Source of the DNA: Geomonas limicola
GTDB lineage: Bacteria; Desulfobacterota; Desulfuromonadia; Geobacterales; Geobacteraceae
Length of the DNA stretch: 64,000 nt
Direction: 5' to 3'
Assembly: GCF_014193675.1 (NCBI RefSeq)
Contig: NZ_BLXZ01000002.1
Location: forward strand, 558,001 to 622,000
Shown: piece after piece, positions 1 through 64,000 of the stretch
Layout of the letters: every line of letters starts with the position of its first letter
Position numbering within the stretch: position 1 is the first letter of the stretch
Made by a program: the position numbers and the translations under genes
The notes under the pieces: model-generated
What the model saw: the letters and a program-made list of their open reading frames with translations, nothing else
Database searches by the model: none
Told to the model about the DNA's origin: nothing

Positions 1-50
1 CCAGGCAAGAGAGTGGCGGGCCAGTCGGCTCGAAAGGTATCTGGACCAGG

Positions 51-1631
51 TTGCTTCCCGGATCGCGGCCCGTGCGCTGGATACTCGGGATACTGCTCGG
101 TATCGCGCTGCTCCTCTACATCGTGTCGTTCTTCATCGACGAGCCGCTGCGCCGCATGACCGAGCGCAAGATCAACCGCGACCTCAAGGGGTACTCGGTG
201 AAACTGCCCGGGCTGCATCTCGCGCTCATCGGCCTGTCCCTCACCCTCAAGGACCTCACCATCATCCAGCAGGCCCATCCGGATCCCCCCGTCGCCAAAT
301 TCCCCGTCCTGAAGGCGAGTGTGCACTGGCGGGAGATCCTCTCCGGGCGCCTGGTCGGCGAGCTGCAGTTGGACCGGCCAAGGCTGCATATCAACCTGCA
401 GCAGCTGCGCAGCGAGGCGACCAGCAAGGTGAAACTGAAAGAGAGGGGCTGGCAGCAGGCCGTCGAGGATATCTACCCCCTCAAGATCAATACGGTCACC
501 ATCAACGACGCCAACATCACCTACATCGACCTTGACCCCAAAAGGCCGCTGACGCTCAGCCACCTGAACCTGGAGGCGAGCAATATCCGCAACATCCATC
601 TGCCCGACAAGGTCTACCCGTCGTCCTTTCACCTGGAGACCGACATTTTCGGCACGGGGCATGGCGTCGTCGAGGGCAAAGCGAACTTCCTCGCCGAACC
701 GATCCCCGGGGTCAAGGCTGGTTTCAAGTTGGAAAAGATCCCGATGAGCTACTTCAAGCCGATGCTGGCCCGCAGTAACCTTGCCATCGAGGGTGGTGTC
801 CTGCATGCCTCGGGGGATACCGAGTACGCACCGAAAATCAAGAAGGCGCACCTCAAGGAGCTCACCATCAGCGGCATGAAGCTCGACTACATCCACTCTC
901 CCGCCACGGCAGGAGCGGAAAAACGTCGCGCGGCGGTGGTCGGCAAAGGGGCCAAAGAGGTCAGCAACAAGCCGGGGGTCCTGATCAGCGCAGACGACAT
1001 CAGCCTGAGCGGCTGCAACCTCGGGATAGTGAACCGGGAACCCGGCAAGACCTACCGGGTCTACCTCGCCGACACCACGTTTCACATCAGCAACTTCTCG
1101 AACCAGTTCGCGCAGGGACCGGCCCAGGCCCGGCTGGACGGGAAGTTCATGGGGCACGGGCCGACCCACGTCACCGGTGCCTTCCGAGCGGAGAAGCAGG
1201 GGCCCGATCTCGATCTCTACGTCAAGATCGACAACACCCAATTGACCTCGTTGAACGACCTCTTGCGCGCCTACGGCAACTTCGACGTGGCGGCCGGGAC
1301 CTTCTCGCTGGTAACCGAGCTGCACGTCAGGAACAACGTGATCACCGGGTACCTTAAACCGTTTTTCAAGGACATGAAGGTCTACGACAAGCGCAAGGAC
1401 AAGGAGAAAAGCCTGTTCCACAAGGTCTACGAGATGTTGATCGGGGGGGTGGCCAAGCTCCTGGAAAACCGGCCGCGCCAGCAGGTAGCCACCAAGGCGA
1501 CCATCTCGGGGCCGCTGCAAAAACCCCACACCAGCACGTGGCAGATCATCGTCGAGCTGATCCGGAACGCCTTCTTCAAGGCGATACTGCCGCGCTTCGA
1601 GCAGGAGTACACCACAGCCGGAAAGCGGTGA
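51..1631 (+). CDS. DUF748 / AsmA-like envelope protein
   Basis: About 526 residues. One N-terminal transmembrane segment (about residues 10-28, rich in Ile/Leu) is followed by a motif of the type FFIDEPLRR and then a long beta-rich periplasmic region. This layout is typical of DUF748 proteins, which belong to the AsmA/TamB-like group of inner-membrane-anchored proteins thought to bridge toward the outer membrane. The start is uncertain. TTG at 51 is used here; GTG at 72 would begin just before the membrane segment, and the frame is open to the window edge, so the true start could lie outside. The biochemical role is unknown, and assignment to lipid transport or envelope integrity is by family only. 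The gene is not clearly in an operon with the small genes downstream. Confidence 0.75.
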   Translation: MLPGSRPVRWILGILLGIALLLYIVSFFIDEPLRRMTERKINRDLKGYSVKLPGLHLALIGLSLTLKDLTIIQQAHPDPPVAKFPVLKASVHWREILSGRLVGELQLDRPRLHINLQQLRSEATSKVKLKERGWQQAVEDIYPLKINTVTINDANITYIDLDPKRPLTLSHLNLEASNIRNIHLPDKVYPSSFHLETDIFGTGHGVVEGKANFLAEPIPGVKAGFKLEKIPMSYFKPMLARSNLAIEGGVLHASGDTEYAPKIKKAHLKELTISGMKLDYIHSPATAGAEKRRAAVVGKGAKEVSNKPGVLISADDISLSGCNLGIVNREPGKTYRVYLADTTFHISNFSNQFAQGPAQARLDGKFMGHGPTHVTGAFRAEKQGPDLDLYVKIDNTQLTSLNDLLRAYGNFDVAAGTFSLVTELHVRNNVITGYLKPFFKDMKVYDKRKDKEKSLFHKVYEMLIGGVAKLLENRPRQQVATKATISGPLQKPHTSTWQIIVELIRNAFFKAILPRFEQEYTTAGKR

Positions 1632-1663
1632 GGATTGCCGCTTCGCGCCACAAGCCAACCCCA

Positions 1664-1692
1664 TTGACAAAGTTTTGACAGAGGGAGAATAT
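1664..1692 (+). promoter_or_regulatory. possible sigma70-like promoter
   Basis: A perfect TTGACA at 1664-1669 is followed after 17 bp by GAATAT at 1687-1692, which is a poor -10. A second TTGACA lies at 1675-1680. The region is AT-rich and sits in the gap before the small-protein cluster that begins at 1783, so it could drive that cluster. The weak -10 keeps this tentative. Confidence 0.3.
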
Positions 1693-1782
1693 TAAAATTA
1701 GCCAATATGGTGTAGATTGCCTGAACTGACGGTGTGAGCACCGGGCTTACCGAGGGATCAGGCAGCTACCGGGGAGGAAGCC

Positions 1783-1935
1783 ATGAGAACCATCTTGCTG
1801 ATCATCGTCGTTTTACTACTGGTGGCCGCGCTGCCTACCTGGCCCTACAGCGCGAGCTGGGGGTACTATCCCAGCGGCGGTCTGGGCCTGGTTCTCCTGA
1901 TCCTGCTCATTCTGGCCCTGATGGGGCGGGTTTAG
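1783..1935 (+). CDS. DUF3309 small membrane protein
   Basis: This 50-residue ORF starts with ATG after a clear GGGGAGG ribosome binding site at 1771-1777. It has two hydrophobic stretches, one near the N-terminus (ILLIIVVLLLVAALPTWPYS) and a second Leu-rich one ending in MGRV, separated by a Trp/Tyr/Gly-rich turn. This is the pattern of DUF3309 proteins, tiny membrane proteins common in proteobacteria, often found beside stress genes. No function is established. It is the first of five closely spaced small genes on this strand. Confidence 0.75.
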   Translation: MRTILLIIVVLLLVAALPTWPYSASWGYYPSGGLGLVLLILLILALMGRV

Positions 1936-1970
1936 CGACATGGCGCTAGCTCAGGGCAAGGGAGGGTGAA

Positions 1971-2153
1971 ATGGCCAAATACGGTAAAAAAGCGCAAGAA
2001 AACGTGGAAGAGGCGATGCACAAGTTCAAGAAAGGCGAGCTGAAAAGCGGGGGGAGCGGAAAGAAGGTCACCAACCCGAAGCAGGCGGTGGCCATCGGGC
2101 TTTCCGAGGCTCGCGAAAAAGGGGCAAAGGTGCCGGAACCTGAGAAGAAGTGA
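1971..2153 (+). CDS. DUF6496-type small basic protein
   Basis: A 60-residue, highly charged, Lys/Gly-rich protein beginning MAKYGKKAQENVEEAMHKFK, preceded by GGGAGG at 1961-1966. The central segment contains KSGGSGKKVTNPKQAVAIGL, the signature of DUF6496 proteins in which a basic stretch precedes a conserved 'QA(I/V)AIALSEAR' helix. The family is of unknown function; such proteins are often annotated with stress or plasmid stability genes. It is soluble, with no signal peptide. Its place between DUF3309 and YflT-like genes suggests a general stress locus. Confidence 0.7.
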   Translation: MAKYGKKAQENVEEAMHKFKKGELKSGGSGKKVTNPKQAVAIGLSEAREKGAKVPEPEKK

Positions 2154-2186
2154 GCATCCGGCCCAGAGCTAAAAAGGAGATAGATC

Positions 2187-2750
2187 ATGGCAAAGAACAT
2201 CGCAGTCTTCGGAATCTATCGGACCCGTCAGAACGTGGAAGAAGCGGTGCAGGCGCTGCAAAATGCGGATTTCCGCTCGACAGACATATCGGTTCTCTTC
2301 TCTGAGAACCTGGGAACCAAGGACTTCGCCCACGAGAAACATACCAAGATGCCTGAAGGCACCTCGGCGGGCGCCGGAACCGGTGCAGTGATCGGGGGAG
2401 CGCTCGGCTGGCTTACCGGTATCGGCGCGTTGGCGATTCCGGGCATCGGACCGTTCATCGCGGCCGGGCCGATCGTTTCCCTGTTGGCCGGTATCGGGGC
2501 TGGTAGCGTTGTTGGCGGTATCGCGGGGGCGTTGGTAGGTATGGGCATCCCCGAGTACGAAGCCAAGCGCTACGAGGGGAGGATCAAAGAAGGGGGTATC
2601 CTGCTCTCGGTCCACTGCGACAACGCAGACTGGAAGAAACGTGCAGTCGAGATCCTGAAACAGACCGGTGCCGGCGATGTGGGTACCGAGGGTGAGGCGA
2701 AGTCTGATTTCGCGGCCTCGGACAAACCCGGTCACCGGAATCTCACCTGA
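2187..2750 (+). CDS. YflT-like stress protein with glycine zipper
   Basis: A 187-residue protein starting at ATG after AAAAGGAG. The N-terminal 40 residues (AVFGIYRTRQNVEEAVQALQ, then a DISVLF motif) match the general stress protein 17M/YflT-like fold, in which a short alpha/beta domain opens with a '(A)VFGIY' strand. Residues about 50-120 are dominated by Gly/Ala/Ile repeats of the GxxxG type (glycine zipper), probably a membrane-inserting hairpin. The tail (KEGGILLSVHCDNADWKKRA) returns to an alpha/beta pattern and is followed by a charged end. The exact function is unknown. A role in envelope or desiccation stress is inferred from family and neighbours only. Confidence 0.65.
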   Translation: MAKNIAVFGIYRTRQNVEEAVQALQNADFRSTDISVLFSENLGTKDFAHEKHTKMPEGTSAGAGTGAVIGGALGWLTGIGALAIPGIGPFIAAGPIVSLLAGIGAGSVVGGIAGALVGMGIPEYEAKRYEGRIKEGGILLSVHCDNADWKKRAVEILKQTGAGDVGTEGEAKSDFAASDKPGHRNLT

Positions 2751-2847
2751 TAGCACCAGGGACGACCCGCTCGTGGTGAGGAGGTCGTCCCTTCTGTGTG
2801 GGCAGACAGCTGGTGAGGCTCGACAGAGCGCCAATCGGAGGACCCTG

Positions 2848-3363
2848 ATGGGGAACAGCCAAGGGAAAGACATAGCTGCACGGGAGCATGTCCCGGGAGA
2901 AGGCCTCGATCTGTTGTTGCGTAGCGACCATAGCAGGATCCGCCAGCTCTTCGACGAGATCGAAAAGACCGAACCGGCCGAGCTGGCGGAGCGCAAAGAG
3001 CTCTTTTTCACCCTGCAGGAAGAGCTGCTGGCGCACCTGGAAGCCGAGGAGCGTTTCTTCTACACCGCCCTCGAGCACAACGACGTGGCCCGCGCGAGGG
3101 TGCTGGTGGGCTACGAGGAACATCAGGTGGTCCGGCAGCTGATCGGTGCCTTCACGAGCCTCGCCGGAGACGATGCCCGCTGGTCGGCAAAGTTGTCGGT
3201 GCTCAAAAAGCTGATAACGCGTCACATGGAGGAGGAAGAGGAGGAGCTGTTTGCGCTGGGAAACGAGGTCTTCAGCCAGGAAGAGTTGCGGGGCATTGCC
3301 GGAAAGGTACAGGAAGTAAAACTGGCCCCGAAGAAATCGACACTAGCCAAGGAGGCTGGCTGA
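2848..3363 (+). CDS. hemerythrin-like (HHE) domain protein
   Basis: A 171-residue protein. The start chosen is ATG 2848, preceded by CGGAGG at 2835-2840, rather than an upstream in-frame start inside the previous gene. The metal-ligand pattern of a hemerythrin-type four-helix bundle is visible: LLRSDHSRIRQLFDEIE on helix 1, HLEAEERFFYTALEHND on helix 2, YEEHQVVRQLIGAF on helix 3 and ITRHMEEEEEELFAL on helix 4. These proteins bind a di-iron centre and sense or store O2 or NO, or protect Fe-S clusters. The acidic stretch after the fourth-helix His is marked. It lies about 100 bp after the YflT-like gene and is probably transcribed with it. Confidence 0.8.
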   Translation: MGNSQGKDIAAREHVPGEGLDLLLRSDHSRIRQLFDEIEKTEPAELAERKELFFTLQEELLAHLEAEERFFYTALEHNDVARARVLVGYEEHQVVRQLIGAFTSLAGDDARWSAKLSVLKKLITRHMEEEEEELFALGNEVFSQEELRGIAGKVQEVKLAPKKSTLAKEAG

Positions 3364-3448
3364 ACAAGGATAGCGGCCCGAAGCGCGGCGGGCCGGCACG
3401 CGCGGCACGTGCATAGGTTGGCGCGGCCCTCTTACACAGGAGGTAGCC

Positions 3449-3631
3449 ATGGACAGCAAAGGGAAACAGGGACAGAAAACGGGCCAAAGTGCAGGCCAAG
3501 GCAAACAACGCTCCGATTCGGAGCAGACCCGCAGCGGCGTCGGGATGGAACGGCAAAGCGAGCGGCAGCAGCCAAAGACCACTGAACAGCAAAAGCACAA
3601 AGAAGGTCAGTCGAAAAGCGGGAAGAAGTAG
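3449..3631 (+). CDS. small hydrophilic low-complexity protein
   Basis: A 60-residue ORF starting at ATG after a strong AGGAGG ribosome binding site (3438-3443). The composition is almost wholly Lys, Gln, Gly, Ser, Glu and Arg, with no hydrophobic core, so it is probably intrinsically disordered. I do not recognise a named family, though such Gln/Lys-rich peptides resemble hydrophilins and KGG-type stress peptides. A strong ribosome binding site, same-strand clustering with four other stress-type genes and a terminator downstream support it as a real gene. Confidence 0.6.
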   Translation: MDSKGKQGQKTGQSAGQGKQRSDSEQTRSGVGMERQSERQQPKTTEQQKHKEGQSKSGKK

Positions 3632-3719
3632 CTCCGGCGGCTAGCGGAAAGGGCCGCGCCTTTGGACGTGTTGCCGGTGCAGGTTCACCTGGATCGCTAC
3701 ATATGGTGAGAAGTGTCAT

Positions 3720-3752
3720 GGCGGGTTCGGCAAATTGTCGAATCCGCCTTTT
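3720..3752 (+). terminator. intrinsic terminator of small stress cluster
   Basis: Inverted repeat GGCGGGTTCG / CGAATCCGCC (3720-3729 and 3739-3748, one G-U pair) with a 9-nt loop, followed by TTTTGTTGTT. It lies 90 bp after the 60-residue protein gene. Confidence 0.75.
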
Positions 3753-3855
3753 GTTGTTAGAGAACAGTGCCTGCAGCTTCCGACTGACCGCGCTGCGCAC
3801 GGAATATCCGGATCTCATCCAACGTAGCAACTCCTGGCATGAATCTCAGTGCAGC

Positions 3856-5772
3856 TCAGAAATAGTGGTTCCACAGCAGGCTGACATCCTCGACGTGGTG
3901 CCGGTTCACGAACTGCCGCGAGTAGAGCAGGCTCAAGCTGTCGTTCTGGGCCAGCCGCAGGTTTTGATCCAGCGACAGCTTGATCCTGGTGCGTTGGTCC
4001 CCGAGCTCGAAGCTGAAGATCGAGGCGCTTAGGTGGAGTTTCCACCAGGGGGTGAGCTGTTCCAGCGCTCCGGCACTGACTCCGAGGCCAAGAGCGGCGT
4101 CTCCCCGCAACCCCGTGCCGAGGTTGACATCGACCTCTCCCAAGCCGTACCAGATTCCCCCGAACGGGGAGCCGCCGGCTACGCCCCCGCCGGTGTTGAG
4201 CCGGTAGATCAGATGGTCGGTACCATCGCGCAGCAGTTCGGTATCCCACCCCGTACTGACCTTCCAGGAGAGCGGCTTGAAAAAGAGGTCGCGCTCGGTA
4301 AGCGACAGGATGTCCACCAGGTGCAGGCTGCGCAGCCGCATCCCGTCGTCGGGGAGTCGGTAGTCGAGCGCGGTATCCAGGAACTTGATCTGTGCTCCCC
4401 TGATATACCCCTGGTCCGGGTCCATCAGGGTATGCAGCGCCAGCTGGAAGCCGAGCGCGGCATAGGGCTCACCGCGTCGTAATCCGGCACCCAGCGAAGC
4501 CCGGGAGCTCTGGTGACCCGACTCGGGGCGCGCCGGCTCCGGAATCCGGTAGAGCTCCTCGGGTGCGGCTCCCAGGGCGCTGCGCTGCGCCAACAGTTTC
4601 AGGTACTTCTGATTGAACTCCTCCTGGGAGAGTTCGCGACGGGCCAGCCGGACCTGGAGAAACTCGATGGCGGCGTCGTGGGCGGCAATCTGCTGCTTCT
4701 TGTCGAGCCTGCCGAGTTCGTCGGGGGAGGCTGCTCCATGGGCCAAGCGCCAGGAGGTTTGACGCCCGGCATCGTCCAAAAAGGAGCCGAGATGCCGGAT
4801 ACGGGTCCCTTGGGAGGGGCGGTAGCGGGGAAGCTCGAGAATCCCGCTGTGGAGAGCGATGTCGATGGTCTGGGTGGGGAGTACGAGGAGCCCGGTCCGC
4901 TTGGTCAGCTGCAGGCTGGGGCGAGCCGCCTCGATCAGGAAGAGCAGGTTGTACGAGCAGTTTTCGTCCAGAAAATAGTACGAGGAGGTGATGTTCTGCA
5001 GCTCCCAGAGGTGGTTCAGCATGGCCTTCACTTCGTCCGGGGAGAGATTGAGCGGGTACTCCCACATGTCCCGATGCTCCAGGTCGTTGTACTCCTTCAC
5101 CTTCACGTAGTAGGGCATCAGCGAGTAGAGCCCTTTGTAGCCGCCGAAGATCCCCTTCCAGGCGTAGACGAAACCGTTGGTATCGGTGGTGACGGCGGCA
5201 TAGTTGCCGGCATAGGAGATGAGGCTGCTCTTGCTGCTGCCGTCGATGCGGATCAGGGTGTGCCCGAACATCGAGGCGGGGCTGTTGATGTGACCGACCG
5301 GAAAGACCAGCACCGCGCTGCGCCCCTCGACGGCGGCCAGCGCCTTGTCGCGTTCGCTGCAGCGGTACTCGGGGAGCCGCGCAGGGTCAATGCCCAGCCG
5401 GGAGGTGAGCCAGGCAAAGCGCGCGGGAAACCGGCAGGCGAGATAGGCGCCGTCCCGGTCCGGGGTCTTAAACATCTGGGCTAAAGTGGCCAGAAGCTCC
5501 AGCTGCGGCTCACTGCGTCCTCCCGGGGCGAGGAAGAAGGCGGGGTCGTCGATGCGGCTCTTTATCCCCCCCTTCCAGGGGCGGGTGTAGTGCAGCAGCA
5601 CCTCCCAGGTGCGCTCCGTGGCCAGCGACTGTTGGACCGCGCGCTGTTGCAGTTCGACGAGGTAGGGGTCCTCAGCCGGTTGAGCAGATGCCGGGACCGG
5701 GAAAACAAGGGAGACCAGAAAACCGAGTGTGGCGATGGATGCGAGCAGACGAGCCGGGCGGGAGAGGGTCAT
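3856..5772 (-). CDS. DUF4105 (Lnb-type) envelope protein with C-terminal barrel-like region
   Basis: About 638 residues. ATG at 5772 is chosen because AGGAA lies just upstream; a GTG seven codons earlier falls in the T-tail of the preceding gene's terminator. A signal peptide ends near PVPASAQPAEDP. The central part carries DUF4105 features, including VFPVGHINSPASMFGHTLIR and SYAGNYAAVTTD, and a YYFLDENCSYNLLFLIEAAR motif, which contain the conserved His, Asn and Cys of the Lnb N-terminal periplasmic domain, a papain-like hydrolase fold. The last 230 residues or so form alternating amphipathic strands ending in Phe (LLWNHYF), as in an outer-membrane beta-barrel. The substrate is unknown. A cell-surface acyltransferase or amidase role is only a family-level guess. 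Confidence 0.75.
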   Translation of the reverse strand: MTLSRPARLLASIATLGFLVSLVFPVPASAQPAEDPYLVELQQRAVQQSLATERTWEVLLHYTRPWKGGIKSRIDDPAFFLAPGGRSEPQLELLATLAQMFKTPDRDGAYLACRFPARFAWLTSRLGIDPARLPEYRCSERDKALAAVEGRSAVLVFPVGHINSPASMFGHTLIRIDGSSKSSLISYAGNYAAVTTDTNGFVYAWKGIFGGYKGLYSLMPYYVKVKEYNDLEHRDMWEYPLNLSPDEVKAMLNHLWELQNITSSYYFLDENCSYNLLFLIEAARPSLQLTKRTGLLVLPTQTIDIALHSGILELPRYRPSQGTRIRHLGSFLDDAGRQTSWRLAHGAASPDELGRLDKKQQIAAHDAAIEFLQVRLARRELSQEEFNQKYLKLLAQRSALGAAPEELYRIPEPARPESGHQSSRASLGAGLRRGEPYAALGFQLALHTLMDPDQGYIRGAQIKFLDTALDYRLPDDGMRLRSLHLVDILSLTERDLFFKPLSWKVSTGWDTELLRDGTDHLIYRLNTGGGVAGGSPFGGIWYGLGEVDVNLGTGLRGDAALGLGVSAGALEQLTPWWKLHLSASIFSFELGDQRTRIKLSLDQNLRLAQNDSLSLLYSRQFVNRHHVEDVSLLWNHYF

Positions 5773-5794
5773 GGGTTCCTGGGAAAAGAACACA

Positions 5795-5830
5795 GCAAAG
5801 GCACCCCGGATCGCTCCGCGGTGCCTTTGC
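5795..5830 (-). terminator. intrinsic terminator after DUF3015 gene
   Basis: Perfect 11-bp inverted repeat GCAAAGGCACC / GGTGCCTTTGC (5795-5805 and 5820-5830). On the minus strand it is followed by a T-rich tail (TGTGTTCTTTT). It separates the DUF3015 gene from the DUF4105 gene. Confidence 0.7.
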
Positions 5831-5852
5831 CGCTAAAGATGCCGAAAATTTA

Positions 5853-6323
5853 TCAGTTGTTGAGCACGGTCAGCGTGTTGTCGATGACTTCAGCCACGAC
5901 AACGTGCTCAGAGGTGAAGATGCTGCCGAAGTTGTTCTGCAGCTTCGAGTTGAAAGCGACACTCTGCGCCGGGGCGACACCCAGCAGCTCGCCGTAGGTG
6001 TCCAGGGTCTCGCCTTTGCCCATGGCGATGTCCTTGGCAAGGTTGTCCATGTTCGCCTGCACGAAATTGATCAGCTTGTCATTCGAGACGAACTTGCTCG
6101 GCTGTTGGCAGTTGGAGGTGCCGGAAGAGATGCCGAAGGTCTGGGACCCGGAGGTGCCGTTGGTGGTCGCCTGGAACGCCTGGAGCAGTATCGAGTTGTC
6201 TGCCCTATTTTCCCAGATCAAAGTTCCCAGGCCGCAACCGGTGTTGCGATGGGCATCCGCTGCGGCATAGGCTGCTCCGGAAAGTACGAGGGTCATCGCT
6301 ACTGCTGATAGAACCTTTTTCAT
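5853..6323 (-). CDS. DUF3015 periplasmic protein
   Basis: A 156-residue protein with a classical signal peptide (MKKVLSAVAMTLVLSGAAYA) and GGAGG before the ATG. The mature part begins with GCGLGTLIWENRAD, then the motif QTFGISSGTSNCQQP, the two hallmark segments of DUF3015, with one Cys in each that could form a disulfide. The C-terminal half is helical (FVQANMDNLAKDIAMGKGETL). The function is unknown; proteins of this family are abundant periplasmic or outer-membrane-associated proteins in Geobacter and Vibrio. It stands alone between its own terminator and the DUF3332 gene. Confidence 0.8.
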   Translation of the reverse strand: MKKVLSAVAMTLVLSGAAYAAADAHRNTGCGLGTLIWENRADNSILLQAFQATTNGTSGSQTFGISSGTSNCQQPSKFVSNDKLINFVQANMDNLAKDIAMGKGETLDTYGELLGVAPAQSVAFNSKLQNNFGSIFTSEHVVVAEVIDNTLTVLNN

Positions 6324-6369
6324 GGTAGTCCTCCCTGGTTGTGGTGGTACTGCATGAGGTACGTTGAGA

Positions 6370-6900
6370 TTATCGGTACTGAGCTACCACAACGGGATGC
6401 TGGCTGTTACCGGTCTCCCGTTTGGTGACAATGATACCATCTTTGCTCTTGGCGGCAAAAAAATCGGTGCGTGCACCGTCGCCAGTGAGAACGCCGGTGG
6501 AATTGCCGGTCTTAAGGTCCCAATCCAGAGAGAGAGTATTCCGATAGCTGCTCCCTTCGAAGTAGCTGATCTGGTAGTTCACCCGGTCTCCTGACTTCCG
6601 GGCGTGCACCTGGTAGCTCCCGTCGCCCGAGGCGAACCGGAAGTCTTTCTCCCCCTGCGCCACCGGGTTTTTGCCACTCCAGAACTCGATGGTGTTGAAG
6701 AGCACGAAGTCCACCAGCGCGGAGACACCGTAGACCGGAACGATGATGAAGGCCCAGGTAACCAGGCTGCGCACGAACTTGTCCTGGACGCTACCGTTCA
6801 AGGCATAGACCTTCCTGGTGAGTGCCATCTTCCCGTAACACCCTTGCAGTGAAAGTCCTGCTATGGAAATAGCCAGAACCAATGCAGTGATCCTTTTCAC
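6370..6900 (-). CDS. DUF3332 lipoprotein
   Basis: A 176-residue protein. The signal sequence ends in a lipobox-like SLQGC, so lipidation at Cys21 is likely, with AAGGAGG before the start. Residues about 22-75 read CYGKMALTRKVYALNGSVQD and then a hydrophobic region (TWAFIIVPVYGVSALVDFVL) typical of DUF3332. The remainder is beta-rich (FRFASGDGSYQVHARKSGDR). The function is not known. It lies directly upstream of DUF3015 on the same strand with a 46-bp gap, so the two may be co-transcribed. Confidence 0.75.
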   Translation of the reverse strand: MKRITALVLAISIAGLSLQGCYGKMALTRKVYALNGSVQDKFVRSLVTWAFIIVPVYGVSALVDFVLFNTIEFWSGKNPVAQGEKDFRFASGDGSYQVHARKSGDRVNYQISYFEGSSYRNTLSLDWDLKTGNSTGVLTGDGARTDFFAAKSKDGIIVTKRETGNSQHPVVVAQYR

Positions 6901-7117
6901 AACGCACCTCCTTTTGTTGAAGGACCGTAGTCCTGTGAGTAGGGAGGGCCGGGATTGTGTCAGTGAATGCAGTTACCGGCCCTGACTACTGAGCATACCA
7001 GCCATGCATTGACTGGCAAGACCCTGCAAGATACTGACAGTATTGATAGTATTTAAAGAAGGGGCTTGAGGAAGCCGTGGAGAGCTCAATGTGCGGAGGG
7101 GAAAGGCCGGGGGGACA

Positions 7118-7145
7118 TAAAAAAAGCCCCTGGACAGGGGCTTTT
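7118..7145 (-). terminator. intrinsic terminator of tatA
   Basis: Stem AAGCCCC / GGGGCTT around the loop TGGACA, with a long A-run on the left. Read on the minus strand this is a GC stem followed by eight T residues, just after the tatA stop codon. Confidence 0.8.
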
Positions 7146-7168
7146 GTGGGAACCGAAGGTAAACGAGG

Positions 7169-7360
7169 TTACTCGCTCTTCTTCTCGTCGTCGGGACGGC
7201 CGGGCTTGATCTCGATCTCTTCCTTGCCGTTGGAGGCTTTTTTGAAGTTTCTGATGCTCTTGCCCAAGGCGCCGCCGATTTCGGGGAGCCGTCCGGCGCC
7301 GAATACCACGAGCACGATTACCAGGACGACGATGAGTTCCGGCATGCCGAATCCAAACAT
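7169..7360 (-). CDS. tatA: Sec-independent translocase TatA/TatE
   Basis: A 63-residue protein starting at ATG 7360 after GGAGGAG. The upstream in-frame extension has no ribosome binding site and overlaps the promoter. It opens with [20 protein letters not shown], one transmembrane helix, then the hinge [20 protein letters not shown] and an acidic/basic tail. This is the standard TatA layout (Pro-Glu near the start, FG at the hinge, amphipathic helix). It forms the protein-conducting assembly of the twin-arginine pathway, which exports folded cofactor proteins. No tatB or tatC lies in the window, so this is a stand-alone copy. Confidence 0.9.
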
Positions 7361-7392
7361 AGGGACTCCTCCGTTACAGGTTAAGTTGGCGT

Positions 7393-7421
7393 AGTATCGC
7401 ATCGTACAGGTAAAAAATCAA
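7393..7421 (-). promoter_or_regulatory. sigma70-like promoter of tatA
   Basis: On the minus strand TTGATT (7421-7416) and GATACT (7398-7393) are separated by exactly 17 bp. The predicted transcript starts about 25-30 nt before the tatA ATG. Confidence 0.5.
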
Positions 7422-7467
7422 GCTGTTGGGGGCTTCCTGTAGGATAAAAGCTTAATTATTAAAATCA

Positions 7468-7496
7468 TTGCACTTTATTGGGAAACTTGTTATAGG
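7468..7496 (+). promoter_or_regulatory. sigma70-like promoter of response regulator
   Basis: TTGCAC at 7468-7473, 17-bp spacer, TATAGG at 7491-7496. It is placed 44 bp upstream of the response regulator ATG and divergent from the tatA promoter. Confidence 0.45.
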
Positions 7497-7539
7497 CCTT
7501 TCATGACCAACGAACCAGGCACCCGACGAGGAGGGGCCC

Positions 7540-7989
7540 ATGAACAAGATGATTTTACTGGTTGAGGACAATCCCGACGACGAGGCCCTGACACTGCGGG
7601 CGGTGCGCAAGCACATGCCGTACGGTATCGTGGTGGCCCGCGACGGAGCCGAGGCGCTGGATTTCCTGTTCGGTTCCGGACGCTTTGCCGACCGGGATAC
7701 CTCGGTCTGCCCGCTGCTCGTGCTGCTCGATCTCAAGCTCCCCAAGGTGAACGGCCTCGAGGTGTTGCGCCGGATGCGCGACGATGTCCGGACCCGGATG
7801 ATCCCCGTGGTGATTTTCACCTCCTCGACCGAGGAGCAGGACATCTCGGACAGCTACAACCTGGGTGCCAACAGCTACATCCGTAAACCCGTGGACTACA
7901 ACCAGTTCTGTTCGGACATGAAGCAGGTGATGACCTACTGGCTCTCCGTGAACCAACTCCCGCCCCAGAGAAACTGCTGCGCCGACTGA
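7540..7989 (+). CDS. single-domain response regulator (Rcp1-like)
   Basis: A 149-residue protein consisting of one receiver domain. The acidic pair lies in LLVEDNPDDEALTLRAVRKH, the phospho-acceptor Asp in LLVLLDLKLPKVNGLEVLRR, the switch Thr/Ser in VVIFTSSTEEQDI and the conserved Lys in SYIRKPVDYNQF. The Asn-Pro-Asp-Asp start, the LKLPKVNG loop and the GANSYIRKPVD segment are typical of the Rcp1/CheY-like subfamily that works with phytochrome-type hybrid kinases. There is no output domain, so it probably acts by protein-protein contact. GAGG lies just upstream of the ATG. No histidine kinase lies nearby, so its partner is unknown. Confidence 0.85.
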   Translation: MNKMILLVEDNPDDEALTLRAVRKHMPYGIVVARDGAEALDFLFGSGRFADRDTSVCPLLVLLDLKLPKVNGLEVLRRMRDDVRTRMIPVVIFTSSTEEQDISDSYNLGANSYIRKPVDYNQFCSDMKQVMTYWLSVNQLPPQRNCCAD

Positions 7990-8034
7990 TCTCGCCCCTG
8001 TTGCAATCTTAAGCGTCGTGCTATTATCGGGCGC

Positions 8035-10023
8035 ATGGAACGATTTGAACTGGTAAGTGACTTCAAGCCCAGGGGCGATCAGCCGCGGGCCATTCAGGAG
8101 CTCTCCGAAGGGGTGCTGCGCGGCGACCGGCACCAGGTGCTGCTCGGGGTCACCGGCTCGGGGAAGACCTTCACCACCGCGCAGGTGGTGGCCGCGGTGA
8201 ACCGCCCGACCCTGGTGCTCGCCCCCAACAAGACCCTGGCCGCGCAGCTCTATGGCGAGTTCAAGGAACTCTTCCCCAACAACGCGGTCGAATACTTCGT
8301 CTCCTACTACGACTACTACCAGCCCGAGGCCTACCTCCCCTCCAGCGACACCTTCATCGAGAAGGACTCCTCGATCAACGACGAGATCGACAAGTTCCGT
8401 CACTCCGCCACCCGCAGCCTGTTGACCCGGCGCGACGTCATCATCGTCGCCTCGGTCTCCTGCATCTACGGCATCGGCTCGCCCGAGTCCTACCAGGAGA
8501 TGCAGATCCGGATCCGCGAGGGTGACACCCTGGAGCGCGACGACCTGTTGAAGCACCTGGTGGGGATCCAGTACGAGAGAAACGACGTCGACTTCCACCG
8601 CGGCAGCTTCCGGGTGCGCGGCGACGTGGTGGAGATTTTCCCGGCGCACGACGACGAGCGCGCCTTGCGGGTCGAGTTCTTCGGCGACACCATCGACGCC
8701 ATCAGCCAGATCGATCCCTTGCGGGGTGTGGTACTGGGCAAGCTCCCCCGCTTTTCCATCTTCCCCGCCTCGCACTACGTGGCAAGCCGCGCCACCCTCG
8801 AGCGCGCCGTGGAGCAGATCCGGGTGGAGCTCGAGGAACGGATCCGCTACTTCAAGAGCCAGAACCAGCTCATCGAGGCGCAGCGCATCGAGCAGCGCAC
8901 CTTCTTCGACATCGAGATGATGGAGGAGATGGGCTTTTGCAACGGGATCGAGAACTATTCGCGCCACTTCGACGGCCGCCAGGCCGGTGAGCCACCGTAC
9001 ACCCTCATGGACTACTTCCCGTCCGACTTCCTTTTGGTCATCGACGAGTCGCACATCACGGTCTCCCAGGTGGGGGGGATGTACCGCGGCGACCGCAGCC
9101 GGAAGGAGACCCTGGTGAACTACGGCTTCAGGCTCCCCTCGGCGCTGGACAACCGGCCGCTCACCTTCCAGGAATTCTCCGTGAAGCAGCACCAGACCAT
9201 CTACATCTCGGCGACCCCGGCGGAGTACGAGCTGCAGGCGGCCGGCGGCGTGGTGGTCGAGCAGGTGATCCGCCCGACCGGGCTCACCGACCCCGCTATC
9301 GAGGTGCGGCCGGCGGCCGGCCAGGTGGACGACCTGCTGCACGAGGCGCGGCTCACCGCCGAGCGCGGCGAGCGGGTGCTGGTCACCACGCTCACCAAGC
9401 GGATGGCCGAGGAACTCACCGATTACTACCGGGAGCTGGGGATCAGGGTGCGCTACCTGCACTCGGACATCGACACCTTCCAACGCATGCAGATCCTGCG
9501 CGACCTGCGCCTGGGGGAGTTCGACCTCCTGGTGGGGATCAACCTTTTGAGGGAAGGGCTCGACCTCCCGGAAGTTTCCCTGGTCGCGATCCTCGACGCC
9601 GACAAGGAGGGGTTCCTGCGCTCCACCCGCTCGCTGATCCAGACCTGCGGGCGCGCCGCGCGCAACGTGGGGGGGCGGGTCATCATGTACGCCGACAAGG
9701 TGACCGGCTCGATGCAGGAGACCATCGGGGAGACCGAGCGCCGGCGCGCCCTGCAGACCGCCTACAACGAAAAGCACGGCATCACCCCGGAGAGCGTGAA
9801 GCGAGTGATTACCAATACCCTGCAGGCCCCCGAGGAGCGGGATTGGGTGACGGTTCCAGTGGCCGAGGACGACCTCGAGGGGATCAAGCCCAAGGACCTC
9901 CCCAAGGTGATCAAGCGGCTGAAGAAGGAGATGTTGCAGGCCGCCAAGGAACAGGAGTTCGAGCGCGCGGCCCAACTGAGGGACCGGATCAAGAAACTGG
10001 AAACCGGGGCGCTCGCGCTGTAA
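8035..10023 (+). CDS. uvrB: excinuclease ABC subunit B
   Basis: A 662-residue protein of normal UvrB length. The Walker A motif is [14 protein letters not shown]. The DNA-clamping beta-hairpin region is seen in [20 protein letters not shown]. Helicase motifs include [27 protein letters not shown] and [17 protein letters not shown], and a final QTCGRAARN. The C-terminal UVR motif that binds UvrC is within [19 protein letters not shown]. It verifies DNA damage in nucleotide excision repair with UvrA and UvrC. No Shine-Dalgarno sequence is visible before the ATG. A TTGCAA (8001-8006) and TATTAT (8022-8027) pair sits so close that the mRNA might be nearly leaderless. It stands alone, closed by a terminator. 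Confidence 0.97.
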
Positions 10024-10094
10024 ATACCGGGCATTCCAGGGTGAACCAACACAAGTCCCTGAACCGGGAGAGCGGGCTTAGCTCGCGTGGCACA

Positions 10095-10142
10095 AAAAAA
10101 CCGCGCTGCCTCGTAACTAAAAACGGGGTGGCGCGGTTTTTT
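10095..10142. terminator. bidirectional terminator between uvrB and pcnB
   Basis: Arms AAAAAACCGCGC (10095-10106) and GCGCGGTTTTTT (10131-10142) around a 24-nt loop. The A/T tracts on both sides allow termination of the convergent uvrB (+) and pcnB (-) genes. Confidence 0.75.
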
Positions 10143-10165
10143 GCGTTGCAGACGCGGGGGGACGG

Positions 10166-11632
10166 CTATTCGGCGGCGGGGGTGTCAGCCGGCTTTCTGC
10201 GCCTGCGCCGCCTGCGCCGTTTTTTCGGTTTTGCCTCGGCAGGCTCGCCGGAAGGGGACGTCGCAGCGGCCGCTTCCGGTGCCGCCTGCTCTTCGGCAAA
10301 ACGCTGCCACCAGTCGGCCAGCGACCGCTTGGGCGGGTTCAGCTGCTCCAGGAAGCACAGGTAGGCAAGGGCGTCGGGAAAGACGTGGCGCCCCACCACG
10401 CCGCGGGCATTACGGCCCGGCGTCTTCTGGAAGCGCAGCTGGCAGGAGAGGATCTCGCGCACCGCGATGAGGACCCGGTTCGGGATGACAACGGTAGCCG
10501 AGAGCTCGCCGGCGAACTCCGCCAGTGCCGCATCGGTGGCCTGCTGAGGCGGGAAACCCTCTGCGCGGAAACCGGAGACCTTCTCTTCCAGGTATTCCCC
10601 GAACATGAGCGCGATGAGTAGCGGCGCCGAGACCGTGCCGCCCGCGCCGATGCGCTCGTCGATCCAATCCAGGGCCTTGCCGACACGCACGTGCGGGTAG
10701 CAGTCCGATTCCCGCGACAACCAGGCGTCGAAGTGCGGGAAGAGCGGCTCGAAGAGCCCGTAATGGCGCAGCATCTGATAGGTCCGCTCGCCGGCGCCCA
10801 TCATGAGAAGCTTCAGCACCTCCTCGTAGAGGCGCGGCGGCGTCGCCTTGTTGATGGTGCCGCACAGTTCGCACATGGCTGCCTCAGTCTGCGACTCGAT
10901 GTTGAAGCCGAGCATGGCCGCAAAACGTACCGCGCGGATCATGCGGACCGGGTCCTCGGTGAAGCGTACCAGGGGGTCGCCGATGGTCCTGATCAACCCG
11001 TGTTTCAGGTCTTCAATCCCACCCACGTGGTCGATGATCGAGAAGTCGACGATGTTGTAGAACAGGGCGTTCACCGTGAAGTCGCGGCGCACCGCGTCCT
11101 CCTCCGGCGTGCCGAAGATGTTGTCCCTGAGCACCATGCCGTCTTCGCTTTTCAGCATCCGGGGGCCGCTCAACAGGTGGCGTCCGTCGCGGCCGTGGCG
11201 GGTACCCAGATCGTCCAGGGCGGGATCGAGCGTGGCGTCACTGGGGGCTTCCGGGACGACGGACCGTTCCGGGAGCTCGTTTTCCACGGCGTCGGGAGCC
11301 TCCGCCGCGCTGCCGTCCGCGCCGGCCCTGAAGGTCGCCACCTCGATGATCTCGTCCTGGAAGTGCAGGTGCGCCAGCCGGAAGCGCCGGCCGATCAGGC
11401 GGCAGTTGCGGAACAGTTTCTTGAGCTGGGTCGGGGTTGCGTCGGTTGCGACGTCGAAGTCCTTGGGCTCGCGCCCCAAAAGCAGGTCGCGCACGCCGCC
11501 TCCCACCAGGTAGGCGGTATAACCGTGATCGCGCAGCTTGTAGAGAACCTTGACACCGTTGGGGCTGAGCAGAGAACGGGAAATGCTGTGCTCGGCGCGG
11601 GGTATGACCAGTTTGTTCCTTTTAGTGTTCAT
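10166..11632 (-). CDS. pcnB: poly(A) polymerase I
   Basis: A 488-residue class II nucleotidyltransferase. The active-site motif GGGVRDLLLGREPKDFDVAT holds the two catalytic Asp residues, and RNCRLIGRRFRLAHLHF follows. The NTase/RNA-binding core includes DNIFGTPEEDAVRRDFTVNA, GGIEDLKHGLIRTIGDP and FTEDPVRMIRAVRFAAML. LRHYGLFEPLFPHFDAW and the C-terminal stretch NPPKRSLADWWQRF are typical of the PcnB group rather than tRNA CCA-adding enzymes. It adds poly(A) tails that promote RNA decay. Two oddities are seen: an acidic insert between FRAGADG and GMVLRDN, and a very basic Arg tract near the C-terminus that probably aids RNA binding. The start ATG has GAGGA immediately upstream. Confidence 0.9.
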   Translation of the reverse strand: MNTKRNKLVIPRAEHSISRSLLSPNGVKVLYKLRDHGYTAYLVGGGVRDLLLGREPKDFDVATDATPTQLKKLFRNCRLIGRRFRLAHLHFQDEIIEVATFRAGADGSAAEAPDAVENELPERSVVPEAPSDATLDPALDDLGTRHGRDGRHLLSGPRMLKSEDGMVLRDNIFGTPEEDAVRRDFTVNALFYNIVDFSIIDHVGGIEDLKHGLIRTIGDPLVRFTEDPVRMIRAVRFAAMLGFNIESQTEAAMCELCGTINKATPPRLYEEVLKLLMMGAGERTYQMLRHYGLFEPLFPHFDAWLSRESDCYPHVRVGKALDWIDERIGAGGTVSAPLLIALMFGEYLEEKVSGFRAEGFPPQQATDAALAEFAGELSATVVIPNRVLIAVREILSCQLRFQKTPGRNARGVVGRHVFPDALAYLCFLEQLNPPKRSLADWWQRFAEEQAAPEAAAATSPSGEPAEAKPKKRRRRRRRRKPADTPAAE

Positions 11633-11844
11633 TCCTCACAAGTTAGCACAGTTCTGTAGCAAAGGCAAAGGTCTGAACCATGCTGCCGACGGGCTCTGTC
11701 TCAGAGGCAGGCAGTGCGGTACGTGAAACTGTTCGTGCTGAACGCTGGTGCTTCTAACAGTTGACGGTCATATCGATAACACGGTACAACGGTGCGCGGC
11801 AGTGAGAAAGCTGGAGCTGGGCTGTGGAAGAAAGGAGTCACCAG

Positions 11845-13134
11845 GTGTCGATACAATCCGTGAGAGAGCTGCTGATAAAGCACAAGGCTGCTGAAACGCT
11901 GGATGCCGTGCAGAAACAGGGATACCTGCGCCAGGATGCGGAGCACCAGCACAAGCCGCATCTCGACCAGCTGCGCACCATGGTTTCCCAGCTCGGTGCC
12001 CCGGAGCTTGCCGGCATTCTCGCGACGCTCTCGCCCGAAGACGCCGCGCTGGTCTGGGGGCTCGTACCGCACAAGATGGCCGATGCCGTGCTCGACGAGG
12101 TCGATGACCAGCTTAAGGAGGTGCTCGATCAGCAGCACCGCTCCTACAGCCTGAACGCCTTCGAACTGGCCGATGGCCGGCTCAAGCAGGTGGCGATCGG
12201 CTCTTCGCAGGACCTGAACCGGGTCAAGCCGATCTGGGTCGACCTGGTCGATCCCACCAGGACGGACCGGGAATGGATCGGTCACCACTTCGGCCTGGAG
12301 ATCCCCGATCCGGACGACCTCACCGACCTGGAGGCGAGCGCCCGCTTCTACGTGGAGGAAAACGGTGAGATCCACCTGCACAGCGATTTCCTGCTGGATC
12401 GCGACGGGGACTCGCGCAACATACCGGTCGCCTTCATCCTGCACCGGGACATCCTCTTTTCGGTCCGCAGCGAGGAACTCCCGGTATTCCGTCTGCAGCG
12501 GCTTCGGGCGCGCACCCAGAAGGGGTACGTCACCGACGGTACGGACATGCTGCTGGACCTCTACGCGGCCGACGCCGAATACTCGGCGGATTCTCTGGAG
12601 GACTGTTACACGGCTCTCGGGGAGGTCGGCAAGCAGGTGCTCAACGAGACCATGACCGACGCCGAGGCCGCCCAGGCGCTGGCCGCCATTGCCGAGCAGG
12701 AGGACCTCAACGGCCGCATCCGCAGAAACGTCCTGGACACCCGGCGTGCCCTCACCTTCCTGGTGCGCCGCAAGCTCCTCTCGGCGTCGCAGCTCGAGGA
12801 CGCCCAGCAGATCCTCCGGGACATCGAGTCCCTGGACGGGCATACCGCATTTCTCTTCGACAAGATCAACTTCCTGATGGACGCCGTCGTCGGTTTCGTG
12901 AACGTGAACCAGAACCGGGTGATCTACCGGCTCACCGTCCTGAGCGTGATCTTCATGCCGCTCAACGTCCTGGCCGGCATCGGCGGCATGTCCGAGTTTT
13001 CCATGATGACCAAGAACATCCCCTGGCCGGTCTCTTACGCCATCTTCACGCTCGCCATGTTCGTGGTCGCCTGGCTCACCTACGTCATTCTGAGGCTGTA
13101 CGAGCAGCACGCCAGCCGCCGGAAACCGAGCTGA
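11845..13134 (+). CDS. CorA-family metal transporter with variant GMN motif
   Basis: About 429 residues. GTG 11845 is preferred over the GTG seven codons upstream because AAAGGAG (11831-11837) sits at good spacing before it. The N-terminal third (MVSQLGAPELAGILATLSPE) resembles an MgtE-N-like domain. The middle matches the CorA cytoplasmic funnel (PIWVDLVDPTRTDREWIGHH and later VGFVNVNQNRVIYRLTVLSV), and two C-terminal transmembrane helices follow. The usual GMN pore motif is replaced by GGMSEF at the end of TM1. It would be an inner-membrane Mg2+/Co2+ or other divalent cation channel, but the variant leaves ion choice open. It is divergent from pcnB. Confidence 0.85.
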   Translation: MSIQSVRELLIKHKAAETLDAVQKQGYLRQDAEHQHKPHLDQLRTMVSQLGAPELAGILATLSPEDAALVWGLVPHKMADAVLDEVDDQLKEVLDQQHRSYSLNAFELADGRLKQVAIGSSQDLNRVKPIWVDLVDPTRTDREWIGHHFGLEIPDPDDLTDLEASARFYVEENGEIHLHSDFLLDRDGDSRNIPVAFILHRDILFSVRSEELPVFRLQRLRARTQKGYVTDGTDMLLDLYAADAEYSADSLEDCYTALGEVGKQVLNETMTDAEAAQALAAIAEQEDLNGRIRRNVLDTRRALTFLVRRKLLSASQLEDAQQILRDIESLDGHTAFLFDKINFLMDAVVGFVNVNQNRVIYRLTVLSVIFMPLNVLAGIGGMSEFSMMTKNIPWPVSYAIFTLAMFVVAWLTYVILRLYEQHASRRKPS

Positions 13135-13255
13135 AGCGCTGCTGCGCGCTGTCTTGGCGCCGCCCGCCGTGATTCCTGTTTTCTGCTGCAACCCCTGCTT
13201 CCAGCTTATGAATCCTTTCTCAGTGTGTTCTCAGTGTTTCCTGCTCACTATTAGC

Positions 13256-13282
13256 TAAAGAACGACGAAGTTGTGCCGATGT
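13256..13282 (+). promoter_or_regulatory. sigma28 (FliA) promoter of chemotaxis receptor
   Basis: TAAA at 13256-13259, exactly 15 bp, then GCCGATGT at 13275-13282. The FliA consensus is TAAA-N15-GCCGATAA, so 10 of 12 fixed positions or better match. It lies about 90 bp before the MCP start, as expected for a flagellar class III gene. Confidence 0.7.
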
Positions 13283-13371
13283 AGTGACACAGACGGCTTT
13301 GCCGTTGACGTCATTCTTGGTGTTCTCTCACAGTCTGGTGATGTGAACCTTCCTTTCACGGGGAAACAACT

Positions 13372-14550
13372 ATGAACTTTCTTCTCGACCTCTACCTGCA
13401 CCTGCGCGTTCGCACAAGAATCGTGCTGCTTTGCTTTTGTTACAGCTTCTGCATCGTCATGGCGGTGATAGCCGGGCGCTACTTGTCGCTGTCACTGTGT
13501 GTGCTGTCGACCACGGTGTTCGTGCTGTTGGGCATCTTCTTCAGCAGTCTCTTGTTCTGGTCGGTGAACGATGCACTGAAGCGGATCATCGGGTCCCTCG
13601 AGACCATGATCCGGGGGGATCTCACCCAGCCGATCCAGGCGCTCCGCAACAACGAGATCAGTACCATCATTCGTGCGGTGGGCACCCTGCAGAGCACCAT
13701 GCGGGATATCATCGGGCAGATCCTGCAGACCGCGGACCACGTCGCCTGTGCTTCGCGGCAGCTGAACCAGAATGCCAGCGAGATCGCGGCCGGTACCGAT
13801 GACGTCGCCGTGAAGACCTCCACCGCGGCGGTGGCCAGCGAAGAGATGGCGGTTACCTCGGCGGAGATCGCCCGCAACTGCCAGAATGCCGCGGAGAGTT
13901 CCAACCGTGCCAGCGGCAGCGCCCGCGCGGGTGCCGACGTGGTGCGCGAGACCACCAGCGGCATGGAGCGGATCGCGACGCGGGTCAAGGACGCGGCGTG
14001 CACCGTGGAACAGCTCGGTGCGCGTTCGGACCAGATCGGCCAGATCGTCGGCACCATCGAGGACATCGCCGATCAGACCAACCTGTTGGCCCTGAACGCG
14101 GCGATCGAGGCGGCGCGGGCCGGTGAGCAGGGGCGCGGTTTTGCCGTGGTCGCCGACGAAGTGCGCGCCCTGGCGGAACGGACCACCAAGGCCACCCGCG
14201 AGATCGGCGAGATGATCCGCGCCATACAGAACGACACCAAGGGAGCGGTCAGCGCCATCGAGGACGGCGTCAGCGAAGTGGAACGGGGCGCGGAGCATTC
14301 CGTCGCTTCAGGACAGGCCCTGGAGGAGATCCTCGAGCAGGTCAACGAGGTTACCCGGCAGATAAGCCACATCGCGACCGCTGCCGAGCAGCAGACCTCT
14401 ACCACCGGAGAGATCTCGGGTAACCTGCAGAGCATCACCCAGGTCTTCCAGCAGACTGCACGCGGCGTCTCGGAAACCGCATCGGCAGCGGGGACGCTGT
14501 CGCAGCAATCCGACGAACTCCTCAGGCTGGTCGGGAAGTTCCGGCTGTAA
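13372..14550 (+). CDS. methyl-accepting chemotaxis protein
   Basis: A 392-residue receptor. Two closely spaced N-terminal hydrophobic segments (residues about 17-36 and 41-65) leave no periplasmic sensor domain. A short HAMP-like region (IIGSLETMIRGDLTQPIQAL) is followed by a long signalling coiled coil. The tip is the conserved [20 protein letters not shown] followed by [20 protein letters not shown]. It relays signals to CheA/CheW. Absence of a sensory domain suggests it senses membrane or cytoplasmic state, or pairs with another sensor. A FliA-type promoter lies upstream and a terminator downstream, so it is monocistronic. The last residues (LLRLVGKFRL) lack a CheR-docking pentapeptide. 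Confidence 0.92.
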   Translation: MNFLLDLYLHLRVRTRIVLLCFCYSFCIVMAVIAGRYLSLSLCVLSTTVFVLLGIFFSSLLFWSVNDALKRIIGSLETMIRGDLTQPIQALRNNEISTIIRAVGTLQSTMRDIIGQILQTADHVACASRQLNQNASEIAAGTDDVAVKTSTAAVASEEMAVTSAEIARNCQNAAESSNRASGSARAGADVVRETTSGMERIATRVKDAACTVEQLGARSDQIGQIVGTIEDIADQTNLLALNAAIEAARAGEQGRGFAVVADEVRALAERTTKATREIGEMIRAIQNDTKGAVSAIEDGVSEVERGAEHSVASGQALEEILEQVNEVTRQISHIATAAEQQTSTTGEISGNLQSITQVFQQTARGVSETASAAGTLSQQSDELLRLVGKFRL

Positions 14551-14572
14551 GGGGCTCATTGCCGGTTTGCAG

Positions 14573-14603
14573 GGGCAGTCGCAGCAGGCGGCTGCCCTTT
14601 TTT
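14573..14603 (+). terminator. intrinsic terminator after MCP gene
   Basis: Ten-bp stem GGGCAGTCGC / GCGGCTGCCC with loop AGCAG, followed by six T residues at 14598-14603. Confidence 0.8.
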
Positions 14604-14624
14604 GGAGGCTGAAAAGATGCTTCC

Positions 14625-14638
14625 TTGACTTTTGTCAT
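14625..14638 (+). promoter_or_regulatory. HcpR-like palindrome, class II activator position
   Basis: TTGAC-TTTT-GTCAT. The published HcpR (CRP/FNR family, nitrosative stress) consensus in delta-proteobacteria is of the form TTGACnnnnGTCAA, so nine of ten arm positions agree. A TATGCT at 14661-14666 fits a -10 box. The palindrome centre (14631.5) would then lie close to -41.5 from a start at about 14673, the usual place for a class II CRP-type activator. The assignment is an inference. Confidence 0.55.
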
Positions 14639-14673
14639 GACGCCCCTTGCCTCCTTTTGCTATGCTCGCCACC

Positions 14674-14985
14674 ATGGACACCGCAAACAAAGCCAAAAAA
14701 GAAGCAAACGACATCAAGGTCCTGCAGGCCTTTATCGGAACCTACTGCCGTGGCAAACACGGCTCCGCCAAAGGGGAACTCTGCCCGGATTGCCGGGAGT
14801 TTCTGGCCTACGCGGAGCTCAAGCGGCGCAAGTGCCCCCTCGACCCGAAGCCGACCTGCAAGCACTGCCCGATCCACTGCTACTCCAAGGAACGGCGCGC
14901 CCTGATCCGCGAGGTGATGGGCTACTCCGGAAGGCGGCTCATGCTGCGCGGGCGCCTGGACCTGGTCTGGCACTACTTCTTCTAA
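14674..14985 (+). CDS. YgbA-type 'nitrous oxide-stimulated promoter' family protein
   Basis: A 103-residue basic protein rich in Cys and His. The pattern ELCPDCREFLAYAELKRRKC, then CKHCPIHCY and IREVMGYSGRRLML, is the signature of the YgbA_NO family (PF11756), small cytoplasmic proteins induced by NO. The Cys pairs suggest a metal or Fe-S site. ATG 14674 begins MDTANKAKKE; two earlier in-frame ATGs (14647, 14662) would overlap the predicted promoter. No ribosome binding site precedes 14674, so translation may be leaderless. It is followed after 81 bp by a ferredoxin gene, probably in the same operon and under the HcpR-like site. Confidence 0.8.
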   Translation: MDTANKAKKEANDIKVLQAFIGTYCRGKHGSAKGELCPDCREFLAYAELKRRKCPLDPKPTCKHCPIHCYSKERRALIREVMGYSGRRLMLRGRLDLVWHYFF

Positions 14986-15066
14986 ACGAAACAACACGCT
15001 GTGCGGCTACCGTGCAGCCCCGGATACTTACTACCAAACGGGTCGCCCGGCGACCGGAAAGAGGAC

Positions 15067-15828
15067 ATGATGATTCGTAAAATCGTGCAGATCGACAAGG
15101 ACAAGTGTGACGGCTGCGGCCTGTGTGTACCCTCCTGCGCCGAGGGCGCCATCAGGATCGTGGACGGCAAGGCGGAGATCGCCGCCGACAACCTGTGCGA
15201 CGGGCTGGGCGCCTGCCTGGGCGAGTGCCCGCAGGACGCCATCACCATCATCGAGCGCGATGCGGATGACTTCGACGAAGTAGCCGTTGAAAAGCACCTG
15301 CAGGCCACCGGCATCGTCCCCAAGGCCCACGGTCATGGGCACGGGCACGGGCACGGGCATGGGCATGCCCATGGCGGTGGCGGCTGCCCTGGGTCGCGGG
15401 CGATGAGCTTCGCGCCGACCCCCGAGCAGCAGAACGCCGCCGGCAGCACGGTTTCCCGGCAGAGCCAGCTCGCCCAGTGGCCGGTGCAGCTGCACCTGGT
15501 CCCGACCACGGCACCGTACTTCCAGGGCGCGGATCTCCTCATCACTGCCGACTGCGTCCCCTTCGCCTACGCCGACTACCACCGCGACTTCCTGGCCGGC
15601 AAGGCCGTGGTGATCGGCTGCCCGAAGCTCGACGACAACAACGCCTACGTCACCAAGCTGACCGAACTGTTCCGGGTCTCCGACATCAAGAGCATCACCG
15701 TGCTGAAGATGGAAGTCCCCTGCTGCGGCGGGATCGCCATGGCCGCGCAGCGGGCACTTGCCGACTGCGGCAAGGAGATCCCCTTCAAGGTGGTAACTGT
15801 CAGCATTCGCGGGGAGATCGTCGGCTGA
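15067..15828 (+). CDS. dicluster ferredoxin-type protein with His/Gly linker
   Basis: A 253-residue protein. ATG 15067 is chosen for the AGAGGA before it; an upstream start would add 22 non-conserved residues. Residues 1-65 hold two 4Fe-4S motifs, CDGCGLCVPSC...C-type (the first full, ending in SCAEGAI) and CDGLGACLGECPQDAI, the second with CxxxxxCxxxCP spacing. A linker of alternating His and Gly (about 17 residues, including HGHGHGHGHAHGG) follows, then a domain of about 150 residues with GADLLITADCVPFAYADY, KAVVIGCPKLDD and KMEVPCCGGIAMAA, a Cys-rich fold found in hydrogenase- and Hcp-associated ferredoxins. It is probably an electron carrier induced with the YgbA gene; the His tract may bind Ni, Zn or Fe. 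Confidence 0.8.
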   Translation: MMIRKIVQIDKDKCDGCGLCVPSCAEGAIRIVDGKAEIAADNLCDGLGACLGECPQDAITIIERDADDFDEVAVEKHLQATGIVPKAHGHGHGHGHGHGHAHGGGGCPGSRAMSFAPTPEQQNAAGSTVSRQSQLAQWPVQLHLVPTTAPYFQGADLLITADCVPFAYADYHRDFLAGKAVVIGCPKLDDNNAYVTKLTELFRVSDIKSITVLKMEVPCCGGIAMAAQRALADCGKEIPFKVVTVSIRGEIVG

Positions 15829-15871
15829 ACCCGGTAGTGAGGACAAATCGGATGCTTTTTATCTTTTTTGA

Positions 15872-15900
15872 TTGACAAGTGTCATAGCTACTGGTAGAGT
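15872..15900 (+). promoter_or_regulatory. peroxiredoxin promoter overlapped by HcpR-like palindrome
   Basis: TTGACA (15872-15877), 17-bp spacer, TAGAGT (15895-15900) make a good sigma70-type promoter 46 bp upstream of the ATG. The -35 box is also the left arm of TTGAC-AAGT-GTCAT (15872-15885), the same palindrome as upstream of the YgbA gene. Because it overlaps the -35, a bound regulator would more likely repress than activate here. Confidence 0.5.
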
Positions 15901-15945
15901 TTGCCACGTTAGCTATCTCACACAGTTAAAAAGGAGACCGCACGT

Positions 15946-16545
15946 ATGAGTCTTACTACCTTGGTTACCCAGGAAGCTCCCGATTTCACCGCACAGGCAG
16001 TCCTTCCCGACAACTCGTTTGCAGAAATTACTCTGTCGAAATACCGGGGCAAGTATGTCGTGCTGTTTTTCTACCCGCTCGACTTCACCTTTGTCTGCCC
16101 CTCTGAGATTCTTGCCTTCAACAAAAGAGTCGCTGAGTTCAAGGAAAAGAACTGCGAAGTCATAGGCATCTCGGTTGACTCGAGGTTCACGCATCTGGCG
16201 TGGAAAAATACTCCCGTCGACCAGGGCGGTATCGGCAACGTCCAGTATCCGCTGGTGGAAGACCTCACCAAAGACATCGCACGCTCGTACGGGATTCTGC
16301 TCCCGGGCGGCGTGGCGCTGCGCGGCCTGTTCCTGATCGACACCAAGGGGGTCGTGCGGCACACCGTCATCAACGACCTGCCGCTGGGCCGCAGCGTCGG
16401 CGAGGCACTGCGCATGCTCGACGCGCTGCAGTTCGTCGAGACCCACGGCGGCGAAGTCTGCCCGGCCAACTGGCAGGAGGGCGCCGAGTCCATGAAGCCG
16501 ACCAAGGAAGGGGTTTCCCAGTACCTTGCCAAGCACGGCAAGTAG
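15946..16545 (+). CDS. 2-Cys peroxiredoxin (AhpC/TSA, Prx1 type)
   Basis: A 199-residue peroxiredoxin. The peroxidatic Cys is in FFYPLDFTFVCPSEILAFNK and the resolving Cys in THGGEVCPANWQEGAE, the classic typical 2-Cys layout. The GGVALRGLFLIDTKGVVRH segment matches the GIALRG loop of Prx1. The C-terminus ends with a helix (PTKEGVSQYLAKHGK) containing a YL pair near the end like sensitive Prx1 enzymes. It reduces H2O2, alkyl hydroperoxides and possibly peroxynitrite. AAAAGGAG precedes the ATG. It is a single-gene unit with its own promoter and terminator. It is different in subfamily from the Bcp-type enzyme at 43.3 kb. Confidence 0.93.
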   Translation: MSLTTLVTQEAPDFTAQAVLPDNSFAEITLSKYRGKYVVLFFYPLDFTFVCPSEILAFNKRVAEFKEKNCEVIGISVDSRFTHLAWKNTPVDQGGIGNVQYPLVEDLTKDIARSYGILLPGGVALRGLFLIDTKGVVRHTVINDLPLGRSVGEALRMLDALQFVETHGGEVCPANWQEGAESMKPTKEGVSQYLAKHGK

Positions 16546-16645
16546 TGACCAGACAGTAAAAGGAGTGACGTAACAGCAGCACCCAGTACGAGCCTTGAGA
16601 GCGGCGGATTCTGAACGTGCTTTCTTCTTCTCCTTTTAGCAGGAC

Positions 16646-16684
16646 AAAAAACGGCGCGATCCTCATGGGTTGGCGCCGTTTTTT
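16646..16684 (+). terminator. intrinsic terminator after peroxiredoxin gene
   Basis: Arms AAAAAACGGCGC (16646-16657, allowing one bulge) and GCGCCGTTTTTT (16673-16684) around the loop GATCCTCATGGGTTG. Confidence 0.75.
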
Positions 16685-16808
16685 GTGGGCGTCGCGCCGG
16701 TGTGCGAGGAAATCCCCCGCAATTCTGCCTGCTTGCCAAGGTCTGCCAATTATGTTAAAAGAACCAAGGCTCGGCCATCGCCGCCATCACAGGTGCTAAG
16801 GAGTAAAA

Positions 16809-17219
16809 ATGCGTACTAAGGTGACTTTGTCGTCCTTGCTGTTGCTCGTGCTTCTTGCCAGTAGCACCTGTTTCGCCCTTGAAGAGGCCCAGCCCGAGGC
16901 GGTGACCGAGAAGATGGCCTTCAAGCTGGTGCGCGGGGTCGCGAACGTGACCACCTCGGTGGTGGAGATCCCCAAGCAGTCCTACCTGATGGTGCGCGAC
17001 CGCGGCAACGTGGGGTACGTGGTGGGGCCGCTCAAGGGGATGGGAATGGCCTTTTACCGCCTCTTTGCCGGCCTTACCGAAACCATCTTCTTTGCCGTTC
17101 CGCAGCCCGGGTACTACGACCCGATGATCGCCCCGGAGTTCGTCTGGCAGGGGTGGGAGGAAAAGCGGGTCGAACCGCGCAAGGCAGCTGCGGGTGGGGC
17201 AGATAAAAAGGGAGAGTAA
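16809..17219 (+). CDS. exosortase-system-associated protein, TIGR04073 family (copy 1)
   Basis: A 136-residue protein with a signal peptide (about 23 residues ending CFA) and AAGGAG before the ATG. The mature region contains FKLVRGVANVTTSVVEIPKQ, VGPLKGMGMAFYRLFAGLTE and PGYYDPMIAPEFVWQGW, the three conserved blocks of the TIGR04073 family, named for its frequent presence in exosortase/PEP-CTERM genomes. No exosortase gene lies in this window. A charged Lys/Arg tail follows. The middle may form a membrane-associated hairpin. The function is unknown, with a probable envelope location. Confidence 0.75.
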   Translation: MRTKVTLSSLLLLVLLASSTCFALEEAQPEAVTEKMAFKLVRGVANVTTSVVEIPKQSYLMVRDRGNVGYVVGPLKGMGMAFYRLFAGLTETIFFAVPQPGYYDPMIAPEFVWQGWEEKRVEPRKAAAGGADKKGE

Positions 17220-17220
17220 T

Positions 17221-17601
17221 ATGCGCGTCATACGCCCGGGAGGCCTTGCCGTCCTGATTGTCGCACTGTCCCTCGCGGTTTCCGGTCCGGCCCTGGCAGG
17301 AAGCCTCGGCAATACCCTCGACGACGCCTCGCCGCAACAGGTGGTGGACGGAATGGCGAACAAGCTGGTGCGCGGAGTGGCCAACATCGCCACCGGCTGG
17401 CTCGAGATCCCCAAGCAGATCTACATCACCTGGAAGGAAGAGGGGCCCGCCAAGGGGCTCACCGTCGGCCCCGTCAAGGGGATCGGCATGAGCTTGGTGC
17501 GCACCGGCGCCGGCGTCGGCGAGACGCTCACCTTCCCGGTCGCCTATCCCGGTTTTTACGACCCGTTCTTCGATCCGCCCTACGTCTGGCAAAAGGAGTA
17601 A
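17221..17601 (+). CDS. exosortase-system-associated protein, TIGR04073 family (copy 2)
   Basis: A 126-residue tandem paralogue. ATG 17221 begins one base after the stop of copy 1 and has GGGAG at good spacing. It carries a signal peptide (ends PALAGS) and the same blocks as copy 1: MANKLVRGVANIATGWLEIP, VGPVKGIGMSLVRTGAGVGE and PGFYDPFFDPPYVWQKE. It ends at VWQ plus two residues, without the charged tail of copy 1. The two form a translationally coupled pair that probably arose by duplication and could work as a heteromer. A terminator follows 20 bp after the stop. Confidence 0.75.
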   Translation: MRVIRPGGLAVLIVALSLAVSGPALAGSLGNTLDDASPQQVVDGMANKLVRGVANIATGWLEIPKQIYITWKEEGPAKGLTVGPVKGIGMSLVRTGAGVGETLTFPVAYPGFYDPFFDPPYVWQKE

Positions 17602-17619
17602 CGGCGAATCCCGAAACTG

Positions 17620-17654
17620 AAAAGGCCGGTCCCCTTGCGGGACCGGCCTTTTTT
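17620..17654 (+). terminator. intrinsic terminator of TIGR04073 pair
   Basis: Stem GGCCGGTCCC / GGGACCGGCC with loop CTTGC, flanked by an A-run and six T residues. Confidence 0.85.
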
Positions 17655-17678
17655 CGTGGTGCTTGGCGAGCGGACAAC

Positions 17679-17709
17679 AAAAAAGGCCGCATCTTGCGAT
17701 GCGGCCTTT
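17679..17709 (-). terminator. intrinsic terminator of Lys/Ala-rich protein gene
   Basis: Nine-bp stem GGCCGCATC / GATGCGGCC with loop TTGC. On the minus strand the stem runs into six T residues, 20 bp past the stop codon. Confidence 0.8.
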
Positions 17710-17730
17710 CTCACTACCTGAAAGGAAGAA

Positions 17731-17964
17731 TTACTTTGCAGCCGGAGCTTCTTCTTTCTTCTCTTCTTTCTTAGCTGCGTCTTTCTTAGCGGCTTTCTTA
17801 GCTTTCTTAGCTTTCTTAGCTTTCTTAGCCGGAGCTTTTTCTTCTTTCTTCTCAGCAGCCGGAGCAGCAGCCGGAGCAGCCGGGGTAGCGTCAGCAGCGA
17901 AAACAACGCCAGCGAAAGCAACAGCAACGAGAGCAGCAACTACGGAGGACAGAACTTTTTTCAT
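17731..17964 (-). CDS. secreted Lys/Ala-rich histone-H1-like protein
   Basis: A 77-residue protein with a signal peptide (MKKVLSSVVAALVAVAFAGV, cleavage near FAA) and AAGGAG before the ATG. The mature part is Ala/Pro-rich, then a run of KKAKKAKKAKKAAKK-type repeats and KKEEKKEEAPAAK. The Lys/Ala/Pro composition resembles H1-like or AlgP-type tails, but the signal peptide sends it to the periplasm. It may bind anionic envelope polymers such as lipopolysaccharide or extracellular DNA; that is inference. A possible sigma54 promoter lies upstream. The repeats make it a low-complexity gene in which copy number may vary between strains. Confidence 0.7.
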   Translation of the reverse strand: MKKVLSSVVAALVAVAFAGVVFAADATPAAPAAAPAAEKKEEKAPAKKAKKAKKAKKAAKKDAAKKEEKKEEAPAAK

Positions 17965-18000
17965 GGTGTAACTCCTTGTAAAGTGATAGATGCCCAGTAA

Positions 18001-18018
18001 TTAGCGAAGAGCGTGCCA
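18001..18018 (-). promoter_or_regulatory. possible sigma54 promoter
   Basis: On the minus strand the sequence reads TGGCACGCTCTTCGCTAA. GG and GC are separated by exactly 10 bp, and TGGCACG matches the -24 element perfectly; the -12 is TCGC rather than TTGC. The predicted start lies about 28 nt before the ATG of the Lys/Ala-rich protein. Confidence 0.5.
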
Positions 18019-18248
18019 GTTTCTCATTGGAAAGCTAAATCGCCTAAAAACGCCAGGATAGCGGTGGAGTCGCCGGAAAAGCCCGGTAAGCAATCGTCAG
18101 CTACTGCCCCATATGCTCCAGGGTGTACCGCAAATAAGGTATACGTTGTCGAGGCTCCAGGTCTCGCTGCAAGGATAATACCTTGCCAGTGACGAGGTAG
18201 ATTTGCTACTATGTCCGGTCACAGCTGAACGGCTATTCTGGGGGATTT

Positions 18249-20756
18249 TTGCGCAATAACAGTCTTTTGTCGGTAGAAAAACCGGCCCGTTACCTGGGCG
18301 GGGAGATGGGAACCACTATCGGCAGGGTAGGTGGGCTCTCGTTCGTGCTCGCCTTTCCTGACGTTTATGAAGTAGGGATGAGCCACCTGGGGCTACAGGT
18401 GCTCTACGGTGTTCTGAAGGAAGTTCCCTGGATTGCGCCGGAGCGGGTGTACGCCCCCTGGCCGGACCGGGAGGCGCAGCTGCGCCAGGAGGGGATGGCA
18501 CTCGCCACCCTGGAAAACGGCACGCCGCTCAAAGAGGCCGACATCCTCGGGTTCACGCTGCAGTACGAGCTCTCCTATACCAACATCCTGAACATGCTGG
18601 AGCTCTCCGGCATTCCGCTTGTGGCCGAGGAGCGCCCCGCGGGGTACCCGCTGGTCATCGCCGGTGGCCCCTGTGCCTACAATCCGGAACCGCTCGCCGA
18701 GTTCTTCGACGCCTTTTTGATCGGCGACGGCGAGGAGGCGGCTCTCGAGATCGCGGCCTGCGTGAGCGCCTGGAAAGAAGAAGGGCTCGACAAGGGTGCG
18801 CTTTTGGAGCGGCTTGCCAAGATCGAGGGGGTCTACGTCCCGAGCTTTTTCCGGGTGGAGTACGACCACGTCGGCCGGGTGAGCGCCATCGTGCCGCTCA
18901 AGCCCGAGTACACTTCGGTCAGGCGCCGCTTCGTCGCCGACCTGGAAAAGGCCCATTACCCGACCACCCCGGTGGTCCCCTTCTTGAAAACGGTGCACGA
19001 CCGGGTCAGCGTCGAGATCTCGCGCGGCTGCACCCGCGGCTGCCGCTTCTGCCAGGCGGGTTACATCTACCGGCCGGTCCGCGAGCGCAGCCCGGAGCGG
19101 GTGCTCGAACTGGTCGAGGAGACCTTCCGCAACACGGGCTACGACGAGGTCTCGCTGCTCTCGCTCTCCACCGGCGACTACGGCTGCCTCACCCCGCTCA
19201 TCAAGGGGCTCATGGACCGCTACGCCGCGCAGAAGAAGGCGGTGTCGCTGCCGTCCATGCGGGTGGGAAGCCTCTCGCCCGAGATGGCTGAAGAGGTGCG
19301 CCGGGTAAGAAAGACCGGTTTCACCCTGGCCCCCGAGGCGGGGAGCGAGCGGCTGAGGCGGGTGATCAACAAGGGGATCACCGAGGCGGCGCTGTTGGAC
19401 AACGCCCGTGCCGTCTTCGGCGCCGGCTGGCGGGTGATCAAGCTCTACTACATGATAGGCCTTCCCACCGAAACCATGGACGACGTCCAGGGGATCGTGG
19501 AACTCTCCCGCGAGGTGAAGCGCCAGGGTAAGTTCGCCGGCACCGGCGGCGACGTCAACGTCTCGGTATCGAGCTTCGTTCCCAAGCCGCACACCCCGTT
19601 CCAGTGGGAGCCGCAGATTTCCGAAGCGGAGATCGTCGAGAAGCAGCATTTCCTCAAGGACGAGCTCAGGAAGAAGAAGCTGGTCCTCAAGTGGCAGGAC
19701 GCCTCGCTTTCCATGCTGGAAGGGGTCTTCGCGCGTGGCGACCGCCGGCTCTCGCGACTCCTTGTCGAGGCGCACCGGCTGGGGTGCCGCTTCGACGGCT
19801 GGTGGGAGCATTACGACAAGCACAAGTGGAGCGAGGCCTTCCTGAAGGTCGGGATGGATCCGCGCTTCTACCACCGGCGCCGGGAACTGGACGAGGTGCT
19901 CCCCTGGGATCACATCGACTGCGGCGTTACCCGCGACTATCTCCTCAAGGAGTGCCAGGCGGCACTCGTCGAGGCGGCCACCCCGGACTGCCGCGGCGCG
20001 GCCTGCACCGGCTGCGGCGTCTGCGACTTCAAGGACCTCAAGCTGAGGCTCAATCCGGCGGTACCGTTTGAGACCTTCGCCGTCCAGACCGAGGAAGCTC
20101 CGGTCAGCGAGGACGCCAACCGCATCCGGGTGCGCTTCGAGAAGGTGGGGCGCATGCGCTGCCTGAGCCACCTCGAACAGCAGACCCTGTTCATCAGGGC
20201 CGTAGGGCGCGCGGGGATTCCGATCCGCTACTCGCAGGGGTTCCATCCCCACCCGAAGTTCTCCTTTGCCACGGCCCTGTCGGTCGGGGTGGAGTCGTAC
20301 GCCGAGTACATGGACTTCGAGGTCGAGGCCGGCTACCACGCCCAGACCCTCAAGGAGGCGCTGAACGCAACCCTGCCCGAGGGGGTCCGGGTGCTCGAGG
20401 CGCAGGATATCCCGCTCCGGTCGCCGTCGCTTTCCGTGATCATGGAGCGGGTGCGCTACCGGGTCACCCTGCCGGCGCACCTGGCCGTCGGGCTCGACGA
20501 ACTGGTCGAGCGCTTCCTGGCCCTCGAGTCCGCACCGCTTAAGCGCGAGAAGAAGGGCAAAGTGGTCGAATTCGACCTGCGCCACGAACTCTGCGAGTTG
20601 AAGGCCGATGGTGCCGCACTCGAGATGGTGGTGGGACGCGGCAAGCCCGCGGAGTACGCCGCCGCCATCCTGGGGGTGCCGGTCGAAGAGCTGCGCGAGG
20701 CGCGGCTGGAGAAGCTGGAAGTCCTTTTTGCCGAGGGCGCGGACCAGCTGCAGTAG
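18249..20756 (+). CDS. TIGR03960 radical SAM protein fused to TIGR03936 (DUF2344) domain
   Basis: An 835-residue protein beginning at a TTG codon after GGGGGA (spacing is short, so the start is not certain). An N-terminal B12-binding-like domain (FVLAFPDVYEVGMSHLGLQV) precedes a radical SAM core with C261xxxC265xxC268 in SRGCTRGCRFCQAGY. A second Cys cluster, CRGAACTGCGVC, lies near residues 581-592. From about residue 623 the DUF2344 domain starts (IRVRFEKVGRMRCLSHLEQQ, later RYSQGFHPHPKFSFATALSV). In many bacteria these are two genes; here one polypeptide. The substrate is unproven; linkage to RNase G and ribosomal protein genes suggests RNA or ribosome modification. Confidence 0.9.
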   Translation: MRNNSLLSVEKPARYLGGEMGTTIGRVGGLSFVLAFPDVYEVGMSHLGLQVLYGVLKEVPWIAPERVYAPWPDREAQLRQEGMALATLENGTPLKEADILGFTLQYELSYTNILNMLELSGIPLVAEERPAGYPLVIAGGPCAYNPEPLAEFFDAFLIGDGEEAALEIAACVSAWKEEGLDKGALLERLAKIEGVYVPSFFRVEYDHVGRVSAIVPLKPEYTSVRRRFVADLEKAHYPTTPVVPFLKTVHDRVSVEISRGCTRGCRFCQAGYIYRPVRERSPERVLELVEETFRNTGYDEVSLLSLSTGDYGCLTPLIKGLMDRYAAQKKAVSLPSMRVGSLSPEMAEEVRRVRKTGFTLAPEAGSERLRRVINKGITEAALLDNARAVFGAGWRVIKLYYMIGLPTETMDDVQGIVELSREVKRQGKFAGTGGDVNVSVSSFVPKPHTPFQWEPQISEAEIVEKQHFLKDELRKKKLVLKWQDASLSMLEGVFARGDRRLSRLLVEAHRLGCRFDGWWEHYDKHKWSEAFLKVGMDPRFYHRRRELDEVLPWDHIDCGVTRDYLLKECQAALVEAATPDCRGAACTGCGVCDFKDLKLRLNPAVPFETFAVQTEEAPVSEDANRIRVRFEKVGRMRCLSHLEQQTLFIRAVGRAGIPIRYSQGFHPHPKFSFATALSVGVESYAEYMDFEVEAGYHAQTLKEALNATLPEGVRVLEAQDIPLRSPSLSVIMERVRYRVTLPAHLAVGLDELVERFLALESAPLKREKKGKVVEFDLRHELCELKADGAALEMVVGRGKPAEYAAAILGVPVEELREARLEKLEVLFAEGADQLQ

Positions 20757-20833
20757 CGCCCGGCGCCATCGCGGCTCCCCAAAACAGTTCATTTTTTAGC
20801 TTTTAAATTTTATATAGATTACGAGGGGTTAGT

Positions 20834-22324
<1,491 letters not shown>

Positions 22325-22332
22325 CATGTTTT

Positions 22333-22354
22333 GATCGGACCGATCCGTCCGATC
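22333..22354. other. perfect hairpin between rng and purT
   Basis: GATCGGAC / GTCCGATC with loop CGATCC, an exact 8-bp inverted repeat 9 bp after the rng stop. No T-tract follows, so it may be an mRNA-end or processing hairpin rather than an intrinsic terminator. Confidence 0.5.
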
Positions 22355-22389
22355 CGACGATTAACAAATAAACGGCACCGGAGAAAAAG

Positions 22390-23571
22390 ATGATTGGCAC
22401 CCCGTTGAAACAAGGCGCGACGAAGATCATGCTGCTCGGCTCGGGCGAGCTTGGCAAGGAAGTGGTAATTGAGGCCCAGAGGCTGGGGGTCGAGGTGGTG
22501 GCGGTGGACCGCTACGCCAACGCACCGGCGATGCAGGTTGCCCACCGCAGCCACGTCATCGACATGCTGAACCGTGAGGAGCTGGACCGTGTCGTGCGCC
22601 TGGAGAAGCCGGACTTCCTGGTGCCAGAGATCGAGGCGATCAACACCGAGTTCCTTTTGGAGCTGGAGGCCGACGGCTTCACGGTGATCCCGACCGCCCG
22701 GGCCACCAACCTCACCATGAACCGGGAAGGGATCCGCCGGCTGGCTGCCGAGGAGCTGGGGCTCCCCACCGCGGCGTACCGTTTCGCCAGCAGCCTCGAC
22801 GAGTTCCGCGTGGCAGTGGCCGCCATCGGGCTTCCCTGCGTGGTCAAGCCGATCATGAGCTCGTCGGGCAAGGGGCAGAGTGTCCTGCGCCAGGAGGCCG
22901 ACCTGGAGCGCTCCTTCAACTACGCCATGGAGGGGGCGCGCGGCGCCTCGGACCGGGTCATCGTCGAGGAGTTCATCCCGTTCGACTACGAGATCACCCT
23001 GCTTACCGTGCGCAGCGTCAGCGGAACCAGCTTCTGCCCCCCCATCGGGCACCGCCAGATCGACGGCGACTACCACGAATCCTGGCAGCCGATGGCGATG
23101 CTGCCCGCGGTCTTGGACGAGGCGCGCCGCCAGGCCGAGGCGGTAACCAGTGCCCTTGGCGGGCGCGGCATCTTCGGCGTCGAGTTCTTCATCAAGGGGG
23201 ACAAGGTCTGGTTCTCCGAGGTCTCGCCCCGTCCCCACGACACCGGGATGGTGACCCTCATCTCGCAGAACCTCTCGGAGTTCGAGCTGCACGTGCGGGC
23301 CATCCTGGGACTGCCGGTCCCGGAGGCCGAGAACCTGGCGCCGGCCGCTTCCCACGTGATCCTGGCCGAGGAGCCCGCGGCAGAGGTGGCCTTCGAAGGG
23401 GCAGCCGCGGCACTCACCGTGCCGGGGACCAAGCTGCGCCTCTTCGGCAAGCCCGATGCCCGGCGTAACCGCCGCATGGGTGTGGTGGTAGCCTTCGGCA
23501 CCGACACCGACGAAGCGCGCAGCAAGGCGGAGCAGGCGGCGCACCAGGTGAAGATCAACAAGCTGGGGTAG
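22390..23571 (+). CDS. purT: phosphoribosylglycinamide formyltransferase 2
   Basis: A 393-residue ATP-grasp enzyme. The N-terminal motif [20 protein letters not shown] is the nucleotide/GAR-binding loop, with [20 protein letters not shown] after it. The ATP-grasp core includes [40 protein letters not shown], then [14 protein letters not shown] with the metal ligands. It converts GAR, formate and ATP to FGAR in de novo purine synthesis, the folate-independent alternative to PurN. GGAG lies before the ATG. It is a single gene not linked to other pur genes. Confidence 0.95.
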
Positions 23572-23584
23572 GCGGATTTGGGAA

Positions 23585-23617
23585 CGACCTCTCCCCCTCC
23601 CTTGACGGGAGAGGGGA
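23585..23617. repeat. dispersed CTCTCCC/GGGAGAG inverted repeat
   Basis: The sequence CCTCTCCCCCTCCCTTGACG followed by GGAGAGGGG forms an imperfect hairpin. A related element lies at 44246-44271, so this is a multi-copy intergenic repeat. It falls just before the Rieske gene. Confidence 0.5.
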
Positions 23618-23676
23618 CCCGGCGGGCCCGTAGATCTCGGTACGACCTTTATCAATTGTGGTCCCAGGAGGAAATC

Positions 23677-23979
23677 ATGGAATTTGCGGCAAAGCTGTCC
23701 GAAGTTCCCGATTGGGGGAAGAAGCTCGTCAAGGTGGCGGGGCAGGATGTCCTGCTGGTGAAAACCAAGGGGGCGGTGTACGCCTGCGAACCGGAGTGCC
23801 CGCACCAGTACGCTCCGCTTTCCGGGGCGCTTTTGAAGGAGGCGGGTAAAATTACCTGCCAGCGCCACGGCTACAAATTCGACCTGAAGACCGGCGCCTG
23901 CGATCCCTTCCCCGAGTACTCCCTCAAGGTCTACCCGGTGGAAGTCAGGGGCGAGGACATCTACGTCACGGTGGGATAG
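23677..23979 (+). CDS. Rieske 2Fe-2S protein (small ferredoxin type)
   Basis: A 100-residue soluble protein starting at ATG 23677 after a strong CAGGAGG ribosome binding site. The two cluster-binding boxes are ACEPECPHQYAPLSG (Cys and His as CPH) and ITCQRHGYKFDLKTG (Cys and His as CxxH). This is the size of a stand-alone Rieske ferredoxin like NirD or the ferredoxin of dioxygenases. No oxygenase or reductase lies next to it, so the partner is unknown. The GACDPFPEYSLKVYPVEVRG tail is normal for the family. Confidence 0.88.
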   Translation: MEFAAKLSEVPDWGKKLVKVAGQDVLLVKTKGAVYACEPECPHQYAPLSGALLKEAGKITCQRHGYKFDLKTGACDPFPEYSLKVYPVEVRGEDIYVTVG

Positions 23980-24034
23980 CCCCACTCTCTCAGGGCACGC
24001 TCGAGAGAAAAATTGCCTCTCACTGCAAAAAGCC

Positions 24035-24063
24035 TTGACTTCGCGATTCTTTCAGGATAACTT
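24035..24063 (+). promoter_or_regulatory. putative promoter of rplU-rpmA-obgE
   Basis: TTGACT at 24035-24040, 17-bp spacer, TAACTT at 24058-24063. The -10 is weak but the position, 42 bp before the rplU start, suits the leader of a ribosomal protein operon. Confidence 0.4.
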
Positions 24064-24090
24064 TTAGCGCTCTTTGTAAATTCAGGATAA
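24051..24090. repeat. TTCAGGATAA direct repeat in rplU leader
   Basis: Two exact copies of TTCAGGATAA at 24051-24060 and 24081-24090, thirty bp apart. The second is next to the rplU ribosome binding site. Confidence 0.6.
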
Positions 24091-24104
24091 AGGTGGTGAA
24101 GTTC

Positions 24105-24413
24105 ATGTACGCAGTAGTTAAAACCGGAGGGAAGCAGTATAAAGTTTCCGAAGGCGACTTTCTGAAAGTCGAAAAACTGGAGGGTGCGGTAGGTGATACC
24201 GTCGAGTTCTCCGAAATCCTGATGGTTGGCGGCGATAAGGTTGTTATCGGAACACCTTTAGTGCCCAGCGCCTCTGTGGTCGGCAAGATTGTCGAGCAGG
24301 GCAAAGACAAGAAGATCCTCGTCTTCAAGTCCAAGCGCCGGAAGGACTCCAGGAAACTCAATGGGCACCGTCAACTCAGGACCATCCTCAAGATTGAGAA
24401 GATCAACGCCTAG
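24105..24413 (+). CDS. rplU: 50S ribosomal protein L21
   Basis: A 102-residue protein starting MYAVVKTGGKQYKVSEGDFL, the universal L21 opening. ATG 24105 is preferred over an upstream GTG because AAAGGTGGT lies at proper spacing. The C-terminal segment (FKSKRRKDSRKLNGHRQLRT) contains the conserved L21 signature in which KSKRRKxxRxxxGHRQ contacts 23S rRNA. It is the first gene of the rplU-rpmA-obgE set. Confidence 0.96.
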   Translation: MYAVVKTGGKQYKVSEGDFLKVEKLEGAVGDTVEFSEILMVGGDKVVIGTPLVPSASVVGKIVEQGKDKKILVFKSKRRKDSRKLNGHRQLRTILKIEKINA

Positions 24414-24489
24414 GTAATATTAACAGGACGGCGCGGGAGCCCGCAGTTCCTTGCGGGGATAGCGGACTTACCGTCAGAAGGAGCAGAAA

Positions 24490-24747
24490 ATGGCACACAA
24501 GAAAGGCGTCGGCAGTTCCAGGAACGGCCGCGACTCCGACGGCCAAAGGCTTGGCTGCAAGAAATTCGGCGGCGAGACGGTGAAAGCCGGCAACATCATC
24601 TACCGTCAGCACGGCACCAAGATCCACCCGGGCAACAACGTCGGCCTTGGCAAGGACTACACCCTGTTCGCCCTCATCGAAGGCGTGGTGAAGTTCGAGC
24701 GCATGGGCAAAGACCGCAAGAAGGTCTCCGTCTACCCGGCGAACTAA
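24490..24747 (+). CDS. rpmA: 50S ribosomal protein L27
   Basis: An 85-residue protein beginning [20 protein letters not shown], with [20 protein letters not shown] following, the L27 signature. Unlike Firmicutes L27, there is no N-terminal cleavable extension. A good GAAGGAG precedes the ATG. It lies at the peptidyl-transferase centre and is 76 bp downstream of rplU. Confidence 0.97.
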
Positions 24748-24770
24748 GCCGCTCAAAGCAACAAAAGCGT

Positions 24771-25843
<1,073 letters not shown>

Positions 25844-25863
25844 CAACCGAATAGGCAGAACGC

Positions 25864-25897
25864 AAAAAGGGGAGCTGAATTTCAGCTCCCCTTTTTT
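25864..25897. terminator. bidirectional terminator, obgE and nuo operon
   Basis: Near-perfect 16-bp palindrome AAAAAGGGGAGCTGAA / TTCAGCTCCCCTTTTT lying between convergent obgE (+) and nuoN (-). A and T tracts on both sides support termination in both directions. Confidence 0.9.
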
Positions 25898-25916
25898 ATT
25901 TACGGTCAGACCAGGG

Positions 25917-27317
25917 TCAACTGTGTGAGAGGGCCGACTCGACGAGCCGCAGGAGCGGGGTCGGGAAGATCCCGATGACCACGATCGCGAGCGAGCTGCA
26001 GATGAGGGCGAACGATTCGGCGCGGCTGCAGGGTTTGGGGAGATGGGCCCCGACGGGTCGCATGTAGAGCTGCACCACCACTCTCAGGTAGAAGTAGGCG
26101 GAGATGGCGGCGAAAAGGATGCCGATGACGGCGAGGACGATTTCGCCGCCGCGTATGGCGGAGTAGAAAACGAAGAACTTGCCGATGAACCCGGCGGTGG
26201 GGGGGATCCCCGCCAGGGAGAGCATGGCGACGGCCAGCACGCCGCCGCGCAGCGGTGCACTGAAGCCGAGGCCGGCGAAATCCGCAATCGAGCTGCGCTC
26301 CCCGTTGGCGGAAAGCGAGGAGATCGCACCGAAGGCGGCCAGGTTCATCACGGTGTAGATCGCGCCGTAGAGGAGCACCGCGGAGTAGCCGTCCCGGGTG
26401 CCGGTGAGAAGCGCCAGCGTCAGGTACCCCATGTGGGCGATGGAGGAGTAGGCGAGCATCCGCTTCAGGTTGGTCTGGCGCAGCGCCGCCAGGTTGCCGA
26501 GCCCCATGGAAAGGAGCGACAACACGTAGAGTGGCAGGTGCAGCTCGGCCCGGGGCGGCGCGAAGGCGAGCAGCATGAGCAGGAAGGCTGCGCCGGCGAA
26601 TTTAGAGGTGGTGGAGAGCAGGCCCGCCACCGGTGCCGGGGCGCCCTGGTAGACGTCCGGGGTCCAAAGGTGTGCCGGAACCAGGGAAAGCTTGAACGCG
26701 ATGCCGATGATGACGAAGCCCCAGCCGGCCGCGAGGATCGAGTGGAAACCGGCCGGTGCGGTGAGGGCGCCCAGGGCGAGGGTGCCGGTGCCCGCGTAGA
26801 TGAGCGCGAGCCCGAAGGCGGTGACCGCGGCGGCCACGGCCCCGACGAGCAGGTACTTGAGGCCGGCTTCGGCGGATTCGGCGCGTCCGAGGTCCATCGC
26901 GACCAGGACGTAGAAGGAGAAGGCGACCGCCTCGAGGGCCAGGAACAGGGTCAGCATGTTGGTGGCGCAGGGGAGCACACACAGGGCGAACAGGCAGAAA
27001 ATGACCGTTGCAGGGTACTCCTCGCCGCGGATCTCGTGGCGCAGGTTGTAGCCGTGGGAGAGCAGCAGGCTGAGCGCAGCCGCCACACAGAATACCGGGA
27101 TCAGGTAGCGGGCCAGCGGTGTGAAGGCGAGTCCCGGAAGGCCGGCGCTGTTGACCGGAGAGACGGCAGCGGCGCAGAACCCGGCGGCGAGTGCGGCGGC
27201 CGCACCTATCACGGTGACCACCCGCACGTGGCAGAACGGTCCCGCGAGGAGCACCAGCAGCGAGGCGACCCCTACGATGATTAACGGCAACAGTGAAATG
27301 GCATCGGAATACGTCAT
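25917..27317 (-). CDS. nuoN: NADH-quinone oxidoreductase subunit N
   Basis: A 466-residue polytopic membrane protein with about 14 hydrophobic helices, of the antiporter-like Nuo L/M/N group. Conserved segments include [40 protein letters not shown] with the conserved Glu and Lys, [20 protein letters not shown], the loop for the proton-channel Lys and His, and [20 protein letters not shown]. It is one of three antiporter-type proton channels of complex I. It is the last gene of the operon; GGAG precedes the ATG. Confidence 0.95.
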
Positions 27318-27356
27318 CTAGTTACTCCAAAAGCCTGACCGGGAGCGGTCTCGGCT

Positions 27357-28829
27357 CTAAGCCTTGGTCAAAAGCGCGATCGGCACCTTGATGAGGTCGA
27401 GGACTGGTGCGGGGTGCACGCCGAGGTAGACACCAATTACTGCCAGGGAGGCCAGGGTCGCGCTCTCACGCAGGCTGAGGTCGCTCAGGCTCACCGGCTG
27501 GCTCGGCGTACCGAACAGGATGTCCTGCACCAGGCGCACGGTGTAGACGAGGGTCAAAACGATCCCCAGGAAGGCCCCCAATGCCGCGCCGGGCGCTACC
27601 CGGAAGGTTCCCACCAACACCAGGAATTCCCCGACGAAGTTGTTCAGACCCGGCAGACCGGCCGAGGCCATGTTGAAGAACAGGAAGAAGAAGGCCAATA
27701 CCGGCACCTTGCCCCACAACCCGCCGTAGTGTAGCGACTCGCGGTCCTCGGTCCGCTCGGCCAGCATCCCGACCATCACGAAAAGGGCACCCGTGGTGAT
27801 GCCGTGGTTCACCATCTGCAACACGGCGCCGGACAGCGCCACGGGGCTCCAGGCCGCGATCCCCAGCGCGATGAACCCCATGTGGCTTACGCTCGAATAC
27901 GCCACCAGCCGCTTCATGTCGGTCTGCGCGAAGGCAACCCAGGCACCGTAGACGATGCCGATCACGGCGCAGACGTAGATGACCGGGGTGAAGGCATGGG
28001 CGGCCTCGGGGAGCAGCGGGTAGGCGAACCGGATCAGGGCGTAGGCCGCGGTCTTGGCAAGGATCCCGGCGAGGACGACGGTTCCGGCTGACGGGGAATC
28101 GCAGTATGCGTCGGGAAGCCAGCCGTGCAGCGGGACCAGCGGGAACTTGACGCCGAGCGCCAAAAGGAACGCAGCGAAGAGCCAGAGCCCGGTGGTATAG
28201 GGAACCTGGGTGTGCACCAGTTCGGCAAGCGCGAAGCTGTAGCTGCCGGTCTGGGCGCCGTGCATGAGGTACAGAACGATGATCGCCACCAGCATGAGCA
28301 GTGACCCGATGAAGGTGTACAGGAAGAACTTCACCGCCGAGTACAGCTTGCGCCCGTTGCCCCAGATCCCGATCAGGAAGAACATGGGGATCAGCATCGC
28401 CTCCCAGAACAGGTAGAAGAGGAAGAGGTCGAGGCTTAAAAACACGCCGAGGATCCCGGTCTCGGTTGCCAGGAGCAGGGCGAAGTAGAGCGCCACCCGC
28501 TCCTTGACCTCCTGCCAGAAGAGCAGCATGGCAATCACGGTGATAAAGGCGGTGAGCAGGACCAAAACGAGGCTGATGCCGTCCATCCCCAGGGTATAGC
28601 GGATGCCGAAGCGCTCGATCCAGGGGAGATCCTGGTACAGGAAGTAACCGGTCGGTCCGGCGGCAGGGGCACTGCTGCCGAGCCAGGCGCCCAGCGCGAG
28701 TTCGGCCAGGCCGACCAGCAGGGCGAAAAACCGTGCGGTTGCCGGATTGCGCCACAAAAGGGCGACCGACAACCCCCCGACCAGCGGGAGGAAGAGCAGC
28801 AGTGTCAATATCGGGAAGTCAGGGTTCAT
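27357..28829 (-). CDS. nuoM: NADH-quinone oxidoreductase subunit M
   Basis: A 490-residue membrane protein with about 14 helices. The core shows MDGISLVLVLLTAFITVIAM, FLFYLFWEAMLIPMFFLIGI with the key Glu, FPLVPLHGWLPDAYCDSPSA and LKRLVAYSSVSHMGFIALG, the hallmark antiporter-type pattern. It is a proton-pumping subunit of the complex I membrane arm. It lies between nuoL and nuoN, with 41 bp to nuoL. Confidence 0.96.
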   Translation of the reverse strand: MNPDFPILTLLLFLPLVGGLSVALLWRNPATARFFALLVGLAELALGAWLGSSAPAAGPTGYFLYQDLPWIERFGIRYTLGMDGISLVLVLLTAFITVIAMLLFWQEVKERVALYFALLLATETGILGVFLSLDLFLFYLFWEAMLIPMFFLIGIWGNGRKLYSAVKFFLYTFIGSLLMLVAIIVLYLMHGAQTGSYSFALAELVHTQVPYTTGLWLFAAFLLALGVKFPLVPLHGWLPDAYCDSPSAGTVVLAGILAKTAAYALIRFAYPLLPEAAHAFTPVIYVCAVIGIVYGAWVAFAQTDMKRLVAYSSVSHMGFIALGIAAWSPVALSGAVLQMVNHGITTGALFVMVGMLAERTEDRESLHYGGLWGKVPVLAFFFLFFNMASAGLPGLNNFVGEFLVLVGTFRVAPGAALGAFLGIVLTLVYTVRLVQDILFGTPSQPVSLSDLSLRESATLASLAVIGVYLGVHPAPVLDLIKVPIALLTKA

Positions 28830-28870
28830 GCCGTCTCATCCGGTAAGGCGCCAGGCGCCGGTTGATGCTG

Positions 28871-30757
28871 TTAGAGTGAACGCCAGGCCAGGTAGCCAAG
28901 GAGCAGCGCTCCCCCGGCGGCAAAGCTCAAGAGGTAGACCGCGACCTGACCGGTGGTCCAGCGCCCGAGCCAGCTTCCGGTGCTGCCGACGCCGTCGGCC
29001 AATCGGTCGATACCGCCGTTGATGACCCCTTCGTCGACCTGCTGCCAGAGCACCCGGGAGAGCGCCTGGTAGGGGCGGATCAACAGGGCCCGGTAGAGCG
29101 CGTCGAAGTACCAGCCGTTGAGCAGGAAGGCCACCAGGGGGGCGGGCTTCAAGAGCGATTCCTGCAGACGGTTGTCCCGTGCTGCGCCCCCGTAACGGAC
29201 ATGCGCTGCAAAGACGCCGGCGAGGGCCAGGGTCGCGGCAACCCCCTGCAGGGCAAGCTCCTCGGTGTGCGAGGCCTCCACGGGGTGCGCGCCGCTTAAG
29301 GGACCCAGGAAGGAGCCGAGGAAACCGCCACCCAGGTAACCAGGGAGGTCCAGGACACCGCCGAAGAGCCCGAGCAGGGCAAGCGGGATCAGGACGAGCT
29401 CCATGGGGAGCACGTCGCTCTGCTCGTGGTGCCCCTGCTGGTGCGCGTTGCTGCCGAAGAACACCAGGTAGACCATCCTGAAGCTGTAGAAGGCGGTGAT
29501 GAGCGCGGTCAAAAGTCCCAGGAAGTAGAGGGCCTGGGTAAGCGCGGTCCCCTTCATCCAGAGCGCGGTGAGGATGCTGTCCTTGCTGAAGAAGCCGCCG
29601 GTGAGCGGCAGCCCGGCCAGGCAGGCGGCCCCGGCCAGGAAGCACCAGAAGGTGATCGGCAGGGTGCGGCGCAGCCCCCCCATCCTGAAGATGTCCTGCT
29701 CGTGGTGCATCGCGGTGATCACGCAGCCGGCCCCCAGGAAGAGCAGGGCCTTGAAGAAGGCGTGCACCAGGAGGTGGAAGGTGGCGGCGGTGATGGCGCC
29801 GGCGCCGACGCCGAGCATCATGTAGCCGATCTGGCTGATGGTTGAGAAGGCGAGCACCCGCTTCAGGTCGCGCTGCGCGAGCGCACAGCTCGCCCCGTAG
29901 AAGGCGGTAAGCCCCCCAACGATGGCGATGGCCGAGGTGGTCACGGTCGAGCTGCCGATCAGCGGGTACATGCGCGCCAGGAGGTAGACCCCGGCGGTCA
30001 CCATGGTCGCGGCGTGGATCATGGCGGAGACCGGCGTGGGTCCGGCCATCGCGTCCGGAAGCCAGACCATGAGCGGCAACTGGGCGGACTTGCCGATGGC
30101 GCCTGCCAGCATGAGGAGCCCGAGCGCCGTCACGATGCCGGCCGGCAGCAGGAACCCCATGCCGTTTAACTGGGTGATGGACAGGGTGCCGAAGAGCTGG
30201 AACAGCCAGGCCAGCGCGACCATGAGGGCGGTATCGCCGATCCGGGTGGTGATGAAGGCCTTGCGACCGGCGTCCGCGTTCTCCTTCTCGGTGTACCAGA
30301 AGCCGATCAGGAGATAGGAGCAGAAACCGACCCCTTCCCAGCCGAGATAAAGGAGTACCAGGTTCTCGGCCAGGACCAGGCTGAGCATGGCGAAGACGAA
30401 CAGGTTCAAGAGCGCGAAGAAGCGGGCGTAGTCGGCCTCGGCCGCCATGTAGAAGACCGAGTAGAGGTGGATCAGCCCGCAGACAAAGCAGATCATCAGG
30501 CAGAGCGACAGCGAGAGCGGGTCGAGGTAGAGCGACAGCGGAAGGGCCAGATCGAACGCCTGGAACCACTGGGCCACCACGACCTTTTCCGGCCCGTGGT
30601 AGGCAAGGGCCGCCAGCACGGCACAGACGAAGCTCCCCCAGACCGCGGCGCAGGCGAGCGACTCGGCCAGCCGGCGCGGCAGGTTCCTGCCGACCAGGGC
30701 GTTCAGCACTCCACCAAAGAGCGGGATGAGCAGCATAAGTGAAAGGTAGGTCGTCAT
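28871..30757 (-). CDS. nuoL: NADH-quinone oxidoreductase subunit L
   Basis: A 628-residue protein, the largest antiporter-like subunit. Key segments are LYLGWEGVGFCSYLLIGFWY, TRIGDTALMVALAWLFQLFG, QLPLMVWLPDAMAGPTPVSA and LKRVLAFSTISQIGYMMLG, followed by HAFFKALLFLGAGCVITAMH, the antiporter core. The C-terminal region carries the long lateral helix and a final transmembrane segment (YLLSFAAGGALLLGYLAWRS) that clamps NuoL to NuoM and NuoN. It translocates protons at the distal end of complex I. It is co-transcribed with nuoK upstream and nuoM downstream. Confidence 0.96.
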   Translation of the reverse strand: MTTYLSLMLLIPLFGGVLNALVGRNLPRRLAESLACAAVWGSFVCAVLAALAYHGPEKVVVAQWFQAFDLALPLSLYLDPLSLSLCLMICFVCGLIHLYSVFYMAAEADYARFFALLNLFVFAMLSLVLAENLVLLYLGWEGVGFCSYLLIGFWYTEKENADAGRKAFITTRIGDTALMVALAWLFQLFGTLSITQLNGMGFLLPAGIVTALGLLMLAGAIGKSAQLPLMVWLPDAMAGPTPVSAMIHAATMVTAGVYLLARMYPLIGSSTVTTSAIAIVGGLTAFYGASCALAQRDLKRVLAFSTISQIGYMMLGVGAGAITAATFHLLVHAFFKALLFLGAGCVITAMHHEQDIFRMGGLRRTLPITFWCFLAGAACLAGLPLTGGFFSKDSILTALWMKGTALTQALYFLGLLTALITAFYSFRMVYLVFFGSNAHQQGHHEQSDVLPMELVLIPLALLGLFGGVLDLPGYLGGGFLGSFLGPLSGAHPVEASHTEELALQGVAATLALAGVFAAHVRYGGAARDNRLQESLLKPAPLVAFLLNGWYFDALYRALLIRPYQALSRVLWQQVDEGVINGGIDRLADGVGSTGSWLGRWTTGQVAVYLLSFAAGGALLLGYLAWRSL

Positions 30758-30817
30758 AGCGTTTGGGTCCGATGCTGTCTAATGGGGCGAATCCCCGGGT
30801 TCAGTTGGCTGGGTGGG

Positions 30818-31126
30818 TCACCCTTTCATGCTGGTGAAGTCGTCGGTATCGACCGACTGCTTGCGCCGGTGCAGGTAGACCACCATGGCGAGCGCCAGGG
30901 AGACCTCGGAGGAGGTGAGCGCCATCAGCATGAGCGAGAAGATCTGCCCGTCGGCGGAACCCCACTGCGCCGAGCCCCCGACCAGGGTGAGCATCACGGC
31001 GTTCAGCATGATCTCGATGCCGATCAGCATCATGATGACGTTGGCGCGCCAGGCGATGGTGCAGGCAAGCCCCATGGCGAAGAGGATACCGGCCAGTATC
31101 AGCACGTGAAACAGCGGGATGCTCAT
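30818..31126 (-). CDS. nuoK: NADH-quinone oxidoreductase subunit K
   Basis: A 102-residue protein with three transmembrane helices. The second helix contains NVIMMLIGIEIMLNAVMLTL with the conserved buried Glu, and the third LMLMALTSSEVSLALAMVVY with the second Glu. It forms part of the E-channel of complex I. Its ATG overlaps the nuoJ stop by four bases, indicating translational coupling. The short size and motif make the call secure. Confidence 0.96.
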   Translation of the reverse strand: MSIPLFHVLILAGILFAMGLACTIAWRANVIMMLIGIEIMLNAVMLTLVGGSAQWGSADGQIFSLMLMALTSSEVSLALAMVVYLHRRKQSVDTDDFTSMKG

Positions 31127-31608
31127 CTGCGCCTCCCCAGGTAGATGGCTCCCACCAGTGCGAAGAGGAGCTGCAGGGAGACCAGCTCGACGGCGACCCC
31201 GTAGCGCGTAAAGAGGGCCTGGGAGAACTGGCGCACCGAGATGCCGCTGAAGGCGGCCAGAGGCTGCGCGTGGTGTTCCATGGCAAGGACAGCTACCGAT
31301 GCGGCGGTCACCAGCACCAGCACGAGGGCCGGGATCCAGTCCACGAGCCGGGGCGACTTCATGCGTTCGGGATGTCCCAGGTCGAGCATCATGATGACGA
31401 ACAGGAAGAGCACCATGATCGCGCCGGCGTAGATGATCACCTCGAAGGCCGCAACAAGCGGCGCACCCAGGAGGTAGAAGATCAGGGCCAGTGCGAAAAA
31501 CGAGTTGACCAGGTACACGATGGCGCGCACGGCCTGGCGGGCGGTGATGGCAAAGCCGGTCCCGACCAGGGTGACCAACGCCAAAATGTAGAAGAGGGTC
31601 GCTTCCAT
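31123..31608 (-). CDS. nuoJ: NADH-quinone oxidoreductase subunit J
   Basis: A 161-residue protein with five predicted transmembrane helices. Conserved features are AIVYLVNSFFALALIFYLLG and VIIYAGAIMVLFLFVIMML, the TM3 region in which the pi-bulge near the YAGAI motif takes part in the E-channel. It is a membrane-arm subunit of complex I next to NuoK and NuoA. It shares a four-base overlap with nuoK and is 20 bp after nuoI. Confidence 0.95.
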   Translation of the reverse strand: MEATLFYILALVTLVGTGFAITARQAVRAIVYLVNSFFALALIFYLLGAPLVAAFEVIIYAGAIMVLFLFVIMMLDLGHPERMKSPRLVDWIPALVLVLVTAASVAVLAMEHHAQPLAAFSGISVRQFSQALFTRYGVAVELVSLQLLFALVGAIYLGRRR

Positions 31609-31628
31609 GAGTCTCCTGCGTCAGGCTC

Positions 31629-32180
31629 CTAGGGGAGCAGGGTTCTAACGTCCACCGGCGGCTTCTCGCCGGGGTTGCCGCCGCGCGGGCTTACCACTCC
31701 GATCCCCGCGTGACGGTAGAAATTGTAGTTGGGATCCTTGCCGGTGCCGTCGATCAGCAGATCCTCTTTCTCGTAGACCCAGTCGATAACCTGGCGTTTG
31801 GACGGGATCATCTCGGGTGCCATCTGGATGGCCAGCGTCGGGCAGGCCTCGGCGCACAGGCCGCACAGGATGCAGCGCGCGAAGTTGATGCGGAACCAGG
31901 CGGCGTAGCGCCGGCCGTTCTCCCCCTCGGCGGCGGCCATGGAGATGCAGTCGACCGGGCAGGCGCCCGAGCAGAGGTAGCAGGCGACGCAGCGCTCGGC
32001 GCCGTCGGGGTCGCGGGTCAAGACGATGCTGCCGCGGAAGCGCTCCGGCATGGGGCGCTTCTCCTCCGGGAACTGCACGGTGGCAGGCTTGCGGAAGATG
32101 TGACGCAACGTGATCGAGAGACCGGTCAGGATTCCCGTGATGCCGGTCAGTGTTTCCTTTATGTCGCTCAGTATGCTCAT
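31629..32180 (-). CDS. nuoI: NADH-quinone oxidoreductase subunit I
   Basis: A 183-residue protein starting MSILSDIKETLTGITGILTG at ATG 32180 after CAGGAAA; a longer upstream reading frame is spurious. Two 4Fe-4S motifs, CVACYLCSGACPVDC and CILCGLCAEACPT, hold clusters N6a and N6b that pass electrons to NuoB. The N-terminal amphipathic helix attaches it to the membrane arm. A GC-rich hairpin and 142 bp separate it from the ankyrin gene upstream. It is part of the complex I Q-module. Confidence 0.95.
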   Translation of the reverse strand: MSILSDIKETLTGITGILTGLSITLRHIFRKPATVQFPEEKRPMPERFRGSIVLTRDPDGAERCVACYLCSGACPVDCISMAAAEGENGRRYAAWFRINFARCILCGLCAEACPTLAIQMAPEMIPSKRQVIDWVYEKEDLLIDGTGKDPNYNFYRHAGIGVVSPRGGNPGEKPPVDVRTLLP

Positions 32181-32250
32181 CGGTTTCCTGCGCCCCTTGC
32201 AGGGCGCCGCGGTGCACAGCACGCGGCTGGTAGTGCTTCCGGAAGAGCCG

Positions 32251-32274
32251 GGGGATGGGGGGAACCCCATCCCC
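32251..32274. other. strong intra-operon hairpin
   Basis: Exact 10-bp stem GGGGATGGGG / CCCCATCCCC with loop GGAA, between the ankyrin gene and nuoI. There is no T-tract, so it is better explained as an mRNA stability or processing element than as a terminator. Confidence 0.6.
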
Positions 32275-32322
32275 GCGGTGCGGAGGTCCGGATAAGGAGG
32301 TTGTGGCTCAAGAGCCGTCGGA

Positions 32323-32772
32323 TCAGTGAGATTTCAGCGCCTTCACCAGGATCTGCAGCGATTCGGGGTGCTGGTTGTGTTCTGCGTACACCATGGCGGT
32401 ACTGCCGGAGTTCGACATGGCCAGGGGATCAGCTCCGTGCCAGATGAGGGTCTGGATGGTCTGGTCGCAGCCGTAGTTCGCGGCGAGCATCAAGGGGGTG
32501 TGCCCGTCACGGTCGCGGGGATCCACCTCGGCGCCCCGGCTCAACAAAAGGTGCACCACGTCTGCCTTGCCGTTGGCCGCGGCGTAGTGCAGCGGCGTCT
32601 TTCCTTTTTCACTCTTGGCGTTCAGGTTCGCGCCACGGTGCAGCAGGTCTTCCACCTCTGCCACGTTTCCATCTCTGGCAGCAACCATGAGGGCAGTATG
32701 CCCATGACGGTCCGCCAGATCCACCTGCTGCATGAACCCCTCTCCATCTCCGATTTCAACGGTTGTTTTCAT
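32323..32772 (-). CDS. ankyrin-repeat protein within the nuo operon
   Basis: A 149-residue protein starting at ATG 32772 after AAAGGAGGA. Four ankyrin repeats are visible: a DRHGHTALMVAARDGNVAEV unit, a KGKTPLHYAAANGKADVVHL unit, a DGHTPLMLAANYGCDQTIQT unit and a final weaker GSTAMVYAEHNQHPESLQIL unit. It has no signal peptide or membrane segment, so it is cytoplasmic. Ankyrin proteins bind other proteins, so this could be a complex I assembly or regulatory factor. It lies between nuoH and nuoI on the same strand, 43 bp after nuoH, in the space where complex I genes normally sit side by side. Confidence 0.85.
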   Translation of the reverse strand: MKTTVEIGDGEGFMQQVDLADRHGHTALMVAARDGNVAEVEDLLHRGANLNAKSEKGKTPLHYAAANGKADVVHLLLSRGAEVDPRDRDGHTPLMLAANYGCDQTIQTLIWHGADPLAMSNSGSTAMVYAEHNQHPESLQILVKALKSH

Positions 32773-32815
32773 CGACAGATCCTCCTTTGGTGAGATTGCA
32801 TGAGAACACGGCGCC

Positions 32816-33805
32816 TTATCGTAAAGCAAGCCACCAGCCGGTGGCGAGAATGTTAAGGAGCGCAAGCGGTGTCAGGATTTTCCAACCCAGGTGCATCAGT
32901 TGGTCGTAGCGAAGTCGGGGCAGCGTCCCCCTTACCCAGATGAAGAGGAATGCGATCACGAAAACCTTGAGGAAGAACCAGATGATCGGCGGCAAAAACG
33001 GCCCGCGCCACCCTCCTAAAAAGAAGAGCGAGGCGAGGGCGCTCAAGGCGATGATGTTGATGTACTCGCCCACGAAGAAGAGCCCGAAGCGCATGCCGGA
33101 GTACTCGGAATGGAACCCGGCGACCAGCTCCCCCTCGGCCTCGGGGAGATCGAACGGGATGCGCCGGCACTCGGCGAAGATACTCACCAGGAAGATCACG
33201 AAGGCCAGGGGCTGGTAGACGATGAAGGGCATGTCGGCCTGGGCGTTCACGATGTCGGAGAGCCGGAACGACTTGGCCAGCATCACCACCGGGACCAGCG
33301 AAAGCCCCATGGAAAGCTCGTAGGAGATCAGCTGGGAAAGCCCCCTGATGCTCCCCAGGAGCGCGTACTTCGAGTTGGAGGCCCACCCCCCCAGCGCGAT
33401 GCCGTAGACCGCGATGGCGGAGAGCGCCAGGAAGAAGAGGACCCCCACGTCGAGGTCGGTGATCTGCAGCGTCACCTCGCGTCCGAAGAGGTGCAGCGGC
33501 GCCCCCAGCGGCACCACCGAGAAGGTGAGGATGGCCGGGATCGCCGCCATGGCCGGTGCCAGCGAGAAGAGGAGCCGGTCCGCGGCCTTGGGGATCATGT
33601 CCTCCTTGGTGAGCATCTTGATGACGTCCGCCAGGGGCTGCATGAGGCCGAAGGGGCCGACCCGGTTAGGGCCGATGCGGTCCTGCATCCAGGCGAGGAT
33701 GCGTCGCTCCGCCAGCACCAGGTAGGCGGCAAAGGTGAGGATGATGGCGTAGAGCGCCACGATCTTCCCCAGCATGAGTGCTATGTCGACGGCGGTCCAG
33801 GTCAT
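32816..33805 (-). CDS. nuoH: NADH-quinone oxidoreductase subunit H
   Basis: A 329-residue membrane protein with about eight helices. The signature segments are LAERRILAWMQDRIGPNRVG and PFGLMQPLADVIKMLTKEDM, part of the quinone-chamber, and ECRRIPFDLPEAEGELVAGF followed by YSGMRFGLFFVGEYINIIAL, with the conserved Glu residues. It joins the membrane and peripheral arms and forms the quinone site entrance. Its ATG overlaps the nuoG stop by four bases. Confidence 0.96.
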   Translation of the reverse strand: MTWTAVDIALMLGKIVALYAIILTFAAYLVLAERRILAWMQDRIGPNRVGPFGLMQPLADVIKMLTKEDMIPKAADRLLFSLAPAMAAIPAILTFSVVPLGAPLHLFGREVTLQITDLDVGVLFFLALSAIAVYGIALGGWASNSKYALLGSIRGLSQLISYELSMGLSLVPVVMLAKSFRLSDIVNAQADMPFIVYQPLAFVIFLVSIFAECRRIPFDLPEAEGELVAGFHSEYSGMRFGLFFVGEYINIIALSALASLFFLGGWRGPFLPPIIWFFLKVFVIAFLFIWVRGTLPRLRYDQLMHLGWKILTPLALLNILATGWWLALR

Positions 33806-35784
33806 AAGGTATCCGGTTCCGAGCTCTTGAACAGGCTGAAGATCCGCTCTCCGCCCGCCTCCGGGTCAATGTCGCGCAGGGGTTGCCAGCTGCCGGTGAG
33901 CGGCTCCACGATCAGCTCGCCCCCCAGCTTTTCCAAGAGGCGCGCCATCGCCTTCCAGGCCTCGATCTCCTGACCGCCGGGGATCTCGCCGCGCGGGATG
34001 CGGGGGGGCTGGGGGGGCGGCGTCTTTGGTTGTCCGGGGGCCGGCTCGCCGTAGCGGGACTGGGCGTAGTACTTGGCGTCGAGCCCCTTGAGCGGGTACC
34101 CGGGGCGGAAGGCGCGCTCGAAGCGCTGGGCGCGTCCTTCGAAGTTGATGCTGGTCCCCGTCGACTCCATCCAGGTGGTGGTCGGGAGGAAGACGCCGGC
34201 CTTCTGGGAGAGTTCCGTCGCCTGCCAGTCGGCGCAGCCGAGTACGGTGATCCCCTTGAGGTTTGCCACGGGGAGGTCGCTTTCGAAGGCGACGATGCCG
34301 CGCACCTTCCTGGCGGCGAGGAGCTCGTCGAAGGGGCGCGCGCCGTGCTCGCGGGCCACCAGGGCAGCGCCGAAGCCGTTGGGGCCGGGCTGCAGCATCG
34401 CGAGGCGTGCCCCCGTGGCGGCAACGTCGCTCAGCTCCTCACGCGGGGTACGGGTGGCGTGGCAGACCACGATGGCCCGGGAGGCTTGTTCCAGTGGCAC
34501 CTCGGCCAGGGTGGCGGCCTCGATGCAGTCGAAGGGGAGCTGCTGCCCGCTTAAAAGTGCCGGGTCAGCAATCCGGTACACCTTGGTGCCGCCGAGCCAG
34601 GCCTTGCGGATGAAAGGGGCGAGCATCGGTCCCTCGTTCATCAGGTCCACCGACAAGAGCACGATGCAGTCGGCGCTTGCCAGATCCGCTGGCGCCGCCA
34701 CGTTCTCCCCGCTGAGGAGCTCGGTCGCGAGCTGGCTCCCCTTTGCCTCGGCGGGGTCACCATAAAAGCTGAGGCTCGCCGCGTCGAAGTTCGCCACCAG
34801 TTCCCCCAGCATGAGGCACCCCTCCAGGGAGAGCCGCGAGGAGCCGACAAAGGCGAGGCTTTCCGGCCCGTGCACCTCGACGAAGTCGTAGATGCGGGCG
34901 GCCAGGGCGTCGAGCGCGGCCTCGTAGTCGGTCGCTTCCCCGTCCACCCTGGGGGCGCGGGGCCGGGAGGGGTCGTTGATCCCCTTCTTGTCGAAGCGGG
35001 CGCGGTCGCAGATGAACCAGCTGTTCACCTGGTCGTTGCGCCGCCCCACGATCTTGATCACCTCGCGCTGGAAGACCTGCGGCGCCAGGTTGCAGCCGAC
35101 CGAGCAGTGCTGGCAGACCGAGGGGGCGAACTGGTAGTCCCAGTAGCGCGCCCGGAAGCGCCCGGTCTTGTCGGTGAAGACGCCGGTCGGGCAGATGTCC
35201 ACCAGGTTCCCCGAGAAGGGGGACTCGAGCGGCCCGTCCTCGAAGCGGCCGAAGTAGACCCGCCCCGCGCTCCCGGTCACGCCGAAGTCGGTCCCGCCGG
35301 CGTAGTCCTGGTAGAAGCGGACGCAGCGGTAGCACTGGATGCAGCGGTTCATCTCGTGGTAGATGTGCTCGCCCAGGTACTGGTTGCGGTGGGTGCGCTT
35401 GTCACCCTGGTAGCGGCGCCGGCTGTGCCCGCCGGCGATGGTGAAGTCCTGCAGCAGGCACTCGCCCCCCTCGTCGCAGACCGGGCAGTCGTGGGGATGG
35501 TTGATCATGAGCCACTCGATGACCAGGGCGCGCATCTTGAGGGCCTCGGGATCGGTGGTGGAGACCACCATGCCGTCCTGCGCCGGGAGCGAGCAGGACA
35601 TCTGGATCCCCTTCACCGGGCCGTCCAGCATCTTCACGGCGCAGAGCCGGCAGGCGCTCGCCAGCGCCAGGGCGGGGTGGTAGCAGAAGTGCGGGATGGT
35701 GATCCCGACGCTGCGGGCCGCCTCGAGTACGGTGGTTCCCGGTGCCACCTCAACCGGTAAATTGTCGATGATCAGCTTCGGCAT
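33802..35784 (-). CDS. nuoG: NADH-quinone oxidoreductase subunit G
   Basis: A 660-residue protein. The N-terminal 2Fe-2S ferredoxin domain contains IPHFCYHPALALASACRLCA, then a His-coordinated cluster region CPVCDEGGECLLQDF. Further Cys motifs CIQCYRCVRFYQDY and CQHCSVGCNLAP bind 4Fe-4S clusters. The remaining half resembles a degenerate molybdopterin oxidoreductase domain, shorter than in E. coli NuoG, with a Pro-rich linker (PKTPPPQPPRIPRGEIPGG) near the end. It channels electrons from NuoE/F to NuoI. It overlaps nuoH by four bases. Confidence 0.95.
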   Translation of the reverse strand: MPKLIIDNLPVEVAPGTTVLEAARSVGITIPHFCYHPALALASACRLCAVKMLDGPVKGIQMSCSLPAQDGMVVSTTDPEALKMRALVIEWLMINHPHDCPVCDEGGECLLQDFTIAGGHSRRRYQGDKRTHRNQYLGEHIYHEMNRCIQCYRCVRFYQDYAGGTDFGVTGSAGRVYFGRFEDGPLESPFSGNLVDICPTGVFTDKTGRFRARYWDYQFAPSVCQHCSVGCNLAPQVFQREVIKIVGRRNDQVNSWFICDRARFDKKGINDPSRPRAPRVDGEATDYEAALDALAARIYDFVEVHGPESLAFVGSSRLSLEGCLMLGELVANFDAASLSFYGDPAEAKGSQLATELLSGENVAAPADLASADCIVLLSVDLMNEGPMLAPFIRKAWLGGTKVYRIADPALLSGQQLPFDCIEAATLAEVPLEQASRAIVVCHATRTPREELSDVAATGARLAMLQPGPNGFGAALVAREHGARPFDELLAARKVRGIVAFESDLPVANLKGITVLGCADWQATELSQKAGVFLPTTTWMESTGTSINFEGRAQRFERAFRPGYPLKGLDAKYYAQSRYGEPAPGQPKTPPPQPPRIPRGEIPGGQEIEAWKAMARLLEKLGGELIVEPLTGSWQPLRDIDPEAGGERIFSLFKSSEPDTL

Positions 35785-35800
35785 GTAGTTCCTTGCTTCG

Positions 35801-37063
35801 TTACTTGAACGGGCACTTGCGCTGGACGATGTGCTCGCGCAGCTCCGCCTCGAAGTGCCGCAACAGCCCGTCCAGCGGGGCCATGGCCCCCGGCGCCAGG
35901 GCGCAGAAGGTGTAGTTCAGGTACTTCACGTGCTCGCGCAGGATCTCGATGTCCCGCTCCTCGCCGGCACCCGCCTCGATGCGCGTCAGGACCTCCTTCA
36001 CGAAGGGGAGCCCCTCGCGGCACGGGGTGCACCAGCCGCAGGATTCCCGGGCGAAGAAGGTGATCAGGTTCAAGGTGGCGGCCACCAGGCAGCACCCCTC
36101 CTCGAAGACGATGATGGCGCCGGAGCCCAGGCGCGAGCCGACCTTGGCGACGGTGTCGTAGTCCATCGGCACGTCGAGGTGCTCAGGCGTCAGGAACTGG
36201 GTCGAGGCGCCGCCGGGGATGCAGGCCTTGAACTTGGTGCCCGGCTTCATGCCGCCGCAGGGGCCGTCGATGATCTCGCGCAGCGTGGTGCCGGTGGGGA
36301 GTTCCACGCAGACGCGGTTCTTCACGGCGCCGCTGACGCAGAAGAGCTTCATGCCGGCCCCTTCCGCGTTGCGGGCGAGCCCCTTGAACCAGCCGGGACC
36401 CTTGGCGATGATGGCCGGGACGTTGGCGAGCGTCTCCACGTTGTTCACCACGGTCGGTCCGCCCCAGAGTCCCTTGGTGGCGGGGAAGGGGGGCTTGGAG
36501 CGCGGGTTGGGGCGCTTCCCCTCCAGGGCGTTGATGAGTGCGGTCTCCTCGCCGCAGATGTAGCGGCCGGCGGAGAGGTGCAGGTCGATGTCGACCGAGA
36601 ACTCGCTGGCGAGGATCCGTTTCCCTAGAAGTCCCGCTTCCTTCGCCTCGATGAGCCCCTGGGCCAGGTTGTTGGCCGCCTTCTCGTAGCCGCGCCGGAT
36701 GAAGATGAAGGCGTGGCGCACCCCCAGGGCGTAGCAGGCAAGGGTTACCCCCTCGATGAGGCTGTAGGGGTTGTGTTCCAGAAGGACCCGGTCCTTGTAG
36801 GTCCCCGGTTCCATCTCGTCGCAGTTGCAGATGAGCCAGCGCGGGCCGGGGAGGTCGCGCGGCACGAAGGACCACTTGCGGCCGGTGGAGAACCCGGCGC
36901 CGCCGCGGCCGCGCAGCCCGGAGTCGATGACCGCCTGCTGCACCTCGTTCGGCGTCATCTCCGAGATCGCCTTGCGCAGCGCGTTGAAGCCCCCCTCGTC
37001 GCAGTACTCCTTGAAGGTGACCACCCGGCCGGGCCGGTTATGTCTGAAAAGTACCTGTTCCAT
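35801..37063 (-). CDS. nuoF: NADH-quinone oxidoreductase subunit F
   Basis: A 420-residue flavoprotein. The FMN/NADH site is GLRGRGGAGFSTGRKWSFVP, with a later NCDEMEPGTYKDRVLLEHNP. The 4Fe-4S N3 cluster motif is ESCGWCTPCREGLPF. GEETALINALEGKRPNPRSK is the NADH-binding region. It oxidises NADH and passes electrons through FMN to the Fe-S chain. It lies between nuoE and nuoG with spacing below 20 bp, indicating one transcript. Confidence 0.96.
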   Translation of the reverse strand: MEQVLFRHNRPGRVVTFKEYCDEGGFNALRKAISEMTPNEVQQAVIDSGLRGRGGAGFSTGRKWSFVPRDLPGPRWLICNCDEMEPGTYKDRVLLEHNPYSLIEGVTLACYALGVRHAFIFIRRGYEKAANNLAQGLIEAKEAGLLGKRILASEFSVDIDLHLSAGRYICGEETALINALEGKRPNPRSKPPFPATKGLWGGPTVVNNVETLANVPAIIAKGPGWFKGLARNAEGAGMKLFCVSGAVKNRVCVELPTGTTLREIIDGPCGGMKPGTKFKACIPGGASTQFLTPEHLDVPMDYDTVAKVGSRLGSGAIIVFEEGCCLVAATLNLITFFARESCGWCTPCREGLPFVKEVLTRIEAGAGEERDIEILREHVKYLNYTFCALAPGAMAPLDGLLRHFEAELREHIVQRKCPFK

Positions 37064-37072
37064 TGAGCCTTT

Positions 37073-37576
37073 CTATGCCTGTCCCTGGTGCTCCGGAGCC
37101 GCACTGCCGCTTAGGCGCTCGAGCTCCAGTGCCTGGTCGACCAGTTCGGGGGTGAGGTTGTCGTAGATGGTGGAACCGATCGAGATCAAGGGGCCGTCGC
37201 CGCAGCGCCCCATGCAGCAGCAGGGGACCAGGGTGAACTGGCCGTCGGCGGTGGTGCCCCCCACCTCGACGCCGAGCCGCGCCTTCAGGTGGTCCAGGAT
37301 CTTCTCGTAGCCCGCGTTCCAGCAGGAGATCGAGTCGCAGATGTGGATCATCTTGTTCCCTACCGGGCGCCGGTAGATCATCTCGTAGAAGGTGGCCAGT
37401 TCCTCGACCTGCAGGCGCGACAGCCCGAGGATCTCGGCGGCCTCCCCGACGGCCTCGTCGGTGAGCCAGCCGTAGTGGAACTGCAGGTCCTTCATGACGT
37501 CGACCGCAGCCTCGCGCGCGCTGAAGGCGTGGGCGACGCGTGCTTCGAGGGTTTTTTTCAATTGCTCAGGGATCAT
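37073..37576 (-). CDS. nuoE: NADH-quinone oxidoreductase subunit E
   Basis: A 167-residue protein starting MIPEQLKKTLEARVAHAFSA at ATG 37576; the much longer open frame upstream is antisense noise over nuoBCD. The thioredoxin-like 2Fe-2S domain is shown by IHICDSISCWNAGYEKILDH and LVPCCCMGRCGDGPLISIGS, holding the four Cys ligands of cluster N1a. Together with NuoF it forms the NADH dehydrogenase module. It is 30 bp downstream of nuoBCD and 9 bp before nuoF. Confidence 0.95.
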   Translation of the reverse strand: MIPEQLKKTLEARVAHAFSAREAAVDVMKDLQFHYGWLTDEAVGEAAEILGLSRLQVEELATFYEMIYRRPVGNKMIHICDSISCWNAGYEKILDHLKARLGVEVGGTTADGQFTLVPCCCMGRCGDGPLISIGSTIYDNLTPELVDQALELERLSGSAAPEHQGQA

Positions 37577-37605
37577 GCCGTGCTGCACTCCGTTGTCTTC
37601 ATTGT

Positions 37606-39990
37606 CTAGCGGTCCAGGTCCGAGAGGACGAAATCCAGCGAACCCAAAATGGCCAGGAAGTCCGCCACCATCCACCCCTTGCTCAACACGGGGAGGCTCT
37701 GGATGTGGGCGAAGGTCGGGGTCCTGATGCGCATCCGGTAGGGGATGTGGATCCCGTCGGAAACGGCGAAATAGCCTACCTCCCCCTTGGGCCCCTCGAT
37801 CGGCGCGTAGCACTCCCCTTTGGGGGGCGACATGCCGCGGGTGGTGTTCACGAAATGGTGGATGAGCGACTCTATGTCGTTCAGGGTGTCGCGCTTTTGC
37901 GGCAGCGTGTAGCGGTAGTCCTCGGAGATCCAGCGTCCGGCCGGCATCCCGTCGGCCGCCTGGCGCACGATCCTGAGCGACTGGCGCATCTCCTCCATGC
38001 GCACCAGGTAGCGCGAGAAGCAGTCCCCGCCGCTGGCGGTGGCGACCTCGAAGTCGAAGCGCTGGTAGCCGCCGTAGGGCATCACCTTGCGCAGGTCCCA
38101 GGCGAGGCCGCAGGCGCGCAGGTTGGGTCCGGTGATCCCCCACTCGATGGCCTGGTCCACGGTGATCGCGGAAACCCCTTCCAGGCGGGCCCGGAAGATC
38201 GGGTTGCCGGTCAAGAGCCGCTCGTACTCGTCGATGCGCGGCGGCAGCCAGGCCAGCACGTCGTTCACCTTCTCGAGCCACCCCTCGGGGAGGTCGTCGG
38301 CCACGCCGCCGATCCGGAACCAGGCGGGGTGCATGCGCCCGCCGGTCACGCTCTCGATGACGCTGAAGATCTTTTCGCGGTCGGTGAAGGTGTAGAAAAC
38401 CGGGGTCATGGCGCCGATGTCGGCGGCGAAGGTGCCCAGCCAGACCAGGTGGTTCGCGATGCGGAACAGCTCGCAGAGCATGACCCGGATGTACTGGGCG
38501 CGCTCGGGGATCTGGACGCCGCAGAGTTTTTCCACCGAGTTCAGGTAGGCCATGTTGTTCTGCACGCCGCCTAAGTAGTCGACCCGGTCGGTGTACGGGA
38601 TGTACTGGTGCCAGTTCTGGCGCTCGCCGATCTTCTCGGCGCCCCGGTGGTGGTACCCCATCTCGGTGTGCAGGTCGACGATCTCCTCGCCGGAGAGCTT
38701 CAATACGAAGCGGACCACGCCGTGGGTTCCCGGGTGCTGCGGGCCGAGGTTCAAGAGGAGGGTCTCCTCGTCCACCCGCTCGAAGAGGTCGCTCGCCGGA
38801 ACGACCAGCTGGCGGCGCGCATCCTCGACGGTGTAGGGGGGGAGCTCGGTGGCGCGCGAAGGGTGCTCCTTGCGCAGCGGGTGCCCCTGCCAGTCGGCCG
38901 GCATGAGGATGCGGGTCAGGTTCGGGTGGCCTGCAAAGCGCAGCCCGAACATGTCGTAGACCTCGCGCTCGTACCAGTTGGCCACCGGGAAGACCGGCGT
39001 GACAGTTGGGAGTTCCGGGTACTCACCCTCGAGCTCGGTCTTGACCCGGACCCTGCCCGGGACGTCGAACGAGGTCAGGTGGTAGTTGACGGTGAAATCC
39101 TTGTAGCAGGCGCGGTCGCGGCGGCAGGACTCGTCGACGCAGCCGATGTCCTCCAGGCGGCGGAAGGCCCCCTTGGGACGGTTCTTGAGGTGCGCCAGCA
39201 ACTCGGGCACCAGCTGCGGCTCGACGCGCAGGGTCTGCATGTCGCGGGCCTCGGGATCGATGCGGACCCGGTCCCCGAAGCGCTCCTGCAGCTCGGCGCC
39301 GAGATCGTAGTCGGGGAATTCCAGCCTGGGCTGGGAGGGGCGCCAGATCTCGTCGGAGCGCGGTGCGGCGAAGTTGGGGTGCTGCATCGCGGTGCCGCGG
39401 ATGGCGACCCCCTCCATCCCCGGTCCGCGGGTGTCGCGCGACTTGGTGAGGGTGTCGATGAGGATCGGGGCGCAGGTCCCCTGGGTCCCCCCTTGCATGC
39501 GCAGCACCGGGCGGGCCGGCCGCTCTTCGCTCCTGATCTTCTTCTGCAGGAGCATGAGCCCTTCCAGGAAGGATTCCGGGCGCGGCGGGCACCCCGGGAT
39601 GTAGACATCCACCGGGAGGATCTGGTTTACCCCCTGGACCACCGAGTAGACGTCGTACATGCCGCCGGAGTTGGCGCAGCTCCCCATCGAGATGACCCAC
39701 TTGGGCTCGGCCATCTGGTCGTAGAGCCTGAGGATGCTGGGGGCCATCTTCTTGAAGACGGTGCCGGCGATTACCATGAGATCGGCTTCGCGGGGGGTTC
39801 CGCGCAGCACCTCCGCGCCGAAGCGGGAGATGTCGTAGCGGGAGGTAAACGAGGTCATCATTTCGACGAAACAGCAGGAGAGGCCGAAGAACATCGGCCA
39901 GAGGGAGTTCGCTCTCCCCCAGTTGATCATGTCGTCGAGGGAGGCGAGCAGCACATTATCGGGTATTTTCTCGTCTTCCGTTTGGCTCAA
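37606..39990 (-). CDS. nuoBCD: NuoB-NuoC-NuoD triple fusion
   Basis: A 794-residue polypeptide that joins three complex I subunits. Residues about 1-180 are NuoB ([40 protein letters not shown] and [15 protein letters not shown], holding cluster N2). Residues about 225-385 are NuoC ([20 protein letters not shown] and [11 protein letters not shown]). Residues about 405-794 are NuoD ([39 protein letters not shown] and [11 protein letters not shown] at the end). All three form the quinone-reducing core. NuoCD fusions are common; inclusion of NuoB is rarer and known in Geobacter-type bacteria. No internal stop or frameshift is seen. Confidence 0.95.
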
Positions 39991-40080
39991 AGCTGCTCCA
40001 CGGGAAAATCAGGTTGAGGTTGATTGGTTGAGGTTGTGAAAGGGTGGTAACGGGTCGTACAGGTTCCTATCGGCTGGCGT

Positions 40081-40497
40081 TCACTCAACCTTAACTTTGG
40101 CTTCAACCTGTTTCTTCATCGCCGTGGGTCCCCAGTCGAGACCGCCCTTGATCCAGAGCCAGACGAGCCCCAGCAACAGGACCACGATGAAGATGGTGAT
40201 GTGGATCATCCCCTGGATGCCCAGGAGGTCCCAGGCGGTGGCCCAGGTGTAGATGAAGGCACCCTCGACGTCGAAGACTATGAAGAAAATGGCGATGAGA
40301 TAGAAGGGGACCTGCGAGGCGTGGCGGGCACTGCCGCTCGGGACGATACCGGATTCGTAGGGGATCCCTTTATCCGGGGAGTCCTTGCCGGAGCCCAGGT
40401 AGTAGGCTGCCGCGAGCAGGGCAAAGATGAGGGCCACCGCGATGAAGGTGTAGATGGCAAGCGGGAGAAACTCTACTTGCTGTGCGGTGACTGGCAT
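40081..40497 (-). CDS. nuoA: NADH-quinone oxidoreductase subunit A
   Basis: A 138-residue protein starting MPVTAQQVEFLPLAIYTFIA at ATG 40497 after GGAAGG. There are three transmembrane helices and the conserved loop DKGIPYESGIVPSGSARHAS, then VPFYLIAIFFIVFDVEGAFI with the family Asp/Glu. It is the first gene of the operon and caps the quinone channel with NuoH and NuoJ. The Lys-rich C-terminus (KKQVEAKVKVE) is not conserved. Confidence 0.95.
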   Translation of the reverse strand: MPVTAQQVEFLPLAIYTFIAVALIFALLAAAYYLGSGKDSPDKGIPYESGIVPSGSARHASQVPFYLIAIFFIVFDVEGAFIYTWATAWDLLGIQGMIHITIFIVVLLLGLVWLWIKGGLDWGPTAMKKQVEAKVKVE

Positions 40498-40541
40498 GGT
40501 GAACCTTCCAATGAGAAAGTAGTCCGTCCGATACCCGTATA

Positions 40542-40569
40542 AATCTAGCGTAGAGGCTGGCGAAGTCAA
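40542..40569 (-). promoter_or_regulatory. promoter of the nuo operon
   Basis: On the minus strand TTGACT (40569-40564), a 16-bp spacer and TAGATT (40547-40542), with transcription expected about 37 nt before the nuoA ATG. Confidence 0.5.
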
Positions 40570-40587
40570 TTCGCGCGAACTGCAGCG

Positions 40588-40603
40588 GTTGAATTAATTT
40601 AAC
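40588..40603. promoter_or_regulatory. possible operator upstream of the nuo promoter
   Basis: Near-palindrome GTTGAATTAATTTAAC (seven of eight positions symmetric), about 20 bp upstream of the -35 box. It could be a regulator site; nothing else supports it. Confidence 0.3.
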
Positions 40604-40636
40604 TTATAATGAACCTCGGTGATTTCGCGTAGCTCT

Positions 40637-41827
40637 TTAGGTCGCGAGAATCTTGTTTTTCAGAATCAGGATCTCGAAGGCGAGCGAGACCTTGCCCAGG
40701 AGTTTCAGCAGTTCGTGAGTCTCGCGGTCCAGCGGTTTCGACCCGCCTTCCACGTAGAGGATCGCCACCACCCGCCCCATCATGACCAGCGGGGCCAGGA
40801 ACTGGTTCAGCGAGGGAGCCACGCCGAGTGCGGTGAGCATCGTGCTGTTGCAGGGGGTGAGCGGGAACGAGCCGAAGTAGTGGGTCTTACTCTCCACAAC
40901 CGTGCGCAGCACGGAGGGTTCCTGGAGCGCGATGGAGAGCCTCTCGACCTCGGGGAGCGGCTTGCCACCCGCGTGGGCCACCCAGCCGTTCACCCGGTCT
41001 CCCTTGACCAGGAAGAGGGCGGCGCGGCTGTACTGGCGCCCCAGGTAGCCGACCACCACTTCGCCGATGCTCTGCCGGTCCGGCGCCTCGGTGAGCCCGC
41101 GCAGCAGACCCTCCAGGGAGAAATCCGGTTCCGCGGCGACCGGGGCCTGCCAGGAGGCGACCGCCGGGGTGAACGGCTCGGCACCGAGTCCCTCCAGGTC
41201 GGAAAAGGTTTCCACCTCTTCCAGTGGGGCGAGTTCAAAGATATCGATCTCTTCCGGCTCGGCCTGCGCTCGGGGGGCCGCTGCCGGTGCCGGCTGGGGT
41301 ACCGCGGCGGCTTGGGCGGCAGGCGCTGCGGCCGGACTCGCCTGGGGGGTGAGGCGGTTGCGGGCCCGGCCCCCGCCGGCGACCGAGATGTAGCGCAACT
41401 CGCGCCGCACCCGGTAGTACTTCTCCAGGGCGCTCACGATGCGCAGCTCGGGTGCGATGTGCGGCACCACGATGTAGCCGGTGGCAAAGGAGATTTCGTC
41501 GATGGCGGCGAAGTCGAAGGGGTCGGCCATGGCCAGGGCGAGCTTGCGGTTGGTGAGGGAAAGCGGGATGACGCGGTACTTCTTGGCGACCTCGTCGGTG
41601 ATCACCTGGATGACCTGCGGCGGGATCTCGAGGAACTGCTCCGGGCGGGCATAGGGGACGCCGGTCTTGCGCCCGAGGTACATGGCCAGTTCGTTTTCGT
41701 CCAGAAGCCCCATTTCGACCAAATTGGTGCCGAAACGGCCGCCGAAGATCGCCTGACCTTTCAGCGTCTCCTCGACATCAGCCGAGCTGAGCTTCCCTTC
41801 GCGAACCAGCAATTCTCCGAGCTTCAC
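40637..41827 (-). CDS. MshEN/T2SSE-N domain protein with GAF-like C-terminus
   Basis: A 396-residue cytoplasmic protein. Residues about 1-145 match the N-terminal domain of type II secretion/type IV pilus ATPases (MKLGELLVREGKLSSADVEE, then LAMADPFDFAAIDEISFATG). An Ala/Pro-rich disordered linker (about residues 150-210) leads to a C-terminal domain (YSRAALFLVKGDRVNGWVAH, LNQFLAPLVMMGRVVAILYV) that resembles GAF-type sensor domains. No ATPase domain or Walker motif is present. MshEN domains of related proteins bind cyclic di-GMP, so this may be a c-di-GMP or small-ligand responsive adaptor. A good promoter lies upstream. Confidence 0.75.
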   Translation of the reverse strand: MKLGELLVREGKLSSADVEETLKGQAIFGGRFGTNLVEMGLLDENELAMYLGRKTGVPYARPEQFLEIPPQVIQVITDEVAKKYRVIPLSLTNRKLALAMADPFDFAAIDEISFATGYIVVPHIAPELRIVSALEKYYRVRRELRYISVAGGGRARNRLTPQASPAAAPAAQAAAVPQPAPAAAPRAQAEPEEIDIFELAPLEEVETFSDLEGLGAEPFTPAVASWQAPVAAEPDFSLEGLLRGLTEAPDRQSIGEVVVGYLGRQYSRAALFLVKGDRVNGWVAHAGGKPLPEVERLSIALQEPSVLRTVVESKTHYFGSFPLTPCNSTMLTALGVAPSLNQFLAPLVMMGRVVAILYVEGGSKPLDRETHELLKLLGKVSLAFEILILKNKILAT

Positions 41828-41897
41828 CGAATGACCTCCTGCGGCAGGTGCCCCGCAACCGGTGCCGGCATGATTACAGTTTCATAACAACGGCGTT

Positions 41898-41926
41898 AAT
41901 TTAGAATTCCCTGAGACTGTTGTCAA
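41898..41926 (-). promoter_or_regulatory. sigma70-like promoter of the MshEN gene
   Basis: On the minus strand TTGACA (41926-41921), exactly 17 bp, TAAATT (41903-41898). The -35 is perfect and the -10 matches four of six. Confidence 0.6.
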
Positions 41927-42026
41927 CAGCCAATTGGAGCTCCCACGAATATCTGCAAAACCTGACCCGCGGGGGTGTTTCCCGGGGGGCGTAGAGCGTC
42001 ACCAAACCGGCGCCTCCCGACGGTTT

Positions 42027-42599
42027 TCAGCTCACCTCGGTGACCTCGAACTCCTTCAGGTCCCGCCCCTTCCCCAGTTCCACCGTCTCCCCCACGCTCT
42101 TGCCGATCAAGTCCCGCCCCAAGGGGGAGTTCGGGGTGATGACCAGCACCTCGCTCCCCTCCAGGTCGAGTTTCATCCCCCCTTCGGCTGGCCCTATGAA
42201 GACCGTGCGGGTCTCGCCGTCGTTCGCCTCCAGGGTCACCAGTGCGGTGAGCCGGATGGCGTCCTCCTCGGAGAACTGCTGGAGTGCCAGGTTGCGGTAG
42301 GCGTGCAGGGCGGACTTGATCTCCTGCGCCCGGTTCGCCTGCCCCTGTGCGAGGTAGGAAGCCTCCAGGCTCAGCGTGTCGTACTTGTTGTCGGGGATGT
42401 TTTCTTCGTGAATGGCCGCCTCGTGTGCGGCCTTGGCGGCTGCCGAGAAGAGCGCCAGGTCCGCGGCGAGACGGCTTATGATGAGACGATGGATCCTCTG
42501 CTTGCGTGTTGTTGCGATGGTGCACCTGCCTTGACTGTGTGAGTAATCCGCCCGGCGAGCGAGAGCGGGATAATATACCGATCCCGGCCCGAATGTCAT
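42027..42599 (-). CDS. GreA/GreB-family transcription elongation factor
   Basis: The C-terminal 150 residues match the Gre family: an N-terminal coiled coil (HEENIPDNKYDTLSLEASYL, AQGQANRAQEIKSALHAYRN) with acidic tip residues, and a C-terminal FKBP-like domain (EVLVITPNSPLGRDLIGKSV, GETVELGKGRDLKEFEVTEV). Gre factors rescue stalled RNA polymerase by stimulating transcript cleavage. The only canonical start is ATG 42599, but it gives a 27-residue non-conserved extension and falls in what appears to be the promoter. An ATC at 42518 with an upstream GGCAGG would give a normal 163-residue protein. Confidence 0.75.
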   Translation of the reverse strand: MTFGPGSVYYPALARRADYSHSQGRCTIATTRKQRIHRLIISRLAADLALFSAAAKAAHEAAIHEENIPDNKYDTLSLEASYLAQGQANRAQEIKSALHAYRNLALQQFSEEDAIRLTALVTLEANDGETRTVFIGPAEGGMKLDLEGSEVLVITPNSPLGRDLIGKSVGETVELGKGRDLKEFEVTEVS

Positions 42600-42770
42600 C
42601 CTCCAATTCCACCGGTCGAGGCGACTGGGGCAGCTGTGCCTGGCGGCATTACGTAATACTTAGAGACTGCAAAACTTCCTGTAGATTTTCCCGTTGCAGG
42701 CATACAATGAGAGATGGGAGAACATCAAGAGAGGGCGCTGTGAGTGACGTTGACCCAAAGGAGGTTGGAT

Positions 42771-43142
42771 ATGCAAGGTTACGAATTGGTAAAGGCTATC
42801 GAGAACGAGAAGAAAACCCATGCCGACCGGATCTTCATCAAGTGGTGGCGTAACGAGGAGGACTTCATCGACTTCGACCTGGTGAGCCGATTTCTGGACA
42901 ACCTGAACTATTCCAGCCAGATCTCCGGCTTCGAGCTGATCGACCAGGACGAGATGTGGAAGACGGTGGAGCGCCGCTCCAACGGCAAGGCCAAAAAGGT
43001 AGAGCGGGACGGCGAGTACAAGGTGCTCTGGACCCCGCCCAAGCATGGGGAGACCGAGATCACCTGCACCGAGTGCCCCTACACCCCCGATACCCTGCTG
43101 AAGATTCTCGACGCGGAGACCAACGACAACTTCATCGACTGA
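42771..43142 (+). CDS. conserved hypothetical protein with CxxCP motif
   Basis: A 123-residue soluble, acidic/basic protein starting at ATG 42771 after a perfect AAAGGAGG. An earlier in-frame start has no ribosome binding site. The sequence begins MQGYELVKAIENEKKTHADR, has a conserved-looking FIKWWRNEEDFIDFDLVSRF and ends with CTECPYTPDTLLKILDAETN. The CxxCP pair could bind a metal, but a single pair is weak evidence. I do not recognise the family. It sits alone, converging on the bcp gene with a hairpin between. Confidence 0.65.
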   Translation: MQGYELVKAIENEKKTHADRIFIKWWRNEEDFIDFDLVSRFLDNLNYSSQISGFELIDQDEMWKTVERRSNGKAKKVERDGEYKVLWTPPKHGETEITCTECPYTPDTLLKILDAETNDNFID

Positions 43143-43216
43143 TCCCGGCTCCGGGGTGACAGGGAGGGAAGCTTAGGGCAACTACGCTTGCCACACGAAA
43201 ATGACGCAGACAAGAT

Positions 43217-43246
43217 CGGCCCCTTCGGCATGTGCCAAAGGGGCCG
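43217..43246. terminator. hairpin between convergent genes
   Basis: CGGCCCCTTCGGCA / TGCCAAAGGGGCCG, 14 bp with one mismatch and a very short loop. It lies between the hypothetical gene (+) and bcp (-), with a weak T-rich tail on the plus strand. Confidence 0.55.
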
Positions 43247-43315
43247 GTTGTGTTTGGGCTCGGGGTGAACCGGGGTGAACCTACAGGCGTGGTAGCCGCA
43301 CTACGGTGTGAAGGA

Positions 43316-43795
43316 TCAGCGCCCCCGGGCGAGCATCTTGAAGAAGTCGAGCACCTTGTCCGGGTGTTCCGCGGCCTTGGGGATCTTGGGCCAGTGCTTG
43401 ATGATCTGGCCGTCCGGAGCGATGACCACCGTGGAGCGGATGGTTCCCAGGGTGGTCTTGCCGTACTGGACCTTCTCGCCGTAGGCGCCGTAGGCCTTCA
43501 TCACCGAGGCGTCCGGGTCGGAGAGGAGCAGCAGGGGGAGGTTGTACTGGCAGATGAACTTTTCGTGCGATTTCAAGCTGTCCTTGCTGACCCCCACCAC
43601 GGCCCCGCCCAACTGCTCGAAGAGCGGCAGCAGTTTCCCGAAGCCGACCGCCTCGGCGGTGCAGCCGGGGGTGTTGTCCCGGGGATAAAAGTAGAGCACC
43701 AGGATCTTCCCGGCGAAATCCTTAAGCGAGTACTTCTTGCCGTCGCTCCCCTCCAGGGTGAAGTCCGGCGCAGCCTGCCCTTCCAAAAATGCCAT
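43316..43795 (-). CDS. bcp: thioredoxin-dependent thiol peroxidase Bcp
   Basis: A 159-residue peroxiredoxin starting MAFLEGQAAPDFTLEGSDGK at ATG 43795 after GGAGGG. The peroxidatic Cys lies in YFYPRDNTPGCTAEAVGFGK, the Bcp/PrxQ signature. The second Cys typical of PrxQ five residues later is absent, so it is a 1-Cys-type Bcp or uses an external thiol. It reduces H2O2 and organic peroxides with thioredoxin. It is a stand-alone gene, separate in subfamily from the 2-Cys enzyme at 16 kb. Confidence 0.93.
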   Translation of the reverse strand: MAFLEGQAAPDFTLEGSDGKKYSLKDFAGKILVLYFYPRDNTPGCTAEAVGFGKLLPLFEQLGGAVVGVSKDSLKSHEKFICQYNLPLLLLSDPDASVMKAYGAYGEKVQYGKTTLGTIRSTVVIAPDGQIIKHWPKIPKAAEHPDKVLDFFKMLARGR

Positions 43796-43910
43796 GTTTC
43801 CCTCCAATAGTGATGTGCCTTACGCAATGATGTCGCATGATCGTTCGCTTCCACCCATTAGCATGGGAACGAGAGGTGAATAACCGTCCAAGACTGTGCG
43901 TTTAAGACCG

Positions 43911-43930
43911 GGGCGAATCATCATTCGCCC
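43911..43930. repeat. dispersed GGGCGAAT inverted repeat
   Basis: GGGCGAAT / ATTCGCCC with loop CATC, flanked by extra G and C. This is a recognisable palindromic intergenic repeat of the kind scattered in Geobacter genomes, by memory rather than by search. It belongs to the 511-bp stretch 43796-44306, which holds no gene but several repeats. Confidence 0.55.
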
Positions 43931-43982
43931 CTACGGGACCGCAAATCCCCCCAAGAAACTTTACGAAATGAGGGCCTCGCGT

Positions 43983-44013
43983 TCCCCCCCTTGGAAAAGG
44001 GGGGGCAGGGGGG
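43983..44013. repeat. C-run/G-run palindromic repeat
   Basis: Seven C residues, TTGGAAAA, then two runs of G (GGGGGGG, GGGGGG) separated by CA. It can fold as a hairpin or G-quadruplex-like structure and is a second repeat type in the same gene-free stretch. Confidence 0.5.
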
Positions 44014-44245
44014 ATTCGCCTTTCAGTCCCCAAGTCTGCCGCTCCTTCATCTCATGAAGACAGCCGATGTGCGGGATTAACAATAGCAGACCGGTGGGCA
44101 AAGGCAAGCTATTGCCGCGGCTTAGCTTGCCTCGCCGCCCGTTTCGCGCTATGCTGCGCCCGCTTGACGAAGCCTTGTCCATGGATTGTCGGGGAGTGGG
44201 TGAGCTGCCAGCTGCGGAAATGGTGGCACCCTCCCCCTCACCCTG

Positions 44246-44271
44246 TCCCTCTCCCGCAAGGGGAGAGGGGA
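44246..44271. repeat. dispersed CTCTCCC/GGGAGAG inverted repeat
   Basis: TCCCTCTCCC / GGGGAGAGGGGA with loop GCAA or close to it. It is related to the element at 23585-23617. It lies 36 bp before the M50-like gene start. Confidence 0.6.
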
Positions 44272-44306
44272 CCGGTGCCGCGCAGTAACGGTGTCCGGGG
44301 CAAAGC

Positions 44307-44861
44307 ATGACGTATGGGGGAACTGTGAGCGCAGTACCGGTGCATGAATTTTTGCTGCAGGGAAAACCGTGGTACCACTTCACCGGCGTGCTGCTGGTGA
44401 TCACGCTTGCAGTCCTGCAGGCGCGGGTGGGGCGGGCGGGTGCCTTCTGGTTGATTCTCTGGGCGCTGCCGGGGACCGTGCTGCACGAACTGGCTCACCT
44501 GGTGGTGGCGCTTGTCACCGGTGGCCGTCCCGTCGGCTTCAGCATCGTGCCGCACCGGGAACCGGGGCGCGGCGGCTGGCGCCTGGGCTCGGTCACCATC
44601 AGCCGCCCCCACGCCATTTCAGCACTCCCTTCCGCCCTCGCGCCCCTCACCCTGAACCTGGTCGCCTACTACCTCTTTTGCAACTGGGGGCGCTGGTTCA
44701 CCGCCGACTTCGGCCACACCCTCCTCATGTACGCCGCCATCTACCTGTTCAGCTACAGCTCGATCCCCTCGGGGCAGGACATCAAGGTCGCCCTCTCCAA
44801 TCCGCTTGGTGTCGGCCTCTATACGATCGTCGCCGGCAGCGTCTGGCTGGTGCTGCGCTGA
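44307..44861 (+). CDS. M50-like membrane protein
   Basis: A 184-residue protein with about five hydrophobic segments. The motif LPGTVLHELAHLVVALVTGG contains HExxH, the zinc site of M50 site-2-type proteases and their relatives. A later segment is LAPLTLNLVAYYLFCNWGRW. The second zinc ligand usually sits in an N/LDG motif; only weak candidates (SGQD in SSIPSGQDIKVAL) are seen. It is either a small intramembrane metallopeptidase or a non-catalytic relative. It has no operon partner and follows a repeat-rich region. ATG 44307 is used; GTG 44325 is an alternative. Confidence 0.65.
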   Translation: MTYGGTVSAVPVHEFLLQGKPWYHFTGVLLVITLAVLQARVGRAGAFWLILWALPGTVLHELAHLVVALVTGGRPVGFSIVPHREPGRGGWRLGSVTISRPHAISALPSALAPLTLNLVAYYLFCNWGRWFTADFGHTLLMYAAIYLFSYSSIPSGQDIKVALSNPLGVGLYTIVAGSVWLVLR

Positions 44862-45247
44862 ACCCGGCTTCTCCACCTTTTTTCATCACGCCATGCGGTA
44901 TTTAAGGGGAGCTCACACCGCAGGTGACCTCACGTTCTCCCCGCATTGTATCTACTCCTCAAACACACTCTCTGCTTCCCAGACCCTCACTCTCAACCCT
45001 TCTTGGCACTGTATCTGGTGTCGCAAACTCCCCATTTCCACTACTCGCCACTTAGCCTGATTTAATTCTGTAACACGATTTTATATTTAAGAAACAGTGG
45101 CTTGTCTCCGATAGCACAAGCATTGCGTACCCTCCAATCTTGGCGCCACTTCCTGAAAGACATCCAATCCCTGCACAAATTTTCAATTCAATCAGTTTCT
45201 ATAACGGTTTAGCTATGAACCAGAAGGCTCGTGTGACGGAGGAGTGT
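44862..45247. other. 386-bp gene-free stretch before the giant gene
   Basis: AT-rich towards its end (TTTTATATTTAAG near 45082). A short hairpin GCTTGT / ACAAGC lies near 45102-45123. No riboswitch or good sigma70 promoter was recognised, so the promoter of the giant gene is undefined. Confidence 0.4.
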
Positions 45248-48200
45248 ATGAAACAAGAAAGCGTGTTGTCCCGACTGTTCCTGGCATTGGTGGTAGTGTC
45301 AGTCGTTCTCGCAACGGCGGGGTGGGCCCAGGCCTGGAGCCTGAAAGGCTTCCCCGTAACGAACAACACCGGGAAAACCGGCCGGATGTACCTCTCGGTG
45401 CAGGACCAGTGGGGTAATCCCGTAGCCGGCAGGTCCGGCTTCGGTGCCTACAGTTCGGCCGCAAGCACGCCGGCGCTGCGCGGCATCCCCGCCGGTACCG
45501 GCTACACGACACGCGCCTTCATCGACACCCGGGGGACCGGCTTCCAGCACGCCAACGACCCGAGTTTCACGTTCGGACCGTATGCCCTGAGCGGGGACCA
45601 GGTGCAGCCGATCACCTTCAGCCAGCCGACTCCGGTTCCGGCCCAGGCTCCGGGACGCCCCAAGATCACCCCGCTCAACGGCGCGGCGATCGTCGAGTTC
45701 GACGCACCCCGCACTCCGGACAACCTCCCCATCGCCGACTCCTATAACATCTACTGGAGCACCGACGCCAATCCCGGCCCGGGGAACACGGTGGGTGGCG
45801 GCGAACTCCTGAACATAACGACCCGCGAGCCGAAGATCGTGGTCTACAACCTGACCAACGGCTCCACCCTCTACTTCGCGGTCAGCGCGGTGAACGGCGC
45901 GGGTTCCGCCACCTCCCAGGTCTCCGATGCGGTCGTCATCAACCCGACTCCGGGTCCTGGAGCGAGTACCGTCCAGCTCTCCGTGGACACCAGCAGCATC
46001 GCCAAGACTAGCCAGTCTGCGCTGCTCGTGGTGCTCTCCGACGAAGCCCACAAGCAGCTCTACCCGAACTACCTGAAGAACCCGGCAGACCTGCAGAGCG
46101 TGCAAATCGCGGGGGTCCCGGCCGGCACCTACAAGATCTACGCGATCCTCGACCTGGACGGCAGCGGGAACCTGGATGCGCCGGCCAACGTCTCCAACAT
46201 CTCGGAAAACGACCGGCTGCAGCGCGGCATTCCCATCATGGTGGATGGTGTCAGTGCCGCAGTAAACGGCCCGACCCTGAAACTCGCCAGGCGCGGCGCC
46301 GGCGTGGCGGTGCGCACCGGCCACTCGCGGCAAAACGGCTACAACACCGCGGGGCTCGTCGACAACTACAACCTATCGTTTAGGGCCTCGCAGGCTGACA
46401 GGGCTCTCGCCAACGTAACCCTGAACGGCGGTCCCCAGGTAAACGGCCCGATCGACCTGGCGCTCAGCCCCAACCATGGCAACTCAGGGGATTACGAGCT
46501 GCAGCTGCCGGTCCAGGCCCGCCCCCAGGTAGGCGACAGCTACCAGCTGACCCTGTCCTACCTCGACGGGAGTGTCGAACAGCGCTCCGCCGCGGTCACC
46601 GGCATCATGGACGCCTTCACCACGCCGCTTTTCCCGGTCAACCAGACCGGCCCGGATAGCGTCGCGCCGCTGTTCGCCTGGAACAACCCGGGTAACCTCG
46701 CCGGGTTTTTAACCAGCAGCGTGTACAGCAACGGCTTCAACGCCGAGTTCCTGCAGATGTACTCCCTGACCGCGCCCTCCCAGGGGATCTCCTATCCAAC
46801 CGGGATGAGCTCCCAGTGGAGCCAGAACCTGCAGGACCTGGACGGCAACTCCTCCTACACCTGGAACAGCTTCACCCCCAACGCGAGCGGTCCCCGCGTC
46901 TCCGGGTTCACCCCGCAGAATGGCGCGGCCGGCAGCACCCTGACCATCCTGGGCTCCGGTTTCGATGCCAACCCGGCCAACAACCAGGTCGCCATCGGCG
47001 GCATGCCGGCAACGGTGAGCGCGGCGACCACGAGCATGCTCACCGTGGCGGTCCCGGCCTCCAGCGGCATCGTCACGGTCAACGTGAACGGCATCACCGC
47101 GGGGAGCAGCACACCCTTTGCGGTCACGGTCCCCTATACCGTCACGCTCACCAACGGCGCAGACGGTACCTCGCCGCTTTCCGGCGCCGCCATGACCCTG
47201 CTGCAGAACCCGACCAGCAACACCCTGGCCGATACCAGCGGCAGCGCCACCCTGCAGGTTCCGGCGCGCCCCTACTTCTCACTTGCCTTCAATCTGGACA
47301 GCTACCTGCCGACCCACTCGGCGCTCACCAGCGTGACCGGCCCGGTCACTACCAGCTTCAACCTGTTCACCGCGACGGAACTGCAGGCCCGTGCCGTAGC
47401 CCCCTCGGCAGGCAAGGGGGTCATCGTCGCCAGGGTCCAGGACCTTTCCAGCAACGCAACCACGCTCCCCAACGTGGCAGGCGCCGTGGTCACCGCGACG
47501 AGCGTGCTCCATCCGGACACCAACTACGTCGTCAAGTACACCAACGGCAGCACAAAGGTCGCTCTCGATCCTGCCCTCGCAGCCCAGACCGCCTCGGACG
47601 GCCGTTTCTACGTGGTTGACGTCGAGGAAGGTGACATCGTCACGGTGAGCGCGACCAAGAACGGCATGTGGTTCCCCAGCCGTGTCTTCCTGACCCACGC
47701 CGGTACCGTGTTCAGCGGCAACCTGAAAGGTGCGCTAACCTCGACCGCCAGCGCGAACCCCAAGGGTGGCAGCTACAGCGTAGCGCAGAGCGTTACCCTG
47801 ACGGCCACCGACAACGACAATATCTTCTACACCCTGGACGGCAGCGATCCGACCATCTCCGGGATGCTCTACAACGGGCCGATCACGGTGAACCCGAGCA
47901 CGACGCTTAGGTTCGTGGCACGCAACAAGTACGTAGCCGGTGCCGTGGGGGCGGTGCAGAGCGAGTATTACGGCGCGGCCAGCAGCAACCCGCCGGCAAC
48001 CGCCACGGGGACCTACAGCTTCGACTCTGCAACCAACACGCTCACCCTGAACTGGACCAGCACCAACTTCCCGTGCAACGGGCCGGTGCTGGGAACCGAG
48101 ACCGAGACCGTCACCACGCTCACCGACACCACCATGACCTGGGGCGCCAGCAAGCCGATGACCTTCACCCGGAGCGCCGGCACCGGCATCGTCGGGAGCT

Positions 48201-51200
48201 GGAGCTACACGGACAGCTCCTCGCCCGCCCCGTTCCAGCTGACCCTCTCCGGGGACGGCCTGGTCTCCTATTCGGGCTACCCGGTCTGCAGCACCCCCGG
48301 CGGCGACACCCAGCCTCCTACCGTGCCGACCGGCGTGAGCGCGAGCCTCACCAGCACCAACCTGGTGAACCTGTTCTGGAATGCCTCCAGCGACAACGTG
48401 GGGGTGGTCCGCTACCAGATCTTCCGCAACGGCACCCTGGTCGGGCAGCCGACCGGCGCAGCCAACACCACCTGGCAGGACGGCGCGGTCACCCCGGGTA
48501 GCAACTACAACTACAGCGTCTCGGCCTGCGACGCCGCCAACAACTGCTCCATGTCCTCGCAGCCGGCGTACATCACCGTGCCGGGCACCGGCACCGGCAC
48601 CGGCCAGTCCGCCAGCGCGAGCGGCAGCTACAGCTACGACTCCGCCAGCCGCGTGCTGAGCCTCACCTGGAACAGCTCCAGCTTCCCCTGCCAGGGGCCG
48701 AAGGTCGGGACCGAAACGCAGAACGTCGGCGTACTGAGCGCCACCAGCATGACCTGGAGCAGCCAGAGCTTCTCCTGGTTCCGCACCTCGGGCAGCGACG
48801 GCAGTGTCCTGGGCACCTGGGGGGCGAACGACCCGGCTACCGGCAATACCTACAGCGTCACCTTCAACAGCGACGGCACGGTGAGCGCAAACGGCACCAT
48901 CTACTCCTGCGGCAACGCGACGACCGGCGCCTCGACCCAGGTGGTCAACAACACCGGGAACCCGATCTACCAGGTGCTGGTGGGTAACGTCCTCTTCAAC
49001 CAGAACATCACCAGCTGCGGCAGCGGCTGTTCGACCCCCTTCTACCCGGTACCGGTGGGGAACAACCCGGTGGTGCTGCAGCAAAGTGCCGCCTCGGCAA
49101 ACCTGACCCTCGGCAGCCTCGGCTACTTCGACGGCACCAAAAGCTACGCCGTCAACATCGTCAATGCCGCCGCTCCCTGTGCCGAACTGTGGCAGCGCGC
49201 CGACGTCGGGCAGACCTTCGCCGGCGACACGGCCAAGGTGAAGCTCGGCTCGACCTGCAGCGGCGGCGGGAGCACCCAGGCTCCGGCCACCCCGACCGGG
49301 CTGAATGCCATGCCGGAAGGGACCAGCCAGGTCTACCTGAGCTGGAATTACCCCGCGGACAGCTCGCTTATCGCCAACTACCGCGTCTATCGCTTCGAGC
49401 AGCTGGTCGGGCAGCCGAGCGGTGCCGAGAACTGGTGGACCGACACCGGGCTCACCCCGGGCGCCAGCTACAGCTACAGCGTGGCAGCCTGCGATGCCAA
49501 CAACACCTGCTCGGCACCCTCCCTGCCGGTTCAGGTGACGCTCGCCCCGGCTCCCAAACCGCGGGTGTTCCCCCTGGACGGCGCGGCCTTCGTGACCCTG
49601 GACCAGAACAACAACACGGCCGCCAGCGTGGCACCCAGCAGCTACGACATCTACTGGAGCACGACCCCCTATCCGGGACCCAGCAACACCACCGGCGGCG
49701 GCCAGCTCCTCGGCATCCCGACCAAGAAACCGAAGGTGGTGGTCTACAACCTGACCAACGGTTCCACCCTGTACTTCGCGGTGGCTCCGAGCAACGCGGG
49801 CACCAGCACCGGGAACGCGACGGGATCGGTGGCCTACTCCGACCCGGTTACCATCAACCCGCCGCAGAGCGCGGCGAGCACGGTGCGGGTGACGGTGGAC
49901 ACGACCGGCATCGCCAAGAACGCCCCCTGGACCCCGCTCCTGGTGGCCCTTTCCGACGACAGCAGCAAGGCGATCTACGCGAACTACGTGAAGGTACCGA
50001 CTGACCTGCAGAGCGTGGAAATCCCGGGGGTCGCTTCCGGGACCTACAAGATCTACACGGTGCTCGACCTGGACGGCAAGGGGAACGTGGACGCCCTGGC
50101 GAACCCGTCGAACACGGTGGAGCTCGACCGCAACCAGCGCCCGATCCCCATTACGGTGGACGGCGTGAGCGCGACCGTGAACGGACCGACCCTGAAGCTC
50201 GCCGTGAAGAACGCGGCCGTGGCGGTCGGCACGCGCCACGCGCGCCAGAGCGTGAGCGCCACGAGCAACGGCACCACGACGGGCACGGCAGTCCCCGCAA
50301 GCGTCCAGGACAGCTACAGCCTGCTCTTCCAGGCGGCCCGGATGAACAAGGAGCTGACCGGCGCGACCGTGGAGAGCGGTCCGCAGCTCGCAGGGGCGAT
50401 GACGCTCTACCCGAGCTACGATTCCGACTCCCCGGGTCATTTCCAGATGCAGATGCAGGTGAGCCAGAGGCCCAAGGCCGGCGACAGCTACCGCTTCACG
50501 CTGAACTACGCCGACGGCTCCAGCGAAACGATGAACGCCGCGGTCACCGGGGTGCTGGACAGCTTCGCCACCCCGCTGTACCCGGTGCAGCAGACCGGAC
50601 CGGACAGCCTGACCCCGACCTTCTCCTGGGCGAACCCCGGGAACATCGCGAGCTTCCTCAGCTCGGGGGTCTACCTGAACGGCTTCAACGCGGATTTCCT
50701 CACCATGTCGACCCTCTCGGTCCCCTACCAGGGGTACCAGTTGTACGGCAGCAGCATGCAGTGGCAGCAGAGCGTGCGCGACCTGGACGGTAACGAAGCC
50801 GTGAGCTTCGCCGAGTTCGCCCCCAGTGCGAGCGGCCCGCAGATCAGCGGCTTTTCGCCCAAGGGGGGCCCCGCGGGGACCACGGTCACCATCAGCGGCT
50901 CGGGCTTCGACGCGACCCCCGCCAACAACCGGGTCTCCTTCGGCGGCATGACGGCGCAGGTCCTTACCGCAAGCGCCGACACCCTCACGGTGAGCGCACC
51001 GGCCTCGAGCGGCATCGTCACGGTCGCCGTTTCCGGGATCAGCGCGGGGAGCAAGGACAACTTTGCGGCAACCGTCCCCTTCACCGCCAACCTGACCGAC
51101 GGCGCCGACGGCACCACCGTGCTCAACGCCGCTACCTTCGCCCTGGCCGAGAACCCGCAGGTCAGCACCTCGACCGGCACGAGTGGCGCCTACACGCTCG

Positions 51201-54200
51201 GTGTACCGGCACGCCCCTACTTCTCCATGGTGTTCAGCCAGCAGGGGTACTACCCGACCTACTCGTCGCTCCTCAGCCTCTCCGGCAATAACACGAGCAA
51301 CTACAGCCTCTACAACCAGGCAAGCCTCACCGCGCGCGGTATCACGCTGGCCGCCGGCAAGGGCGTCATCATGTCGCGGGTCCAGGACGGCAGCTCCAAC
51401 GCGAGCTCGCCCCCCAACCTGGCCGGCGCGGTGGTCAGCGCCACGAGCCTCTTGCACCCGGACCAGCCGTATGTGGTGAAGTACACCAACGGCAGCACCA
51501 ACGCGGCGCAGGACCCGGCCGCCTACGGACAGACCGCCTCGGACGGCCGCTACTACGTGGTGGACGTGGACGAGGGCGACTACGTGACGGTCACCGCCCA
51601 CAAGGCCGGGATGTGGTTCCAGAACCGGGTCTTCGCGACCCACGGCGGCGCGGTGAGCTCCGGCTCCATCAAGGGGTACGCGCTCACCAGCGCCACGGCC
51701 ACCCCGCCGGGCGGCGTCTACAGCACGGCGCAGAACGTAACCCTGGGTGCCACGGCAAACGACCTCATCTACTACACGACGGACGGCAGCGATCCGCTCC
51801 TGAACGGGACGCTCTACACGGTACCCCTCACGGTAACCCCCCCCACGGTCCTCAAGTTCGTGGCGCGCAACAAGTACCAGGGGCTCGCCGCCGGCCCGGT
51901 GCAGACCGCGGCCTACAGCACCGGCGCGCAAAGCGGCACGGCGAGCGGCACCTACACCTTCGATCCCGCCTCGGGGCAACTGGTACTGAACTGGACCGCG
52001 TCCAGCTTCAGCTGCAGCGGTCCCAAGCTGGGCCAGGAAGTCCAGACGGTGACCTCGCTCAGCGCCAGCACCATGACCTGGCTGGACGGCAGCCTGAGCT
52101 TCAGCCGCAGCGCCGGTACCCCGGGGAGCCTCCTGGGGACCTGGAACATCGTCGACCAGTGGACCAACAGCTACACGGCAACCTTCAACAGCGACAACTC
52201 GGTGAGCGTCACCGGCACCGTGTATTTCTGTGACGGCGGCAACACCGGCGGCGGCAGCACCGGTCCGGACACCCAGTCTCCTACGATCCCCGGCAACCTG
52301 TACGCCGTCCCCTCGGGGAACGGCCAGTTTACCTTCTCCTGGAACCCGGCCTCGGACAACGTCGGGGTCACCAGCTACAACGTGTTCCGTAACGGCAACC
52401 CCGCGGCCCAGCTGCCCGCCCCCGGCACCTCCTGGATCGACGCCGGCGTGACGGCGGGAACCGTCTACAGCTACAGCGTCAACGCCTGCGACGCGGCCGG
52501 GAACTGCTCCGCCCAGGCACCCGCCATCCAGGTGATCAGCTTCGGCAGCGTCGGCCAGCCCGGCACTGCCAGCGGCCAGTACAGCTACAACCCGACCACC
52601 GGCGTCCTCGACTGGACCTGGAGCCAGGTGAACTTCGTCTGCGACGGCCCGAAACCGGGTGCCGAGGTGAAGACCATCAGCTCGCTCACCGCCACCAGCA
52701 TGGTCTGGGCGAGCGACTCGACCATGAGCTGGACCCGCCCAAGCGGCACGGCGGGCAGCATCCTGGGCACCTGGAACGGGCTGGACAGCTCGACGGGGAA
52801 CAGCTTCCAGCTCACCTTCAACAGCGACGGGACCATGACCGGTACCGGAACGATCCTCTTCTGCTCGGGGTACAGCGGCGGCACCATCATGCTCCCCCAG
52901 AGCGTCACGCTCAGCGCACCGACCCAGGTGCTCTACGGTAGCCAGCCGGTCAGCGTGGCGACCAGCGCCAGTTCCGGGCTGCCGGTTAACCTCACCGTGT
53001 TGAGCGGTCCGGCTACGCTGAACGGGCAGCTGTTGAGCTTCACCGGCGCCGGCAGTGTGGTTCTGAAGGCAAGCCAGGCCGGCAACAGCAGCTACCTGGC
53101 CGCCCAGACGCAGCAGACCATCACGGTGGCCCCGCGCCCAATAACCGTCACTGCGGATGCCAAGACCAAGGTGTACGGTTCGGCCGATCCCCCCCTTACC
53201 TTCCAGGTGACCGCCGGCAGCCTGGTCGGAACCGATGCCTTCAACGGCAGCTTGGTACGCAGCGCCGGCGAGGCGGCAGGAAACTACCCGATCCAGCAGG
53301 GGAACCTCTCTGCCGGCCCCAACTACCAGCTCTCCTTCCAGGGGGCGCCCCTGGCGATCACGGCCAAACCGCTCGTCATCACGGCCAACAACGCGAGCCG
53401 TCCCTACGGTGCGGCCAACCCGGCGAACCCGGGCTTCACCGCGCCGGCCCTGGTGGCCGGCGACCAGATCGCCTCGCTGACCTACGGCTACGCGGCGAGC
53501 GCCACCCCCACCGCTGACGTGGGGACCACCCACGCCATCACCCCGAGTGCCGCGGTGTTCGCCGCCGGCAGCGCCGCCAACTACCAGATCAGCTACCAGG
53601 ACGGCCTGCTCACCATCGCGGGGAGCGCCGCGCAGAGCGTAACCTTCAGCGCCCCGTCCAAGGCGACCTACGGGGACCTGCCGATCACCCTCGCGGCGAG
53701 TGCGAGTTCCGGCCTGCCGGTGAGCTTCACCCTGGTGAGCGGCCCGGCTACCCTGAACGGCTCGCAGTTGAGCTTCACCGGCGCGGGGAACGTGGTCTTG
53801 AAGGCGAGCCAGGGCGGCAACGCCAACTTCGCGGCCGCAGCCGACGTGCAGCAGACCGTGGCCGTCGCGGCGCGCCCCCTCCTGGTCAACGCCGATGCCA
53901 AGGCCAAGGTGTACGGCTCGCCGGACCCGGCACTCACCTTCCAGGTGACCGGCGGCCTGGTCGGCAGCGACGCCTTCACCGGCGGCCTCACCCGCAGCGC
54001 CGGGGAGGCGGTGGGGAGCTACCCGATCCTGCAGGGGAGCCTCTCCGCAGGCCCCAACTACCAGATCACCTACCAGGGCGCCGCCTTTGACGTCACGGCG
54101 CGGCCGCTCGTCATCACGGCAAACAACGCGACGAGGCCCTACGGCGCCCCCAACCCGGCGAACCCCGGGTTCAGTGCGCCCGCGCTGGTGGCCGGCGACC

Positions 54201-57200
54201 AGATCGCCGCGCTGACCTACAACTACGCGGGGAGCGCCACGGCGACCGCGGACGTGGGGACCACCCACGCCATCACCCCGAGCGCCGCCGTCTTTGGCGC
54301 CGGCAGCGCCGCCAACTACCAGATCAGCTACCGCAGCGGCACCCTGACCATCGCCGGCAAGGCCGAGCAGAGCATCAGCTTCGCTCCGCCTACCGCGAAG
54401 AAGTTCGGGGACGCCCCCTTCACCCTGAGCGCCCAGTCCTCCTCCGGGCTCCCGGTCAGCCTGAGCGTCCTGAACGGGCCGGCGACCCTGAGCGGCAACC
54501 TGCTCAGCATCAGCGGCGCGGGGAGCATCAGCCTTGCCGCCAACCAACCGGGCGACCTGAACTACAACCCGGCCCTCCCGGTGAACGCGGTCATCAACGT
54601 GGCCAAGGCGGACCAGGTGATCGTGAACCTCGCCCTGCAGCCCGCCTCGCTCAACGTGAGCGGCACCAGCGCCCTGAGTGCGACCGGCGGTCCCTCGGGG
54701 AGCCCGGTAACCTTCGTCAGCACGACGCCGGCGGTCTGCTCGGTGCAGGGGAATATGGTTCACGCCCTCGCGGCGGGGACCTGCACCGTGGTGGCCAGCC
54801 AGGAAGGGAACCTGAACTACAACGCGGCTCAGCCGTTGAGCCAGAGCCTCAGCGTCGGGGCGGGGGGGCAGCAGATCGGCACCCCGGTCTTCAACCCGAC
54901 GGTGGTCAAGGTGAACGGCAGCACCCAGGTCGTTGCCCAGGGGGGCGCCTCGGGTAACCCGGTGACCTTCACCAGCGCGACTCCCACGGTCTGCTCGGTC
55001 GAGGGGAACACCGTGCACGGCCTGACCGCCGGCAGCTGCACCGTGGTGGCCAACCAGGCCGGCAACGCCGACTACCAGGCGGCCCCGCCGGTCTCGGCCG
55101 GCATCCCGGTGGGCAAGGCGACCCAGAGCATCGGCACCTTGAGCCTCGCACCGTCCACCCTCGGGGTAGGGGGGAGCGCCACCCTCACGGCGAGTGCCAG
55201 CTCCAGCCTCGCGGTTGGCTTCACCAGCACCACTCCGGGGGTTTGCCAGGTCTCCGGCAGCACCCTTAGCGCACTGGCGGCGGGGAACTGCTCCGTGGTT
55301 GCCAGCCAGTCGGGCGACGCCAACTACCTGGCGGCCGCCCCGGTGACCCAGCCCTTCACCATCGGCAAGGGGAGCCAGAGCATCGGCAGCATCAGCCTCG
55401 CCGGTACCCTGAAACTGAACGGTACGGCAACCCTCGTGGCGAGCGCGAGCTCCGGGCTGGGGGTCAGCTTCTTAAGCACGACACCCGACGTCTGCCAGGT
55501 CTCCGGCAGCACGCTCACGGCACTGGCTTCAGGAAACTGCAGCGTCGCCGCCGACCAGGTGGGAGACGCGAACTTCAACCCGGCGCCCCAGGTGACCCAG
55601 AGCTTCACGGTCGCCAAGGCGAGCCAGAACATCGGGACCATCGGCTTTGCCCCGGCGAGCCTCGCGGTGAACGGCACCAGCCAGCTCTTCGCCCAAGGGG
55701 GGGCTTCCGGTAACCCGGTCAGCTTCACGTCCCTCACCGGCGGGGTCTGCCAGGTCTCGGGGAGCACGGTTACCGCGCTTGCGGCCGGCAGCTGCACGGT
55801 CGCCGCCGATCAGGCCGGCAATGTCAACTACAACGCGGCGACCCAGGTTACCCAGGTGATCCAGGTGGCCCAGGCCGCCCAGGTCATCAACGCCCTCGGT
55901 TTCACCCCGAACCAGGTCCAGGTGGGGGGGACCACCCAACTGAGCGCGACCGGCGGCGCCTCCGGCAACCCGGTCAGCTTCAGCTCGCTCACCCCGGCGG
56001 TCTGCAGCGTCTCCGGCAGCACCCTGACCGTCGCTGCCGCCGGCAGCTGCACGGTTGCCGCGGACCAGGCAGGAAACGCGAACTACCTGGCCGCCACCCG
56101 GGTCACCTCGACCATCGTGGCCGGCAAGGCCGGTCAGAGCATCAGCGTCAGCACTCCGGCGCCGGCCACGGCCCCCTACAACGGGCAGTTCACCGTGGCG
56201 GCGACCGCCCCGGGCGGAAGCGTCAGCTACTCCTCGGGGAGCCCGGCCATCTGCAGCAACACCGGGGCCAGCTTCACCATGCTGAGCGGCGCCGGCACCT
56301 GCCTCGTGCTCTTCGACCAGGCCGGCGGCAGCGACTTCAACCCGGCACCCCAGGTGGCGGCCAGCGTCCAGGCGGTCAAGGCCGCCCAGACCATCAGCGT
56401 GACCACCCCGGCACCGGCCTCTTCCAGCTTCAACGGCCAGTTCACCGTGGCGGCCAGCGCCCCGGGGGGCGCGGTCAGCTACTCCTCGGGAAGCCCGGCG
56501 GTCTGCAGCAACACCGGGGCCACCTTCACCATGCTGGCCTCTACCGGCACCTGCCTGGTGCAGTACAGCCAGGCCGGCAGCGCGAACTACGCCGAGGCAA
56601 GCCAGGTAGTCTCCTCCACCACGCTCGGCAAGGCGGCTCAGACCATCGGCACGCTTTCCTTCACCCCGGCCACGCTCTCCTTCGGCACCTCGAGCCAGGC
56701 GAGCGCCCAGGCGAGCTCCGGCCTCACGGTGAGCTTCAGCTCGCTCACCCCGACGGTCTGCAGCGTCTCGGGTACCCAGGTCACCGGCCTCAAGGCGGGG
56801 ACCTGCATCGTGGCCGCCGACCAGCCGGGTAACGCAAACTTCCAGCTGGCACCCCAGGCGACCCAGAACATCACCGTGGCGGCCCAGCTCCCCGGTGCGC
56901 CCGGGATCGGCAGTGCCCAGGCCGGCAACACCCAGGCCACGGTGAGCTTCCAGTCCCCCGCCTCCAACGGCGGCAGCCCGATCACCGGCTACACGGTGAC
57001 CGCCCAGCCGGGCGACATCACTGCCCGCGGGGCCGCCAGCCCGCTCACGGTCTACGGTCTCACCAACGGCACGGCGTACAGCTTCACGGTAACCGCCAGC
57101 AACGCCGCGGGGACCGGCCCGGCCTCCCCCGCCTCCAACGCGGTCACCCCGGGGACCGTGCCGAATCCGCCCACCGCGGTCCAGGCCAGCGCCGGCAACG

Positions 57201-60200
57201 CCAGCGCCCAGGTAAGCTTCACCCCGCCGGTCGACAACGGCGGCAACACCATCGTCAAGTACAGCGTGCTCTCCACCCCGGGCGGCTTCACGGCCAGCGG
57301 GAGCCAGAGCCCGATCATCGTCACCGGGCTCACCAACGGCACCGCGTACAGCTTCACGGTGAGCGCCACCAACGCCATGGGGAGCAGTGCGCCGTCGGCC
57401 CCCTCCACCCCGGTGAAACCGGTCACGGTACCCGGCGCACCGACCGGCGTCGCCGCGACCGGCAACAACGCCAGCGCCACGGTGCGCTTCCTGGCCCCGG
57501 CGGACAACGGCGGCACCCCGGTGACCGGTTTCACGGTAACCTCCAACCCCGGTGGTGTGACGGCGAGCGGCACCCAGAGCCCGATCGCCGTCTCGGGCCT
57601 CACTAACGGCACCTCCTACAGCTTCACGGTGACCGCCCTGAACCTCGCGGGGAGTGGCTCCGCCTCGGCTCCTTCCAACGCGGTGGCCCCGTCGGCCAAC
57701 GTACCGGGCCCCCCGGCCATCACCCAGGTGAGCGGCGCCAACGGGAGCGTCACGGTGAGCTTCTCCGTCCCCGTCTCGGACGGCGGCAGCCCGATCAGCG
57801 GCTACACGGTCACCTCCGCCCCGGGCAACCTGAGCGCAAGCGGTTCCGCGAGCCCCATCACGGTCACCGGGCTCATGAACGGCACCAGCTACAACTTCAC
57901 GGTCACCGCCAGCAACGTGGCCGGAACCGGCGTCCCCTCGGCCCCCTCGGCCGCGGTGGTGCCGGCCACCGTCCCCGACCCGGTGACCGCGGTAACCGCA
58001 AGCGGCGGCAACGGGAGCGCCACGGTGAGCTTCCAGCCTCCGGCCTTCAGCGGCGGCAGCCCGGTCACCGGGTACCTGGTGACCGCAAGCCCCGGAAATA
58101 TCACCAGGGAGGGGACCGCGAGCCCCATCGTGGTGACCGGGCTCACTAACGGCACCAGCTACAGCTTCACTGTCATCGCGCGCAACCTGAAGGGCGATGC
58201 CCCGGCCTCGCCCGCATCCAACAGCGTGACCCCGGACCTGGCACCCGGCGTGCCCGGCGCGGTGCAGGCCGTGGCCGGCAACGGGAGCGCCACGGTGAGC
58301 TTCCAGGCGCCGGTGGCCAACGGCGGCTCGGCCATCGCCGGCTACACGGTGACCTCGACCCCGGGCGGCCTCACGGCAAGCGGGGCCCAGAGCCCGATCA
58401 CGGTCTCCGGCCTTGCAAACGGCACCGCGTACAGCTTCACGGTGACCGCAAACAACGCGACACGCAGCGGTGCCCCCTCGGCCCCCTCCAACAGCGTGAC
58501 CCCGGCCACCGTGCCGGGCGCCCCGGTCGACGTGGTCGCCCAGGGGGGGAACGGGAGCGCCACGGTGAGCTTCGCTATCCCGGCAAGTAACGGCGGCTCG
58601 GCCATCACCGGCTACACGGTGACCGCGACCCCGGGCGGCGTCACGGCGAGCGGGACCCAGAGCCCGATCGTGGTGACCGGTCTTATAAACGGCACGGCGT
58701 ACAGCTTCACGGTAACCGCGGCCAACGCCAAGGGGACCGGCAGCGCCTCGGCTCCCTCCAACAGCGTGACCCCGCTCGCCAACGTGCCGGGCGCCCCGGT
58801 GATCGGGGTGGCCAGCGCCGGCGCCGGCGAGGCCACGGTCAGCTTCACCCCGCCGGTGAACGACGGCGGGTCCGCGATACTCGACTACACGGTGACCTCC
58901 GCGCCGGGGAACCTGACGGCGACCGGCTCCGCGAGCCCGATCACCGTCTCCGGCCTCACCAACGGCGTGCGCTACAGCTTCACGGTGAGCGCCCGCAACG
59001 TGAGTGGTCCCGGTGCCGCCTCCGCCGCCAGCAACGGGGTGGTCCCCGACCTGGTGCCGGCAGCTCCGGCCATGGGGAGCGCCAGCGCCGACTACGGCAT
59101 CGCGACGGTCAGCTTCTCGGCCCCGGCATCCAACGGCGGCACCCCCGTCCTGGGCTACACGGTAACCTCTACCCCGGGCGGCCTCAGCGCGAGCGGGACC
59201 CAAAGCCCGATCACGGTACGCGGCCTCACTAACGGCACCACGTACAGCTTCACGGTGCAGGCGGTGAACGCCAAGGGGGCCGGCGCCCCCTCGGCTGCCT
59301 CCAACACGGTGACCCCGGCGGACGCCACGGCCCCGGCCGTGTACCTCCTGGGGATCCCGGGGGCCCTCCAGGCCGCCGACAGCGCCAGCACGGTCTCCGT
59401 GCCGGTGCTGGCAATCCTCGCCCACGACAACGTGGGGATCACCGGCTACCAGGTGAGCACCAGCTCCGCCAAGCCGGCCGCCGGCGCCGCGGGATGGACC
59501 CCGACGGCTCCCGCGAGCCTGGATATCCCGGCCACCCCGGGGATCCACCAGCTCTACGCCTTTGCCAAGGACGCCGCGGGCAACGTCTCCGACGCGGCGG
59601 GCGCCCAGGTCATCCTGGTCCCGGTAGACACCACCCCGCCGGTCATCATCTCCGGACCGACGGTCACCCTGATCCGGGACAGCTTCGCGGTCATCGAGTG
59701 GCAGACCAGCGAGAGCGCCACCGGCGCCTTGAGCTTCGGCCAGTCCTTCCCGCTGACCGGGACGCAGACCGAGGGGAACTACGGCATCAACCACTCGCTC
59801 ACGGTAAGCGGGCTCACAGCCGACACCACCTACTTCGCCAGCGTGACCGCCACCGACCTCTCCGGCAACGGCCCGAGCTTAAGCCGCGAGATATCCTTCC
59901 GCACCAGCCCGGCACCGGACACCCAGCCCCCCCTGGTGACCGAAGGGCCGGCGCTGATCGGGATCGGGCCGGACAGTGCCACCGTGGTCTGGCGCACCAA
60001 CGAGCCCGCCCAGGGGAGCGTCTACTACGGCACCGCGACCACCCTCGGGTCCACCCAGCCCGAGTCCGGATTCGTCACCGGGCACAGCCTGAAGCTTTCC
60101 GGGCTGGAGCCGCAGACCGTCTACTACCTGAAGGTCTCGGCGAGCGATGTCCTGGGTAACGGCCCGCGCGAGAGCGCCCTGGTCAGCTTCAAGACCACGG

Positions 60201-62638
60201 CGGCTCCCGACCTGACCGCACCGGTGGTGGTGGAAGGGCCCATGGTGGTGAACATCTCCGACTCCGGCGCCACCGTGATCTGGAAGACCAACGAACCCTC
60301 CACCAGCGAGGTGACCACCGACACGGGTGGTACCAACTACGCCCTGGTGGCCGACGACACCCTGACCACCAGCCACACCGTCAACCTGACCGGGCTGGAG
60401 GCAACCACCCCGTACAACTACCGGATCGCCTCGAGCGACGGCTTCGGCAACACCATGCGCCAGGGGAACGCGAAGAGCTTCAGCACCCTGGCGGCACCCG
60501 ACCTGACCCCGCCGGTCATTTTGGAAGGGCCGATGGCGCTCAACATCACCGAGCAGTCGGCGCTGATCAGCTGGGGGACCGACGAGCCCTCCGACGGCGT
60601 GGTCGAATACGGCACCTCGGAGGCCCTGGAGCAGGTGGCGAGCCGCACCCAGCTGGTGCGCGGCCACGCCATCGGGCTTACCGGGCTTAACGCCGGCACC
60701 CTCTACTACTACCGGGTGAGCTCGACCGACAGCTTCGGCAACGGCCCGACGCAAAGCCGGGTGGGAAGCTTCACCACCAACGCCTTCCCGGTCTTCAAGC
60801 AGCCGGTGATCACCAAGGCCCCCAGCGTCATCTACCGGACCGACACGACGCTGACCCTCTACTGGGAGACCGACGAGCCCTGCGACTCGGTGGTCCAGTA
60901 CGGCGAGAACGACACCCTGACCGAACAGGTGGCGATCCCCGACCTGGTGACCCGCCACCAGGTGACCATCACCAACCTGAAGCTGAACACGGCGTACAAG
61001 GTGGTGGTCTCCTCGACCAACGCGAGCGGCCGGACCGTGACCGCGGACTCGGGAGAGCGGCGCGCCTACTACGCCCTGAACCTGGTGGGGATCTTGAGCG
61101 ACGCGCTGGTTAACGTCTCCTCGAGCGACACCACCACGCTCTCCCAGGCTGACGTCACCGCACCGGCCATCACGGCGGGACCGGCGGTGAGCGGCATCAG
61201 CGACACCCAGGCGGTGATCACCTGGACCACGGACGAGATCTCCGACTCCCAGGTGAGCTACGGGGCAAGCGGCGGGGCGCTCGGCTTCTCGACCGGTTCC
61301 ATCGAGCAGACCAGGAACCACGTGGTCGTGCTCACCAACCTGGCAGCCAACACCGCCTACGACCTCAAGGTGGGGTCCACCGACCCGAGCGGCAACGGAC
61401 CGACGCTCGCTCCGGCGGGGGGCGGGGTGGTGACCTTCACGACCGCGGCCACCCCGGACCTGACGGCACCGGTGATCTCCAGCATCACCACCCCGGCCTT
61501 GACGGCAAGCCAGGTCACCGTGGAGTGGACGACCGACGAACCGGCCACCACCCAGGTGAAATACGGCCTAAGCCCCTCCGCCCTGAACGGCCAGGCGGCG
61601 GGGAACGGACTCTCGACCGACCACAGCCTCACGCTCGCCTTGCAGTCCGGCACCACCTACTTCCTCTCCGTGGTGGCGGCCGATGCAGCCGGGAATACCC
61701 GGGAGAGCGCGCCGATCAGCTTCACCATGCTCGGCGAGGCGGACACCACCGAACCGAGTACCACCCCCTCCCTCGGCAGCGGCAGCTACCAAGGGGCCCA
61801 GGACGTGGCGCTCACGGCGGACAAGCCGGCGAACATCTACTACACCACGGACGGCAGCGACCCCACGGTCGCCTCGCCGATCTACAACAGCCCGATCCGG
61901 GTGGCCACCAGCAAGCGGCTCGCCTACTTCGCCATCGACGGGTCGGGGAACCAGGAGGTAGCCAAGACCACCTTGCTGATCATCCAGTACCCGATCAGCA
62001 CCGCGACCCCGGACGGCAACGGCAGCCTCTCCTGCCCTGCGCTGGCCAACTCCGGGGAGGCCGCGGTCTGCAGCGCCACCCCGAGCACCGGCTACCAGAC
62101 CGCCTCGGTCACCGGCTGCGGGACCGGCAACCTGGTGGGTGACTCCTACACCACCGGGCTCATCGCCGCCGACTGCACGGTGACTGCGACCTTCGCCCTG
62201 AAGTCGTACCTGGTCACTCCGGCGACCGGCACCGGTTGGAACATCGTGCCGGCCACCGGCCAGAGCGTGAACCACGGCTCGAACACCAGCTTCACGGTGA
62301 CCCCGCAGCCGGGGTACGGGATCCTCGAGGTGACCGGGTGCGGCGGCACCCTGACCGGCACGAGCTACCAGACCGGTGCGGTCACGGCAGCCTGCGCCGT
62401 CACCGTGAACGCAGTGAAACACAGCGGCGGTGGCGTGAACGGACAGCCGCCGACCGTTTCGGACGCCTACAAGGCACTGCAGTCGCTCTCCGGGCGGGTG
62501 CAGCTCACGGCGCAGGAGCAGATCGAGCTGGACGTGGCGCCGCTTGCCTCGAACGGCACCCCGACCGGTGACGGCAAGGTGGACGGTATCGACGTCATCC
62601 ACATCCTCAGGCGCAGCATCGGCATCGGCACCTGGTAA
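45248..62638 (+). CDS. giant secreted multidomain protein with C-terminal dockerin-like module
   Basis: About 5,796 residues. ATG 45248 follows GGAGG and a signal peptide (ends GWAQA, residue 29) starts at once; an upstream start adds 36 residues without a signal. Domain order by residue: FN3 (134-236), IPT/TIG (548-625), CNA/regulatory-like (635-825), chitobiase C-like (837-906), unknown module X1 (918-1015), FN3, X2 (1122-1223), an insert domain (1230-1338), then a second copy of the block up to X4 (ends 2540), MBG/Ig (2547-3035), ten Big-like repeats (3037-3880), nine FN3 (3880-4694), an Ig-like unit, seven phosphatase-type FN3 (4794-5498), a chitobiase-type unit, two bacterial repeats and a dockerin-like end (5734-5796). 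No transmembrane anchor or PEP-CTERM. Likely a surface adhesin or scaffold; function unproven. Confidence 0.85.
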   Translation: MKQESVLSRLFLALVVVSVVLATAGWAQAWSLKGFPVTNNTGKTGRMYLSVQDQWGNPVAGRSGFGAYSSAASTPALRGIPAGTGYTTRAFIDTRGTGFQHANDPSFTFGPYALSGDQVQPITFSQPTPVPAQAPGRPKITPLNGAAIVEFDAPRTPDNLPIADSYNIYWSTDANPGPGNTVGGGELLNITTREPKIVVYNLTNGSTLYFAVSAVNGAGSATSQVSDAVVINPTPGPGASTVQLSVDTSSIAKTSQSALLVVLSDEAHKQLYPNYLKNPADLQSVQIAGVPAGTYKIYAILDLDGSGNLDAPANVSNISENDRLQRGIPIMVDGVSAAVNGPTLKLARRGAGVAVRTGHSRQNGYNTAGLVDNYNLSFRASQADRALANVTLNGGPQVNGPIDLALSPNHGNSGDYELQLPVQARPQVGDSYQLTLSYLDGSVEQRSAAVTGIMDAFTTPLFPVNQTGPDSVAPLFAWNNPGNLAGFLTSSVYSNGFNAEFLQMYSLTAPSQGISYPTGMSSQWSQNLQDLDGNSSYTWNSFTPNASGPRVSGFTPQNGAAGSTLTILGSGFDANPANNQVAIGGMPATVSAATTSMLTVAVPASSGIVTVNVNGITAGSSTPFAVTVPYTVTLTNGADGTSPLSGAAMTLLQNPTSNTLADTSGSATLQVPARPYFSLAFNLDSYLPTHSALTSVTGPVTTSFNLFTATELQARAVAPSAGKGVIVARVQDLSSNATTLPNVAGAVVTATSVLHPDTNYVVKYTNGSTKVALDPALAAQTASDGRFYVVDVEEGDIVTVSATKNGMWFPSRVFLTHAGTVFSGNLKGALTSTASANPKGGSYSVAQSVTLTATDNDNIFYTLDGSDPTISGMLYNGPITVNPSTTLRFVARNKYVAGAVGAVQSEYYGAASSNPPATATGTYSFDSATNTLTLNWTSTNFPCNGPVLGTETETVTTLTDTTMTWGASKPMTFTRSAGTGIVGSWSYTDSSSPAPFQLTLSGDGLVSYSGYPVCSTPGGDTQPPTVPTGVSASLTSTNLVNLFWNASSDNVGVVRYQIFRNGTLVGQPTGAANTTWQDGAVTPGSNYNYSVSACDAANNCSMSSQPAYITVPGTGTGTGQSASASGSYSYDSASRVLSLTWNSSSFPCQGPKVGTETQNVGVLSATSMTWSSQSFSWFRTSGSDGSVLGTWGANDPATGNTYSVTFNSDGTVSANGTIYSCGNATTGASTQVVNNTGNPIYQVLVGNVLFNQNITSCGSGCSTPFYPVPVGNNPVVLQQSAASANLTLGSLGYFDGTKSYAVNIVNAAAPCAELWQRADVGQTFAGDTAKVKLGSTCSGGGSTQAPATPTGLNAMPEGTSQVYLSWNYPADSSLIANYRVYRFEQLVGQPSGAENWWTDTGLTPGASYSYSVAACDANNTCSAPSLPVQVTLAPAPKPRVFPLDGAAFVTLDQNNNTAASVAPSSYDIYWSTTPYPGPSNTTGGGQLLGIPTKKPKVVVYNLTNGSTLYFAVAPSNAGTSTGNATGSVAYSDPVTINPPQSAASTVRVTVDTTGIAKNAPWTPLLVALSDDSSKAIYANYVKVPTDLQSVEIPGVASGTYKIYTVLDLDGKGNVDALANPSNTVELDRNQRPIPITVDGVSATVNGPTLKLAVKNAAVAVGTRHARQSVSATSNGTTTGTAVPASVQDSYSLLFQAARMNKELTGATVESGPQLAGAMTLYPSYDSDSPGHFQMQMQVSQRPKAGDSYRFTLNYADGSSETMNAAVTGVLDSFATPLYPVQQTGPDSLTPTFSWANPGNIASFLSSGVYLNGFNADFLTMSTLSVPYQGYQLYGSSMQWQQSVRDLDGNEAVSFAEFAPSASGPQISGFSPKGGPAGTTVTISGSGFDATPANNRVSFGGMTAQVLTASADTLTVSAPASSGIVTVAVSGISAGSKDNFAATVPFTANLTDGADGTTVLNAATFALAENPQVSTSTGTSGAYTLGVPARPYFSMVFSQQGYYPTYSSLLSLSGNNTSNYSLYNQASLTARGITLAAGKGVIMSRVQDGSSNASSPPNLAGAVVSATSLLHPDQPYVVKYTNGSTNAAQDPAAYGQTASDGRYYVVDVDEGDYVTVTAHKAGMWFQNRVFATHGGAVSSGSIKGYALTSATATPPGGVYSTAQNVTLGATANDLIYYTTDGSDPLLNGTLYTVPLTVTPPTVLKFVARNKYQGLAAGPVQTAAYSTGAQSGTASGTYTFDPASGQLVLNWTASSFSCSGPKLGQEVQTVTSLSASTMTWLDGSLSFSRSAGTPGSLLGTWNIVDQWTNSYTATFNSDNSVSVTGTVYFCDGGNTGGGSTGPDTQSPTIPGNLYAVPSGNGQFTFSWNPASDNVGVTSYNVFRNGNPAAQLPAPGTSWIDAGVTAGTVYSYSVNACDAAGNCSAQAPAIQVISFGSVGQPGTASGQYSYNPTTGVLDWTWSQVNFVCDGPKPGAEVKTISSLTATSMVWASDSTMSWTRPSGTAGSILGTWNGLDSSTGNSFQLTFNSDGTMTGTGTILFCSGYSGGTIMLPQSVTLSAPTQVLYGSQPVSVATSASSGLPVNLTVLSGPATLNGQLLSFTGAGSVVLKASQAGNSSYLAAQTQQTITVAPRPITVTADAKTKVYGSADPPLTFQVTAGSLVGTDAFNGSLVRSAGEAAGNYPIQQGNLSAGPNYQLSFQGAPLAITAKPLVITANNASRPYGAANPANPGFTAPALVAGDQIASLTYGYAASATPTADVGTTHAITPSAAVFAAGSAANYQISYQDGLLTIAGSAAQSVTFSAPSKATYGDLPITLAASASSGLPVSFTLVSGPATLNGSQLSFTGAGNVVLKASQGGNANFAAAADVQQTVAVAARPLLVNADAKAKVYGSPDPALTFQVTGGLVGSDAFTGGLTRSAGEAVGSYPILQGSLSAGPNYQITYQGAAFDVTARPLVITANNATRPYGAPNPANPGFSAPALVAGDQIAALTYNYAGSATATADVGTTHAITPSAAVFGAGSAANYQISYRSGTLTIAGKAEQSISFAPPTAKKFGDAPFTLSAQSSSGLPVSLSVLNGPATLSGNLLSISGAGSISLAANQPGDLNYNPALPVNAVINVAKADQVIVNLALQPASLNVSGTSALSATGGPSGSPVTFVSTTPAVCSVQGNMVHALAAGTCTVVASQEGNLNYNAAQPLSQSLSVGAGGQQIGTPVFNPTVVKVNGSTQVVAQGGASGNPVTFTSATPTVCSVEGNTVHGLTAGSCTVVANQAGNADYQAAPPVSAGIPVGKATQSIGTLSLAPSTLGVGGSATLTASASSSLAVGFTSTTPGVCQVSGSTLSALAAGNCSVVASQSGDANYLAAAPVTQPFTIGKGSQSIGSISLAGTLKLNGTATLVASASSGLGVSFLSTTPDVCQVSGSTLTALASGNCSVAADQVGDANFNPAPQVTQSFTVAKASQNIGTIGFAPASLAVNGTSQLFAQGGASGNPVSFTSLTGGVCQVSGSTVTALAAGSCTVAADQAGNVNYNAATQVTQVIQVAQAAQVINALGFTPNQVQVGGTTQLSATGGASGNPVSFSSLTPAVCSVSGSTLTVAAAGSCTVAADQAGNANYLAATRVTSTIVAGKAGQSISVSTPAPATAPYNGQFTVAATAPGGSVSYSSGSPAICSNTGASFTMLSGAGTCLVLFDQAGGSDFNPAPQVAASVQAVKAAQTISVTTPAPASSSFNGQFTVAASAPGGAVSYSSGSPAVCSNTGATFTMLASTGTCLVQYSQAGSANYAEASQVVSSTTLGKAAQTIGTLSFTPATLSFGTSSQASAQASSGLTVSFSSLTPTVCSVSGTQVTGLKAGTCIVAADQPGNANFQLAPQATQNITVAAQLPGAPGIGSAQAGNTQATVSFQSPASNGGSPITGYTVTAQPGDITARGAASPLTVYGLTNGTAYSFTVTASNAAGTGPASPASNAVTPGTVPNPPTAVQASAGNASAQVSFTPPVDNGGNTIVKYSVLSTPGGFTASGSQSPIIVTGLTNGTAYSFTVSATNAMGSSAPSAPSTPVKPVTVPGAPTGVAATGNNASATVRFLAPADNGGTPVTGFTVTSNPGGVTASGTQSPIAVSGLTNGTSYSFTVTALNLAGSGSASAPSNAVAPSANVPGPPAITQVSGANGSVTVSFSVPVSDGGSPISGYTVTSAPGNLSASGSASPITVTGLMNGTSYNFTVTASNVAGTGVPSAPSAAVVPATVPDPVTAVTASGGNGSATVSFQPPAFSGGSPVTGYLVTASPGNITREGTASPIVVTGLTNGTSYSFTVIARNLKGDAPASPASNSVTPDLAPGVPGAVQAVAGNGSATVSFQAPVANGGSAIAGYTVTSTPGGLTASGAQSPITVSGLANGTAYSFTVTANNATRSGAPSAPSNSVTPATVPGAPVDVVAQGGNGSATVSFAIPASNGGSAITGYTVTATPGGVTASGTQSPIVVTGLINGTAYSFTVTAANAKGTGSASAPSNSVTPLANVPGAPVIGVASAGAGEATVSFTPPVNDGGSAILDYTVTSAPGNLTATGSASPITVSGLTNGVRYSFTVSARNVSGPGAASAASNGVVPDLVPAAPAMGSASADYGIATVSFSAPASNGGTPVLGYTVTSTPGGLSASGTQSPITVRGLTNGTTYSFTVQAVNAKGAGAPSAASNTVTPADATAPAVYLLGIPGALQAADSASTVSVPVLAILAHDNVGITGYQVSTSSAKPAAGAAGWTPTAPASLDIPATPGIHQLYAFAKDAAGNVSDAAGAQVILVPVDTTPPVIISGPTVTLIRDSFAVIEWQTSESATGALSFGQSFPLTGTQTEGNYGINHSLTVSGLTADTTYFASVTATDLSGNGPSLSREISFRTSPAPDTQPPLVTEGPALIGIGPDSATVVWRTNEPAQGSVYYGTATTLGSTQPESGFVTGHSLKLSGLEPQTVYYLKVSASDVLGNGPRESALVSFKTTAAPDLTAPVVVEGPMVVNISDSGATVIWKTNEPSTSEVTTDTGGTNYALVADDTLTTSHTVNLTGLEATTPYNYRIASSDGFGNTMRQGNAKSFSTLAAPDLTPPVILEGPMALNITEQSALISWGTDEPSDGVVEYGTSEALEQVASRTQLVRGHAIGLTGLNAGTLYYYRVSSTDSFGNGPTQSRVGSFTTNAFPVFKQPVITKAPSVIYRTDTTLTLYWETDEPCDSVVQYGENDTLTEQVAIPDLVTRHQVTITNLKLNTAYKVVVSSTNASGRTVTADSGERRAYYALNLVGILSDALVNVSSSDTTTLSQADVTAPAITAGPAVSGISDTQAVITWTTDEISDSQVSYGASGGALGFSTGSIEQTRNHVVVLTNLAANTAYDLKVGSTDPSGNGPTLAPAGGGVVTFTTAATPDLTAPVISSITTPALTASQVTVEWTTDEPATTQVKYGLSPSALNGQAAGNGLSTDHSLTLALQSGTTYFLSVVAADAAGNTRESAPISFTMLGEADTTEPSTTPSLGSGSYQGAQDVALTADKPANIYYTTDGSDPTVASPIYNSPIRVATSKRLAYFAIDGSGNQEVAKTTLLIIQYPISTATPDGNGSLSCPALANSGEAAVCSATPSTGYQTASVTGCGTGNLVGDSYTTGLIAADCTVTATFALKSYLVTPATGTGWNIVPATGQSVNHGSNTSFTVTPQPGYGILEVTGCGGTLTGTSYQTGAVTAACAVTVNAVKHSGGGVNGQPPTVSDAYKALQSLSGRVQLTAQEQIELDVAPLASNGTPTGDGKVDGIDVIHILRRSIGIGTW
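45630..52865 (+). repeat. large internal duplication of the giant protein
   Basis: The block FN3 - TIG - CNA-like - chitobiase-like - X - FN3 - X appears twice, at about 45630-48915 and 49550-52865. Parallel landmarks include YNIYWSTDANPGPGNT and YDIYWSTTPYPGPSNT, VVYNLTNGSTLYFAV in both, ATPSSGIVTV-like PASSGIVTV in both, and YYTTDGSDP or FYTLDGSDP. The copies are clearly diverged at protein level, so the duplication is not recent. An insert domain (48936-49260) lies between them. Confidence 0.75.
48000..52865 (+). repeat. four copies of an unrecognised Cys-containing module (X1-X4)
   Basis: Copies at about 48000-48290, 48610-48915, 51930-52240 and 52560-52865. Each has about 100 residues with the shared pattern G-x-Y-x-[FY]-[DN]-x5-L-x-[LW]-x-W, then FxCxGPxxGxExxxVxxL, TxMxW, GxLGxW (or close), FNSDGxxSxxG, and a final Cys. 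Two Cys per copy suggest a disulfide. It resembles a small lipocalin-like or beta-barrel fold, but I know no named family for it. Confidence 0.7.
52888..54350 (+). repeat. Ig-like plus MBG repeat block (two units)
   Basis: Two tandem units, each an Ig-like segment (SASSGLPVNLTVLSGPATLN or SASSGLPVSFTLVSGPATLN), an MBG-2 segment (AKVYGS or TKVYGS ... NYPIQQGNLSAGPNYQ), and a second MBG segment (KPLVITANNASRPYGAANPA type ending in ANYQISYQDG). MBG domains are common in bacterial surface adhesins. Confidence 0.8.
54358..56885 (+). repeat. ten Big-like tandem repeats
   Basis: Units of about 75-90 residues start with a motif such as SQSIGSISL, TQSIGTLSL or AQTIGTLSF and end with ...GTCTVVASQEGNLNYNAA-type segments. 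Each has a conserved Cys pair (VCSV/VCQV and GTC/GSC). The repetition invites copy-number change. Confidence 0.75.
56886..59327 (+). repeat. nine near-identical FN3 tandem repeats
   Basis: Nine units of about 90 residues (270 nt). Each has a PGAP-type start, GNGSATVSF, a NGGSxITGYTVT strand, GLTNGTSYSFTV and ends NxVTP. The identity between adjacent units is high, so slippage or recombination could change the number of copies. Confidence 0.85.
59629..61740 (+). repeat. seven phosphatase-type FN3 repeats
   Basis: Units start with a [TA]PP or TAP motif, GP, then AxVxWxTxE (for example SATVVWRTNE and GATVIWKTNE) and end with SxTxxSFxTxAxP. The pattern resembles the N-terminal FN3 of purple acid phosphatases, which is frequent in large bacterial secreted proteins. 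Confidence 0.7.
62449..62635 (+). other. dockerin-like module at the C-terminus
   Basis: The last 62 residues read ...VSDAYKALQSLSG..., a linker of LTAQEQIELDVAPLASNG and then GDGKVDGIDVIHILRRSIGI ending in TW. This is the duplicated, Ca2+-type dockerin I pattern (D-A-x-x-A-L-x-x-x-x-G ... D-G-x-x-x-x-D-x-x-x-I-L-R). It would bind a cohesin partner. Confidence 0.75.
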
Positions 62639-62661
62639 GAAACCAACAGGAGGAAGCACAC

Positions 62662-63183
62662 GTGAAGAACAACCTCATCCTCAAGATAGCCCTGGTCCTG
62701 GTGCTTCTGGTACTTGCCGCGTGCGGCGGCGGTGGCTCCTCGGCCCCGCCGGCGGGCAAGACCACGGCCACCGTGACCCTGAACCTCACCGGCTCCCTGC
62801 CGCAAAACGGCGCCATCGCCGGTGCCACCTGCACCCTGGTCCTGCCGGCCAACGTGACGCCGCAGCTCACCAATGGGCTGCCGACCGGCGTGGTAAGCCT
62901 CGCCGGCGTCATGGCCGGGAGCACCATTTCCCCGCTGGTGAGCTACACACCGGCGGGCCAGAACACCCCGGGGAGCCTCGACATCACCATCGCGAGCTCC
63001 GCACTCGCCGGGGTGACCCAGGTGGGGAACATCGCCACCGTCACCCTGCAGCTCGCCAACGGCGCCGAGCCGGCGGCGAACGCCTTCTCGGTCACCAACG
63101 ACCAGGTGGCCGACGCCAACTTAGGCGGCACCGGCGTCATCAACGGCATGGGTGTGGGGATCGCCGGGGTGACCCTGCAGTAG
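62662..63183 (+). CDS. lipoprotein with cohesin-like domain
   Basis: A 173-residue protein starting at GTG 62662 after AGGAGG, 23 bp past the giant gene, so co-translation is likely. The signal sequence ends in the lipobox VLAAC (Cys21) with Gly at +2, favouring the outer membrane. The mature part is beta-rich: TATVTLNLTGSLPQNGAIAG, a CTLVLPANVTPQL strand, GVVSLAGVMAGSTISPLVSY, SLDITIASSALAGVTQVGNI, and a final NAFSVTNDQVADANLGGTG. The order and spacing resemble a cohesin domain, though distant from cellulosomal ones. It probably anchors the upstream protein through its dockerin-like end. The binding is inferred, not shown. Confidence 0.7.
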   Translation: MKNNLILKIALVLVLLVLAACGGGGSSAPPAGKTTATVTLNLTGSLPQNGAIAGATCTLVLPANVTPQLTNGLPTGVVSLAGVMAGSTISPLVSYTPAGQNTPGSLDITIASSALAGVTQVGNIATVTLQLANGAEPAANAFSVTNDQVADANLGGTGVINGMGVGIAGVTLQ

Positions 63184-63201
63184 CAGAGCGTAGCGGTAAT
63201 G

Positions 63202-63236
63202 AAAAAGGGGAGCTCCCATTCGGGGCTCCCCTTTTT
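63202..63236 (+). terminator. terminator after giant protein-lipoprotein unit
   Basis: Near-perfect stem AAAAAGGGGAGC / GCTCCCCTTTTT around an 11-nt loop, 18 bp after the lipoprotein stop. It is bidirectional in shape and also lies past the convergent chemotaxis gene. Confidence 0.85.
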
Positions 63237-63351
63237 GTGCTTCCCGTGATGAGTCATCACGGTCCGAGTTGGAACCAGCTCAGGCAGATCGCGTGCTCCA
63301 GGTTTCCGATCCCCGGTACCACAAGCTCAGCTGAACCCGCTCCCCCACCGC

Positions 63352-64000
63352 TCATACCGCCAGCTTGAACTGGTGGACGATCCCCTGAAGTGACTCTGCC
63401 AACTGGGACAGGTCCGCAGAGGCGGTGGCGGTCTCCTGGGCACCCCTGGTGGTGTCGTCTACCACCGTCGTGATCTGAAGGATGTTGTTGTTGATCTCAG
63501 AGGTCGTGGCAGTCTGTTCTTCCACGGCCGTTGCGATCTGATGTATCTGCAGGGCTACTTCTTGTATCTTGGAGAGGATTTCTTCCAGGGCATCTTCGGA
63601 GCGTTGAGACGCAGCGGTTCCCTTCTCTACCTCGCCAACCCCCTCCGCCATGGCCGCCACGGCTTCCTTGGTCCCATTTTGTATCGCCTTGATCATGTCA
63701 CCTGTTTCCCGGGTCGCCCGCGTCGTCCGTTCGGCGAGCGCACGGACCTCGCTTGCCACCACCGCAAAACCGCGCCCCTGGTCACCGGCCCGTGCGGCTT
63801 CAATGGCGGCATTGAGAGCCAGGAGGTTGGTCTGGTCGGCGATATCCTCGATCGTTCCGATGATGGTGCCGATCTCGGAGCTTTTTGCCCCGAGCTCTTC
63901 CACGGTCCTGGCGGCCTGCTGCACCTTGGTGGCGATTTTAGCCATACCGTCAATGGTTTGCCGGACGACATCGCCGCCGGATTGTGCAGAATCGCTGGCG
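63352..64000 (-). CDS. methyl-accepting chemotaxis protein (C-terminal part, truncated by window)
   Basis: The reading frame is open to the right window edge, so only about 216 C-terminal residues are seen. The signalling tip is [20 protein letters not shown] then [20 protein letters not shown], with helices on both sides ([20 protein letters not shown]). The sensor and membrane parts are outside the window. The C-terminal tail lacks a CheR-docking pentapeptide. It is similar in its signalling region to the receptor at 13.4 kb, but it differs in several positions (for example AVVASEV in place of AVVADEV). Confidence 0.93.

Follow-up and report, generated by a model that had tools for sequence, protein, structure and literature searches.

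The palindrome TTGACTTTTGTCAT at positions 14625 to 14638 (forward strand) of the window, the 64-kb stretch of Geomonas limicola DNA analyzed here, is probably an operator at which an HcpR-type regulator activates, from a class II position, ygbA and an FrdX-like ferredoxin gene; the ygbA message would be leaderless, the two genes would belong to a nitrite/NO regulon, and the palindrome before the neighboring peroxiredoxin gene is best read as a -35 box. The case is a comparative one: across genomes, the motif and its geometry are conserved, an HcpR-type regulator is present, and the same sites lie before hcp.

Products of the ygbA and ferredoxin genes

The first gene behind this operator, ygbA (14674 to 14985, forward strand), encodes a protein of 103 aa that matches the YgbA_NO profile (PF11756; E value of 5.9e-24, 85 bits against a cut-off of 25) as well as NCBIfam model NF007714 (133.2 bits, cut-off of 88), and that carries seven cysteines invariant in 29 aligned relatives. 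Solved structures searched with a YgbA profile returned no matches, the predicted model (mean pLDDT of 80.9, four helices) had no fold match better than an E value of 5, and there was no match in PHROGs. YgbA is present in 45 of 48 genomes of the family and in 112 of the 117 genomes of our sample of the order.

The second gene (15070 to 15828, forward strand) encodes a ferredoxin with two 4Fe-4S motifs and a conserved C-terminal domain; its start is at 15067 or 15070, the latter fitting the relatives better. By profile, the products of the three genes are a YgbA_NO protein, a 4Fe-4S ferredoxin-like protein, and an AhpC/TSA peroxiredoxin, just as the first-pass annotation had proposed. The best named relative of the ferredoxin is that of Geomonas silvestris Red330 (89% identity; locus L196), whose peroxiredoxin is 97% identical, and its relatives are widespread, occurring in Clostridia, Methanoperedens, anammox bacteria, and Bathyarchaeota among the best 80 of 583 confirmed matches. 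Within 3.5 kb of the ferredoxin gene in these best 80 of 583, we found YgbA in 34 cases, a peroxiredoxin in 17, an hcpR-like gene in 10, and hcp in 4. The ten hcpR-like proteins from these best 80 of 583 carry Ser-Glu (nine) or Pro-Glu (one) at the two recognition positions and are 39 to 61% identical to the HcpR of the window's genome, against 24 to 30% for the other CRP/FNR proteins of that genome, which were matched in 6 of the 10. These neighborhood counts support a putative FrdX identity and appear to tie an HcpR-like regulator to the cluster.

Occurrence of the motif in the window and the genome

An exact scan of the window finds TTGACTTTTGTCAT and a second palindrome, TTGACAAGTGTCAT, at 15872 to 15885 before the peroxiredoxin gene, as the sole matches to TTGACNNNNGTCAW, in agreement with the two TTGAC-N4-GTCAT sites, and no third copy, first noticed there. 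These two matches compare with 0.08 expected, and two matches arose in 2 of 100 shuffles. Genome-wide (5.23 Mb), TTGACNNNNGTCAW has 28 strand matches at 20 distinct places, compared with 7 for a reversed control, and the exact motif is enriched in this genome. Sorted by simple gene calling and visual inspection, 15 of the 20 places are intergenic, 3 lie inside genes, 1 overlaps the end of a gene, and 1 has no called gene nearby. In some relatives, the reversed control is as frequent as the motif (12 against 13 in G003, 19 against 16 in G029), and a single exact match is therefore insufficient to make a site.

Conservation of the putative operator across the order

We used 81 YgbA loci, of which 80 were placed by tblastn (G038b was left out): 48 from the family (of 49 matches) and 32 from genomes of the order outside it, the latter drawn from 32 of 67 matching genomes, with 12 given by the search and 20 hand-picked and spread over families. 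Related genomes are not independent, and locus counts across the family and order include kin. The motif TTGA[CT]N4[GA]TCA[AT] occurs within 200 nt upstream of YgbA in 68 of the 80 loci, as TTGACN4GTCAT in 63, TTGATN4GTCAT in 3, and TTGACN4ATCAT in 2, and its last base is T in all 68. The site in the window agrees with the TTGACnnnnGTCAA-type palindrome at 9 of 10 fixed bases. An in-frame ATG lies 47 to 50 nt from the first base of the site in 67 of the 68 loci (49 nt in 48 loci, 48 nt in 17, and 50 and 47 nt in one each).

In a profile of 24 genera (one locus per genus, other spacings left out), the fixed half-site bases hold 1.75 to 2.00 bits, two of the four spacer positions are also conserved (1.03 and 1.50 bits), and so is a run of T before the operator (0.72 to 1.19 bits); most other upstream positions fall below 0.7 bits. 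On this comparison, the ygbA site is deeply conserved and probably serves a nitric-oxide-stress regulator.

The 12 loci that lack the motif comprise 11 divergent YgbAs and one second copy in G028 (67%). The divergent proteins (L093, L098, L121 to L128, and L164), with 27 to 41% identity over the matched part, make up a second YgbA type, around which the ferredoxin and peroxiredoxin neighbors were not recognized and the site was not found. At L097 (G026, probably Geomonas sp. Red32), the site reads TTGATTTTAGTCAT, which is off by a single base; an ATG does lie 49 nt away, but it is not in the frame of the YgbA match, the start of which is about 130 nt further downstream.

Promoter geometry and the predicted start of the ygbA transcript

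The -10 box of the ygbA promoter, TATGCT (14661 to 14666, forward strand), occupies a position that is conserved in relatives. The center of the operator lies 29.5 nt before the first base of this box, which is the spacing of class II CRP promoters. The following counts come from 67 loci selected for the motif and for an ATG at 47 to 50 nt. A hexamer with A at its second position and T at its sixth, ending 6 to 8 nt before the ATG, is found in 67 of 67 (control position triples, 1 to 11 of 67), and the -10-like hexamer starts 36 nt after the start of the site in 63, which upholds the earlier assignment of a putative class II activator geometry with respect to TATGCT. Immediately ahead of the ATG stands C in 65 loci and T in 2. 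Shine-Dalgarno-like 4-mers precede ygbA in 9 of the 67; the ferredoxin gene has them in 26 of 38 loci and the peroxiredoxin gene in 36 of 36. Six of the nine at ygbA lie inside the -10 hexamer and three, by eye, abut it.

With a -10 hexamer directly before the ATG in all 67 selected loci and little Shine-Dalgarno signal, the ygbA mRNA is probably leaderless, and the simplest reading places its start at the A of the ATG (14674 to 14676, forward strand). The promoter parts keep rigid distances (22 nt between operator and -10 box, 6 to 7 nt between -10 box and ATG), so that the transcript should start at the start codon or no more than about one nucleotide from it; this predicted coincidence of the transcription start with the start codon is a point absent from the first-pass annotation. 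The last T of the site sits where a -35 element would begin, and a role for it in sigma contact is speculation.

The same site could instead belong to a repressor, or ygbA could be transcribed from a promoter further upstream with an ordinary leader, the spacing being fixed for some other reason. HcpR is predicted to repress some Desulfovibrio genes (PMC1274295), and the 5' end of ygbA is itself a prediction from sequence, but the fixed -10-like hexamer followed by C-ATG, the class II spacing, and the scarcity of Shine-Dalgarno signal at ygbA all argue the other way, as does the region from 14500 to 14625, in which no sigma-70-like match was reported. We regard both of these variants as very improbable and retain activation from the class II position, with the start codon at or next to the transcript start.

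Among the exact sites of the genome itself, an ATG at 47 to 50 nt occurs only at ygbA and at one site inside a called gene, where it is probably there by chance, and the hcp site is some 200 nt from the hcp gene; leaderless geometry is thus not general for the motif. In three Desulfuromonadales loci (L222:507-1672, L228:426-1550, and L238:595-1720), a gene for a lipoprotein-like protein of about 360 aa has a TTGACN4GTCAA site with an ATG 48 to 50 nt away, and an hcpR-like gene lies just upstream of it in L222 and L238 (none was found in the L228 stretch).

A bolder proposal treats the start codon of ygbA as the +1 of a class II promoter under HcpR, held in that place throughout the order by selection because leaderless translation is important during nitrosative stress. 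We put this forward tentatively and think it rather unlikely; if true, YgbA would be made while leadered mRNAs translate poorly, and the unrelated lipoprotein-like gene would supply another instance of a promoter class, tied to HcpR, in which the operator is set at a fixed distance from the start codon.

The regulator and its predicted targets

A search of the genome with the PF13545 profile, the only one used to seek CRP/FNR genes, yielded four clear CRP/FNR proteins. When their recognition positions were aligned by eye to Escherichia coli CRP, only the protein encoded at C8:275797-276480 showed the Ser-Glu pair; two others have Arg-Glu, and one has Arg-Gln. The gene of the last stands beside CODH genes, and from its position we take it to be CooA. 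Two weak PF13545 matches (C3:30242 and C7:218380), below the cut-off and GntR-like by sequence, were dropped. The two recognition-helix positions have been tied to DNA specificity, and Ser-Glu fits the rule for TTGAC sites (PMC1274295). Relatives of this HcpR-type regulator occur at E values of 1e-40 or lower in 47 of 48 family genomes, and the recognition helix GTVSETLSR is found in 29 of 30 HcpR loci examined (L155 has a Gly). In the stretch scanned before hcpR itself, there was neither an exact site nor one with two mismatches. The first-pass annotation had made its proposal depend on an HcpR gene, and the genome holds an HcpR-type regulator as well as hcp genes.

Two sets of candidate targets were followed in 12 genomes hand-picked for completeness and spread, for which the site lists miss one motif match in G026. 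Of the 41 PF03063 genes, 13 have an exact site in the 400 nt upstream, at least one such gene being present in each of the 12 genomes (0.05 expected) and the sites standing 139 to 260 nt from the domain match; the other 28 of the 41, at least one of which is a CODH gene, have no exact site within 400 nt. In the window's own genome, the PF03063 gene at C2:389468 was rejected as hcp, as it matches the CODH catalytic subunit model TIGR01702. For cytochrome c552, 45 PF02335 rows were reduced to the 22 strong ones, with 5 split pieces merged in and 18 weak rows dropped; an exact site lies within 1 kb of 9 of these 22 genes, in 7 of the 12 genomes (0.07 expected), and 13 of the 22 have none.

In the genome that contains the window, exact sites adjoin an nrfA-type cytochrome c552 gene (C1:15334), a second cytochrome c552 gene (C14:1436), and hcp (C6:330873), and a NapA-type nitrate reductase gene starts about 560 nt from another (C6:198699). 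With the motif before hcp in 12 of 12 genomes and a Ser-Glu regulator present, the identification of the first site as HcpR-type in a nitrogen-oxide setting, as originally suggested, gains support from comparison. The site at C1:15334 (L026:2459-6039) lies between divergent genes for the nrfA-type cytochrome and for a hemerythrin-domain chemotaxis receptor that may sense O2 or NO. An operon with an exact site at C3:222627 (L032:4028-5393) encodes a 57-aa protein that is weakly similar, below the cut-off, to the hybrid-cluster-associated domain; a stand-alone FrdX-type C-terminal domain (53% identical) without the ferredoxin motifs; and a hemerythrin-domain protein. Other sites stand beside genes with no evident link: those for polysaccharide export, an M48 peptidase, an epimerase, and a pyrroline-5-carboxylate reductase.

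The ygbA site could be genuine and of class II and yet be bound by some other regulator, either an undetected CRP/FNR protein or one of another fold. Its final T, without exception in the 68 loci, differs from the hcp sites, which end in A or T; a search by PF13545 alone defined the CRP/FNR set; and family genomes whose YgbA lacks a site (g13 and G001) mostly retain an HcpR relative. Against this stand the occurrence of the same motif before hcp in every one of the 12 genomes, the 10 ferredoxin loci (among the best 80 of 583) that have an hcpR-like gene with Ser-Glu or Pro-Glu nearby, and the Arg that the other three CRP/FNR proteins have at the first recognition position. We consider a different regulator improbable and HcpR the likely occupant of the site.

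The peroxiredoxin promoter

The peroxiredoxin gene (AhpC/TSA, 199 aa; 15946 to 16545, forward strand) has its own promoter, TTGACA-N17-TAGAGT at 15872 to 15900, the better of two promoter-like matches between 14500 and 16800. Its -35 box, TTGACA (15872 to 15877, forward strand), is the left half of the second palindrome, and its -10 box is TAGAGT (15895 to 15900, forward strand); the overlap of this palindrome with the -35 box of a good promoter was thus correctly recognized at the outset. ygbA, the ferredoxin gene, and the peroxiredoxin gene occur together in 36 family loci, with a gap between the latter two of 120 to 219 nt in 29 loci and of 622 to 1,920 nt in 7. Upstream of the peroxiredoxin gene, TTGACA is found in 36 of 36 loci and the half-site GTCAW in 2 of 36, those of the window and of G024. 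The second palindrome is best read as an ordinary -35 box with a chance half-site, not as an HcpR site.

With GTCAW in just 2 of 36 loci, nothing here speaks for an opposing HcpR site at the peroxiredoxin gene, and the palindromes do not form a pair around the cluster; the suggestions that HcpR represses from the second palindrome and that the two palindromes enclose one cluster were accordingly given up. The second palindrome might still work as an HcpR site of recent origin, acquired by the lineage to which the window and G024 (probably Geomonas silvestris) belong. The exact palindrome precedes the peroxiredoxin gene in both, and G029 and G032 have GTCAG at the place of the second half-site; nevertheless, the half-site is confined to 2 of the 36 loci, and the window and G024 are so close (97% identity in the peroxiredoxin, 90% in YgbA) that sharing is expected without selection. 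We hold such a recent gain to be unlikely and keep to the -35 box. An A/T-rich imperfect inverted repeat just before this box (15842 to 15869, forward strand), conserved across the family as judged by eye, is possibly an operator or an UP-like element. Downstream of the peroxiredoxin gene, at 16809 to 17601 of the window, are two similar-looking small genes, the first of which matches TIGR04073, an exosortase-associated model.

Discussion

Taken as a mechanism, nitrite or NO would be sensed by HcpR, which would bind at 14625 to 14638 and contact RNA polymerase as a class II activator, giving rise to a leaderless message for ygbA and, if the two are co-transcribed, frdX. We infer the binding, the activation, the NO or nitrite signal, the co-transcription, and the 5' end from sequence. 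HcpR1 of Desulfovibrio desulfuricans is reported to bind heme (PMC5701242). At the level of guesses, FrdX may pass electrons to Hcp or to another NO-stress enzyme, and YgbA, with its seven cysteines, may harbor a site for a metal or an Fe-S cluster. The same nitrite/NO-stress regulon would also hold hcp, the nrfA-type cytochromes, and probably napA.

In enterobacteria, ygbA follows NO stress (PMC5320621); the literature searched offered no mechanism for YgbA, as far as the parts covered go. The predicted link of YgbA in Geobacterales with a ferredoxin gene, made by a rigid promoter and an unrelated regulator, suggests an old role in dealing with NO, and the pairing of the two genes points to a possible redox partner for YgbA. 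The ygbA promoter also offers a natural test case for stress-controlled leaderless translation. Nitrate-ammonifying Geobacteraceae release N2O, with Hcp-Hcr proposed as the NO-reducing step (PMC11633192), and control of the regulon may therefore bear on N2O output.

The system resembles the HcpR regulon of deltaproteobacteria, whose Geobacter and Desulfuromonas targets, according to Rodionov et al. (2005; PMC1274295), include hcp, frdX, and nrfHA: it shares with that regulon TTGACnnnnGTCAA-type sites, a Ser or Pro in the recognition helix, and the hcp, putative frdX, and nrfHA targets. It differs in that the ygbA site ends in T, whereas the published HcpR consensus ends in A. The portion of that paper covered here names ygbA solely as a target of NsrR and does not mention leaderless geometry, and neither titles nor the starts of abstracts described ygbA as controlled by HcpR or as having a leaderless mRNA; the ygbA-frdX operon may already be listed in Figure 2 or Table S1 of PMC1274295, which fell outside this scope. 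As with the NsrR-controlled ygbA of enterobacteria, ygbA would here be tied to nitrate or NO stress, but NsrR is an Rrf2 repressor (PMC5320621), and the regulator family, the operator, and the gene context all differ. The regulon, then, is known in kind. Class II CRP/FNR promoters are familiar, as are bacterial leaderless mRNAs with the ATG at or next to +1; compared with either in general, the predicted ygbA promoter combines the two and does so with little variation over an entire order.
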